Shown here piece after piece: positions 1 to 39,182 of a DNA stretch of 39,182 nt. Under the pieces are notes generated by a model. The model had not been told where the DNA came from and ran no database searches. It saw only the letters and a program-made list of their open reading frames with translations. Made by a program: the position numbers and the translations under genes. This stretch comes from a virus: the IMG/VR virus record IMGVR_UViG_3300000385_000011, positions 1 through 39,182 of that record. One strand, written 5' to 3'. Every line of letters begins with the position of its first letter. Positions within the stretch are counted from its first letter, which is position 1.

Positions 1-20
1 TATTCTACTTGACGTACCCA
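1..20 (+). repeat. IS left terminal inverted repeat
   Basis: These 20 bases match the reverse complement of 1992-2011 at 19 of 20 positions, with the single mismatch at the fifth base. The match marks one end of the IS1595-family element. Confidence 0.85.
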
Positions 21-42
21 ACCTAGGCGCGGCAGGGGGGGG
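1..42. repeat. Terminal direct repeat (copy at 39141-39182)
   Basis: The first 42 bases are identical to the last 42 bases (39141-39182). Both copies stop inside a run of G (11 G at 35-45 in the left copy). This is the overlap expected when a circular or circularly permuted molecule is assembled as a linear contig, so the real unit is about 39,140 bp. The repeated stretch is the left end of the inserted IS element. Confidence 0.9.
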
Positions 43-60
43 GGGTGAATGAGCCCGTAT

Positions 61-855
61 TCAGCCGCGCGTGATCCGAGCGATTTCAGTCATCAGCGTC
101 TCGATGGAATGCTCCGCCTTTGCCGAAAAAGAGCGAAGAGCAGGGACAATTGGCGTGCCTTTAAGGCTCGTGGAGCGGTCAAAGACTACATTGAAGTAGA
201 CTGTCTCTTGGCCATGAAATTCCATGCCCGGTGGATATCGGAGGATTTCTATCTGCTCTTTCATCGGGTCCCACGTTCTGTCTTTTGGGGGGGCCCAAGT
301 GACGCCTGCGGGATCGGTGATAACGAACTTCCCGGGCCCCAACGCGCGGGCGATGTCGCCGCCAACGGCGAAGCCGGTGGAGTGCTTCCTGTTGGCTACT
401 TTAGCGAGCTCTCTCGAAACGTATTCATCGGTCGTACCAGAGTCCAAAGTGCCGTATGGCTTGAGTCCGAGAAACGTAGGCCAGAGCTTTTCAGGGATCT
501 TACAGCTTTTTCCTCGCAGTCGCTTTTCACACCCGGATTCAGAATCCGCCCAAGGGAAATAGATTGTGTCGTTAGGTCTGATTGTCTTGTCGATGGCGGC
601 ACAAGCGGCGAAGGCGGCTTGGTCAAAGGCGTTCCTAAAGCAGAGCATGGATTCGTTAAAGCGCCGCTCAATCTCATCAAGCGGGAAATCAATTGTCCTG
701 ACGTACTCAATAACCTGCTCTTGCGTTTTCGGGTCAACATAGGCCCTTCGAGCATATGGGTTGAGACTGAAAAAGTGCCCAATGACAGATTCAAGCTCAT
801 CGAGAGCTTTTACACCCCATCGGAGAGATTTTTGGGAACTACTGAATGACGACAT
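61..855 (-). CDS. IS accessory (passenger) protein of unknown function
   Basis: A 264-aa protein and the last gene of the IS operon, starting 21 bases after the 55-aa gene ends. I recognise no enzyme motif. The protein looks soluble, with no signal peptide or membrane segment, and is rich in charged and aromatic residues. Its position inside the inverted repeats marks it as cargo of the IS rather than a phage gene. IS1595-family elements are known to carry such genes downstream of or beside the transposase, usually without known function. The long plus-strand frame over the same bases is a shadow. Confidence 0.7.
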   Translation of the reverse strand: MSSFSSSQKSLRWGVKALDELESVIGHFFSLNPYARRAYVDPKTQEQVIEYVRTIDFPLDEIERRFNESMLCFRNAFDQAAFAACAAIDKTIRPNDTIYFPWADSESGCEKRLRGKSCKIPEKLWPTFLGLKPYGTLDSGTTDEYVSRELAKVANRKHSTGFAVGGDIARALGPGKFVITDPAGVTWAPPKDRTWDPMKEQIEILRYPPGMEFHGQETVYFNVVFDRSTSLKGTPIVPALRSFSAKAEHSIETLMTEIARITRG

Positions 856-876
856 GCGCTCAATTGTGAGTGACTA

Positions 877-1044
877 TCAATTCGGATTGTCCTCTTTGTG
901 ATGTCTTATCTTATCCATCGCGCGCTCAAACCTTTCCTCGGCCTCGGTGGCGCTTAGTTCGCCAGAGGCTTCGAGTTCTTCTACGGCTCGGCGGAACCTT
1001 TCCGCCTGCTCTTCCGGGTTCAGTTCGCTCTTCTTCTTTGGCAT
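877..1044 (-). CDS. Small charged accessory protein of the IS
   Basis: A 55-aa protein starting MPKKKSELNPEEQAERF. The ATG overlaps the transposase stop by one base (TGATG), so translation is probably coupled. It is very rich in Glu, Lys and Arg and predicted all-helical, with a repeated pattern around EEQAERFRRAVEELEASGELSATEAEERF. I recall similar short proteins next to IS1595-type transposases in alphaproteobacteria, but their role is unknown. It could be a regulator or partner of the transposase (inference). Confidence 0.7.
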   Translation of the reverse strand: MPKKKSELNPEEQAERFRRAVEELEASGELSATEAEERFERAMDKIRHHKEDNPN

Positions 1045-1955
1045 CAGACACCAATCGTTTCGTAGGTGAGCCTCTTTCCGACGATGCCCTGCAGCGCCAG
1101 ATCAGCGCGCACGGTATCGTCAGCGCCGCGAGCCTGACGATTGCTATAGCGGAAGTCAAACTCGGCCAGATAGCGGTGCAGGTGCTTCTCAGCGCAGTGC
1201 TGGTACACGCCGCGCATCCCGCGTTTGAAGATCGAGAAATAGCCTTCGATGGTGTTGGTGTGGACGTCGCCGCGCACGTATTCGTCGGCGCGGTGGTTCA
1301 CCCATTCATGGCTGTATCCGTCGCGATTGAGAGTGCTGTAGTGGCTTGCTTCGTCACTGTAGATACGGGCCTCTCGGGCGATGTTTTCGCGCAGGATCGG
1401 CAGAACGGTGGATTTCTTGAGATCCTTGACGACAACCGACTTGGCGCGACCAGTGTCGCGGTCCACGAGCGAAAGCACCTTGCGCTTGTGTCCAACGCCC
1501 CTGCGCACCTTCTTGCCTTCGGCGCGGCCAATGAAGGTTTCATCGGCTTCAACGGCGCCGCCGCCCGAGCCGAAAAAGAACTCGCCATCTTCGCGCATCG
1601 CTTCTCGGATACGGTGCGACATGAACCAGGCGGTCTTGAGGGTGACGCCGAGGGTGCGATGCAGCTGGTTGCTGCTGATGCCCTTCTTGCTGGCGCACAT
1701 CAGGTAGATCGCTTGCAGCCAAAGGTGCATCGGCACATGGCTGGACTCGAAGATGGTGCCGACTTTCACGGTGAAGGGCTTTCGGCACTTGTAGCACTTG
1801 TACGCGCCTATGCGGGTGCTCTTGCCCTGCATCTTGGACACGCGCTCACGCTCACCGCACTTCGGGCAGGTCGGGCCTTCCGGCCAGACCCGCGCCTCAA
1901 CATATGCGTAGGCGGCTTCTTCGTTGTGAAACTCGGGGCGGGAAAGAACAGACAT
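1044..1955 (-). CDS. tnp: IS1595-family transposase
   Basis: A 303-aa transposase that would cut and rejoin the ends of this IS. An N-terminal zinc ribbon (CPKC at 30-33 and CYKC at 54-57) precedes a helix-turn-helix region and an RNase-H-like catalytic core. The first catalytic Asp lies in EADETFIG (D138), the second in YSDEASHY (D201), and the third motif is VHTNTIEGYFS (N234/E237), typical of the ISXO2-like/IS1595 group. The start at 1955 is chosen because AAGGAGA sits 6 bases upstream; an in-frame ATG at 1976 lacks such a site. The gene appears intact, so the element could be mobile. Confidence 0.93.
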   Translation of the reverse strand: MSVLSRPEFHNEEAAYAYVEARVWPEGPTCPKCGERERVSKMQGKSTRIGAYKCYKCRKPFTVKVGTIFESSHVPMHLWLQAIYLMCASKKGISSNQLHRTLGVTLKTAWFMSHRIREAMREDGEFFFGSGGGAVEADETFIGRAEGKKVRRGVGHKRKVLSLVDRDTGRAKSVVVKDLKKSTVLPILRENIAREARIYSDEASHYSTLNRDGYSHEWVNHRADEYVRGDVHTNTIEGYFSIFKRGMRGVYQHCAEKHLHRYLAEFDFRYSNRQARGADDTVRADLALQGIVGKRLTYETIGV

Positions 1956-1991
1956 GGCGTATCTCCTTGATCCCAAGATAGGAAATCAGGA

Positions 1992-2011
1992 TGGGTACGT
2001 CAAGTATAATA
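1992..2011 (-). repeat. IS right terminal inverted repeat
   Basis: This is the reverse complement partner of bases 1-20 and lies 36 bases upstream of the transposase start, as expected for the promoter-proximal end of an IS. Confidence 0.85.
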
Positions 2012-2094
2012 TCGCCATTGTTAAGCGCGACCGCTTCCGCATCATGACGGGCATCAAGTCCGATTACGATCCACTCAGCGATTACACTTGGTGA
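2011..2094 (+). pseudogene. 3' part of a small late gene split by the IS
   Basis: The frame open from the IS right end to the TGA at 2092-2094 encodes about 27 residues (IAIVKRDRFRIMTGIKSDY and on, ending in Trp). Its start is inside or before the IS, so it cannot be an independent gene. With the 5' part at 38986-39140 it would make a protein of roughly 80-85 aa, of a type found ahead of terminase in tailed phages. Function is unknown; I infer an ancestral continuous frame from position and composition only. Confidence 0.55.
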
Positions 2095-2220
2095 ATGGCT
2101 TTCATCCCGGCGCTTAACGTCGTCGTCCTGGAAATAGCAAAGTCAGGCTCAAGGACGCTCGGCTGGTATGAGCGCGACGCAAAAATTAGACAAGAAATAC
2201 AAGCAACGGAAAGAGGTTAG
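2095..2220 (+). CDS. Small hypothetical protein upstream of terminase
   Basis: A 41-aa frame starting MAFIPALNVVVLEIAK, directly after the split gene's stop (TGAATG). The N-terminal MAFIPA-N-V resembles short phage structural proteins I recall, but the rest is not recognised. It has no strong ribosome site of its own and would depend on coupling. A second overlapping small frame (2167, MSATQKLDKKYK) makes the assignment uncertain. Confidence 0.35.
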   Translation: MAFIPALNVVVLEIAKSGSRTLGWYERDAKIRQEIQATERG

Positions 2221-2229
2221 ATCGCAACA

Positions 2230-2484
2230 ATGGCAGGCAGAAAGGGCGAAAAGTTCTGGGCCGATGCTGTAATGCGTGCGGTCAACCGCAGGCTCGAAAA
2301 TGAAGAGGGCAAACCGAAGAAGCTGGACCGTCTTGCGGATAAGCTGGTGGACGCTGGCCTAGAGGGCGACACGACGGCTCTGCGGGAAATTGGCGACAGG
2401 CTGGATGGCAAGCCCAAGCAGACTGTTGATAGCAACACGACCATTGACGGCCAGCTTGAACTGGTGAAGCGGATTGCGCGTTGA
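2230..2484 (+). CDS. terS: Small terminase subunit candidate (DUF5681-like)
   Basis: An 84-aa protein, basic at its N-terminus, with the segment ALREIGDRLDGKPKQ seen in phage proteins that precede large terminase. Small terminases recognise the packaging site and present DNA to the motor. It ends inside the large-subunit gene (11-base overlap), which supports coupled translation. AGAGGT lies about 12 bases upstream of the ATG. It is shorter than classical P22 gp3 (162 aa), so the assignment rests on position and this segment. Confidence 0.65.
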   Translation: MAGRKGEKFWADAVMRAVNRRLENEEGKPKKLDRLADKLVDAGLEGDTTALREIGDRLDGKPKQTVDSNTTIDGQLELVKRIAR

Positions 2485-3730
2485 AATACCTGTTGCGCCG
2501 GTCTTCGAGCCTTTGCTTAAACCGGCGCGCTTCAAGGGCACATACGGCGGGCGCGGTTCCGGCAAGTCTTGGTTCTGGGCGGGAGAAACAATTGACGCGC
2601 TACTTAGCGGCCTGAATGTCTTATGCGTTCGGGAGGTGCAGAACTCTATCGCGGATTCGGTGAAGGCGCTTATCGAGGGGCGCATTACCGAATTTGGCCT
2701 GGATGACTATTTCGAGGCGACGGACAAGGAAATCCGCTGTCCGGCAAGTGGCGGGCGAGCGATTTTCCGGGGGATGCAAAACCACACGGCGGCGTCCATT
2801 AAGTCACTTGAGGGCTTTGATCGCGCTTGGTGGGAGGAAGCACAAACGGCATCGCAGTATTCGCTGGATCTGTTAATTCCGACGATCCGCAAAAACGGCA
2901 GTGAATTGTGGTTTAGCTGGAACCCGGAAAGCGAAGACGACCCGGTTGAGTTCTTGCGGCAAAGCCCGCCGGACGGCGCTGTGGTGATCCAGGCGAATGC
3001 GGCGGATAACCCGTGGTTCCCCGAAAGCCTGCGGGAAGACATGGAACGCGACCGCAAGCGCGATCCTGACAAGTATAGCCATGTGTGGCTAGGCGAGTAT
3101 CGCGGGCTTTCAGAGGCGCGGGTGTTCCGCAACTGGCGGGTTGGCGAAATGACGCCGCCGGAAAACGTGGTTTGGTTCTACGGCGTGGATTGGGGCTTTG
3201 CGAAAGACCCGAGTGCCGGGCTTCGGTGCTGCGTCATTGACAGGCAGACGCTTTACATCGACGCGGAGGTTTACGAGGTTGGCGTTCCGAATGAGCGCCT
3301 TCCGGTGCTGTTGAATGGCCTGCCCAACGCCTCGCTTTGGCCGGTGACGGCAGACAGCGCCCGGCCCGAGACAATCGACTATGTAAAGCGCCACGGCTTC
3401 CCGAAGATGCGCCCGGCCAAGAAGGGCAAGGGCAGCATTGAGGACGGGGTGATGTTTTTGCAGGGCATGGACATCGTGATCCACCCGCTTTGCGTGAACA
3501 CGATTAACGAGTTTCGGAACTACGCTTACAAGACCGACAAGAAAACGGGCGACATTCTGCCCGTCATCGAGGACGCCAACAATCATCTTATGGACGCGCT
3601 GCGCTACGCGGTGGAGGGGTTGCACCGCAAGGGCAAGATGCTGCCGACCGTGTTTGACGCGCCCCGTCGTCGTGACCGCTACGAGCGCCGCGAAGACCTG
3701 GAAGATGGTTTTGACTGGAAGGTTGCCTGA
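2474..3730 (+). CDS. terL: Large terminase subunit (packaging ATPase/nuclease)
   Basis: A 418-aa headful-type terminase of the PBSX/Terminase_3 group, which pumps DNA into proheads and cuts it. The ATPase has Walker A GGRGSGKS (25-32) and Walker B ending in RAWWEEA (117-123). The RNase-H-like nuclease starts near GVDWGFAKDPSAG (first acidic residue about D239), with further acidic residues near the C-terminus (DANNHLMDALRYA). The start is TTG at 2474, overlapping the small subunit; no ATG or GTG in frame precedes the Walker A. It is followed 2 bases later by portal. Confidence 0.95.
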   Translation: MRVEIPVAPVFEPLLKPARFKGTYGGRGSGKSWFWAGETIDALLSGLNVLCVREVQNSIADSVKALIEGRITEFGLDDYFEATDKEIRCPASGGRAIFRGMQNHTAASIKSLEGFDRAWWEEAQTASQYSLDLLIPTIRKNGSELWFSWNPESEDDPVEFLRQSPPDGAVVIQANAADNPWFPESLREDMERDRKRDPDKYSHVWLGEYRGLSEARVFRNWRVGEMTPPENVVWFYGVDWGFAKDPSAGLRCCVIDRQTLYIDAEVYEVGVPNERLPVLLNGLPNASLWPVTADSARPETIDYVKRHGFPKMRPAKKGKGSIEDGVMFLQGMDIVIHPLCVNTINEFRNYAYKTDKKTGDILPVIEDANNHLMDALRYAVEGLHRKGKMLPTVFDAPRRRDRYERREDLEDGFDWKVA

Positions 3731-3732
3731 TT

Positions 3733-5520
3733 ATGGACGTTGCATCGCTTGTTGAAAAGTTCAATGAGGCCGAGCGTGTAACGTATGACGCCCGCCGTGA
3801 AGCAGAACGGGCCCGCGATTATTGGGACGGGAAGCAGTTGACAGAGGCGGAAATGTCGGCGCTGAAAAAGCGCGGTCAGCCGCCCATTGTTATCAACCGT
3901 GTCCGCCGCAAGATTCAGTGGCTGAAAGGGCTGGAAGTCAAGCAGCGCACAGACCCCAAGGCGTTCCCGCGCACGCCGGAGGATGAAGGCGCGGCGGAAT
4001 CGGCAACGGACGCGCTGCGCTTCGTGGCGGATAATACGCAGTTCGACCGCAAGAAATCTTCGGTTTGGGAAAACATGCTGGTTGAGGGGTTCGGCGGCGT
4101 GGAGATTGTCCACCGGGCCAAGCGTGACGGCGACGTGGATATTGTCGTAAATCATTACCCGTGGGACCGGCTGTTTTACGACCCATATAGCCGGGCGCAT
4201 GACTTTTCCGACGCGCGGTATCTCGGCGCGGTTGTCTGGCAGGACAAGGAAGACCTGCTGGAAGAGCACCCGGACAAGAAGCGGATCATCGAACAGATGC
4301 AGACGGACGCGCAATCGCTGTCCGACACTTACGACGACCGCCCCAGTGGCGGGCTTTGGTATGACGCCAAGCGCAATCGCGTCCGTGTCGTGCTGATGTG
4401 GTATAACAAGGCTGGCGTCTGGTATTGGTGCAAGTTTGTCGAAAAGGACAAGCTGGGCGAAGGTGAGAGTCCGTATGTGGACGAATACGGCGAAAGCGTT
4501 TGCCCGCTTATCATGCAGTCGCTTTACGTTGGGCGGGATAACGACCGATACGGGATTGTGCGGGATATGTTCGGCCCGCAGGACGAGGTGAACAAGCGCC
4601 GCTCCAAGGCGCTGCACCTGATGACTATGCGGCAGGTCCGTGTTGCGCCGGGCGCTGCGATGAACCGCCGGGAACTGAGCCGCGAACTGGCCCGCCCCGA
4701 CGGCATCGTGGAGGCGGAAGCGGATGACTTCGAGGTGCTGCCGACCGCCGACATGGCGTCGGCTCACGCATCGCTTCTGCAAGAGGCCAAGGCCGAAATT
4801 GACATGATGGGGGCCAACGCGGCCCTTGAAGGCGAAACGGGCGAAAGTTCGTCCGGTCGCGCTGTCCTGGCCCGTCAACAAGGCGGCATGGTGGAAATCG
4901 CGCCGGAAATGGATGAGCTGCGCCACTTCACCCAGCGGTGTTTTGAGGCGTTCTGGCAGCGCATTAAGCAGTTCTGGACCGGCGAGAAATGGGTTCGGAT
5001 TACCGACGACGAGCGCAACACGCGCTTTGCCGGAATCAACCAACCCGTCACCTTTGGGCAGATGCTTGGGCAAATGCCGCCGGAACAAGTGCAGCAGGTG
5101 GCGATGGAAATGCAGCTTCGCCCGAATGACCCGCGCCTGTCTGCCGTTGTGGACGTGCAGAACGATGTGACGCGGATGCAGGTGGATATTATTCTTGAAG
5201 AGGCGCCCGACCGGATTACGCTTGCGGGCGAAACCTTCGAGGCGCTGATGAAATACGGGCAGATCATTCCGCCGGACGTTCTTATCGAGGCTGACCCGAC
5301 GATGCCCGCCAGCAAGAAAGAGAAATTGCTTGAAATGATGCAGCAGCGACAGCCCGGCCCGCAGGAGCAGGCCGAAATGGCGAAGTCGCAGGCTGAACTT
5401 GCGAAGACGCAAGCCGAGATAGTCGAGACCCAGACACAGGCGCAGGAAAACTACGCCGATGCGGTCAAGACTATGCAGGAAGCTCAGTTGGAGCGCCTGC
5501 AAGCCGCCGCCGGGCTTTAA
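3733..5520 (+). CDS. Portal protein (P22 gp1-like)
   Basis: A 595-aa portal, the dodecameric ring at the vertex through which DNA enters and leaves. The conserved early segment around INRVRRKIQWLKGLEVKQRTD (residues about 55-75) and the following region typify P22-type portals. The C-terminus (about 540-590) is a Gln/Ala/Glu-rich coiled coil, compatible with the barrel of P22-like portals. The gene lies between terminase and scaffold, the standard order. A very long minus-strand open frame over it is a codon-bias shadow. Confidence 0.93.
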   Translation: MDVASLVEKFNEAERVTYDARREAERARDYWDGKQLTEAEMSALKKRGQPPIVINRVRRKIQWLKGLEVKQRTDPKAFPRTPEDEGAAESATDALRFVADNTQFDRKKSSVWENMLVEGFGGVEIVHRAKRDGDVDIVVNHYPWDRLFYDPYSRAHDFSDARYLGAVVWQDKEDLLEEHPDKKRIIEQMQTDAQSLSDTYDDRPSGGLWYDAKRNRVRVVLMWYNKAGVWYWCKFVEKDKLGEGESPYVDEYGESVCPLIMQSLYVGRDNDRYGIVRDMFGPQDEVNKRRSKALHLMTMRQVRVAPGAAMNRRELSRELARPDGIVEAEADDFEVLPTADMASAHASLLQEAKAEIDMMGANAALEGETGESSSGRAVLARQQGGMVEIAPEMDELRHFTQRCFEAFWQRIKQFWTGEKWVRITDDERNTRFAGINQPVTFGQMLGQMPPEQVQQVAMEMQLRPNDPRLSAVVDVQNDVTRMQVDIILEEAPDRITLAGETFEALMKYGQIIPPDVLIEADPTMPASKKEKLLEMMQQRQPGPQEQAEMAKSQAELAKTQAEIVETQTQAQENYADAVKTMQEAQLERLQAAAGL

Positions 5521-5610
5521 TCGGGCGCAAGGGTGCCGCCGACCCATAACGGGCGAAATGCCGCCGCCGGGCTAACGGGCGTTTCGTAAACCTCACGAGA
5601 CGGGGAATCC

Positions 5611-6357
5611 ATGTCTGACCTTGAAAGTGTGATCTCGGGTGAAGAACCCGAAACCGACAAGTCTGTCGAGGCGCAAGAGCCGGAACAGCAAACCAGTGAG
5701 CAGCAGCCGGAACAGCAGGAGGCCGAAGCGCAGAGCGCAGAAGCCGAAGGCGCTGAATCCGGTGATGGCGAAGAAGGCAACGAGAACGAGCCAACGGTTC
5801 CTCTCGCGGTCTTCAAGTCCATGCGGGACGATCTGAAACAGCAGCTTGACCAGTTCAAGCGGCAGATCGGTCAGCAGCAGAAAGAGCCAGAACCCGAGCC
5901 GGTCAAGCCGCCGGACATGTTCGAGAATCCCGAAGCCTATCAGAGCTTCATGCAGAGCCAGATGCAACAAATGATTGCCTCTGCGCGCGCTGACATGAGC
6001 CAGGCGATGGTGGAGCAGGAATATGGCAAGGAGGCGGTCAACGAGGCTCTTGACGCGGTGAAGGCGCAACCTGCGCTGGCCCGTCAGTTCATGAATGACG
6101 CGCACCCATACGCGAAGCTCATGGAATGGCACCAGTCCCAGAAAGTGGCCCAGGAAATCGGGCCTGACCCTGCTGCTTACCGGGAAAAGCTGGAAAAGGA
6201 ACTTCGGCAGAAAATCGAGGCAGAAATGGCTGCGAAGCAAGCGCAGGAGATGGCGGGCAAGAAAGCGCCGTCTCTTGCTGGTGTTAACGGCAGCGGCGGA
6301 AATACCGACCCCGGTTGGCAAGGGCCAAGCGATCTGAATGCCCTGATCGGGGAATAG
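5611..6357 (+). CDS. Scaffolding protein
   Basis: A 248-aa acidic, Gln/Glu-rich protein. The N-terminal 70 residues are disordered and full of E, Q and A. A coiled-coil middle (about 75-100) follows, then a charged helical part ending in a short basic-hydrophobic tail (DLNALIGE). This profile and the position between portal and coat fit the internal scaffold that guides coat assembly and leaves the prohead. GACGGGGAAT forms a ribosome site just upstream. It is shorter than P22 gp8 (303 aa). Confidence 0.85.
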   Translation: MSDLESVISGEEPETDKSVEAQEPEQQTSEQQPEQQEAEAQSAEAEGAESGDGEEGNENEPTVPLAVFKSMRDDLKQQLDQFKRQIGQQQKEPEPEPVKPPDMFENPEAYQSFMQSQMQQMIASARADMSQAMVEQEYGKEAVNEALDAVKAQPALARQFMNDAHPYAKLMEWHQSQKVAQEIGPDPAAYREKLEKELRQKIEAEMAAKQAQEMAGKKAPSLAGVNGSGGNTDPGWQGPSDLNALIGE

Positions 6358-6388
6358 GTGCCGCCCATACAGGCAAGGAACCTAAGAA

Positions 6389-7483
6389 ATGGCTGATACT
6401 TCGGCTGCATCGGGCCTTACGGTCCAACAGTGGGACGATAAGTTCTTCAAGGAATACTTCCAGGAGAACCGCTTTCGTGCCGAAATGGGCACGTCGCCCA
6501 ACAACGTGATCCACGTCAAGGAATTTGGCTCTTCCAAAGGGAAGACCATGACCTGGGCGCTGGTCAATCGCCTCACTGGCAGCGGCGTCACCGGCTCTTC
6601 CACGCTGGAAGGCAACGAAGAGGCGATGGACAGCCGTGATTTCACGCTGGACATCACCAAGCGCCGGAACGCGGTTCGTGTTTCCGACATCGAAGAGCAG
6701 TATTCGGCTATTGGCCTGCGCAACGCGGCCAAGGAGGTGCTGAAAGACTGGGCGATGGAGGACACCCGCGACCGCATCATCGAGCGGATGCACGATGTGC
6801 AGGGCGTGGCCTACGGGTCCGCGACCGAGGCGCAGAAGGATGCGTGGCTAGATGACAACACCGACCGGATTCTGTTCGGCGCGGTTCAGTCCAACCTGTC
6901 CACGACGTCCCCGGCGGGTGGCGCGACCTACGACCATTCGGCGTCCTTGGCCAACGTGGACAGCACGGACGACAAGTTCAGCACGTCCATTGCGGCTGTG
7001 ATGAAGCGCATGGCGCTGACGGCTTCGCCCAAGATTCGTCCGATCCGTTCGGACAGCACCGGGCGTCGCTACTTTATCGCTTACTGCCACCCCTACGTTT
7101 TCCGCGACCTCAAGTCGGACAGCACCCTGCAAAACGCGCAGCGTGACGTTTCGCTGCGTATGCAGAATGAAAAGCTGTTCAAGGGCGGCGACGTTGAATG
7201 GGACGGCATCATCTTCAAGGAAATTGATGATATGCCGGTTCTGTCGGGTGTTGGCGCTTCGTCCATCGACGTGTCTCCGGTGTTCCTCTGCGGTGCCCAG
7301 GCGATGGCCTATGGCATCAAGAAGCGGTGGTATACGGCGGAAGAAAAGTTCGACTACGGCGACAAGCACGGGGTTTCGATCAACGAGATCGGCAACTTTG
7401 GCAAGTTCACGTTCTCGGACGGTTCGGCCACCAAGGACCACGGCATCGTCACCGGCTACATGAGCTGCGTGGCAGACAGCTAA
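6389..7483 (+). CDS. Major capsid (coat) protein
   Basis: A 364-aa coat protein forming the icosahedral shell (HK97 fold expected). The segments GKTMTWALVNRLTGSGV and STLEGNEEAMDSRDFTL, followed by KRRNAVRVSDIEEQ, match the Phage_capsid_3/DUF4043 group used by many podoviruses. AAGGAACC lies 6-13 bases before the ATG. Neighbours are scaffold upstream and head-completion proteins downstream. No decoration domain is evident. Confidence 0.92.
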   Translation: MADTSAASGLTVQQWDDKFFKEYFQENRFRAEMGTSPNNVIHVKEFGSSKGKTMTWALVNRLTGSGVTGSSTLEGNEEAMDSRDFTLDITKRRNAVRVSDIEEQYSAIGLRNAAKEVLKDWAMEDTRDRIIERMHDVQGVAYGSATEAQKDAWLDDNTDRILFGAVQSNLSTTSPAGGATYDHSASLANVDSTDDKFSTSIAAVMKRMALTASPKIRPIRSDSTGRRYFIAYCHPYVFRDLKSDSTLQNAQRDVSLRMQNEKLFKGGDVEWDGIIFKEIDDMPVLSGVGASSIDVSPVFLCGAQAMAYGIKKRWYTAEEKFDYGDKHGVSINEIGNFGKFTFSDGSATKDHGIVTGYMSCVADS

Positions 7484-7504
7484 GATTGGTCGGGCACGGT
7501 GAGC

Positions 7505-7537
7505 ATGACGCTGGTTTACCACGCGGACGGTTCGTAA
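7505..7537 (+). CDS. Possible 10-residue leader peptide
   Basis: The mini-frame MTLVYHADGS ends in TAA that overlaps the next ATG (TAATG). It may serve only to couple translation from the coat gene to the next gene, or may be chance. There is no other support. Confidence 0.2.
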   Translation: MTLVYHADGS

Positions 7538-7851
7538 TGCGCGCGCGCTTTGTGGGGCCGCACAAGCGGTTTCCCTTGCATGGCTTTACCTTTGTCCGGG
7601 GCGAGTTCCGGCCCGCCCCGGACGCATTGAGAGACGAATTGCAGCGGCATCCGTGGTTCGAGGTGGAAGATGACGAAAACGGCACTGGACGTGACGACGG
7701 AATCGCTGCGGCTGATCGGGGTAACGGCGGTGGACGAAAGCGCAAGCGCGGACGACCACGCAAGAGCGAAAAATCACCTGGAGGCGATTTACGCGGAACT
7801 GGACGAAACGCACGGGCTGGCATTGGAGTGGACAGTGGAGACGGTGCCTGA
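7537..7851 (+). CDS. Small head-associated protein with AT-hook-like tail
   Basis: A 104-aa protein. The first 48 residues (MRARFVGPHKRFPLHGFTF and on) resemble short proteins encoded right after coat in many tailed phages. These often end, as here, in a basic RKRGRPRK segment (about 70-77), which looks like an AT-hook. The last 60 codons overlap the next gene in another frame (182 bases), an unusually long overlap. The role is unknown; a head-completion or DNA-contacting virion protein is possible. Confidence 0.6.
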   Translation: MRARFVGPHKRFPLHGFTFVRGEFRPAPDALRDELQRHPWFEVEDDENGTGRDDGIAAADRGNGGGRKRKRGRPRKSEKSPGGDLRGTGRNARAGIGVDSGDGA

Positions 7852-8011
7852 TCGCCTGTGGCAGCACATGGCGGCAGCGGTCGCCGGTTCGATCTGCACG
7901 GCCTACGGGAAAGAAGAGTTTTTGCCGCTGCGCCGCGAGGGCATCGCGGGGGTGATGCGTGACGAGTTCGGCGGCGAACCTGACCGCCCCACATCGGCGG
8001 TGTTTTACTGA
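7670..8011 (+). CDS. Head-tail adaptor candidate (P22 gp4-like position)
   Basis: A 113-aa mostly helical protein (MTKTALDVTTESLRLIGV) with the hallmark of phage adaptor proteins: helices and a central ARAKNHLEAIYAEL segment. In P22-like phages the adaptor gp4 binds the portal and receives the gp10 hub, and this gene sits directly before the gp10 homologue, overlapping it by one base. It is shorter than P22 gp4 (166 aa) and lacks that protein's muramidase part. It starts inside the preceding gene. Confidence 0.7.
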   Translation: MTKTALDVTTESLRLIGVTAVDESASADDHARAKNHLEAIYAELDETHGLALEWTVETVPDRLWQHMAAAVAGSICTAYGKEEFLPLRREGIAGVMRDEFGGEPDRPTSAVFY

Positions 8012-9357
8012 TGCCACTGGTTCCCTTTGTCCGGCAATCAAAGACCGACCCCGGATATAGCGGGGAACGGCTGGTCAACTGGTTTCTGCGCCCCGCAGAT
8101 ACGGGCGTGACGAGCGGGGTTCTTGTCGGGCGGTCGGGCCTCGACAGCGAGGCGAGCGGCCTTGGCGGAAAGGTCCGGGCCGCGATCCAGTTCGGTGCAA
8201 ACGTCATCTTTGTTGCGGGCGGCGCTGTCTGGAGGTTTGACGGGTCAACCGCCACCAATGTCGGAACGGTAACGGACGGCGAGACCTCGATTGCGGCAAG
8301 CGGCACGGAAGTCGCTATCGTGGTCGGTGGAGCGTATTACATCTGCGACGGGTCCAGCACCGCGTCCTATTTCACGGGGGCGATTAGCAATCCCGTCGGC
8401 GTGACGTTCCAGGATGGCTATTTCGTCGTCATCGGCACCAGCGGCGGGCGCGATGACGGACTGACGGTCAGCGGGCTTGATGACGGAACGACTTTTGATG
8501 CGCTGGATTTCGCTTTCGCGGAAAATTCACCGGACGGCCTTGTGGCGGTCATTAGCGACCACGGGGAATTGTGGCTGTTCGGGAACAGGACAACGGAAGT
8601 CTGGTATAACTCGGGCAACCCGGATTTTCCGTTCGAGCGCAACGCCGGGGCCTTGATGGAAATGGGCTGCGGCAACGGGCAAACGGTTGCCAAGGAAGAT
8701 AACAGCGTATTCTGGCTTGGGCATGACAACGTGGTTTACCGGGCTTCCGGGGCCACGCCGCAGGTTATCTCCACGCGAGAAATCGAGGAAGCGATTGCCG
8801 GGTCCACGATTGAGGGCGGTTTTACCTTCACGGATCGGGGGCACAAGTTCTATGCGCTGCGCAGAACAGGCGACACGACGCTTTGCTTTGACCTGACCAC
8901 GGGGCTTTGGTGCGAACGCGCGGCGGGGCTGGATGATAGCCCGTGGCCCTGCACTTGCCGCGCGACGCTTTCGGGCACGGAGTATTTCGGCACCGATGAC
9001 GGGTATGTGGTGACGCAGAACGCGGCCACCTACACGGACAAGGGCAGCACGTTCCAAAGCGAAGCGGTTTCCGCGCCGGTCATGCAGAACGGCAATTACT
9101 TCACCGTCAACAAGATGCATTTGCAGGTGGAAATGGGGCAGGTTGACCGCCCCGACAGCGACCCGCCCGAAATCGTGCTGCAAACATCAAAGGATGGACG
9201 CAACTGGTCTTCCGAGAAATGGCGCGAACTTGGCGATCTTGGCGAGTATTTCCGCCGCACGGCTTGGCACGGGCTTGGGGCGTTCCGGCGCTTCCAGGCG
9301 CGTATTCGCATCATGGAGCCGGTCAAGCGCGATATTTACGGGGTGAAGTATGAGTAA
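8011..9357 (+). CDS. Packaged-DNA stabilisation protein (P22 gp10-like)
   Basis: A 448-aa beta-rich protein. The opening MPLVPFVRQSKTDPGYSGERLVNWFLRP and repeated beta-blade segments (VGTVTDGETSI, DGYFVVIGTSGG, GELWLFGNRTTEVWYNSG) are typical of the Phage_stabilise family. In P22, gp10 forms the tail hub that keeps packaged DNA in and binds the tailspikes and needle. The ATG overlaps the adaptor stop. The length is close to P22 gp10 (472 aa), so it is probably complete. Confidence 0.92.
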   Translation: MPLVPFVRQSKTDPGYSGERLVNWFLRPADTGVTSGVLVGRSGLDSEASGLGGKVRAAIQFGANVIFVAGGAVWRFDGSTATNVGTVTDGETSIAASGTEVAIVVGGAYYICDGSSTASYFTGAISNPVGVTFQDGYFVVIGTSGGRDDGLTVSGLDDGTTFDALDFAFAENSPDGLVAVISDHGELWLFGNRTTEVWYNSGNPDFPFERNAGALMEMGCGNGQTVAKEDNSVFWLGHDNVVYRASGATPQVISTREIEEAIAGSTIEGGFTFTDRGHKFYALRRTGDTTLCFDLTTGLWCERAAGLDDSPWPCTCRATLSGTEYFGTDDGYVVTQNAATYTDKGSTFQSEAVSAPVMQNGNYFTVNKMHLQVEMGQVDRPDSDPPEIVLQTSKDGRNWSSEKWRELGDLGEYFRRTAWHGLGAFRRFQARIRIMEPVKRDIYGVKYE

Positions 9358-9637
9358 TATCCCCCCGATCCGCCCGCGACAGATAATCGGCCACCAGGAC
9401 CGCAACGGCGTCCGCATGTCGTCGGCCTTCATGCGCTGGCTGGATGATCTGCGGAACACGCTCAATTCCACCATGTCAGACACGATTTCCATTGCGGCGA
9501 ACACCCGTTACCCGAGGGCGTCCAGCGCCATTGAAGCGGGTCGCGTGGGCACGGCTTACACCGGCGAAAGCGGAGACAGGGCGACGACGCTTTACACGAC
9601 CGACGCGGCGGAAATCGCTACAACGGAGTATTCATAA
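9350..9637 (+). CDS. Hypothetical virion-region protein
   Basis: A 95-aa protein overlapping the end of the gp10-like gene by 8 bases. It has a basic N-terminus (PPIRPRQIIGHQDRNGV), a short amphipathic helix and a Ser/Thr/Ala-rich C-terminus that ends one base before the next start codon. I do not recognise the family. Its place between hub and small beta protein suggests a minor tail or head component. Confidence 0.7.
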   Translation: MSNIPPIRPRQIIGHQDRNGVRMSSAFMRWLDDLRNTLNSTMSDTISIAANTRYPRASSAIEAGRVGTAYTGESGDRATTLYTTDAAEIATTEYS

Positions 9638-9967
9638 ATGGCAAAGCGGAAACTTTATGTCGGCCAGCCCGGCACGTCGTCTGCGGCGGTTTATACCGCG
9701 ACAAATGTCTACGCGTCCGTTTTCGCGGCAACCATTACGAATGTAAGCGCCGGGGCGGAAACCTTTGACGTGTGGCTGGTCCCGAATGGCGGCAGCGCGA
9801 CGGACGGTAACAAGGTTTACGACGGGGTTTCCGTGGCGTCTGGCGAAACGCTTGGACTGCAATTCCTTATCAACCAGACGCTTGAGCCGGGTGGGTCCAT
9901 CCACATGGCGGCATCTGCCGGGTCGGCGTTGACCGTTCACATCAGCGGGGACGTGGTGACGTCGTGA
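9638..9967 (+). CDS. Small beta-sandwich virion protein candidate
   Basis: A 109-aa protein with alternating short hydrophobic strands (VYTATNVYASVFAATITNV, TFDVWLVPNGG, ALTVHISGDVVTS). The pattern fits a compact immunoglobulin-like or jelly-roll fold, as found in small capsid or tail accessory proteins. No catalytic residues stand out. It follows the 95-aa gene directly and overlaps the next GTG start. Confidence 0.75.
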   Translation: MAKRKLYVGQPGTSSAAVYTATNVYASVFAATITNVSAGAETFDVWLVPNGGSATDGNKVYDGVSVASGETLGLQFLINQTLEPGGSIHMAASAGSALTVHISGDVVTS

Positions 9968-10347
9968 AAATAACGGTTGAGCAGGCGCGGGATTTTTTCA
10001 GGCATCCGTCTCAGCAATTGGGGGGCATCAAGCCGGAATATCTGCCCGAAGAAGGGTTTGAGTATTGGGCGGAAGGCCCCGTGTGTGGCGTCTTCCACAA
10101 AATGCCCTGGCCGGGCGTGTGGGGGGCACATTACGGCGTTGACCCGGCTGGATGGGGAAGGCTTCTCGCCCCGGCGAAATCAGTTCTGCGTCAGTTTTGG
10201 GATGCCCATGACTGTTCGCGGATCATCGGGTGGACCCCGAAGAGTAATCGCCGCGCAGTAGCTTTCGCGCGCCGCCTGGGCTTCGTCGTGGACGGTGAAA
10301 TGCCCGCAGGTGATGAAATTGTCGTAATGCAAGGATGGACACCATGA
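9964..10347 (+). CDS. GNAT-like acyltransferase-fold phage protein
   Basis: A 127-aa protein with a GTG start overlapping the previous stop. The C-terminal half (WTPKSNRRAVAFARRLGFV, then a beta strand) resembles the last helix and strand of GNAT acetyltransferases. The acetyl-CoA loop (Q/RxxGxG/A) is not clear, so it may be a structural relative such as the DUF2824-type proteins of P22-like ejection clusters. It sits just before the ejection proteins, where such genes occur. Confidence 0.65.
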   Translation: MKITVEQARDFFRHPSQQLGGIKPEYLPEEGFEYWAEGPVCGVFHKMPWPGVWGAHYGVDPAGWGRLLAPAKSVLRQFWDAHDCSRIIGWTPKSNRRAVAFARRLGFVVDGEMPAGDEIVVMQGWTP

Positions 10348-11015
10348 TCGGTGCAGCTGTTGGATCAGTTGTTGGTGGTCTAGCGCAGGCATCTGCCGCA
10401 AAATCGGCGGGCAACGCGCAGGCCGACGCGGCAGAAGAGGCCAATCAGACCCAGCGGTATATCTACGATCGGAACGTGGAACTGTCCGCCCCGTGGCGTG
10501 ATGCCGGGCAGAACGCGCTGATGGCGCTGCAATACGAGTTGGGCGGCGAACGCCCGACCTTTGGCGGCACGGAATACCGAGGCTTTAAGGCAAGCCCCGG
10601 CTACCAGTTCCGGCTGGACGAGGGCAATAAGGCCATTGAGCGGATGGCGGCGGCGCGTGGGCTGCGGCTGTCCAGCGGCACCCTGAAAGACGCGGCGCGG
10701 TTCAACCAGGGCGAGGCATCGCAGGAATACGGGAATTACTACAACCGCCTTGCAAGCCTTGCGGGCACCGGGCAGACGGCGGTGCAGAACACCCAGCGCC
10801 TTGGGCAGAATTACGCCAGCAATGTCGGCGCAAACCTGCGGGCGGCAGGGCAGGCGCGGGCTTCCGGCTATCAGGGCATGGCCAACGCCTTCGGCGGCAC
10901 GATTAACAGCCTTGGCGGGATTGCCGGGGCGGCGTCTTCGGGCATGTATGGCCCCAACCCCGGCTTTGGGATCACGCCGTCGCCCGCTGGCCTGCAGGCA
11001 TGGGGGTGGAGCTGA
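10335..11015 (+). CDS. DNA ejection protein (P22 gp7-like)
   Basis: A 226-aa protein. The N-terminal glycine/alanine-rich segment (MIGAAVGSVVGGLAQASAAKSAGNAQA) looks like the membrane-active start of gp7-type ejection proteins. A Gln/Asn-rich helical region and a Gly/Ala-rich C-terminus follow. Such proteins leave the virion with the DNA and help form a channel across the periplasm. The length matches P22 gp7 (229 aa). The start could be 10335 or 10344. Confidence 0.78.
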   Translation: MDTMIGAAVGSVVGGLAQASAAKSAGNAQADAAEEANQTQRYIYDRNVELSAPWRDAGQNALMALQYELGGERPTFGGTEYRGFKASPGYQFRLDEGNKAIERMAAARGLRLSSGTLKDAARFNQGEASQEYGNYYNRLASLAGTGQTAVQNTQRLGQNYASNVGANLRAAGQARASGYQGMANAFGGTINSLGGIAGAASSGMYGPNPGFGITPSPAGLQAWGWS

Positions 11016-12463
11016 TGAACATGCTAATCGCTGACCCGAACAGTTCCTTTATGAACGCCTATGGGCGCGGTCTGGAAATGGGGCGCGGCGTTCAGCAGAT
11101 GAACCGTCAAAACCAGCTTTTCGACGTATACCGGGAACACGGTCAGGGCATCATGCAGGGCGACCAGAACGCGCTCAATGCCTTGGCCCAGGTTGACCCG
11201 GTGCAGGCGTTTGAAATTCGTGGCAGCGCGGAAGCGAACCGGCGGTCGGCGGCGATCGATAGCGCCAAGCTGGATCAAATTCGGCAAGAAACCCGTCTTG
11301 CGGCGGCGAAGGAAGCCGAACGGCTGTCGGAGGCAGAAAGGGAACGCGAGGCCCGCGAGACGGCCCGCGCCGTGTCGATGGCCCGCGCGGCTTACGAGCG
11401 GGGCGAAAGGGCATTTGGCGAGTTTGTCATGCAGAACGTCAACGCCATTCGGGAAGCGGGCATTGACCCCAATCAAGTCACTTACGAAAGCTGGCCGCAG
11501 TTTGAAGCGGGTTTGATCGGCGCGACCGAAGGGCTTTCGGAGGGCTTGAGTTCCGCGCGCGGTCAGCAGCCGGAATACAAGGTTGTTGGTGGCCGCCTTG
11601 TAGCGATGGGCCAAGGCGGCGTGCAGGACGTTACGCCGTGGGAAGCTGGCGGCGAAGGGTATCGTCAGGTGCGAGGCTCCGATCTCGGCATGACTGGCGA
11701 AAACGCTGAACGCCTGTTCAATATCGGGCCGGATGGCAAGGTGACGGGCATTGGCGGCGCAGGGACCAATGTGACGGTGAATACCGGCGCTGAGTCTAGC
11801 CAGTGGGGCGAGCCGCCGAAAGATATGGTTTGGCTCCGGGACGAGCAGGGCAACGTCGTTACTGAGCCAACGCCTGATGGTCGCGGGGTGCGCCCCGTTG
11901 CCGTTCCGATAGCGGGCAGCGGGCCGGATCGTGACAGACGAGAAGCCGAAGAAAGCGCAGAAGCCAAGGAAAAAATGACGCGGCGTTACGCTGACGTTGT
12001 TTTAGAGGACATTGGCCGAGTTCTTGATGCTGTGGAGAATGACGGCGTGCTCCCTGTCACGGGGGTCGGTTCAGTGCTTTCCAATGTGCCGGGCACAAGG
12101 GCGCGCGACGTGGCCGCAACACTGGACACAATCCGCGCCAATGTCGGTTTTGATCGCCTGCAACAAATGCGCGATGCGTCTCCGACTGGCGGTGCGTTGG
12201 GGCAGGTCACCGAGCTGGAAAACAGGCTCCTGCAATCGACGCTCGGCAATCTGGAGCAAAGCCAGTCTGAAGAGCAATTCGTCAACAACCTTCGCCGCCT
12301 TGAGAAAATCTACCTCGATATTATTCACGGCGAGGGGAATTGGGAAAACGACAATGGCACCATCGTGGTTAGCGACGGTGAATTTCCCAAAGACATTCCC
12401 AGCGATGACGTTCGCAATCTTTCCGATGAACAGTTGCTGCGGCGGCTGCAAGGGGGAAGCTGA
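11015..12463 (+). CDS. DNA ejection protein (second, gp20-like position)
   Basis: A 482-aa protein. Residues 60-140 are a highly charged coiled coil (AAAKEAERLSEAEREREARET). Later parts are mixed, with a helical domain before the end. I place the start at 11015 (MNMLIADPNSS) because GTGGAG lies just upstream and the ATG overlaps the previous stop; a frame start at 11000 lacks a ribosome site. The order gp7-like, this gene, gp16-like mirrors the P22 ejection cluster. Confidence 0.75.
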   Translation: MNMLIADPNSSFMNAYGRGLEMGRGVQQMNRQNQLFDVYREHGQGIMQGDQNALNALAQVDPVQAFEIRGSAEANRRSAAIDSAKLDQIRQETRLAAAKEAERLSEAEREREARETARAVSMARAAYERGERAFGEFVMQNVNAIREAGIDPNQVTYESWPQFEAGLIGATEGLSEGLSSARGQQPEYKVVGGRLVAMGQGGVQDVTPWEAGGEGYRQVRGSDLGMTGENAERLFNIGPDGKVTGIGGAGTNVTVNTGAESSQWGEPPKDMVWLRDEQGNVVTEPTPDGRGVRPVAVPIAGSGPDRDRREAEESAEAKEKMTRRYADVVLEDIGRVLDAVENDGVLPVTGVGSVLSNVPGTRARDVAATLDTIRANVGFDRLQQMRDASPTGGALGQVTELENRLLQSTLGNLEQSQSEEQFVNNLRRLEKIYLDIIHGEGNWENDNGTIVVSDGEFPKDIPSDDVRNLSDEQLLRRLQGGS

Positions 12464-14106
12464 TGGATATTGATGCCCTTCTGGAAGCGGAAAGACGTGG
12501 CATTTTGCCGGAAGACAAGAAGCCTCTGCTAGCAGAGGCGCGCCGCCGTGGTCTTGTTGGCAATGAACCGCAGCGCAACTCAGACGGCACCTATGGCGAA
12601 GTGCCGGAGGGTATGATTTTTGACCCCCGCACCCAGCGTTACGTTGATGTGGGCGCTATGGCGGATCATGGCATGACACGCGGCAAGGCGGCGGCGGCTG
12701 GCGCAGGTCAGGGCGTTTCTTTCGGCTTCATGGACGAAGCCGTTTCCGGGCTTTATGGCGTATCGCGTGCGCTTCGAGGGGAAGACTACGGCGATAGCTA
12801 CGATTACGCGCTTGAACGCAGGCGCGCAGAAATTGATGCTGCGCGGGAACAATACCCGGCCACCACGATGGTTTCAGAAATCGGCGGCGCCGTTGTCGCC
12901 CCCGGTGCAGCAGCCAAGGGTGCAGCGTCAATCCTGGGCAGCGCCGGGCGCGGCGCTATGTCGGGGGGTATCGGTGGCGCGCTATATGGCTTTGGCCAGA
13001 GCGAAGGCGGGGTGGAAAATCGCGTCGAAGGCGCGCGCAACGTCGGCACAATCGGTGCGCTTGTTGGCGGTGCAGCGGGCGCTGCAATCCCGGCGGCAGC
13101 CCGCGCATCTCAAAAGGCGGCTTCACGTAGAGCGGCACAATCTGCCACTCGCACAGCCCCATCCACGGACGATTTGGCGCGGCAGGGCGATGAAGTATAT
13201 CGTAGTCTTGACGCCAGAAATGTTCGCATTCGCCCTGACAGCTTCGAGGGGCTTGCGCAGCGCGTGCGCGGTGTCTTGGACGGGGAAGGCGCAACAGCCG
13301 CACCCGGTCTGTCCAAGACTGCCAACAGCGCCCTTCGCGCCATCGAAAACCGCGTAAAGAATGGCGGCTCCCTTACCTTGAAGCAGTTGGATTCCATCCG
13401 CCGGATTACAAACAATATCCCCCGTGATGCGTCTGACGATGCGATCCGCCATGCCCGGTTGGTCCGCAACGAAATTGACGATTTCGTTTACAACCTAGTG
13501 GACGGAGATTTGATGTCTGGCCGGGCCGACAATTTGGGCGCAGAAATCAAGCGGGCGCGTGACTTGTGGAAGCGGATGAAGCAAAGCGGCACCATCCAGG
13601 AAGCAATCGAGCGCGCTCAAGATGCGGCCAGCGGTTTTGAAAATGGGCTTCGCGTTGAATTTCGGAAGTTGCTGAAAGACAAAGCGCTTATGAAGACACT
13701 GCCGGACGAGGCGGTGCAGGCGATCCGTGAGGTTACGCAGGGGACCGCTCTTGGCAATACACTCAAGAAAGTGAGCCGGATCGGGTTTGGTCTTGGTCAG
13801 CAGGGTAGCAGCCTTACGGGAATGTTGGCCTCTGGTGCGGGTGCTGGTGCCGGTGGTGCCGTTGGCGGGCCGCTTGGGGCCGTCGTGGGCGCTACGGCTC
13901 CCGCCGTGGTCGGGCGCGCGGCATCGAAGGGGGCGGAACGTGCCACCCTTAATGCGGCGAACCGTGCGGCGGGCGTTGCGGCAACGGGCGCACAAGCCAT
14001 GCCCCCTGCCGTCGCGCGAAATACTATCCCCAAGGCACTGTCTGGGGCGCAGCGCGCACTTACACCGCTGGAAAGCTATCTGCTGTCAGTTCAAAGCGCC
14101 AAGTAA
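12463..14106 (+). CDS. DNA ejection protein (gp16-like, membrane-active)
   Basis: A 547-aa protein with two glycine/alanine-rich hydrophobic blocks, about 138-210 (AVVAPGAAAKGAASILGSAG) and about 450-490 (GMLASGAGAGAGGAVGG). A charged helical middle separates them. These features fit the third ejection protein of podoviruses, which inserts in the inner membrane during DNA entry. The ATG overlaps the previous stop. It is near the length of P22 gp16 (609 aa). Confidence 0.75.
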   Translation: MDIDALLEAERRGILPEDKKPLLAEARRRGLVGNEPQRNSDGTYGEVPEGMIFDPRTQRYVDVGAMADHGMTRGKAAAAGAGQGVSFGFMDEAVSGLYGVSRALRGEDYGDSYDYALERRRAEIDAAREQYPATTMVSEIGGAVVAPGAAAKGAASILGSAGRGAMSGGIGGALYGFGQSEGGVENRVEGARNVGTIGALVGGAAGAAIPAAARASQKAASRRAAQSATRTAPSTDDLARQGDEVYRSLDARNVRIRPDSFEGLAQRVRGVLDGEGATAAPGLSKTANSALRAIENRVKNGGSLTLKQLDSIRRITNNIPRDASDDAIRHARLVRNEIDDFVYNLVDGDLMSGRADNLGAEIKRARDLWKRMKQSGTIQEAIERAQDAASGFENGLRVEFRKLLKDKALMKTLPDEAVQAIREVTQGTALGNTLKKVSRIGFGLGQQGSSLTGMLASGAGAGAGGAVGGPLGAVVGATAPAVVGRAASKGAERATLNAANRAAGVAATGAQAMPPAVARNTIPKALSGAQRALTPLESYLLSVQSAK

Positions 14107-14270
14107 AGCGTCGCCGCCACAATTAGCAGCGGGCCACAAAACGCGCCAATTGTTAGCGCGTTAATCCTGGCGTCGTTTCGCATCTCTCTTACAGCCAAAA
14201 GCAGGCAAAGCGTAAGGAGGTTGCCGCCGAATACGGCAACGGCGACGCCAAAGATCAAATCAATATCCAT
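14091..14270 (-). CDS. Two-helix membrane protein on the opposite strand
   Basis: A 59-aa frame with two clear hydrophobic helices (LIFGVAVAVFGGNLLTLCLLLAV and, after a charged NDARIN turn, ALTIGAFCGPLLIVAATLYLAL). It fills the only large gap between plus-strand virion genes and overlaps the end of the ejection gene by 16 bases. The nearest Shine-Dalgarno-like GGAGA abuts the ATG, which is too close to be ideal. The hydrophobic pattern is hard to get by chance, so a real small membrane protein (superinfection exclusion or holin-like) is possible. Confidence 0.45.
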   Translation of the reverse strand: MDIDLIFGVAVAVFGGNLLTLCLLLAVREMRNDARINALTIGAFCGPLLIVAATLYLAL

Positions 14271-14352
14271 TCTCCAAAAATGGTGTTGGCGGCGGATTTC
14301 CGCAAGAGGATCAGTAGGTTTCTCATATCCCGAAGATAGCAACGGGTTCCCC

Positions 14353-14937
14353 ATGAAACAAGTTCTAGCAGACCCCGGCGCATCTTTTGCGCAGGGTTTT
14401 CGGATGCGCCCAAACCCCATGATGAACATGCGGGAAGGTGGCGCGCGGGAAAACGTGCTTGCACGTTACGGCGGGCCGACCCGCCCGGCAGAAAATGCCT
14501 TGGCGGGCGGTGACGCGGATTTCCTTCGCTACGCCAACGAAAACGCCACCCGCAGCCTGCCGCTGTCACGCGAGCTGGTGTCGGCGCTGTCGTTCCTGCC
14601 GGAAATGGGCGTTGAGGTTGAGGTGTTTTCCGGTGGCCAGCCGGGCGAAGGTGACGGCCCGCGCGTCGGGTCCACGCGCCACGACCACGGCAACGCGGCG
14701 GACGTGTTTTTCTACAAGGATGGGCGGCGTCTGGATTGGCGCAACCCGGATGACGTGCCGATCCTCCAAGAAATCGTGCGGCGCGGCAAGCAGCGCGGCC
14801 TGACGGGCTTTGGCGCTGGCCAGGGATACATGCAACCCGGCTCCATGCATATCGGGTTTGGCAACCCGGCTGTCTGGGGCGCGGGCGGCAAGGGTGAAAA
14901 CGCGCCGGATTGGCTGCGTCAGGCATATTACGGTTAA
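14353..14937 (+). CDS. Virion M15-type peptidase-like protein
   Basis: A 194-aa protein. The region [13 protein letters not shown] (about 106-118) and the later SMHIGFG (about 170) match the zinc-binding pattern of VanY/M15-fold peptidases (H...GxAxD and HxG/HIG). Such enzymes cut peptidoglycan cross-bridges. Its place after the ejection proteins suggests a virion enzyme that helps DNA cross the cell wall. I prefer ATG 14353; a longer TTG start at 14221 has a ribosome site touching the start codon and would overlap the opposite-strand frame. Confidence 0.75.
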
Positions 14938-14947
14938 GGGGCAGACT

Positions 14948-16981
14948 ATGGCAAAACTCGGGCAACCCACGATTTCGCTTCTGGCGGTGGACGCGAACGG
15001 CAAGCCGGTCAGTAACGCGGGGCTATATGTCTACACCGCCGGGACCACTACGCCCGTTACGACCTATTCCGACGAAGCCATGACGACCGCCAACGCGCAT
15101 CCGGTTGTGGCGAATGCTGCGGGGCGGTTTGGCCCGGTTTATGTGCCGGTCGGCATGTATAAGGTGGACATTCAGGACGGCGACGGCGCGAGCCTTCCAG
15201 GCTTCCCGCAGGATGATGTCGGGGTTGCCGAACTGTCCTCCTTCACCGCTACACTGCTTGACGACACCAGCCAGGAAGAAGCGCAGCAGACGCTCGGAAC
15301 CCCTGTCTGGAAGGACGACGTTACCGCTGTCCTCCTTGCCGACACCAACACTTACACGGCGGGCACCATCATCCGCACCCGCAAGGAGGGGTTTGCCTAC
15401 GAGGTGGCGGCGAACGGCGCGACCGATCACCACGTCGCCACGGCGGGCGGTGTGAAGCTGTATGTGCTGGCGGGGGAGAACGGGTTGAACGTCAAGGCGT
15501 TCGGCGCAGTCGGCGATGGGGTGGCGGATGACACCGCCGCAATTCAGGCTGCCATTGATGCGCTGCCGAGTGGGGGGACCGTCAGCTTTCCGAAGGGTTC
15601 TTACTACATCGCAAGCACCGTTCGGCTGACCAGCGGCCTCCATCTGGTCGGGCAGGGCGTGTTCAGGGACTATTTGTATACGGTTGCAGACGGTGCTGGT
15701 GCTACTGAAATTATAGTAAACGATGGTATTACCGGATTTGCAGCAAAAGTTGGAAACACTATTGTGCGCGATGGCTCGATCCGCAACATGGGGCTGCGAG
15801 CGAAAACGGTAGGCTCGTCTGCGTATGGCAATGCGCCCGCATTCAGCGCGAACACTGTTTGCATTGACACGCGGTATATGCGCGATTTTGTGATTGATAA
15901 TGTAGACTTCACCTGCTTCGACATGGGGGTGACCAACACGAGTGACTCCGGCGGGCACGAGTCAAGCCGCACGGTCATCACCAATTTTACCGGCCAAGAC
16001 TGCAATTATTTGTTCAAGTTCAACGATGGTGCGGCAGACATACGCATTTCCGGCTGTGCAATCGCTTTGCATTGCGGGTATTTTGTTCACGCGACGAGCG
16101 TCGATGGTTTAAGAATTGAGGATTGCCGTTTCTTTCAGGCATTTAATTCCTCCATACTGGCTGCGGACAGTCAGTTTATTAACATCGTCGGAACAACCTG
16201 TTTTGAAACCGCCGATGTCCAAGTGCATATGTCGAACAGCACCTATATATCCATTGGCGGATGCACATTCAGTCGCGCGGGATGGTATGCTACGAGCATC
16301 CAAAACATAGACGCTGTAAGGCTGGATAATTGCACAAACGTCGCCGTTCAGGGGGTTATTGAGCGCCCCGGAAAGCGCGGCCTTTACATCACTTCGTGCA
16401 ATTCTGTGTCCGTAAATGTTAACATTCTTCTGCCGTTCAACAGCTTTGGCTCTACCGCGCTTGGCTCCATTGATGTCGAGACCTCGGAGCAAATCAACAT
16501 AACTGGTTCGGCCCGTCTGCTGTCTGCTGTCAAATACGGGATTACGTCTGATCGGCCATCCAGAGAAGAAATTTCAGGCTCTTTCACCTGTGACGGCGCT
16601 ATCAAGGACGCCCCTCGGGTATTGAGCAACAATTTCAAAATCCGCATAGATGGAACGGGGACTGCGGTCGGCGCGGCTGGCTCGACCACTCTAAAGACTG
16701 AACTGATTACGGTTCCTGCCGGTCGCAAATTAGTCATCGAGCATATGGAATATAATTCCACCAACGGCCTGACTGCCCGCGTGGGGAGCGTGTTTTTCAA
16801 CACTGGCCTCACAACATTGGACGCTGGGATTGAGTCTTATACGGAGCGAACTCTCTTCGATAATTCTAGCGGCGCTACAGACTCTCGGCAGAGTTTCATT
16901 TTTTACGCACACAACCCGACCGGAGGCTCAATTACTCAAGAAGCCAACACTTACTTTACTTTCACGATGCGCTTTCTCTGA
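14948..16981 (+). CDS. Tailspike with pectate-lyase-like beta-helix
   Basis: A 677-aa receptor-binding protein. Residues 1-95 form a phage tail-attachment domain ([19 protein letters not shown] and [19 protein letters not shown] are typical). From about 184, [20 protein letters not shown] opens a Pectate_lyase_3 right-handed beta-helix that probably cuts or binds surface polysaccharide. A C-terminal beta domain ends in TMRFL. From about 15680 the sequence is visibly more AT-rich than the neighbouring genes, a sign of exchange of the specificity module. AAGGGG lies 8 bases before the ATG. Confidence 0.9.
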
Positions 16982-17301
16982 TGTCCAACTGGTATAAGCC
17001 CGACGGCCCGGCCTATGTCACCACGCGGGGCCTGACGCATCTGGGCCCGCCGCAGGTGACGGTGCCGGAAGAGTTCCCGTTCAACGTCTCGGTTCCCCGC
17101 TGGCTGCGCTGGCTGGTGGACCCGCGCGACAAGCGGCTACTGCGGGCGGCTTGCTTTCACGACTTCGCCATTCACCGGCTCGGCTGGTCGCGCCCGCTTT
17201 CTGCGGCTTTGTGGAACGAGGTTCTTCGTGACGGCGAGCATTTCAGCCTCGCCTGGCGCGCGGTTTTGTTTGTCGCCCTGTCCCTTTGGAAATTCGACTG
17301 A
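16981..17301 (+). CDS. DUF1353 family phage protein
   Basis: A 106-aa protein. The pattern FPFNVSVPRWLRWLVDP, then LRAACFHDFAIH, matches DUF1353, found in many phages near lysis genes. The His-Asp (HDF) pair is conserved in the family; its biochemical role is not known. It overlaps the tailspike stop by one base and precedes the lysis cassette. Confidence 0.85.
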   Translation: MSNWYKPDGPAYVTTRGLTHLGPPQVTVPEEFPFNVSVPRWLRWLVDPRDKRLLRAACFHDFAIHRLGWSRPLSAALWNEVLRDGEHFSLAWRAVLFVALSLWKFD

Positions 17302-17310
17302 TGGCCCTGC

Positions 17311-17598
17311 ATGGAACACATGACGCAACTGCTCAAAGACTTATGGCTTCTCGTCGCGGGCTTTGTCGGCCTGACCGGCTGGGCGATCCGGCTTGAAACA
17401 CGCGCAAAACGGAACAGCGACGACATCATGCGCGAGTCCACGGCCCGAAAGGAAGAGTTGATGCGTTTGGAAGAGCGGCTAGCGAACCAGCGCCGCGAGG
17501 ACATGGAAAGCCGTCAACGCGACTGGTCAGAAATGAAAGACACCTTGAAACAGGTGCAGGCCGACATTCGGGAACTTCTGCAAAGAACATCGGGCTAG
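17311..17598 (+). CDS. Membrane-anchored coiled-coil lysis-region protein
   Basis: A 95-aa protein with one transmembrane helix (LWLLVAGFVGLTGWAIRL, about 11-28) and a long charged coiled coil to the C-terminus. The cytoplasmic or periplasmic orientation cannot be fixed. It may be a holin-associated or anchor protein; similar one-TM coiled-coil proteins precede endolysin genes in many phages. The next gene starts 4 bases later. Confidence 0.75.
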   Translation: MEHMTQLLKDLWLLVAGFVGLTGWAIRLETRAKRNSDDIMRESTARKEELMRLEERLANQRREDMESRQRDWSEMKDTLKQVQADIRELLQRTSG

Positions 17599-17602
17599 AT
17601 CA

Positions 17603-18199
17603 ATGAACATTGAGCCGCTTTTGGCGCTGATCCGTAAATACGAGTCAGCGGACGATTACACGCGCGTCTGGTCCGGCATCAAGCGCCACGACCACCCGCC
17701 CAAGAAACTAACCGACATGACCGTTCGGGAAGTGCTTTCCTGGCAGGACGGCATTGACGCCAAATACATGAGCGAGGCCGCAGGGGCTTACCAGATCATG
17801 GAAGACACCCTGCGCGGTATGGTGATTTCCGGCGCGGCTGACATGGACGAGCGGTTCCACCGCCCCACGCAGGACCGGCTTGCGGAATACCTGATGAACC
17901 GCAGGGGCCTGCGCGAATACCTGAACGGCGAGATTACCCCGCACGAATTTGCGAACCGCCTTGCCTATGAATGGGCGTCCCTTCCGGTCACGACTGGCCC
18001 GCGCAAGGGTTATTCCCAATACGCGGGCGATGGGCTGAACAAGGCGCATGTGTCGCCGGACGAAGTGCTGGCGGCTGTTCGGGCGGTCAAGGGTAAAGCG
18101 CAGGTGGAAGCCATCCCGTCCAAGCCGACTTTCTCCCTGTCTGCAATCATCCAGCAGTTCATCCGCGCAATCATCGAGGCGTTCCGTGGAAAAGCCTAA
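17603..18199 (+). CDS. Endolysin (lysozyme-like muramidase)
   Basis: A 198-aa cell-wall hydrolase for host lysis. LIRKYESADDYTRVW (about 8-22) holds the likely catalytic Glu. The following TVREVLSWQ and EAAGAYQIMEDTLRGM match the lysozyme-like endolysins of alphaproteobacterial phages, where S-A-x-GxYQ follows the active-site helix. No signal peptide is seen, so export would need a holin, and candidates follow. The C-terminal 20 residues form an amphipathic helix (IIQQFIRAIIEAF), perhaps for membrane contact. Confidence 0.85.
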   Translation: MNIEPLLALIRKYESADDYTRVWSGIKRHDHPPKKLTDMTVREVLSWQDGIDAKYMSEAAGAYQIMEDTLRGMVISGAADMDERFHRPTQDRLAEYLMNRRGLREYLNGEITPHEFANRLAYEWASLPVTTGPRKGYSQYAGDGLNKAHVSPDEVLAAVRAVKGKAQVEAIPSKPTFSLSAIIQQFIRAIIEAFRGKA

Positions 18200-18374
18200 G
18201 ACCTACAAGCGCGAGACGGCGTGGATTCTGACCGCGTTCCTCTGCGGGCTGTTCGTATGGGGCGCATGGGAGCCGCGCGCAATGCAGGCGGCAGAGTTCC
18301 TTACTTGGCCGGTTTTCGCATTACTTGGCGGGGCGCTTGGAATGGACGCCTATGCCAAGCAAATCCAGAGGTGA
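18186..18374 (+). CDS. Holin candidate
   Basis: A 62-aa protein with two hydrophobic helices (AWILTAFLCGLFVWGAW and FLTWPVFALLGGALGMDAY) and a short positive N-terminus (KPKTYKRE). It starts at GTG 18186 inside the endolysin gene and ends 3 bases before the next small membrane gene. Size, topology and location fit a holin that opens the inner membrane. Other small membrane proteins nearby could share or take this role. Confidence 0.7.
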   Translation: MEKPKTYKRETAWILTAFLCGLFVWGAWEPRAMQAAEFLTWPVFALLGGALGMDAYAKQIQR

Positions 18375-18377
18375 TCC

Positions 18378-18479
18378 ATGATCGGCTGGCTGATGGGCAC
18401 AAGGCTGGGGCGCTGGATTTCCGGCGCACTGGCGGCTGTTGCGGTTGTTCTGGGGGCCTGGGCCGATGGTTGGCGCTAG
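18378..18479 (+). CDS. One-helix membrane peptide in the lysis cassette
   Basis: A 33-aa frame (MIGWLMGTRLGRWISGALAAVAV) with one hydrophobic helix and a basic face. It follows the holin candidate and overlaps the next gene's start. It may be a second holin, an antiholin, or a shortened membrane anchor. Confidence 0.5.
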   Translation: MIGWLMGTRLGRWISGALAAVAVVLGAWADGWR

Positions 18480-18705
18480 GCTGCAGCTCTACGCGCTGCT
18501 CGCCTTGGCGTTCATTGCCGGGGCGGTTGGCCTGCACATGGCCGGGATTCGGCGGGGCATCGACAAGCAGAAACAAAAGATCACCGACAAGCGCCTGCGC
18601 GACGTTCAGGCGGCAAAGGAGGTTTCCAATGACGTGGACGCGCTGGATGATCGCGGCCTGTCTAAGCGCGCTCACAAGTGGGTGCGTAATGGCCGCAAGC
18701 GGTAG
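18466..18705 (+). CDS. Inner-membrane spanin (Rz-like)
   Basis: A 79-aa protein with an N-terminal membrane helix (LYALLALAFIAGAVGLHMAG) and a charged helical ectodomain. Its end, SNDVDALDDRGLSKRAHKW, resembles Rz-type proteins of alphaproteobacterial phages. It would pair with the lipoprotein encoded in the overlapping frame to fuse inner and outer membranes at lysis. ATG 18466 is chosen over a TTG further up. Confidence 0.75.
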   Translation: MVGARLQLYALLALAFIAGAVGLHMAGIRRGIDKQKQKITDKRLRDVQAAKEVSNDVDALDDRGLSKRAHKWVRNGRKR

Positions 18706-18847
18706 CTACTGCGATGTGGCCGAGCCGCATTACTTCGGCGGGCCGGAGACAGTCGCGTGGCTGCTTGAGCATGACCGCGCGCTTCTGGCCGATACCGTCA
18801 CCCACAACGAAACGTGGTCGCGGCTATGCCAGATGGCAGTGAGGTAA
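18629..18847 (+). CDS. Outer-membrane spanin lipoprotein (Rz1-like)
   Basis: A 72-aa protein with a lipoprotein signal, MTWTRWMIAACLSALTSGC, in which LTSGC is the lipobox with Cys19 as the lipid site. The mature part contains CDVAEPHYF, then ETWSRLC, as in phage Rz1-like proteins. The gene starts inside the Rz-like gene in another frame (77-base overlap), the classical Rz/Rz1 arrangement. AAGGAGG lies 6 bases before the ATG. Confidence 0.8.
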   Translation: MTWTRWMIAACLSALTSGCVMAASGSYCDVAEPHYFGGPETVAWLLEHDRALLADTVTHNETWSRLCQMAVR

Positions 18848-18850
18848 AGC

Positions 18851-21800
18851 ATGGCGATTACCTATTCCGGCGGCGTTATCACCATATCGGGCGTGTCCAC
18901 GACCCCCGTGGGCCTGTGGAACGCGAGCCAGGCGGGCGGATGGGGGGGCCGTGACGCGGGTGGGGCTGTCCAGATACTGGTATGATATGGGCTCCACGCG
19001 CATCGTGGTGGCCAGCGGCGGCACCCTCACAGTGGACACGGACGAGGCGGTGGGGGCGCTGGTGTTTGGGAGCCTGGCCGAAAACCTCAATTACATTGAC
19101 GTGCAATCCGGCGGCACCCTTTCAGTTGGCGTTGATGGCCGGCAAGGGACGTTGCTTTGGTTTGGTCGCGGTCTTGGCTCACAGTCATGGCGGGAAGCGC
19201 AACAAGATATTCTCGTCAGGTCAGGGGGGACGTGGAATTGGTATGGCGGTATCATTGACTGTAACAACGCAGTGTGGGCATTGGATGGTTCGTCATTAAA
19301 TGTCAGCGGCACCGCGCAATTCCTTTCAAACACTACTCCGTCAGCTTTCAGGTTTTCAGGCGTTGACACCAACATATCTCAGCTATTGCTGAATAATGCG
19401 TCTATCGTTTGGTTCTCCGTTCCAAACGATGACTTGACTGGCATTTCGTTCGAGAACATTCAAAACCAGTGCTTTGTTGGCCTTGGCATTGCTAATACTT
19501 TTATTGATTTGCGCGGATTTGATATTTCCGACGCATCAATTGACAGGGGATACGGCTTTTGGGACGACAGGTGGGCGCGCCTTATCAATCATGCAGATGG
19601 CACAGACCTAATTGCTCAGGGCAATCTTGACGATGATGCGAGAAACCGTGGTCTATTGGAAGTAAGGCAAGAAATCGAGTTTTCGGCTACCAATGGATCA
19701 GGAGCGAAGTTTTACACCAAGGACACCAACAACGGCTCTCGCCTCGGCGCAAACCAAATCAACTCCAACCCGTCCTACATCGCTGACCGCACCTATACCC
19801 TGACCGAGAGCGGCGGCAGCGCAACTACAACCGGAAACGGTGTTCTGACGGGGGTCTACTGGCGCAGCGTCGGCGGCGCGTTCGACGCGAACAACCGCTT
19901 CGACAGCCGGGGCATCAACGGCGACACGTCGGACGTGTTCCAATGGCTTAAAGTCGAACGCGGCCAGCAGCCCGCGACGGCGAACATCGTTATGAGGGGC
20001 ACCACGGCGGTGCAGGCGGAAATCCAGTCCCTGCCCGACCTTGCCGACACCGGGTCTGACACCTCGGGCCTGCCCGTGTCCTTCGACTACGCGGGCGGCA
20101 CGCTGACCGCGACCGTCACCGGGACCATGACGCTAAACCAGCTTCACGAGGCGGTCTGTCAGGCCCAGGTCGATAACCCGGCATGGGTATGGGACAACGG
20201 TAAGGTGGCGTTCAGCGCGACGGCGAACGGGCTGGACTACACCCACACCAACCTCGCGGTTGAGGTTGATGGTGGCAGCCTGACGGGATCGGCGGGGCAG
20301 ACCCTTCCGGCGCAACCGACCGTCACCAATGGCGGCTTCTTCGAAGACGCGAACGGCGCGATATGGGAGGACGGCGGCGCGACCTACTTCGCCAGCCATG
20401 CGTGGTTCGAGGTCCGCGACACCGATACCAGCTTGCCGATCCCCGGTGCTGTCATCGGTTTCGGAGACGTGCCGACGCAAACCCGGCTTCTCTACAACAC
20501 CGCCCGGCAACTCGACACGCTGGTTACGGACGCCCAAGGCCGGGCCGAGGGCTACATGGTCTACCAGGTCGATGCGACGACCTACGCCGACATGAAGCAG
20601 GTGGTCGGAGAATACGATCACGTTTTCGCCACGATCCCCCGCGCCCTGTCCGGTGCGCCCATCGGATCGGCGGCTAACCCCGAAGTGACTCGGCTTTCCC
20701 CGGATACGCAGGTCACGCTGGCCAAGGCGGCGGCGGGCGCGGTGACGGGCGTATCCTGGGACGTGCCAGCCGACACGATCACGACCGACGAGAACCTGCC
20801 CACGACCTTCGATAGCCTGAAATACCAAATGACGGCGGATGCGGACATTTCCCCCGGCATCCCCGGCTGCATGGCGTTCTGTCTCTACGGCCTGCCGATC
20901 GACAAGAGCGGTAGCCGCTACACCGCGCGGTCGGGCCTGACCGTCTATGTGGGCATACAGGCGCTGGCGGGCACCTTCGCGGGCGGGGCCGTGGTGTTCG
21001 ACACGCCCGGTTCCTCGCTCGGCTCGTGGGACGGCAATACATGGCGCTTCGAGACGGCAGGCACCTATGACTTCCGCAGCGCGGCGGTCGCGGGCACGGT
21101 GACGCTGGAAAACACCTCGGGCGGCGCGGTGACGGTGCGGCTGGCCCCGGCGGCGTCCTTCGTCAACAACGGCCCCGACATCACGGTGGAGGCCAGCGTC
21201 GCCTGCCCCATCGTCGCGGCGGACATGGCCGATGGCACGCGCGTGCAGCTCTACAACGTCACGCAGGGCGTCGAGATCGAGAACACCGTCGTGTCGGGCG
21301 GCGCGGGCTATTCCTACATCGGCACGCTCGGCGTCGGGCTTGAGTTCGAGAACGGCGATCAGGTGCGGCTGCGCGCGACGCGGCTGGGCTATGGCGAATA
21401 CGAGGCGCAGGCGCAGGCATCGGCCAACGGCATCGGCTTCCTCGGCGCTCCGTCGGTCGATCCGGTCTATACCGCCTACGGCATCGACGGCTCGACCGTG
21501 ACGACCTTCGCGGCCGACTATGTGGACGACGAGGTTGACATCGTGGTGGCCGAGAATTTCTCGGGCGAGGACTTCTGGGCGTGGTGGAACTGGAACCGCA
21601 CGACCGAGCAGGGCATCCGCGAATTTTTCGGCGCGGTGCGGGCTATCGACGAAGGCAATATCGAGATCAACAGCGACGTGCTGGGGGTCCGGTTCGACAA
21701 CCTGACCGGCGCGCATGTCTGGCAGACCGACCCGATCCGCATCTTCCGCAAGGACGGCCAGCGCCCGGTGAAAGACCCGACGACCGGCGGCGGCGGCGTG

Positions 21801-22268
21801 GACCCGCACTGGCTGGGCAACGTGTTCGTCTCGACGCTGGTTTTGAGCGGGCAGAACGTCATTACGGGCGACATCGCGGACGTGCCGGCGCGGGTGCAGA
21901 CCGGGCTGACGGCGCAGGGCTACACGGCGGCGCGGGCGGCAAGCCTTGACCATCTCGACGCGGACGTATCCAGCCGGGCAACGCCGGGCGACATTCCCGA
22001 CACGTCCGGGCTGGCGACGAGCGCGGAAATCGCAGCGTTGAACGACATCGAGGCGGGCGACGTGGTGGCTGCCATGCAGGCGGTCGCGGACGACTTCAAG
22101 GGCGAAGCGGGCTTGACCCCGGAACAGGCCGCGCAACTCGAAGAAATCGCTAAGCTGACCGGAAACAAGGTCACGGCGGATGGCGACGACATCACGATCT
22201 ACGAAGACGACGGCGTGACGGTCTGGCGGCGCTACAGCCTCGCCGGCGGCGGGCGGGTGCAACAGTGA
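18851..22268 (+). CDS. Tail fibre protein, frame broken at a G7 tract
   Basis: The first frame begins at ATG 18851 (MAITYSGGVITISGVSTTP) and ends at TGA 18983-18985. The rest lies in the next frame, open to 22268 (from GTG 18951, 1,105 aa). Removing one G from the seven at 18942-18948 joins them as ...SQAGGWGAVTRVGLSRYWYD..., a natural sequence, giving a protein of about 1,138 aa. The N-terminal part is beta-rich. The C-terminal part (YTAYGIDGSTVTTFAADYV, then WWNWNRTTEQGIREFF) matches a common tail-fibre tail region. The stretch 19200-19720 is richer in AT. The break may be a sequencing error, phase variation or frameshifting. Confidence 0.8.
18942..18948. repeat. Run of seven G at the tail-fibre frame break
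   Basis: Seven consecutive G between T18941 and C18949. Six G would fuse the two tail-fibre frames; seven separates them. Runs of this kind slip during replication and are also error-prone in sequencing. Confidence 0.8.
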
Positions 22269-22402
22269 TCCTGTTCACCAAGGGCAACCGTGGCGTGCTG
22301 TTCCTTCGGCGCGTTGCTCAGCCCGTTCGCCGGGCGGCTATGGTCGCGCTTTCGGCCATGTGGAAGGCCCCGCGCGTTCTGGCGGGGATGTGGAGGGGCT
22401 GA
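22265..22402 (+). CDS. Small basic protein after the tail fibre
   Basis: A 45-aa protein starting at GTG, overlapping the tail-fibre stop (GTGA). It is Arg-rich, then ends in MVALSAMWKAPRVLAGMWRG. Two MW motifs 10 residues apart recall the Trp repeats of the next protein. Function unknown. Confidence 0.5.
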   Translation: MILFTKGNRGVLFLRRVAQPVRRAAMVALSAMWKAPRVLAGMWRG

Positions 22403-22545
22403 TGCATACCATCACCGGAATATGGCGCGCGGCTGACCTGCCCGGCGCGTGGGTTGCCCATTCTATCGGCGGGGCGTGGGCGGCCCCGATCCTCACCGCG
22501 TCGTGGGCGGCGCACACGATAACCGGCACATGGAGGGCTGCATGA
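22402..22545 (+). CDS. Peptide of five 9-residue Trp repeats
   Basis: A 47-aa protein, starting at an ATG that overlaps the previous stop. After Met-His it consists of exactly five 9-residue units: TITGIWRAA, DLPGAWVAH, SIGGAWAAP, ILTASWAAH, TITGTWRAA. Each has Trp at position 6 and a small residue before it. The first and last units are almost identical. The following gene overlaps its stop. I know no function; a small beta-repeat tail or membrane-binding peptide is possible. Confidence 0.6.
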   Translation: MHTITGIWRAADLPGAWVAHSIGGAWAAPILTASWAAHTITGTWRAA

Positions 22546-22832
22546 TCGAACATTGGGAAAGCGCGGACCTTGTGATCCGGGTGCCCGTCACGTTTCAAGA
22601 CGGGGCCACGGTGACGGACCTAACGGCGGCGACGGCGACTGCCAAGGCACAAAAAGCCGGGTCCGCCGCAGTCACGGGCGCGGTCGAAATCACCGGCGCG
22701 GCGGAACTTGTCGTATCGTTCGCCGAGAATGCGCTGCCCGCCGGGGACTATACGCTGCAAGTCACGGTAAAATCTGGCGGCGAGACGCAAGTGGTGGCCG
22801 AAACTGTCATCCGCTCAAATCGCAGCATTTAG
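22542..22832 (+). CDS. Small beta-rich tail-region protein
   Basis: A 96-aa protein with alternating strands (LVIRVPVTFQDGATVTDL, AELVVSFAENALPAGDYTLQVTV). The pattern resembles the short Ig-like modules at the start of phage baseplate or fibre proteins, where PAGxYTLxV is typical. The ATG overlaps the preceding stop. Probably a tail accessory protein. Confidence 0.7.
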   Translation: MIEHWESADLVIRVPVTFQDGATVTDLTAATATAKAQKAGSAAVTGAVEITGAAELVVSFAENALPAGDYTLQVTVKSGGETQVVAETVIRSNRSI

Positions 22833-22845
22833 AAGGGGCCATGCA

Positions 22846-23064
22846 ATGCTGACGAGGCTGCGCGTTTACTGGCCGTCTTTGACGCTGTTTGCGGCAGTCA
22901 CGCAAACTAGCCGCCTGATCCACGACCTGCTGTTTCCCGACACGTCCGAAAGCCTCTGTTCCCGCGCTTGGCGACTACAGCGGCAATCCCGTTTCTGGCT
23001 GGGCTGGACCTACGTTTTCGGGCGGGGGCACTGCCAGAAATCCCACAGGCATTACTGGGGATAA
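22846..23064 (+). CDS. Small phage protein with W-x-HC-xx-S motif
   Basis: A 72-aa protein. The order FPDTSESLCSRAWRLQR, then WLGWTYVFGRGHCQKSH, resembles a widespread small phage protein with a conserved SRAxR segment and a C-terminal HCxxS motif. The His/Cys pair may bind metal. Function unknown; usually found in late or tail regions. Confidence 0.65.
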   Translation: MLTRLRVYWPSLTLFAAVTQTSRLIHDLLFPDTSESLCSRAWRLQRQSRFWLGWTYVFGRGHCQKSHRHYWG

Positions 23065-23069
23065 ACCTC

Positions 23070-23399
23070 ATGAAGTTTCTACCCCCTTTAGTCGCCGCCC
23101 TGACGTCTAGCTGGGGCGCACCGGCAGACGTGCATTTCGAGACAGGCGACACGCTCGAAATCCGGCCCTGCGAACCCCTCATGTGCATCTATTACTACAA
23201 CGCCGCAGGCAAGGAGAGCCGCCAAGGTTCCTATGTCCGCGAGTGGAGCGGCATGGTCTTCGACATCTACATCAAGGTCGGGGACGCCGAGACGATCACC
23301 GTGACGCCTCGGGACGAGTCCGTGGTGGTGGACCCGCCCGAGATCGACATTCTGGATGGGCAAGACACGCTCATCAGAATTTACCCACCAATGTTCTGA
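23070..23399 (+). CDS. Hypothetical protein
   Basis: A 109-aa protein. The hydrophobic first 12 residues (MKFLPPLVAAL) may be a weak signal or just the fold. The rest is beta-rich (MVFDIYIKVGDAETITVTP). ATG 23070 is favoured over an upstream ATG at 22968 because the latter overlaps the preceding gene. Function unknown. Confidence 0.65.
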   Translation: MKFLPPLVAALTSSWGAPADVHFETGDTLEIRPCEPLMCIYYYNAAGKESRQGSYVREWSGMVFDIYIKVGDAETITVTPRDESVVVDPPEIDILDGQDTLIRIYPPMF

Positions 23400-23418
23400 A
23401 CCCGAAAGGAGGTCCGCC

Positions 23419-23499
23419 ATGATGGACCGAGTGAAGGAGTTTTGGAAACAAGCGGACAAGAAAACCCGCATTGTTGTTCCGACAGGCGAGGCGATGTGA
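23419..23499 (+). CDS. Short peptide with strong ribosome site
   Basis: A 26-aa frame (MMDRVKEFWKQADKKTRIVV) preceded by GAAAGGAGG six bases before the ATG, one of the best ribosome sites in the window. The stop overlaps the next ATG (TGATG), so it may be a leader that feeds translation of the next gene. It could also be a truncated membrane peptide. Confidence 0.45.
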   Translation: MMDRVKEFWKQADKKTRIVVPTGEAM

Positions 23500-23777
23500 T
23501 GCTGACACTAGACGACATCGAAGCCTTCAAGCCGTCCCAGCAGCAGGTGGACGACGAAGAGCGGGTGAAGCGTGTGAAAGAACGCGCCGCCCGCGGGGCG
23601 CGGGAACATCGCCTTTTCCATTCGGGCGATGATTGGGCTGCGCTTCGCTACATCAAACGACTTGAGGCCCAACTGGAAATGCACATTCGGGTCGAGACTG
23701 ATTTGCTCGACCAGATGCGCAGCGCGGGCCTTGATGCGATGGGGCTACACGGATACCGCGGCGATGCTGACACCTGA
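23499..23777 (+). CDS. Hypothetical charged helical protein
   Basis: A 92-aa, mainly helical and strongly charged protein (DDEERVKRVKERAARGAREH). Its end overlaps the metallophosphoesterase start by 14 bases. Function unknown. Confidence 0.65.
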   Translation: MLTLDDIEAFKPSQQQVDDEERVKRVKERAARGAREHRLFHSGDDWAALRYIKRLEAQLEMHIRVETDLLDQMRSAGLDAMGLHGYRGDADT

Positions 23778-24801
23778 ACAAGAGCAGATATTGCAGTGGA
23801 AGGAGGCCGAAGGGCTTACCTCTCAGGAAATCGCTGACCGCCTTGGTATTCATCTTCGCAACGCTGAAAAGCGGGTGGCCCGCGCAAGACGGGCGCGAGA
23901 CGGTCAGCCCTTTACAAATCTAGGCTACAACACGGAGTCCGAAGAAAAGACGCCAGAGGAAGCCTGGGAAGCCCACACACGGGCCTTCGAGCACAAGGTG
24001 AGCAAGACCCTTGCGAACCGCTGGCGGCGCATCAAGCGGCCCCGCGGCGCGTTCTGTGTGTATCACAGCACCGACGAGCACATAGACGACGACGGATCGC
24101 CGCTAAAGCTGATCGAGCAGGACATACAGGCCGCGCATGACATGGACGGCATTATGTGCCACGGCGGCGATGCGCTGAACAACTGGCCTATGGCGGGCAG
24201 GCTGGCTCGCATGTGGTCAGAGCAACAGTGCACGGCCCCTGATGCGCTTCTGCGGTTGCAGCACTTCATTTCCATCTTCAAGCCCGACGTATGGACCGAC
24301 GGCAACCACGAGGAAATGAACCCGTATCTGGATAGCCTGGTGACAAGCTACCTGCCCAAAGGGGTGATCCGCGATTACTGGTCCGTCAATTTCGTGGTGG
24401 AAACACCCGGCGGGCGTGACGTGCGGTGCGTCCTAAGCCACAAGTTCCAGAAAGGGTCTAGCTGGTTTCACAAGGCGCACGGGCATATCCGCGAAATGCT
24501 GGAAGGCGAAGAGGCGGACTTGCTCATGGACGGGCATCTTCACTCAGACGGGGTGCTTGACCATACGCTGCCCGAGCGCGGCCACTCGGCTACCTGTGTC
24601 GCGTCTGGCGGCTACAAGGTGGTGGAAAAGTATGCGGCCCGGATCAGTAAGGGCGGCAAGATACCTAAGCTGCGGGGCAGGGCGCACTGGATCATTTGCG
24701 ACCCGCAGGCCGACTATGACGCCGACCTGTGCAAGCCGTTTAAGTGCCCGCGCCAGGCCGAGGCTTATCTGAACAGCCTGCAGAACCTGCGGGCGGCATG
24801 A
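23764..24801 (+). CDS. HTH-metallophosphoesterase fusion protein
   Basis: A 345-aa protein. Residues 1-45 form a sigma-factor/LuxR-like helix-turn-helix (LTSQEIADRLGIHLRNAEKRV). From about 97 a calcineurin-like phosphoesterase follows with all metal motifs: D104-x-H106, GD136, GNHEE (N181, H182), H226 and GHLH (H258, H260). The substrate is unknown; nucleotide or nucleic-acid phosphoesters are possible. DNA binding by the first domain could target the enzyme to DNA. It overlaps both neighbours. Confidence 0.85.
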   Translation: MLTPEQEQILQWKEAEGLTSQEIADRLGIHLRNAEKRVARARRARDGQPFTNLGYNTESEEKTPEEAWEAHTRAFEHKVSKTLANRWRRIKRPRGAFCVYHSTDEHIDDDGSPLKLIEQDIQAAHDMDGIMCHGGDALNNWPMAGRLARMWSEQQCTAPDALLRLQHFISIFKPDVWTDGNHEEMNPYLDSLVTSYLPKGVIRDYWSVNFVVETPGGRDVRCVLSHKFQKGSSWFHKAHGHIREMLEGEEADLLMDGHLHSDGVLDHTLPERGHSATCVASGGYKVVEKYAARISKGGKIPKLRGRAHWIICDPQADYDADLCKPFKCPRQAEAYLNSLQNLRAA

Positions 24802-24929
24802 TCGTTCTCTTCGAGGTCCGCCCCGGCCCTACCGTTATCGTCTTCGTGGACGGCAGGGAAGTCGCCCGCAAGACGCTGGGCTGGCCCGAGGTGCGGCGGC
24901 TTATCGGTGATCTGCTGGGGCATTCCTGA
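24798..24929 (+). CDS. Small hypothetical protein
   Basis: A 43-aa protein (MIVLFEVRPGPTVIVFVDGREV), starting at an ATG that overlaps the stop of the metallophosphoesterase. It is the last rightward gene before the convergent leftward operon, whose final gene overlaps it by 29 bases. Function unknown. Confidence 0.6.
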   Translation: MIVLFEVRPGPTVIVFVDGREVARKTLGWPEVRRLIGDLLGHS

Positions 24930-25104
24930 GATAGCGCCTGCCGCCTTCTGTTAGCTGGTAGCCTCCAAGCGACAACTCCACCAGCCCACGGCCCTTTAGC
25001 GACTCAAGGCAGGAAGCCATTGCCGCACCCCACGTCCATCCGGGCACGTCTTCACCACCGACAATCCGCAGAACTTCCCATTCTTGGGTTGGTAGGTCAC
25101 TCAT
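24901..25104 (-). CDS. Small winged-helix-like protein
   Basis: A 67-aa protein and the last of the leftward operon. The helix-turn pattern followed by GLVELSLGGYQLTEGGRRYL is like the wing and final helix of MarR/PadR-type DNA-binding folds. It starts in the overlap with the previous gene, at a GAGGGAGGCGACGATGA junction that recurs twice upstream. Role unknown. Confidence 0.65.
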   Translation of the reverse strand: MSDLPTQEWEVLRIVGGEDVPGWTWGAAMASCLESLKGRGLVELSLGGYQLTEGGRRYLRNAPADHR

Positions 25105-25468
25105 CGTCGCCTCCCTCTATCAGTGCCTCTAGGATCGCCAGTAGCCATGCACGGGCGGGGTCGCCAATCCAGTTACTTGTGGCACCGGGGCCAGCCTTAA
25201 AGCGCCCATCTTCATCACGAACAGGGGGCATGTAAACTTCAGCCTGCTCATCATCCTCAATGGCCCAATGCCACCCCGGCAGCACCGCTTCGTGCAGGGC
25301 CTTGGCGGCGTCGAGCCATCCGAGGCAGGCACTGGTCGCCATCACCGAGCGAGGATAGTCATCATCCTCTTCGGGGCGGTCGGGAAACACGGCAGACCAT
25401 TCTTGCCGTGTTGGGTGCTTGCCACCCCGCACCGCATCCCGCAGGTCTATCAGTGCTTGCTTAGTCAT
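25097..25468 (-). CDS. Hypothetical phage protein
   Basis: A 123-aa acidic protein (LIDLRDAVRGGKHPTRQEW, then WHWAIEDDEQAEVYM). Proteins with this pattern, often ending in an acidic tail such as GGDDE, are frequent in alphaproteobacterial prophages. Function is unknown. AAGGAGAC lies before the ATG. It overlaps the following gene. Confidence 0.7.
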   Translation of the reverse strand: MTKQALIDLRDAVRGGKHPTRQEWSAVFPDRPEEDDDYPRSVMATSACLGWLDAAKALHEAVLPGWHWAIEDDEQAEVYMPPVRDEDGRFKAGPGATSNWIGDPARAWLLAILEALIEGGDDE

Positions 25469-25496
25469 TGGGGTCTCCTTGGATTGGGGGCTAAAA

Positions 25497-25678
25497 GTTT
25501 TACACCGCGCCTTCTAAGCCATTGATTTCTTATGCGGCACCCTTGCCGTGTTTTACAGCGTAAGCCACTGACGCTGCGGCGTTTACGCAGTCCCTCCGGG
25601 CCTACCATGTCAATCCTAAGCGGTTGATAATGCGTCATTATTCCGCCCGTTTTACACTTTGGCTGGCGGGTTTTACAC
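25497..25678. other. attP: Candidate attP with tRNA-like core and integrase arm sites
   Basis: AGTCCCTCCGGGCCTACCA at 25589-25607 looks like the 3' end of a tRNA gene (T-arm strand, acceptor, CCA), a common phage attachment core. Copies of GTTTTACA flank it at 25497, 25550, 25649 and 25670, as expected for integrase arm sites. Two of the four lie within the integrase 3' end. The non-coding stretch 25469-25637 thus has a clear purpose. Identity as attP is inferred from layout; the chromosomal partner is unknown. Confidence 0.6.
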
Positions 25679-26699
25679 TTTCTGTTCCCTGTCCACCCCC
25701 TAGCAGAGCTCGCCGACGATCCGCCGCGCGGGTGTAGTGTTCGACTTCATCCAGTGTTACATGACCGCCCCAAGACTGGATTTGGTGCGCTGTTGCGCCC
25801 GCTTCTGCCAGCTCAATGAGGCGAGACTTTCGCAGCCCGTGGGCGCTTCTTTCAATGCCTGCTTTTCGGGCCGCATCGGAAATCAGATTGCCGAGGCCCT
25901 TGATGGTTCGAGGCTTGCCGTAGGACGTTTCAAGAAACAGGAAGCTTGATCCGACCGCCCCTTTCGCAATGTCCTGGTCCGGCTTCATGTCGGCAGCGAA
26001 TGCGGGCAAGACTTCCCACGGCACATAGGCGATGCCGCCGGTTTTGCTTTGCTTGAACGCCATCAGCCCGTCGCGGCCCACCATTCCACGGTTGAGCGTG
26101 ACGGCATCGTTTGTGCGCGCGCCTGTCCAGAACAGCAGTTCCATCGCTGCGCGCTGGCCGGTGCCGATGGCCCACCTTTCCCTGAACGCCTCGATATGAT
26201 CGCGTGACCACGGCAGAAATCCGTCTGTCTTTGGCGGGCGTTTGCGCTTTACGCCGTCTGACGGGTCAACGTGGATCAGGCCAGCTTCAACGGCCCAGCC
26301 GCACAGTTTCCGCCATGCCTTCAGGCGCTTGTTCGCCTTGTGCGGTGGCAGCTTTGAAATATCCAAACGAATGTAATCCGGCTTTAGGTGGGCCAACATG
26401 CCCGTGCCGTATTTGTCGCGCGCGTCGTCAAGGTGCATGCGGATCATTTGCCTGTAGCCCTGAGACAGCGACAGGAAGGCGTCAGAGCGCAAGAACGCCT
26501 CGCAGGCGGCGTCAATCGTGCCGGTCCTTGCGCGGGGCCGTGCGCCCCCTTTCTGTTCTTCTGACAGCCACGCAGCGATGAAGTCGGGGTGGTTTTCCGG
26601 CAGATCAGGCAACTTGGCCCGCGTCTTCCGATGGTAGCGGTAGACGCGCCCGCCGCGCGTTATGCGGTGGACGTTCTTCATCTGAACAGGGCCGCGCAT
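25638..26699 (-). CDS. int: Tyrosine integrase
   Basis: A 353-aa site-specific recombinase for integration and excision. All catalytic residues are present: R195 (TGARTND), K219 (QSKTGG), H287 and R290 (HGLRK), H313 (GGH) and Y322 (EHYTR). An N-terminal arm-binding and SAM-like core-binding part precede the catalytic domain. The start at 26699 has GGAGGA about ten bases upstream; a second ATG at 26681 overlaps the preceding stop. The C-terminus repeats SVKPASQSVKRAE because it runs through two arm-site copies. Confidence 0.93.
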   Translation of the reverse strand: MRGPVQMKNVHRITRGGRVYRYHRKTRAKLPDLPENHPDFIAAWLSEEQKGGARPRARTGTIDAACEAFLRSDAFLSLSQGYRQMIRMHLDDARDKYGTGMLAHLKPDYIRLDISKLPPHKANKRLKAWRKLCGWAVEAGLIHVDPSDGVKRKRPPKTDGFLPWSRDHIEAFRERWAIGTGQRAAMELLFWTGARTNDAVTLNRGMVGRDGLMAFKQSKTGGIAYVPWEVLPAFAADMKPDQDIAKGAVGSSFLFLETSYGKPRTIKGLGNLISDAARKAGIERSAHGLRKSRLIELAEAGATAHQIQSWGGHVTLDEVEHYTRAADRRRALLGGGQGTESVKPASQSVKRAE

Positions 26700-26896
26700 G
26701 TGTCCACTTCCTCCCCGCCTTCTACTGGCAGGGCGTCAGCGTATGCGTCCAGATCGAACTTGTCATATAGTCTTTTGCCCCCTAGCTGGCGGCGGGGAAT
26801 GGGCAGGCCGCGCAAGGTGCTTTCCGATACGCCGAGGTAATGCGCGGCGCGGGGCGCTGGCATAAGCCTGGGGGCGAAGTCGGTGCTAAGGGCCAT
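26678..26896 (-). CDS. Excisionase candidate (MerR-like DNA-binding)
   Basis: A 72-aa protein. RAAHYLGVSESTLRGL and the following basic KRLYDKFDLDAYADAL match small HTH_17/AlpA-type DNA-binding proteins that act as excisionases or regulators beside integrase. It overlaps the integrase start by 22 bases, so both are made together. Its role in bending attachment DNA is inferred. Confidence 0.8.
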   Translation of the reverse strand: MALSTDFAPRLMPAPRAAHYLGVSESTLRGLPIPRRQLGGKRLYDKFDLDAYADALPVEGGEEVDTCAALFR

Positions 26897-27142
26897 TCAC
26901 CCCTCCTTCCCGAGCGCGGCGCGGGCGACAAACGGATGGCGATATGGGTGGTTGCTTTTGGGCGCACCGCACTTCGCGCAGTATTCATCCGGCGGGTTTT
27001 TCAGCGCCTCGATTTCCGCCCGCAGCCACTCAATCTTTGCGGCCTGCTCTTGGATCGCCTTCCACGCCCCATAAGGGTCTTGCTCTACGTCCCGCATGGT
27101 GTCGTATTCCTCGTCCAGCGGGCGTCCTGCTTCACTGGTCAT
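26897..27142 (-). CDS. Hypothetical protein with zinc ribbon-like end
   Basis: An 81-aa protein with an acidic N-terminus, a helix (AWKAIQEQAAKIEWLRAEIEALKN) and a C-terminal YCAKCGAPKSNH motif that could hold a zinc. The start at 27142 is chosen because GAGGGAGG precedes it. Function unknown. Confidence 0.65.
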   Translation of the reverse strand: MTSEAGRPLDEEYDTMRDVEQDPYGAWKAIQEQAAKIEWLRAEIEALKNPPDEYCAKCGAPKSNHPYRHPFVARAALGKEG

Positions 27143-27329
27143 CGTCGCCTCCCTCGTTGCGTTTTGCGCGGCGAACCTCGTAGGCCGTCTCCTGCGAAGT
27201 GGAGCAATCTTCCGCAACCAAGACCCCTTGATTTATGAGGCTTGCTACTGCGTCGTGAGACTTGCCGCCGGGCCACCATGTTATGACGCCAGATTCATCG
27301 ACGGCGGTCAGGATTTCCTGCTCACTCAT
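27132..27329 (-). CDS. Small hypothetical protein
   Basis: A 65-aa protein (MSEQEILTAVDESGVITWWPG). It shares the same start junction as its downstream neighbour and ends in RNEGGDDDQ. Function unknown. Confidence 0.6.
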   Translation of the reverse strand: MSEQEILTAVDESGVITWWPGGKSHDAVASLINQGVLVAEDCSTSQETAYEVRRAKRNEGGDDDQ

Positions 27330-27660
27330 CGTCGCCTCCCTCGTTGCGGAGTAGGGCGCGGATGCGGTCTCGTGCAGCGATAGCCGCTGCCGATTGAGGC
27401 GGAAGGCTGGTTAGGAGGCTAGTGTCATAACGCTCTTGGTCGCAAATATCAGCCGCCGCCCGGATCGCGTCGTTCCATGCGCCTTCGCGTTCCGCCTCCA
27501 ACTCAGCGACACGGGCTAGCGCCTCGTCCGCTTGCCCTTGAGAGGCAAGTGCCTGTAGCGCGAGTTCTTTCTTCTCCGCTTCCAGCCGTTCCACCAGCTC
27601 CCGGTGCCCGTGGCGGGCTTCTCGGTCGGCCGTCTGTTCCAGTTCGGTCAATTCAGTCAT
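27322..27660 (-). CDS. Coiled-coil hypothetical protein
   Basis: A 112-aa protein. Residues 1-60 are a charged coiled coil (LERLVERLEAEKKELALQAL type pattern), and the C-terminal helix contains IRAAADICDQERYDTSLLTS. Proteins with AAADxCDxxR and an AIRAL end are common in rhizobial and rhodobacterial prophages. It ends RNEGGDDE. Start 27660 was chosen as the first Met of the coil; upstream frames overlap HNH. Confidence 0.6.
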   Translation of the reverse strand: MTELTELEQTADREARHGHRELVERLEAEKKELALQALASQGQADEALARVAELEAEREGAWNDAIRAAADICDQERYDTSLLTSLPPQSAAAIAARDRIRALLRNEGGDDE

Positions 27661-28000
27661 CTCTGGGCACCACCGTTCCATCCAGTTTGCGTTTCCAGCG
27701 GGATTGCTTGGACCCCGCCAGGGTTGATTTCGGACGCCACGCGCCCTTGTGCTTCGCCGCCACGCGCTTCGACTTGGCAAGGTTTTTCTTGTCCTGCGCG
27801 GTCTTGCCCTTGTGGCAGGAAACATGCGCGGGCCGCAGGTTGGCGTCGCTGTCGTCGCGGGTCATCTCGTAGGGAATGACGTGTTCCAGTTCCCAAGCCT
27901 CGCGAGTGCCGTCTATCTTGTCACCGCAGATATGGCAGACGCCATTGTGGGCGTCGAAGATAGCGGCCCGCTGCAAGGGTGTGCGGCGCTTGCGTGTCAT
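27653..28000 (-). CDS. HNH endonuclease
   Basis: A 115-aa protein. Zinc-binding CHIC (24-27) and a later Cys, with LEHVIPY and LRPAHVSCHKGKT, form the HNH fold (H of EHV, N of DANLRPAH, H of CHKGK). It resembles small HNH proteins carried by alphaproteobacterial phages. It may act with packaging or recombination, or may be a selfish nuclease. The C-terminus is basic. It sits next to NinB and the exonuclease. Confidence 0.85.
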   Translation of the reverse strand: MTRKRRTPLQRAAIFDAHNGVCHICGDKIDGTREAWELEHVIPYEMTRDDSDANLRPAHVSCHKGKTAQDKKNLAKSKRVAAKHKGAWRPKSTLAGSKQSRWKRKLDGTVVPRDD

Positions 28001-28383
28001 GCGGCCTCCATTTCGCCAAGGTCCACACCCTGCCGCGCTGCGAATGCTTCAATCAGTTCGGTCAGGTCCGAGTGTTCGTCCTTGGTTAGCCGCGACGTGC
28101 GCCGCCCTATGGGGATCATCCCGCCTTCCTCGTGGGGCATGAACTTGGCCCCTTCCAGAGAGTGCATGAAGTAGTCCTTCCATGCCTCGGGCGGGTATTT
28201 CTCGCCATGCCACACAAGCTGGTCGCTGATCTTCGTCAGCAAGGCCCACATACGGTCATTCTGGGGCAGGCTGCGCTTGCTGGACCGGAACTCTACACGG
28301 GTGCCCGCAGGGGCCTTCCTGACCCACTCCACGGCCTTGTCGCGGGCCGATGTGCCGTTGAGGACGAGAAGCGCGCGGCCCAT
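27997..28383 (-). CDS. ninB: NinB recombination protein
   Basis: A 128-aa protein. The SSKRSLPQNDRMWALLTKIS segment (about 34-53), then RRTSRLTKDEHSDLTELIE, identify NinB (Orf of lambda), a single-strand-binding recombination mediator. It binds near the fork or SSB and helps load annealing proteins. The gene overlaps HNH and the exonuclease by a few bases, forming a recombination cluster. Confidence 0.88.
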   Translation of the reverse strand: MGRALLVLNGTSARDKAVEWVRKAPAGTRVEFRSSKRSLPQNDRMWALLTKISDQLVWHGEKYPPEAWKDYFMHSLEGAKFMPHEEGGMIPIGRRTSRLTKDEHSDLTELIEAFAARQGVDLGEMEAA

Positions 28384-29009
28384 TATGCCGCCTCCGAACG
28401 ATACATGGACTCTAGGCGCTCCACGGTTTCCGAAACTTCGGCCAGGAAGTCCTCGACTTCTCTGCGGATTTCGGCGATAGCTTCGTCGTCACGTTCCACG
28501 CGATGCACCCAAAGCTGCATCTCTGCGGGAAGGCGCGGGTCATAGCTGACGAAATCGCACCATTCCCGCCCGGTGCAATCCATTTGCCAGAGCATTTGCT
28601 TGATGTATTTGTCGGGGACCTTGCCCGCGAGCAGCGTGTCGATATGCGTGGCCGTGTTGGGGCACTTGATTTCCACCATGCCGACCTGCCAAACCAGACC
28701 GTCAGGTGATGCCCCCGACATTTCGATCTGCGGGTGGTCGATAAAGCCCACTTCCTCCACCGTTGCGTCGGTCATGAACTCGTATGCCGCGCGGGCTTCC
28801 GGCTCTTTTTCCGCGCCCCACGCCATAGCTGCGTTCTGGAATTTCTCTGTGGGCGTTCCAGTCAGGCGCTCGGCAATCAGTTCGGCGGCGTAGTTCTTGC
28901 GCGCCGCGCCGGGGCCGCTTTGGGTCTTTGCCATCACGTCCGCTATGCGGCTGGCGGTGCATTTCCCGAGGCGAGCCTGGAGCCATTCGTCGGTTCGCTG
29001 TTCCATCAC
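28383..29009 (-). CDS. YqaJ-type (lambda exonuclease-like) recombinase nuclease
   Basis: A 208-aa nuclease. TDEWLQARLGKCTASRIADVM opens the YqaJ domain. The PD-(D/E)xK core is seen as SPDGLV, then MVEIKCPN (the E-x-K pair), and QMLWQMDCTG follows. It resects DNA ends to give single strands for the ERF protein encoded next to it. It starts in the overlap with ERF. Confidence 0.9.
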   Translation of the reverse strand: MMEQRTDEWLQARLGKCTASRIADVMAKTQSGPGAARKNYAAELIAERLTGTPTEKFQNAAMAWGAEKEPEARAAYEFMTDATVEEVGFIDHPQIEMSGASPDGLVWQVGMVEIKCPNTATHIDTLLAGKVPDKYIKQMLWQMDCTGREWCDFVSYDPRLPAEMQLWVHRVERDDEAIAEIRREVEDFLAEVSETVERLESMYRSEAA

Positions 29010-29734
29010 TGGCCCCCTTTCGACTTCTTCAACTTGCTACGCAGCAGGGCGTCGGCTTGCCCGTATTTGCTGGCGGGCAGTTCGCCCAAATGCTGCACTT
29101 TGAAGAAGGCGCACATCCTGGCTTCATCCGCGCCCGCCTGTTCAAGCAGATCGCGCAGAGCGTTGAATTGATCCTCAGTGATCCGTTCGCCGCCGCCACC
29201 CGCGCCGTCGTCCTCGACGTCATCGCCAAGCGACAGCCCAAGGATGGCTTGCGCCGTGTAGCGCTGCCCGTAGGTCTGCGAAGAGCCGATGCCCTGCACC
29301 GCGTTTTTGCTGCCGGAATTGTCGGCTGGCAGGGGAATGGACACGCGCTCGTCGTGGCCATTGCGGTGCGTCAGAATGGCGGTGACGATGATCTGCCCGT
29401 TATCCACCTGCACGTCAAATGTCAGCGCCAAGCCGTGCTTTGACAGGACGGGCCGCGTCGTGGACGTGATGTCCTTCAAGGTGGAGTAGGGGCGTCCGTT
29501 GTGCCCCTTGCCGTTCATCGGGACAGACGGCATGTCAGCCATCGCTGCGGCCTTGGCTTCGGCGTGTTCCGCCTTGCGCTGGCCGGTCTGGATGCGCTCT
29601 TGCATGTCCAGCATCCGCTCAAGCTTTTCAATCGGCACGTTGGGGTCAGACGCGATCCGCTCGATCATGCTGACCATTGGTTGCGCGTTCTGCGCTTCCA
29701 TTTCGTCACGTTTCTGTGCGAGTTCGGTTGTCAT
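29006..29734 (-). CDS. erf: ERF-family single-strand annealing protein
   Basis: A 242-aa annealing protein. The segment NGKGHNGRPYSTLKDITSTTRPVL, then SSQTYGQRYTAQAILGLSLGDDVEDDG, marks the ERF domain (about 65-180). A linker and helical tail follow. It pairs single strands made by the exonuclease, allowing recombination and genome circularisation. Start 29734 has GGAGGGTGAG upstream. Confidence 0.9.
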   Translation of the reverse strand: MTTELAQKRDEMEAQNAQPMVSMIERIASDPNVPIEKLERMLDMQERIQTGQRKAEHAEAKAAAMADMPSVPMNGKGHNGRPYSTLKDITSTTRPVLSKHGLALTFDVQVDNGQIIVTAILTHRNGHDERVSIPLPADNSGSKNAVQGIGSSQTYGQRYTAQAILGLSLGDDVEDDGAGGGGERITEDQFNALRDLLEQAGADEARMCAFFKVQHLGELPASKYGQADALLRSKLKKSKGGQ

Positions 29735-29738
29735 TGTC

Positions 29739-29846
29739 TCACCCTCCAAACAAAACGGGCAGGATGAACGCGCTGGCATAGATGGTCAGGAACAGGCAGA
29801 CCACGCCAAGGGCGTCCTCGATGTAGATGCGGATGGGGCGCTTCAT
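29739..29846 (-). CDS. Single-span membrane peptide
   Basis: A 35-aa frame with one hydrophobic helix (ALGVVCLFLTIYASAFILPVLF) and GGAGG nine bases before the ATG. It overlaps its upstream neighbour and is too short to classify. Confidence 0.55.
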   Translation of the reverse strand: MKRPIRIYIEDALGVVCLFLTIYASAFILPVLFGG

Positions 29847-30115
29847 CCCACCGCCTCCAGGCCGCGGGCGCGCAGACGCTTGTTGATGGTGTCGTAAGCC
29901 TGCTGCGTGACGTTGCGCATGGCGGAAAAGGTGAAGCTGACTGCCCACACTTCCGCCTCGTGCTCGTCGTCCAGTTCTTCACCGAACAGGTCGCAGGCTT
30001 TTTCCCAGTCCGTCGTCGGGTCAGTCATGGCGGGCGAAGTGTCAGTCAAAGAGTTGCCGTAGTCGGCAAAGACGATGAACTGGGTGTCGGGGTATTGGTC
30101 TGCAAAGGACATCAC
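29843..30115 (-). CDS. Hypothetical acidic protein
   Basis: A 90-aa acidic protein (DWEKACDLFGEELDDEHEAEVW) with helical segments. It could be a modulator of host proteins, but no family is recognised. It overlaps both neighbours. Confidence 0.65.
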   Translation of the reverse strand: MMSFADQYPDTQFIVFADYGNSLTDTSPAMTDPTTDWEKACDLFGEELDDEHEAEVWAVSFTFSAMRNVTQQAYDTINKRLRARGLEAVG

Positions 30116-30297
30116 ACCACCTCCAGACGCTCGGGCAGCGGGCGGGGCAGGGATACCTGCTTAAAGATGCCGCGCTGGCGGGTTGCGTTCATGGCGAGCA
30201 GCCTGTCCACGGACTTGTGGGCTGCTTTCCGGTTGCCGCGCACGATGGCGAGGTGAAGCGCCTTCGTCGTGCGGGTGATTTCATCTGTGGGGGTCAT
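30112..30297 (-). CDS. First gene of the leftward operon
   Basis: A 61-aa basic helical protein (LHLAIVRGNRKAAHKSVDRLL). It is the first gene behind the leftward promoter at 30325-30353, with GGGAGAA just before the ATG. Function unknown. Confidence 0.65.
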   Translation of the reverse strand: MTPTDEITRTTKALHLAIVRGNRKAAHKSVDRLLAMNATRQRGIFKQVSLPRPLPERLEVV

Positions 30298-30324
30298 CTC
30301 GTTCTCCCATTGTTGCTAGGGAGA

Positions 30325-30353
30325 AAGATATGCTAAACTGCTTAGCAGTGCAA
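30325..30353 (-). promoter_or_regulatory. Leftward early promoter with operator in its spacer
   Basis: On the minus strand TTGCAC (-35) and TATCTT (-10) are exactly 17 bases apart. The spacer is the palindrome TGCTAAGCAGTTTAGCA (plus-strand 30331-30347). The same TGCTAA-N5-TTAGCA pattern recurs at 30982-30998 beside the Cro-like gene. Repressor bound here would block polymerase directly. Confidence 0.75.
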
Positions 30354-30463
30354 GGATAAAATGTTGAGAATTTTAGCACCGCCAGACAAGGCTGACCCAT
30401 CTGATGCTGAATTGTCTAACATCACGGGGGGGTGATGGGCCGGAAAATCGTGAATCGCAAGAA

Positions 30464-30481
30464 TTGAACTTGCCGGTTCAA
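30464..30481. repeat. 18-bp inverted repeat in the control region
   Basis: TTGAACTTGCCGGTTCAA has 6-base arms (TTGAAC/GTTCAA) around TTGCCG. It differs from the repressor operators and may bind another regulator. Single TTAGCA or TGCTAA half-sites also lie at 30371-30378, 30483-30488 and 30551-30560. No gene is evident in 30298-30574. Confidence 0.4.
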
Positions 30482-30574
30482 TTTGCTAACGCTGGTTGCA
30501 AGAAAAATTTATTTGCCTGTCTATACGACGCGTGGCGTTCTCGTTATGTTCTTTTAGCAGTAGGAGGTTCAGGA

Positions 30575-30781
30575 GTGACGGATCGCATTGAAGAGTTGCG
30601 CAAGGCTGCGCGCGAAACGGGCTTCACGATTGACTTCCTGGAAGGCATTACTCAGGGTCTATCGCGCCAAGCCTTTCTCAAGGTCATAGGCAATGCGTCG
30701 TCTATGCCCTCATACATGAAGTCGAGCGAAAGCCCGTATCTCTTCCGCAATTCGAGCGCCCCGTCCAAAGACAGCCGGTGA
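30575..30781 (+). CDS. Small protein overlapping the repressor gene antisense
   Basis: A 68-aa frame starting GTG (VTDRIEELRKAARETGFTID) with AGGAGGTTCAGGA just upstream. The first 33 residues look like a helical protein; the last 43 codons are the antisense of the repressor 3' end. It could be a short regulator or a gene truncated by the repressor region. Confidence 0.45.
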   Translation: MTDRIEELRKAARETGFTIDFLEGITQGLSRQAFLKVIGNASSMPSYMKSSESPYLFRNSSAPSKDSR

Positions 30782-30921
30782 CTGCCAGCTTCCCAAAGCG
30801 ACAGCGTTGACCGCTTGGTTTTGATCGTCTCGGCGTATTGCGCCTGAGTCAGACCTTCCATCTTGCGGTGCCACTTAATGCGCTCGGCAATGTCGGCGTA
30901 TGGTGCGTTCTCGTTCGGCAT
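30652..30921 (-). CDS. XRE-type repressor (CI-like)
   Basis: An 89-aa protein. Residues about 12-65 form an XRE helix-turn-helix (MEGLTQAQYAETIKTKRSTLSLWEAG). It has no peptidase domain, so induction would not follow RecA self-cleavage. The start at 30921 (MPNENAPYADIAERIK) is preferred over longer frames reaching the Cro-like gene. It is divergent from the Cro-like gene across an operator. Confidence 0.82.
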   Translation of the reverse strand: MPNENAPYADIAERIKWHRKMEGLTQAQYAETIKTKRSTLSLWEAGSHRLSLDGALELRKRYGLSLDFMYEGIDDALPMTLRKAWRDRP

Positions 30922-30973
30922 GGCGTGACTAGTGCCACGCATATTAGAAATTGGGCACCCCCTATCTGTTGGC

Positions 30974-30998
30974 TTGACAAATGCTAACGATTTTAGCA
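30974..30998 (+). promoter_or_regulatory. Rightward operator with -35 box
   Basis: TTGACA at 30974-30979 is followed by TGCTAACGATTTTAGCA at 30982-30998, the second copy of the 17-bp operator. It lies just upstream of the Cro-like gene. I see no clear -10 box 17 bases after TTGACA, so the promoter itself is less certain than the operator. Confidence 0.65.
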
Positions 30999-31008
30999 AA
31001 AGGGGTGT

Positions 31009-31239
31009 ATGAGCAAGTCTGTCGTTCATCACATTACGGACCAGTTAGGCACGGACGCCATGTGCGAGCGTCTCGGCGTTGGCAGGCATTCCATCAGATA
31101 CGCGAGGACAACGGGTAAATTTCCGGGCCGGTGGTATGGCCCGTTGAAGGTTATGTGCGACGAGTCCGGCATTGATTGCCCGTTATGTGCCTTCACTTGG
31201 GTTGCGTCTCCATCTGGCCCCTCTTCGGAGGCTTCGTGA
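31009..31239 (+). CDS. Cro-like helix-turn-helix protein
   Basis: A 76-aa protein. LGTDAMCERLGVGRHSIRYARTTGKFPGRWY has the look of a short HTH regulator encoded opposite the repressor. It is the first gene of the rightward operon and sits right beside the operator, the classic Cro place. The C-terminus (PLCAFTWVASP) is not recognised. Confidence 0.75.
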   Translation: MSKSVVHHITDQLGTDAMCERLGVGRHSIRYARTTGKFPGRWYGPLKVMCDESGIDCPLCAFTWVASPSGPSSEAS

Positions 31240-31486
31240 TGCCCAAGTTTCTCGCCTGCACAACCCGATATGATAATTCGTTTATCCGAATTCAAGATAC
31301 CGCGCGCCCCTCGCCAGTCATGACGCGCGGTCGCTGGGCGGGTCGCGCCCCGTCCAGCACTAACCCCGACCGCGAGCGGGTTATCTCGCGGCATGTGTCT
31401 CTCCCTGACGGTGCGCCTGTTTCCTCCCTTCGTGGCGCACCCACTCCCGCCCGGCTTCGGCTGGGCGGGCTTTTTGGGGGGGCAGG
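31240..31486. other. Leader region between the Cro-like gene and the early operon
   Basis: About 250 bases with no well-supported gene. A frame of 83 codons (from 31239) is open on the plus strand but its composition is not protein-like and it runs through the terminator. No other structure is seen. Confidence 0.4.
31446..31475 (+). terminator. Rho-independent terminator after the Cro-like gene
   Basis: CCCGCCCGGC and GCTGGGCGGG pair as a 10-bp stem (one G-T) around a TTCG loop, followed by CTTTTT. It stands between the Cro-like gene and the replication operon, as tR1 does in lambdoid phages. Downstream transcription may need antitermination or leak-through. Confidence 0.82.
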
Positions 31487-31687
31487 ATGACTGATCTTCT
31501 GGATTTCTATCGCCGCCACGGCCACGCCGCGCCCCTCGCTCGAAAGATCGAGGCCACCGAGGACGTGGATGAACTGCGCGGGCTGTTCCGGCAGGCACGG
31601 CAAGACGGGCGGCTGACGCCCGAACTGGAAGCCCAGTGCAAGGCGCGGGCCGAAGAACTCAAGAAATCAGGCTGCGGACTGACCTGA
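31487..31687 (+). CDS. Small helical protein of the early operon
   Basis: A 66-aa charged helical protein (LDFYRRHGHAAPLARKIEATEDV). CAGGATG forms the ribosome region. It is the first gene after the terminator. Function unknown. Confidence 0.65.
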   Translation: MTDLLDFYRRHGHAAPLARKIEATEDVDELRGLFRQARQDGRLTPELEAQCKARAEELKKSGCGLT

Positions 31688-31734
31688 AACGAAACGGGGG
31701 CCGCGCCGCAGCACGACCCCCAAAGGATGCTCAA

Positions 31735-32652
31735 ATGGAGATTACCAGAGAACTCAAGCGCGATAAAGGGCCGACCGCCTTTATTCGTGACGGCGTAACG
31801 GTCTGGACCCCTCGCCACGCGAATACCGCCTTTAATCTTTGCCGTTACGACAAGAACCGCGATGAAAGCCGTGGCAAATCCCACATCGACGCGCTTTCGC
31901 GGCAAATGCAGAACGGCGAGTGGTTGTCGCGTTCGCCGTTGGATTTTGCCCGCCTCCCAGGCGGCAAGCTGATCTTGGTTAACGGCCACCATCGCCTTTT
32001 GGCTCAAGTGCAGTCTGGGCAAGACATTGAGTGGCAAATCATCATCCATGATTGCGCGGACATGGATGAAGTGCGCAACCTCTTCTGGCGCTTTGATACT
32101 GTCATTCGCAAGCGGTCTACAAACAACGTGCTGGCTGGCGTTGACGCCGCCGAAAACCTTGGCGTGTCCAAGACGACCAGCGCCGCCCTGGCTCGTGCTG
32201 CGGTTTTCATTGAAAACGGGATGCTGCCGGTTCAGGGGCATGGGGGCAAGCAATACACGCCTGCGGAAAAGCTGCGGTTTATGTCCGAATGGGCCGAAGA
32301 AGCCGCGTTCTACGAGGTAGCTGTCAATTTGGCACCAGCCAAGATGCGGCGCAAACTCTACACCGCTCAAGTCATGTCTGTGGCGATGATTACTTTCCGC
32401 GCCAAGCCGCGTTTGGCGAAAGAGTTTTGGGAGGGTCTTGCGCAAGACGACGGCCTTACCCGGGGCGACCCCCGGAAAACGCTCTTGGACTTCCTCCGCG
32501 ACACGCACGGGTCATCTACGGGCATGACGGCGACTGCGGTCGCGTGCGCCCGCGCATGGTCAGCTTGGTGTTCGGATCGTGAACTTGGTCTTATTCGGGT
32601 TGGCCGCGCGCCGGTTCGCATCATGGGCAGCAACTTCACGGTGACGCCATGA
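31735..32652 (+). CDS. ParB/sulfiredoxin-like phage protein
   Basis: A 305-aa protein. HIDALSRQMQNGEW, then LILVNGHHRLLAQVQSG, resembles the ParB-N fold around its GHHR motif (about 85-89), a fold used by CTPases and nucleases. The rest is helical. It precedes another ParB-like gene with a 4-base overlap. The role is unknown; DNA partition or regulation are options. The start at 31735 has AGGATGCTCAA upstream. Confidence 0.65.
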   Translation: MEITRELKRDKGPTAFIRDGVTVWTPRHANTAFNLCRYDKNRDESRGKSHIDALSRQMQNGEWLSRSPLDFARLPGGKLILVNGHHRLLAQVQSGQDIEWQIIIHDCADMDEVRNLFWRFDTVIRKRSTNNVLAGVDAAENLGVSKTTSAALARAAVFIENGMLPVQGHGGKQYTPAEKLRFMSEWAEEAAFYEVAVNLAPAKMRRKLYTAQVMSVAMITFRAKPRLAKEFWEGLAQDDGLTRGDPRKTLLDFLRDTHGSSTGMTATAVACARAWSAWCSDRELGLIRVGRAPVRIMGSNFTVTP

Positions 32653-33275
32653 CGGACCTGAACGACATCGACACGTCGGGGGCAAGGCTGCCCTCGACTT
32701 ACAACGCCGCACGGCGGGCCATCTCACAGTGCGCCTCAATAGACGAGTGCAAAGAGTGGTCCGACAAAGCGGCAGCACTGGCGTCCTACGCCAAACAGGC
32801 CAAAGACGATCAGCTTGAAAAAATGGCTTCGCGCATTCGTGCGCGGGCCACCCGCAGGGCCGGGGAGTTGCTAAAGCAGATTGAGCCGGGGATTAACCGC
32901 CACACAAATTCTAGAGGGGAGGGCACCCGCCCTTCTAGTCGCAAGCAAGCGGCGGCAGATGCCGGTCTTTCCGAGTTTCAAGCCAAGACCGCGCAGCGCC
33001 TCGCCAATGTTCCCGAGGATGCCTTCGAGGACATGGTAGAGCGCGGAGCGACCGTCACGGAAATTGCCAAGGCCGGGACGCAACCAGTGGAGCAGCCACG
33101 CGACAGAGCTGCGGCGAAGGCTCTTGTGGCGGCGGTTCATGCTTACGCCGACAAGGTGACTGAGTTGGATTTAGACGCCGCCATCGGCGCTTTGTCGTCG
33201 GTTCAAAAGGCGGAACTGCACATGCTCATCAGCCGCCTCGACACCATCCACGACAAAATAGCAACCAGCATTTGA
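32649..33275 (+). CDS. Conserved early phage protein (helical, ParB-associated)
   Basis: A 208-aa protein. LPSTYNAARRAISQCASIDEC, then SDKAAALASYAKQAKDD, is a pattern seen in phage proteins beside ParB-like genes. The middle has RARATRRAGELLKQIEPG and the C-terminus is helical. It overlaps the gene before and the one after. Function unknown; DNA binding is possible. Confidence 0.65.
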   Translation: MTDLNDIDTSGARLPSTYNAARRAISQCASIDECKEWSDKAAALASYAKQAKDDQLEKMASRIRARATRRAGELLKQIEPGINRHTNSRGEGTRPSSRKQAAADAGLSEFQAKTAQRLANVPEDAFEDMVERGATVTEIAKAGTQPVEQPRDRAAAKALVAAVHAYADKVTELDLDAAIGALSSVQKAELHMLISRLDTIHDKIATSI

Positions 33276-33283
33276 GGGAAGTC

Positions 33284-33619
33284 ATGGGCTTCCGGGGAAA
33301 ATACCGCAACCGCCGCGACGCCAACGAGCCGTTGGTGGTCGAGACGCTGGAAAAGTTCGGGTTTAGCGTCGAGCGGCTGGACACCCCTGCCGATCTGCTT
33401 GTGGGCCACGGCGGCATGACTTGGCTGGTGGAAGTCAAGCAGCCCAAGGGCAGGCTTAACGAAAAGCAATCCGAATTTGCCCGCGAGTGGAAGGGGCATT
33501 TTGCCGTCATCCGCAGCGCGGAAGAAGCCGCCGAATGGGCGCGAAGTGTCAAGGACGAGGCCGACACCTGGCGGCAGGTCGGTGATCTGGCCCGCAAGAT
33601 CGTGGAGGCGCAGCAGTGA
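33284..33619 (+). CDS. PD-(D/E)xK-like (VRR-NUC type) nuclease candidate
   Basis: A 111-aa protein. RRDANEPLVVETLEKFGFSVE, then PADLLVGHGGMTWLVEVKQPKGRLNEKQ, fits a small restriction-like nuclease: D in PADLL, E-x-K in VEVKQ and Q in NEKQ. Such nucleases trim or cleave DNA in phage replication. ATG 33284 follows GAGGGAAGTC. It overlaps the next gene. Confidence 0.75.
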   Translation: MGFRGKYRNRRDANEPLVVETLEKFGFSVERLDTPADLLVGHGGMTWLVEVKQPKGRLNEKQSEFAREWKGHFAVIRSAEEAAEWARSVKDEADTWRQVGDLARKIVEAQQ

Positions 33620-34143
33620 TAGCAGCTTACAAGAAACAGGCCATTGATCGCATGGGTGGACGCCTTCGGGCCGCGTTGAAGCGGTGCGACCCGCCGCTGT
33701 CCGACAGCCTGCGGCTTATGGCGGTGCAGCTTGTCAAGGAAGCCTTGGTGAAAGGCTACCAGGGGCACACAGAAGTCCACCCCGGCCTCAAGAAGCTGGC
33801 CCAATGGGGCAAATGCAGCGAGCGGCAGGCTCGGCGCAATATGCGGGTATTGGAGAACTGGGGATTGGCCGTTCCCGTTGGCGGCGGGAAGGCGCGGCGC
33901 GCGACAGAATACTGGATTGAGCCGGAGTCGATTATCCGCGTGATGATGACCTTGGGCGCAAATCCGCACCCCGATCTGATGGCCGAAATCCGCGACTTTC
34001 AGGCGGACATCAGGGGGGACATCAGGGGGGACATCAGGGGGGACATTTCAGGCGGACATTTGGCCGGACATATGTCCCCCCGTTATATAGAGAGTGGGAA
34101 CGTTACGCAGAGCCTTCGGCGTGGAGGCAATTGCGATGTTTGA
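33616..34143 (+). CDS. Replication initiator candidate (winged HTH, O-like)
   Basis: A 175-aa protein. LKKLAQWGKCSERQARRNMRVLENWGLAV (about 55-83) is a winged helix-turn-helix of the replication-protein O type. Residues about 130-157 are made of DIRG repeats encoded by the iteron array at 34005-34077, just as lambda O holds its iterons. A helicase and a primase follow, supporting an initiator. It overlaps the helicase start. Confidence 0.75.
   Translation: MIAAYKKQAIDRMGGRLRAALKRCDPPLSDSLRLMAVQLVKEALVKGYQGHTEVHPGLKKLAQWGKCSERQARRNMRVLENWGLAVPVGGGKARRATEYWIEPESIIRVMMTLGANPHPDLMAEIRDFQADIRGDIRGDIRGDISGGHLAGHMSPRYIESGNVTQSLRRGGNCDV
34005..34077. repeat. ori: Iteron array, candidate replication origin
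   Basis: Six GGACAT units start at 34005, 34017, 34029, 34041, 34054 and 34066, 12-13 bases apart. The first three are identical GGACATCAGGGG. The last forms the perfect palindrome GGACATATGTCC (34066-34077). An AT-richer stretch (GTTATATAGAGAG) follows. This matches the plan of a lambda-type origin inside the initiator gene. Confidence 0.65.
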
Positions 34144-35611
34144 CCTCTTTTCCCATCCAGAGAAAAAAACCCCTCGGGAACACCAGACCCGCACCATTGA
34201 CCTGATCCGTCAATCTCTTGGCAAGGGAAACAGGAAGGTGGTTGCCCAACTGCCCACCGGGGCGGGCAAGACGTTCATGGCTTCCATGATTGCCAACATG
34301 GCCCTAGCCAAAGGGAATAGTGTCACCTTCACGGTTCCCGCGCTGTCGCTGATCGACCAGACGGTTGAGGCGTTCGAGGCCGAAGGGCTGGGGCCTATCG
34401 GCGTCATCCAAGCCAACCACCCGCGCACCGACTACGGCGCACCCGTGCAGGTAGCGAGTGTTCAAACTTTGGCCAGGAGAAGCGCATGGCCCGACACGCC
34501 GCTCGTCATTGTCGACGAGTGCCACGTCCGCAACAAGGCAATCCTGCGCTGGATGGAGAAGGCACCGAGCACTCGCTTTATCGGGCTGACGGCGACGCCT
34601 TGGCGCAGGGGAATGGGCGCCGAGTGGGATGACCTGGTTATCGGTTCCACCATCGGGGAGCTGATCGGCGCGGGGCTGCTTTCCGACTTCCGCGTGTATG
34701 CGCCGGCCCACCCCGATCTGACGGGCGTTAAGACGACGGCGGGCGATTACAACCAAGGCCAGCTTTCCGAGGCGATGCAGCAGGGCACGATGGTTGCCGA
34801 CGTTGTGGAGACGTGGCTTGCCCGTGGTGAGGATCGGCCCACGCTTTGCTTTGGCGTTGACCGCGCCCACGCAAAGCACCTGCAAGAACGGTTCGAGGCG
34901 GCGGGTGTGCCCACGGGCTACGTGGACAGCTACACCGACCCGATAGAGCGCAAACTGGTTCAAGCCCGTTTCGAGCGCGGTGAAATCAGGGTTGTCTGCA
35001 ACGTGGGGTGCCTGACGACCGGCGTGGATTGGGACGTGCGCTGCATCATCCTGGCCCGGCCCACCAAGTCCGAAATGCTCTACGTCCAGATGATTGGCCG
35101 GGGGCTGCGGACGGCAAACGGCAAGGACGACTGCCTAATCCTCGATCACGCCGACAACACCCTGCGCATGGGCTTTGTCACAGACATTCACCACGACCAG
35201 CTAGACGACGGCGAGCGCCGCCAGCAGGCGCAGGAGCGCAAGGAACCGCTGCCGAAGGAGTGCGGCAAGTGCGCTTTCGTAAAACCGCCGAAGGCCCGTG
35301 TGTGCCCAAATTGCGGGCATGAGGCGCAACCGCCGAAGGGCGAGCGCGAAACGCTGGACGGTGAGCTAGTCGAGGTTACGGGCAAGCGCCGGAAATACAC
35401 CAAGGCCGAAAAGCAGGAGTTCTATTCCGGGCTTATCCAAATCGCGGTTGAGCGGGGCAGGGCCGATGGCTGGGTGGCCCACACCTACCGCGAAAAGTTC
35501 GGCGTTTGGCCGAAGGGGCTGGACCGGGTTCGGACTGAGCCGACCGACGAGGTGCGCCGGTTCGTCAAGGCCAAGGACATTCGGTTTGCGAAAAGGAGGC
35601 GGGCGGCATGA
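34136..35611 (+). CDS. SF2 DEAD/DEAH-type helicase
   Basis: A 491-aa helicase. Walker A LPTGAGKT (39-46), VDECH (126-130), TATPWRR and QMIGRGLRT mark motifs I, II, III and VI. A C-terminal CGKC...CPNC zinc ribbon follows (about 382-405). It unwinds DNA at the fork or origin. ATG 34136 has GGAGG eight bases upstream and overlaps the initiator. Neighbour primase suggests a replisome pair. Confidence 0.92.
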   Translation: MFDLFSHPEKKTPREHQTRTIDLIRQSLGKGNRKVVAQLPTGAGKTFMASMIANMALAKGNSVTFTVPALSLIDQTVEAFEAEGLGPIGVIQANHPRTDYGAPVQVASVQTLARRSAWPDTPLVIVDECHVRNKAILRWMEKAPSTRFIGLTATPWRRGMGAEWDDLVIGSTIGELIGAGLLSDFRVYAPAHPDLTGVKTTAGDYNQGQLSEAMQQGTMVADVVETWLARGEDRPTLCFGVDRAHAKHLQERFEAAGVPTGYVDSYTDPIERKLVQARFERGEIRVVCNVGCLTTGVDWDVRCIILARPTKSEMLYVQMIGRGLRTANGKDDCLILDHADNTLRMGFVTDIHHDQLDDGERRQQAQERKEPLPKECGKCAFVKPPKARVCPNCGHEAQPPKGERETLDGELVEVTGKRRKYTKAEKQEFYSGLIQIAVERGRADGWVAHTYREKFGVWPKGLDRVRTEPTDEVRRFVKAKDIRFAKRRRAA

Positions 35612-36555
35612 GCGACGTGAAGAACGAGGCGCGGTCCAAGTGGCGCGGCATTCTTATGACGCTGGGCATCCCCGAAAAGCACCTGAACGGGCGGCACGGG
35701 CCGTGCCCCATGTGCGGCGGAACTGACCGCTTCCGCTTCGACAACAAGGAAGGCAACGGGACGTTCTACTGCAACCAGTGCGGGGCGGGCGACGGTATCA
35801 GCCTGGCCATGAAGTTCCGGGGCTGGGACTTCAAGGAAGCCGCCAAGGAAATCCGCAAGGTCATCGGCACCGCGCCGGTCGAAAAGTCGCGCCCGGAGAT
35901 GACCGAGGAAAAGCGCCGCCAAATGCTGCGCGACCTCTACAAAGGATCGCGCCCGGTGCAGGCGGGCGACGAAGTGGACAGATACCTGACTGGCCGGGGT
36001 ATGGGTGAGAAGGTCTACCCCGAGGCCCTGCGTTTTCACCCTAACGCGCGTTTCAGCCGCGACCAGTCATTCCCCACGATGCTGGCAATAATCAGCGACG
36101 TGACGGGCAAGCCGGTCACGATGCATCGCACCTTCCTGTCAGATGGACAGAAAGCGCCCGTGGACAGCCCGCGCAAGATCGTGCCGGGGGAACTGCCCAA
36201 CGGGGCGTGTGTGCGCCTTGGCGGCGTCGTGAATGGCCGTGTGCAGGCATCCATCGGAATAGCCGAGGGCATCGAGACTGCGCTGGCCGCAATGCAGACA
36301 TACGACCTGCCCGTGTGGGCGGCGATTAACGCCACGATGCTGGAAAAGTGGGAACCGCCCGCAGGCGTCGAGGAAGTCACGATATTCGCGGACAACGACC
36401 GCAAGTTCGCAGGGCAGAAGGCGGCTTACTGCCTCGCCCACCGCCTGAGCGCCAAGGGGCTGACGGTCTACGTCAAGCTGCCGGAAGTGCCGGGCACCGA
36501 TTTTGCAGACATTCCGTTTCCAGCAGCAGGAGGAAGCAATGAAGAAGCAGCATGA
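35608..36555 (+). CDS. DNA primase (zinc ribbon plus Toprim)
   Basis: A 315-aa primase. The zinc ribbon is CPMC (33-36) and CNQC (55-58). The Toprim core has IAEGIETALAA (E220) and IFADND (D262, D264). This is the DnaG/P4-like plan in short form, with no helicase domain; the SF2 helicase beside it would supply that. It overlaps the helicase stop by four bases. Confidence 0.92.
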   Translation: MSDVKNEARSKWRGILMTLGIPEKHLNGRHGPCPMCGGTDRFRFDNKEGNGTFYCNQCGAGDGISLAMKFRGWDFKEAAKEIRKVIGTAPVEKSRPEMTEEKRRQMLRDLYKGSRPVQAGDEVDRYLTGRGMGEKVYPEALRFHPNARFSRDQSFPTMLAIISDVTGKPVTMHRTFLSDGQKAPVDSPRKIVPGELPNGACVRLGGVVNGRVQASIGIAEGIETALAAMQTYDLPVWAAINATMLEKWEPPAGVEEVTIFADNDRKFAGQKAAYCLAHRLSAKGLTVYVKLPEVPGTDFADIPFPAAGGSNEEAA

Positions 36556-36769
36556 TTGGCTGAACGAGGGCAACGCGCGCGTCTTGGCCTGCCAGATCAA
36601 GGAATTTTGGGCGCAGCACGGCTACCACGTCACGACATGGGTTGAGCCGGTATTCAGCACGGCCGAGGACCGCCGCGCCTATGGCGATGCATCGGGCACC
36701 CAGTTCGCGGTGCGCAGCAACCTCGTCAACGGACTGCCGCGGGGCTTTGCGTGGAAGGAGGTGGCCTGA
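36539..36769 (+). CDS. Small hypothetical protein
   Basis: A 76-aa protein (KKQHDWLNEGNARVLACQIKEFW). The TTWVEP...AVRSNLVNGLP pattern occurs in small early phage proteins. AGGAGG precedes the ATG, which lies in the primase end. Function unknown. Confidence 0.7.
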   Translation: MKKQHDWLNEGNARVLACQIKEFWAQHGYHVTTWVEPVFSTAEDRRAYGDASGTQFAVRSNLVNGLPRGFAWKEVA

Positions 36770-37056
36770 TGGCTTGGGATTATCACCTGGACGCCACCAT
36801 AGAGCGCAATGACCAAGCCTGCGCCCGTCAACGCTTGTGGCAGCAAGTCATCCTGAACGCGATGGTCGAGGCCCAATACGAGGGCAACAACCGCGACCAC
36901 CTGACCGCGAAATGGCAGGCCGAAAGCTGGCTGCAAGGCACTTCGCGGGACTTCCATGAAGTTTGCGCCTTGGCGGGTTGGGATGCCGACGCCGTGCGCG
37001 AGGCATGGGCCAAGGGGATCAAGATGCGCCGCACTTACCAAAGGAAGCGGCCATGA
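36769..37056 (+). CDS. Small hypothetical protein
   Basis: A 95-aa helical protein (ATIERNDQACARQRLWQQVILNAM) with FHEVCALAGWDADAVREAW, a segment seen in phage early proteins and similar to an HTH. It starts at an ATG overlapping the previous stop. Function unknown. Confidence 0.7.
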   Translation: MAWDYHLDATIERNDQACARQRLWQQVILNAMVEAQYEGNNRDHLTAKWQAESWLQGTSRDFHEVCALAGWDADAVREAWAKGIKMRRTYQRKRP

Positions 37057-37244
37057 CCCTGACCGATTTGATCGCCCGCGAACTCCGCATGGCTAACGCA
37101 CTCACCGCTGCGGAGATTGCCGCCCGCGTCTGCGCCCACCGCGAGCATGTTCTGGAAGCCCTGCGAGAACTCGAAGACGAAGGCCGCGTGGTCATGCGGA
37201 ACGGTTTTTACCGGATCACGGAAAAGGAAAGGGCCGAGACATGA
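37053..37244 (+). CDS. Small winged-helix protein
   Basis: A 63-aa protein. ALTAAEIAARVCAHREHVLEALRELEDEGRVV is a compact winged helix. It may be an early regulator. It overlaps both neighbours by four bases. Confidence 0.7.
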   Translation: MTLTDLIARELRMANALTAAEIAARVCAHREHVLEALRELEDEGRVVMRNGFYRITEKERAET

Positions 37245-37414
37245 TCTGCGACGTATGCCACGGGCAGGGCTATGTGGACCGCCGCAAGGTGCCGGAAGCG
37301 CAGTGGATGGTTCCCATATGCCCCGAATGCGGCGGGTCAGGCGTGACGCACTGCTGCCGAGGCGACCAACCATCCGAGCGGGACAAGGAAGTGGCCGATG
37401 ACCAAGACGCTTGA
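37241..37414 (+). CDS. Small zinc-finger protein (DnaJ-like CxxCxGxG)
   Basis: A 57-aa protein. CDVCHGQGYV (3-12), then CPECGGSGVTHCC (27-39), are two CxxCxGxG-like repeats as in DnaJ zinc fingers and found in small phage proteins. It starts within the previous gene's stop (ATGA) and overlaps the next gene by 17 bases. Confidence 0.7.
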   Translation: MICDVCHGQGYVDRRKVPEAQWMVPICPECGGSGVTHCCRGDQPSERDKEVADDQDA

Positions 37415-37583
37415 GGAATGGCAAGAGATACAGGCCAACAAGTTAGAGCAGGCGTGGACGCGGATCGCCACGCTGGAAAGGCGTCTCGCAGCGGCGAACA
37501 AGCGCAACGCCGACCTGCAAAGGCTGCTGGACCAGGAGCGGAAGAAAAGCAGCGCGGAAAACCTGTTCAGGGGGCTGGAATGA
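37398..37583 (+). CDS. Coiled-coil protein
   Basis: A 61-aa charged helical protein (LEQAWTRIATLERRLAAANK), nearly all coiled coil. Its stop overlaps the methyltransferase start. Function unknown. Confidence 0.65.
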   Translation: MTKTLEEWQEIQANKLEQAWTRIATLERRLAAANKRNADLQRLLDQERKKSSAENLFRGLE

Positions 37584-38344
37584 TGCTGCGGGTTCTCGAT
37601 TTGTTTAGCGGCATTGGCGGCTTCAGTCTCGGCCTAGAGCGGACGGGCGGGTTCGAGACTGTCGCGTTCTGCGAATACGAGGATTTCCCGCGCCGGGTTT
37701 TGAGAAAGCATTGGCCCAATGTGCCCTGCTTCCCAGACGTGCGCGAACTGAAAGGATCAGACATTGACGGACCAGTTGACGTTATCTGCGGGGGCTTTCC
37801 CTGCCAGGACATTAGCACCAGCGGAAGCGGAGAGGGGCTTGCAGGCGAGCGCTCCGGCCTCTGGTCCGAAATGGAAAGACTGGTTGGCGAAATTCGACCC
37901 CGCTACGTCATCGTGGAGAACAGCCCAAATCTCTTGGCTGGAGGAAACGGCGAATGGTTCGGCCAAGTTCTCGGGGACCTGGCCACGCTCGGGTATGATG
38001 CGGAGTGGCACGTTATACCGGCTTCCGCCGTTGGTGCCCCGCACAGACGAGAGCGAGTCTGGGTTATTGCCTACCCCGCTGGCTTCAGACAACCGGGACA
38101 GGGGCAACTGCTCGATGCCGTCCATTCAAAGGCGGATGACTATCGGGAAGCAGGTGGGCTTGTCGATGCTGTTCAAGCAGGCTCCGTGCCCTTCGTGTGT
38201 CACCGGCATGATGGGCTTCCCAAGCGGCTGGCTGAGGCCGGATTGATGGCCCTAGGCAACGCCGTGGTCCCGCAGATTCCAGAAATGATCGGCCACGCCA
38301 TTCTACGGGCAGAAGCTGAACAGCAGGCAATCGCAGCAGAGTGA
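37580..38344 (+). CDS. C5 cytosine DNA methyltransferase
   Basis: A 254-aa methyltransferase. Motif I DLFSGIGGFSLG (7-18), motif IV GGFPCQDIS with the catalytic Cys75, motif VI ENS (113-115), motif VIII VGAPHRRERV (151-160) and motif X ALGNAVVPQI (224-233) are all present. The stretch between VIII and X is only about 65 residues, so the target-recognition part is very short. It would protect or mark phage DNA. No matching restriction gene is seen. A second frame lies fully inside it. Confidence 0.9.
   Translation: MMLRVLDLFSGIGGFSLGLERTGGFETVAFCEYEDFPRRVLRKHWPNVPCFPDVRELKGSDIDGPVDVICGGFPCQDISTSGSGEGLAGERSGLWSEMERLVGEIRPRYVIVENSPNLLAGGNGEWFGQVLGDLATLGYDAEWHVIPASAVGAPHRRERVWVIAYPAGFRQPGQGQLLDAVHSKADDYREAGGLVDAVQAGSVPFVCHRHDGLPKRLAEAGLMALGNAVVPQIPEMIGHAILRAEAEQQAIAAE
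37764..38246 (+). CDS. Gene nested in the methyltransferase, second frame
   Basis: A 160-aa protein in the +1 frame wholly inside the methyltransferase. It starts TTG (MTDQLTLSAGAFPART), with AAAGGA seven bases before. Segments WKDWLAKFDPATSSWRTAQ, SGTWPRSGMMRSGTLYRLPP, ESGLLPTPLASD and GMMGFPSGW look like a recurrent phage protein family found beside C5 methyltransferases. Both frames carry conserved motifs over the same bases: frame A VGAPHRRERVW, frame B LPPLVPRTDESES. Function unknown. Confidence 0.7.
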   Translation: MTDQLTLSAGAFPARTLAPAEAERGLQASAPASGPKWKDWLAKFDPATSSWRTAQISWLEETANGSAKFSGTWPRSGMMRSGTLYRLPPLVPRTDESESGLLPTPLASDNRDRGNCSMPSIQRRMTIGKQVGLSMLFKQAPCPSCVTGMMGFPSGWLRPD

Positions 38345-38354
38345 GGGCAGTAAC

Positions 38355-38849
38355 ATGGGCAAGGCAAAAAAGAAGCAGCAGCGCAAATACGAGAACTGGG
38401 AGCCGCGCGACGGCCTGGACAGGCCAACCCCGGAGCGCCGCAAGAGGGGCCATTTCCGTTTGTCGGAAACCCGTATAGCGGGGGTAACGGTCGCCATCGA
38501 CGACTGCCCCGATAACGTGGCTTACCTCCACCGTGCGGGCGTTATCAACGGCAGGCAGGAAGAGGCAGCCCGCAGGTTCGAGGAAGTGTGCCGGGGTGGC
38601 ATTGGCAGCGTGTCCACGCGCTCTTGTATCGACTTTAGCCCGGTGGGATACGAGGGCGACTTGGAAGACGACGAGGAAACCCGCCAGCAGGCCGAATGGC
38701 GCGAGTTGCGCAATCACATGACGCCCGTGCTGCGGAAGGAATTGGAAAAGCTATGCCGTGACCACGATCCATACATTCGCATCGCCAAGATCAAGCTGGG
38801 ACTGGATCAGGCGGCGGACTTTTTCAGGATACCGGAGGACGGGGGTTGA
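38355..38849 (+). CDS. Late regulator candidate (Q-like position)
   Basis: A 164-aa basic protein. The N-terminus is Lys/Arg-rich; a helical segment VAYLHRAGVINGRQEEAARRFEEV (about 55-78) resembles DUF6456-type regulators. Acidic (EGDLEDDEE) and helical parts follow. It is the last gene before the late promoter and terminator, the place of antiterminator Q in lambdoid phages. I see no clear Q sequence match; the role rests on position. Confidence 0.6.
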   Translation: MGKAKKKQQRKYENWEPRDGLDRPTPERRKRGHFRLSETRIAGVTVAIDDCPDNVAYLHRAGVINGRQEEAARRFEEVCRGGIGSVSTRSCIDFSPVGYEGDLEDDEETRQQAEWRELRNHMTPVLRKELEKLCRDHDPYIRIAKIKLGLDQAADFFRIPEDGG

Positions 38850-38874
38850 TCCGCCTCAAAAGTTGGGCTATATT
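38846..38874 (+). promoter_or_regulatory. Late promoter candidate
   Basis: TTGATC (38846-38851) and TATATT (38869-38874) are separated by exactly 17 bases. It overlaps the end of the 164-aa gene and points into the late operon. A terminator hairpin starts about nine bases after the -10 box. Confidence 0.65.
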
Positions 38875-38882
38875 TGCCCATG

Positions 38883-38922
38883 AACCCGTGTGTCTTGATT
38901 AGGCGCGCGGGTTTTCTGCTTT
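38883..38922 (+). terminator. Terminator just after the late promoter
   Basis: AACCCGTG (38883-38890) pairs with CGCGGGTT (38906-38913), an 8-bp stem with one G-T, followed by TTCTGCTTTT. Transcripts from the promoter at 38846 would end after about 40 bases unless polymerase is modified. It could also simply end the early operon. Confidence 0.65.
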
Positions 38923-38950
38923 TCAGGTGAATACAAAGAAGGTTTTGCAC

Positions 38951-38989
38951 ATGGCTTGTAAGCGCAAGGGCAAGGGCCGCAAGAAGTGA
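38951..38989 (+). CDS. Twelve-residue basic peptide
   Basis: MACKRKGKGRKK with AGAAGG upstream, overlapping the next GTG. It has seven Lys or Arg in twelve residues. Such very short basic peptides occur near the start of podovirus late operons. It may be real or a coupling leader. Confidence 0.4.
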   Translation: MACKRKGKGRKK

Positions 38990-39140
38990 ACCGCGTTACG
39001 GCAGGCGAAGCCTTCTCGCTGACCTATGACGTAGGGTCGAGCGGCGAGACATACACGGCGGAAATCACGGATGCTGTTGGCCGGGTTATGGATAGCACCG
39101 TGTCGGAAAGCGCGCCAAACGTCACCGTTTCGGTAGGCGG
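38986..39140 (+). pseudogene. 5' part of a small late gene split by the IS
   Basis: From GTG 38986 the frame encodes MNRVTAGEAFSLTYDVG and on to APNVTVSVGG, then enters the IS (base 1 onward) and meets a stop at 50-52. It looks like the start of a small beta-rich phage protein. The tail lies at 2011-2094. The IS has therefore cut it in two. Confidence 0.6.
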
Positions 39141-39182
39141 TATTCTACTTGACGTACCCAACCTAGGCGCGGCAGGGGGGGG

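Follow-up and report, generated by a model that had tools for sequence, protein, structure and literature searches.

A gene nested in the +1 frame of a phage C5 DNA methyltransferase gene and its probable role as the second subunit of the enzyme

In the two-polypeptide C5 methyltransferase M.EcoHK31I (YGGCCR), the gene of the small subunit is nested within that of the large subunit in another frame. To our knowledge, only a small number of long overlaps between genes on the same strand have good support in prokaryotes and their phages. The large subunit of M.EcoHK31I carries motifs I-VIII and X and the small subunit carries motif IX, while the predicted recognition domain was placed in the large subunit (PMC3404938). 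M.AquI (CYCGRG), also made of two polypeptides, is split after motif VIII; its small subunit holds motif X, and each subunit has a part of the recognition region (PMC3404938). In M.HhaI and other single-chain enzymes of the family PF00145, the small domain with motif IX belongs to the same chain as the catalytic fold.

The window, which here means the whole analysed stretch of 39,182 nucleotides (IMG/VR record IMGVR_UViG_3300000385_000011, positions 1 to 39,182), belongs to a temperate tailed phage, and its methyltransferase lies downstream of the replication genes. PHROG matches in the window include an integrase (25638-26699, minus strand), a helicase and a primase (34094-36555, plus strand) and a portal protein (3733-5520, plus strand). 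The methyltransferase gene (A) and the gene nested in it (B) are laid out as follows.

37580-38344, plus strand: gene A, putative catalytic subunit of a C5 DNA methyltransferase with motifs I-VIII and X and without motif IX, starting at ATG 37580 or 37583
37751-37756, plus strand: AAAGGA, probable ribosome-binding site of B, seven bases 5' of its TTG
37764-38246, plus strand: gene B, nested in A in the +1 frame, 160 amino acids, phrog_1008 family, with the presumed recognition region and motif IX
37799-37807, plus strand: motif IV of A (PCQ) with the catalytic cysteine, within the overlap (from the sequence; PC is invariant in the alignment)
37916-38071, plus strand: motifs VI-VIII of A (ENS to RERVWVIA), with the N-terminal part of B on the same bases (stop depletion and slowed third positions of A)
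38070-38186, plus strand: PTPLASD... region of B, presumed target-recognition region with approximate boundaries (frame-B evolution and exchange between relatives)
38208-38231, plus strand: motif IX of B, MMGFPSGW (found in frame A of two relatives, L028 and L071, within a full PF00145 match)
38255-38272, plus strand: core of motif X of A, GNAVVP, 3' of the end of B (N227 and P231 invariant or nearly so; A is open up to motif X)

Frame A carries motifs I, IV (PCQ), VI (ENx), VIII and X, of which VIII and X had been named in an initial annotation of this DNA made from its letters alone. That annotation proposed a search with both frames, which assigned A to PF00145 and B to phrog_1008. The PF00145 match of A (7.6e-45) covers only residues 4-168 of 254 and ends after motif VIII, with motif X further on, and motif IX and a recognition domain are absent from A's own chain. 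The recognition region of A is indeed short where B runs, as had been noticed, yet it is not merely short, because A lacks motif IX altogether and B supplies it. B matches phrog_1008 in PHROGs (2.8e-24), as do 70 of 70 aligned B homologues, and matched no family in Pfam and NCBIfam. WPRSGMMRSG, LPPLVPRT and MMGFPSGW, as previously pointed out, are all encoded in frame B, which comprises 160 codons plus a TGA at 38244-38246. In many relatives B begins at an ATG after GAGGT, inside the A codons for 'PEVPxYDD'; this ATG is missing in the window, where the start is TTG 37764, TTG being a weak start codon, and the in-frame TGA at 37749-37751 means that B cannot start earlier. The claim of a nested 160-codon gene in the +1 frame, with TTG seven bases after AAAGGA, is thus borne out by the sequence and the phrog_1008 match, as well as by the stop codons of homologues described below.

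By motif criteria, the window pair is a further case of the M.EcoHK31I-type arrangement, though the need for both proteins is inferred. The motif split is the same, and the gene of the putative small subunit likewise overlaps the large one in another frame. The difference from M.EcoHK31I concerns the region past motif VIII, whose evolution here follows frame B; the placement of the recognition domain in the large subunit of that enzyme is a published prediction and was not taken as defining. M.AquI differs from the window in that motif X of the window lies in A and not in the small subunit, and it resembles instead the staggered loci L003 and L004, where B carries motifs IX and X. With M.HhaI and other single-chain enzymes A has the catalytic fold and motifs I-VIII in common, whereas motif IX of the window is located in another gene and another frame.

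The nested pair recurs widely. A tblastn search with B returned 253 phage records and eight plasmid records, and in every one of about 30 loci first inspected B lay in the +1 frame of a C5 methyltransferase, with identities down to about 30%. When viral loci were picked by A alone, which avoids selection for B, and the best 80 were retained, all 80 had a B match in the +1 frame, and the case that would have refuted B, an intact A with random stops in frame B, was therefore not met in this clade. Since the A query was taken from nested loci and only the best 80 were kept, the result covers one clade and not all C5 methyltransferases. Conversely, A was present in the overlapping register in 88 of 88 loci found through B, and a stand-alone B adjoining A without overlap was not seen among them. 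The earlier suggestion of a recurrent phage family was correct, but its members are not merely near methyltransferases: at all loci examined they overlap one, always in the same register. A scan of genomes with B alone as the query yielded nothing. In an E. coli prophage (PCP07014; L192:1285-2046), a related nested pair is annotated as a pseudogene, and a stop breaks both frames at about the same place. As for annotation, 13 of 16 inspected nested records had only A, three had only B, and none had both.

The division of the motifs is shared by the relatives. In 77 distinct viral loci, the motif IX pattern was found in B in 67 and motif X in A in 73, while motif IX was in A only in one. In L028 and L071, frame A is matched by the B profile too: LNPDWVEWLMGYP lies there inside a full-length PF00145 match. 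In L258, a single chain holds PTP modules together with motifs IX and X, all in one frame. Compared with the common nested layout, L028, L071, L094 and L081 have motif IX or X displaced, either into another frame or into a third open one.

An AlphaFold model of A (pLDDT 84.8) had M.HhaI as its best PDB match, in the catalytic domain; confidence was low beyond motif VIII and was regained in a terminal helix after motif X. B modelled alone was poor (pLDDT 66, pTM 0.31), and neither Foldseek with this model nor a sequence search with B gave a match in PDB, so that the identification of B as a small domain rests on motif IX and position and not on fold. Such an outcome would not be surprising for a domain that depends on its partner.

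Selection in each frame, which the initial annotation had suggested as a check, was assessed from codon positions in 38 independent pairs, position 3 of A being position 2 of B and position 1 of A being position 3 of B in a +1 overlap. Changes per site at positions 1, 2 and 3 of A were 0.168, 0.102 and 0.435 before B, 0.158, 0.079 and 0.264 in the dual zone, and 0.339, 0.187 and 0.157 beyond motif VIII, and the third-position rate of A under B was 0.61 of the upstream rate (95% interval 0.55-0.67). These rates indicate that the third position of A is restrained under B and that the frame-B pattern prevails beyond motif VIII; the alignment there was built from B protein and could be biased somewhat towards B. 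The aligned codons show that both frames are constrained over motifs IV-VIII and that B is the better conserved beyond motif VIII. Between the window and the Sulfitobacter phage phiGT1, for instance, B is 82% identical beyond motif VIII and A is 54% identical over the same bases.

The zone between motif VIII and motif IX is also highly variable, since, of 261 pairs in which A motifs I-VIII are 75-97% identical, 197 had less than 35% identity beyond motif VIII, and B holds from zero to six PTP modules across loci. Judged from these comparisons, the exchanged zone behaves like a specificity region, with recognition itself being inferred. In L004, L029, L077 and L097, up to six tandem 'PTPxAxD' modules are present in B, which recalls the multispecific phage methyltransferases with their recognition domains in tandem. 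Three pairs of loci (L056/L065, L047/L115 and L135/L166) combine catalytic parts of about 90% identity with unrelated recognition zones, an apparent cassette exchange.

Our preferred explanation, to which we give a probability of roughly 85%, is that A and B are two subunits of one DNA (cytosine-5) methyltransferase, their association and joint activity being inferred. A would be the catalytic large domain, with motifs I-VIII closed by motif X, and would hold the cofactor and the catalytic cysteine. B, presumably translated from its own TTG at 37764 inside A, would be the small domain with the target-recognition region and motif IX, and its N-terminal part is written over motifs IV-VIII of A. 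The two proteins are presumed to associate and so rebuild the enzyme, in which B would set the sequence to be methylated, and the temperate phage probably modifies its own DNA with it, one possible benefit being protection from host restriction, although specificity, physical contact and purpose are all inferences. The nested state may go back to a single-chain ancestor in which a pair of compensating frame changes flanked the recognition region; the four loci with frame-shifted motifs fit such exchanges, although they could include assembly errors. The poor B model, the weak TTG start and the single-chain relatives whose B is without motif IX speak against the two-subunit explanation.

Those relatives bear on the alternative that survives best, in which B is translated as a regulatory or accessory protein (an activator, an inhibitor or a protein with its own role) and not the recognition half, and A works alone. 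Among genome loci, single-chain C5 methyltransferases with an LQGFPD motif IX of their own (streptococci, a lactococcus, Lachnospiraceae and actinobacteria) likewise have the N-terminal part of B as an open, conserved frame over motifs V-VIII. B of these loci terminates in 'SDILE...YFLS', matches phrog_16143 and is without motif IX, pointing to a role in the wider family beyond recognition. For the window, however, an accessory protein beside a self-sufficient A appears unlikely, because A lacks motif IX, the recognition zone is better conserved in B, and a C5 enzyme that has neither motif IX nor a recognition domain would not be expected to function by itself. The initial annotation had offered an accessory or specificity subunit, or an inhibitor, as roles of B; the former option is supported by motif IX in B and by frame-B conservation beyond motif VIII, its activity remaining inferred, while the inhibitor finds no support in split members like the window.

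Because the single-chain relatives carry B without motif IX, the common part of B must have a function other than supplying this motif, and B is not merely a displaced small domain. The common part may be a general partner, and the N-termini of the two B types may also be alike merely because A is alike. Just beyond motif VIII of the single-chain type, B third positions changed at 0.336, against 0.151 and 0.144 at the other positions, in only five pairs. A +1 B was observed over single-chain enzymes in L229, L232, L239, L254, L257, L261 and L263, and further in L265, L266, L269, L270, L271 and L272. L253 has no +1 B; its YFLSPNAATGILRR (YFLS) segment lies in the C-terminal 60 codons of A, fused to the C-terminus of A. 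Both phrog_1008, the B type of the window, and phrog_16143, the other B type overlapping single-chain enzymes, are labelled 'DNA methyltransferase' in PHROGs, labels that omit the overlap and the subunit role.

A joining of A and B by ribosomal frameshifting after motif VIII into one fusion chain would account for why the arrangement resembles a single-chain enzyme whose middle part has switched frame, and for the motif X of B in the staggered loci L003 and L004. This is nevertheless highly improbable, as B has a start of its own (a ribosome-site match of at least four bases accompanies a B-frame start in 129 of 171 loci, versus 51 in a control frame), the conserved N-terminal part of B lies upstream of any shift site, and A also needs to be read in its own frame through to motif X. 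Beyond motif VIII, frame A contained no stops against 397 expected from B-synonymous shuffles of 157 loci; only loci with an A frame extending to motif X were included, which in part accounts for the zero. These 157 make up most of the roughly 171 distinct loci, of which about 18 would be expected to be open. The A frame is thus kept open beyond motif VIII, implying that A is read through to motif X, and a programmed frameshift fusion was disfavoured on these grounds.

Whether B is coding at all was judged with synonymous shuffles that preserve protein A and its codon usage, in regions anchored on A only, within 79 viral loci that had themselves been picked by A alone. Stops in the +1 frame were 196 observed against 225 expected over motifs I-IV upstream of B, 8 against 53 over motifs IV-VI and 1 against 71 over motifs VI-VIII under B; the depletion was confined to the +1 frame and to the region covered by B, and the +2 frame was not depleted. 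As a control, PF00145 loci were sampled from genomes of three groups and divided into those with and without a B match. The 87 loci without a match had 254 stops against 239 expected, with a median open span of 29 codons, showing that the stop test is calibrated, while the 18 with a match, one of them doubtful (L278, 19.7 bits), had none against 16.3, with an open span of about 200. The overlapped N-terminal part of B outscored all 60 shuffles in 66 of 79 viral and 48 of 79 genome loci and in none of 84 controls. The B profile score exceeded every shuffle in 76 of 79 loci; the absence of stops in this comparison is partly by construction, since the B domain sits in a stop-free frame, and the unbiased form of the stop test is the count in the A-anchored regions. 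Even shuffled window sequences reach about 83 bits with the B profile, showing that such scores are inflated by conservation of A, and B matches were therefore judged against shuffles and not by E-value. The homologous sequences confirm frame B as a genuine conserved coding frame, which the window alone, weak on openness, could not settle: only 1.45 stops were expected in its +1 frame and 16% of its synonymous shuffles were also open. A chance open frame, a by-product of the conserved A protein and of base composition, could draw on these shuffles, but it is rejected by the stop depletion, the shuffle scores, the calibrated controls and the changes beyond motif VIII, which follow B codons.

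We found no paper on phrog_1008, on nested methyltransferase genes of this kind or on the breadth of the arrangement, in a search that did not cover the subscription literature and REBASE. The nested arrangement occurs in viral, plasmid and chromosomal loci across many bacterial phyla; it is recurrent, calibrated against a control set and offers a testable mechanism. Should B be the specificity half, it is missing from the records of many phage methyltransferases, and cloning of A without B can be expected to yield an inactive enzyme. More tentatively, and with slightly less than even confidence, we suggest that the overprinted gene may be a general partner of a large C5 methyltransferase clade wider than the split enzymes, with its N-terminal part, over motifs IV-VIII, as a possible conserved docking piece and the part after motif VIII carried in either frame. 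That segment would consist of recognition modules and motif IX in split enzymes, or of 'SDILE...YFLS' beside a complete enzyme. If this is true, new specificities could arise by the exchange of cassettes between the two overlapping frames.
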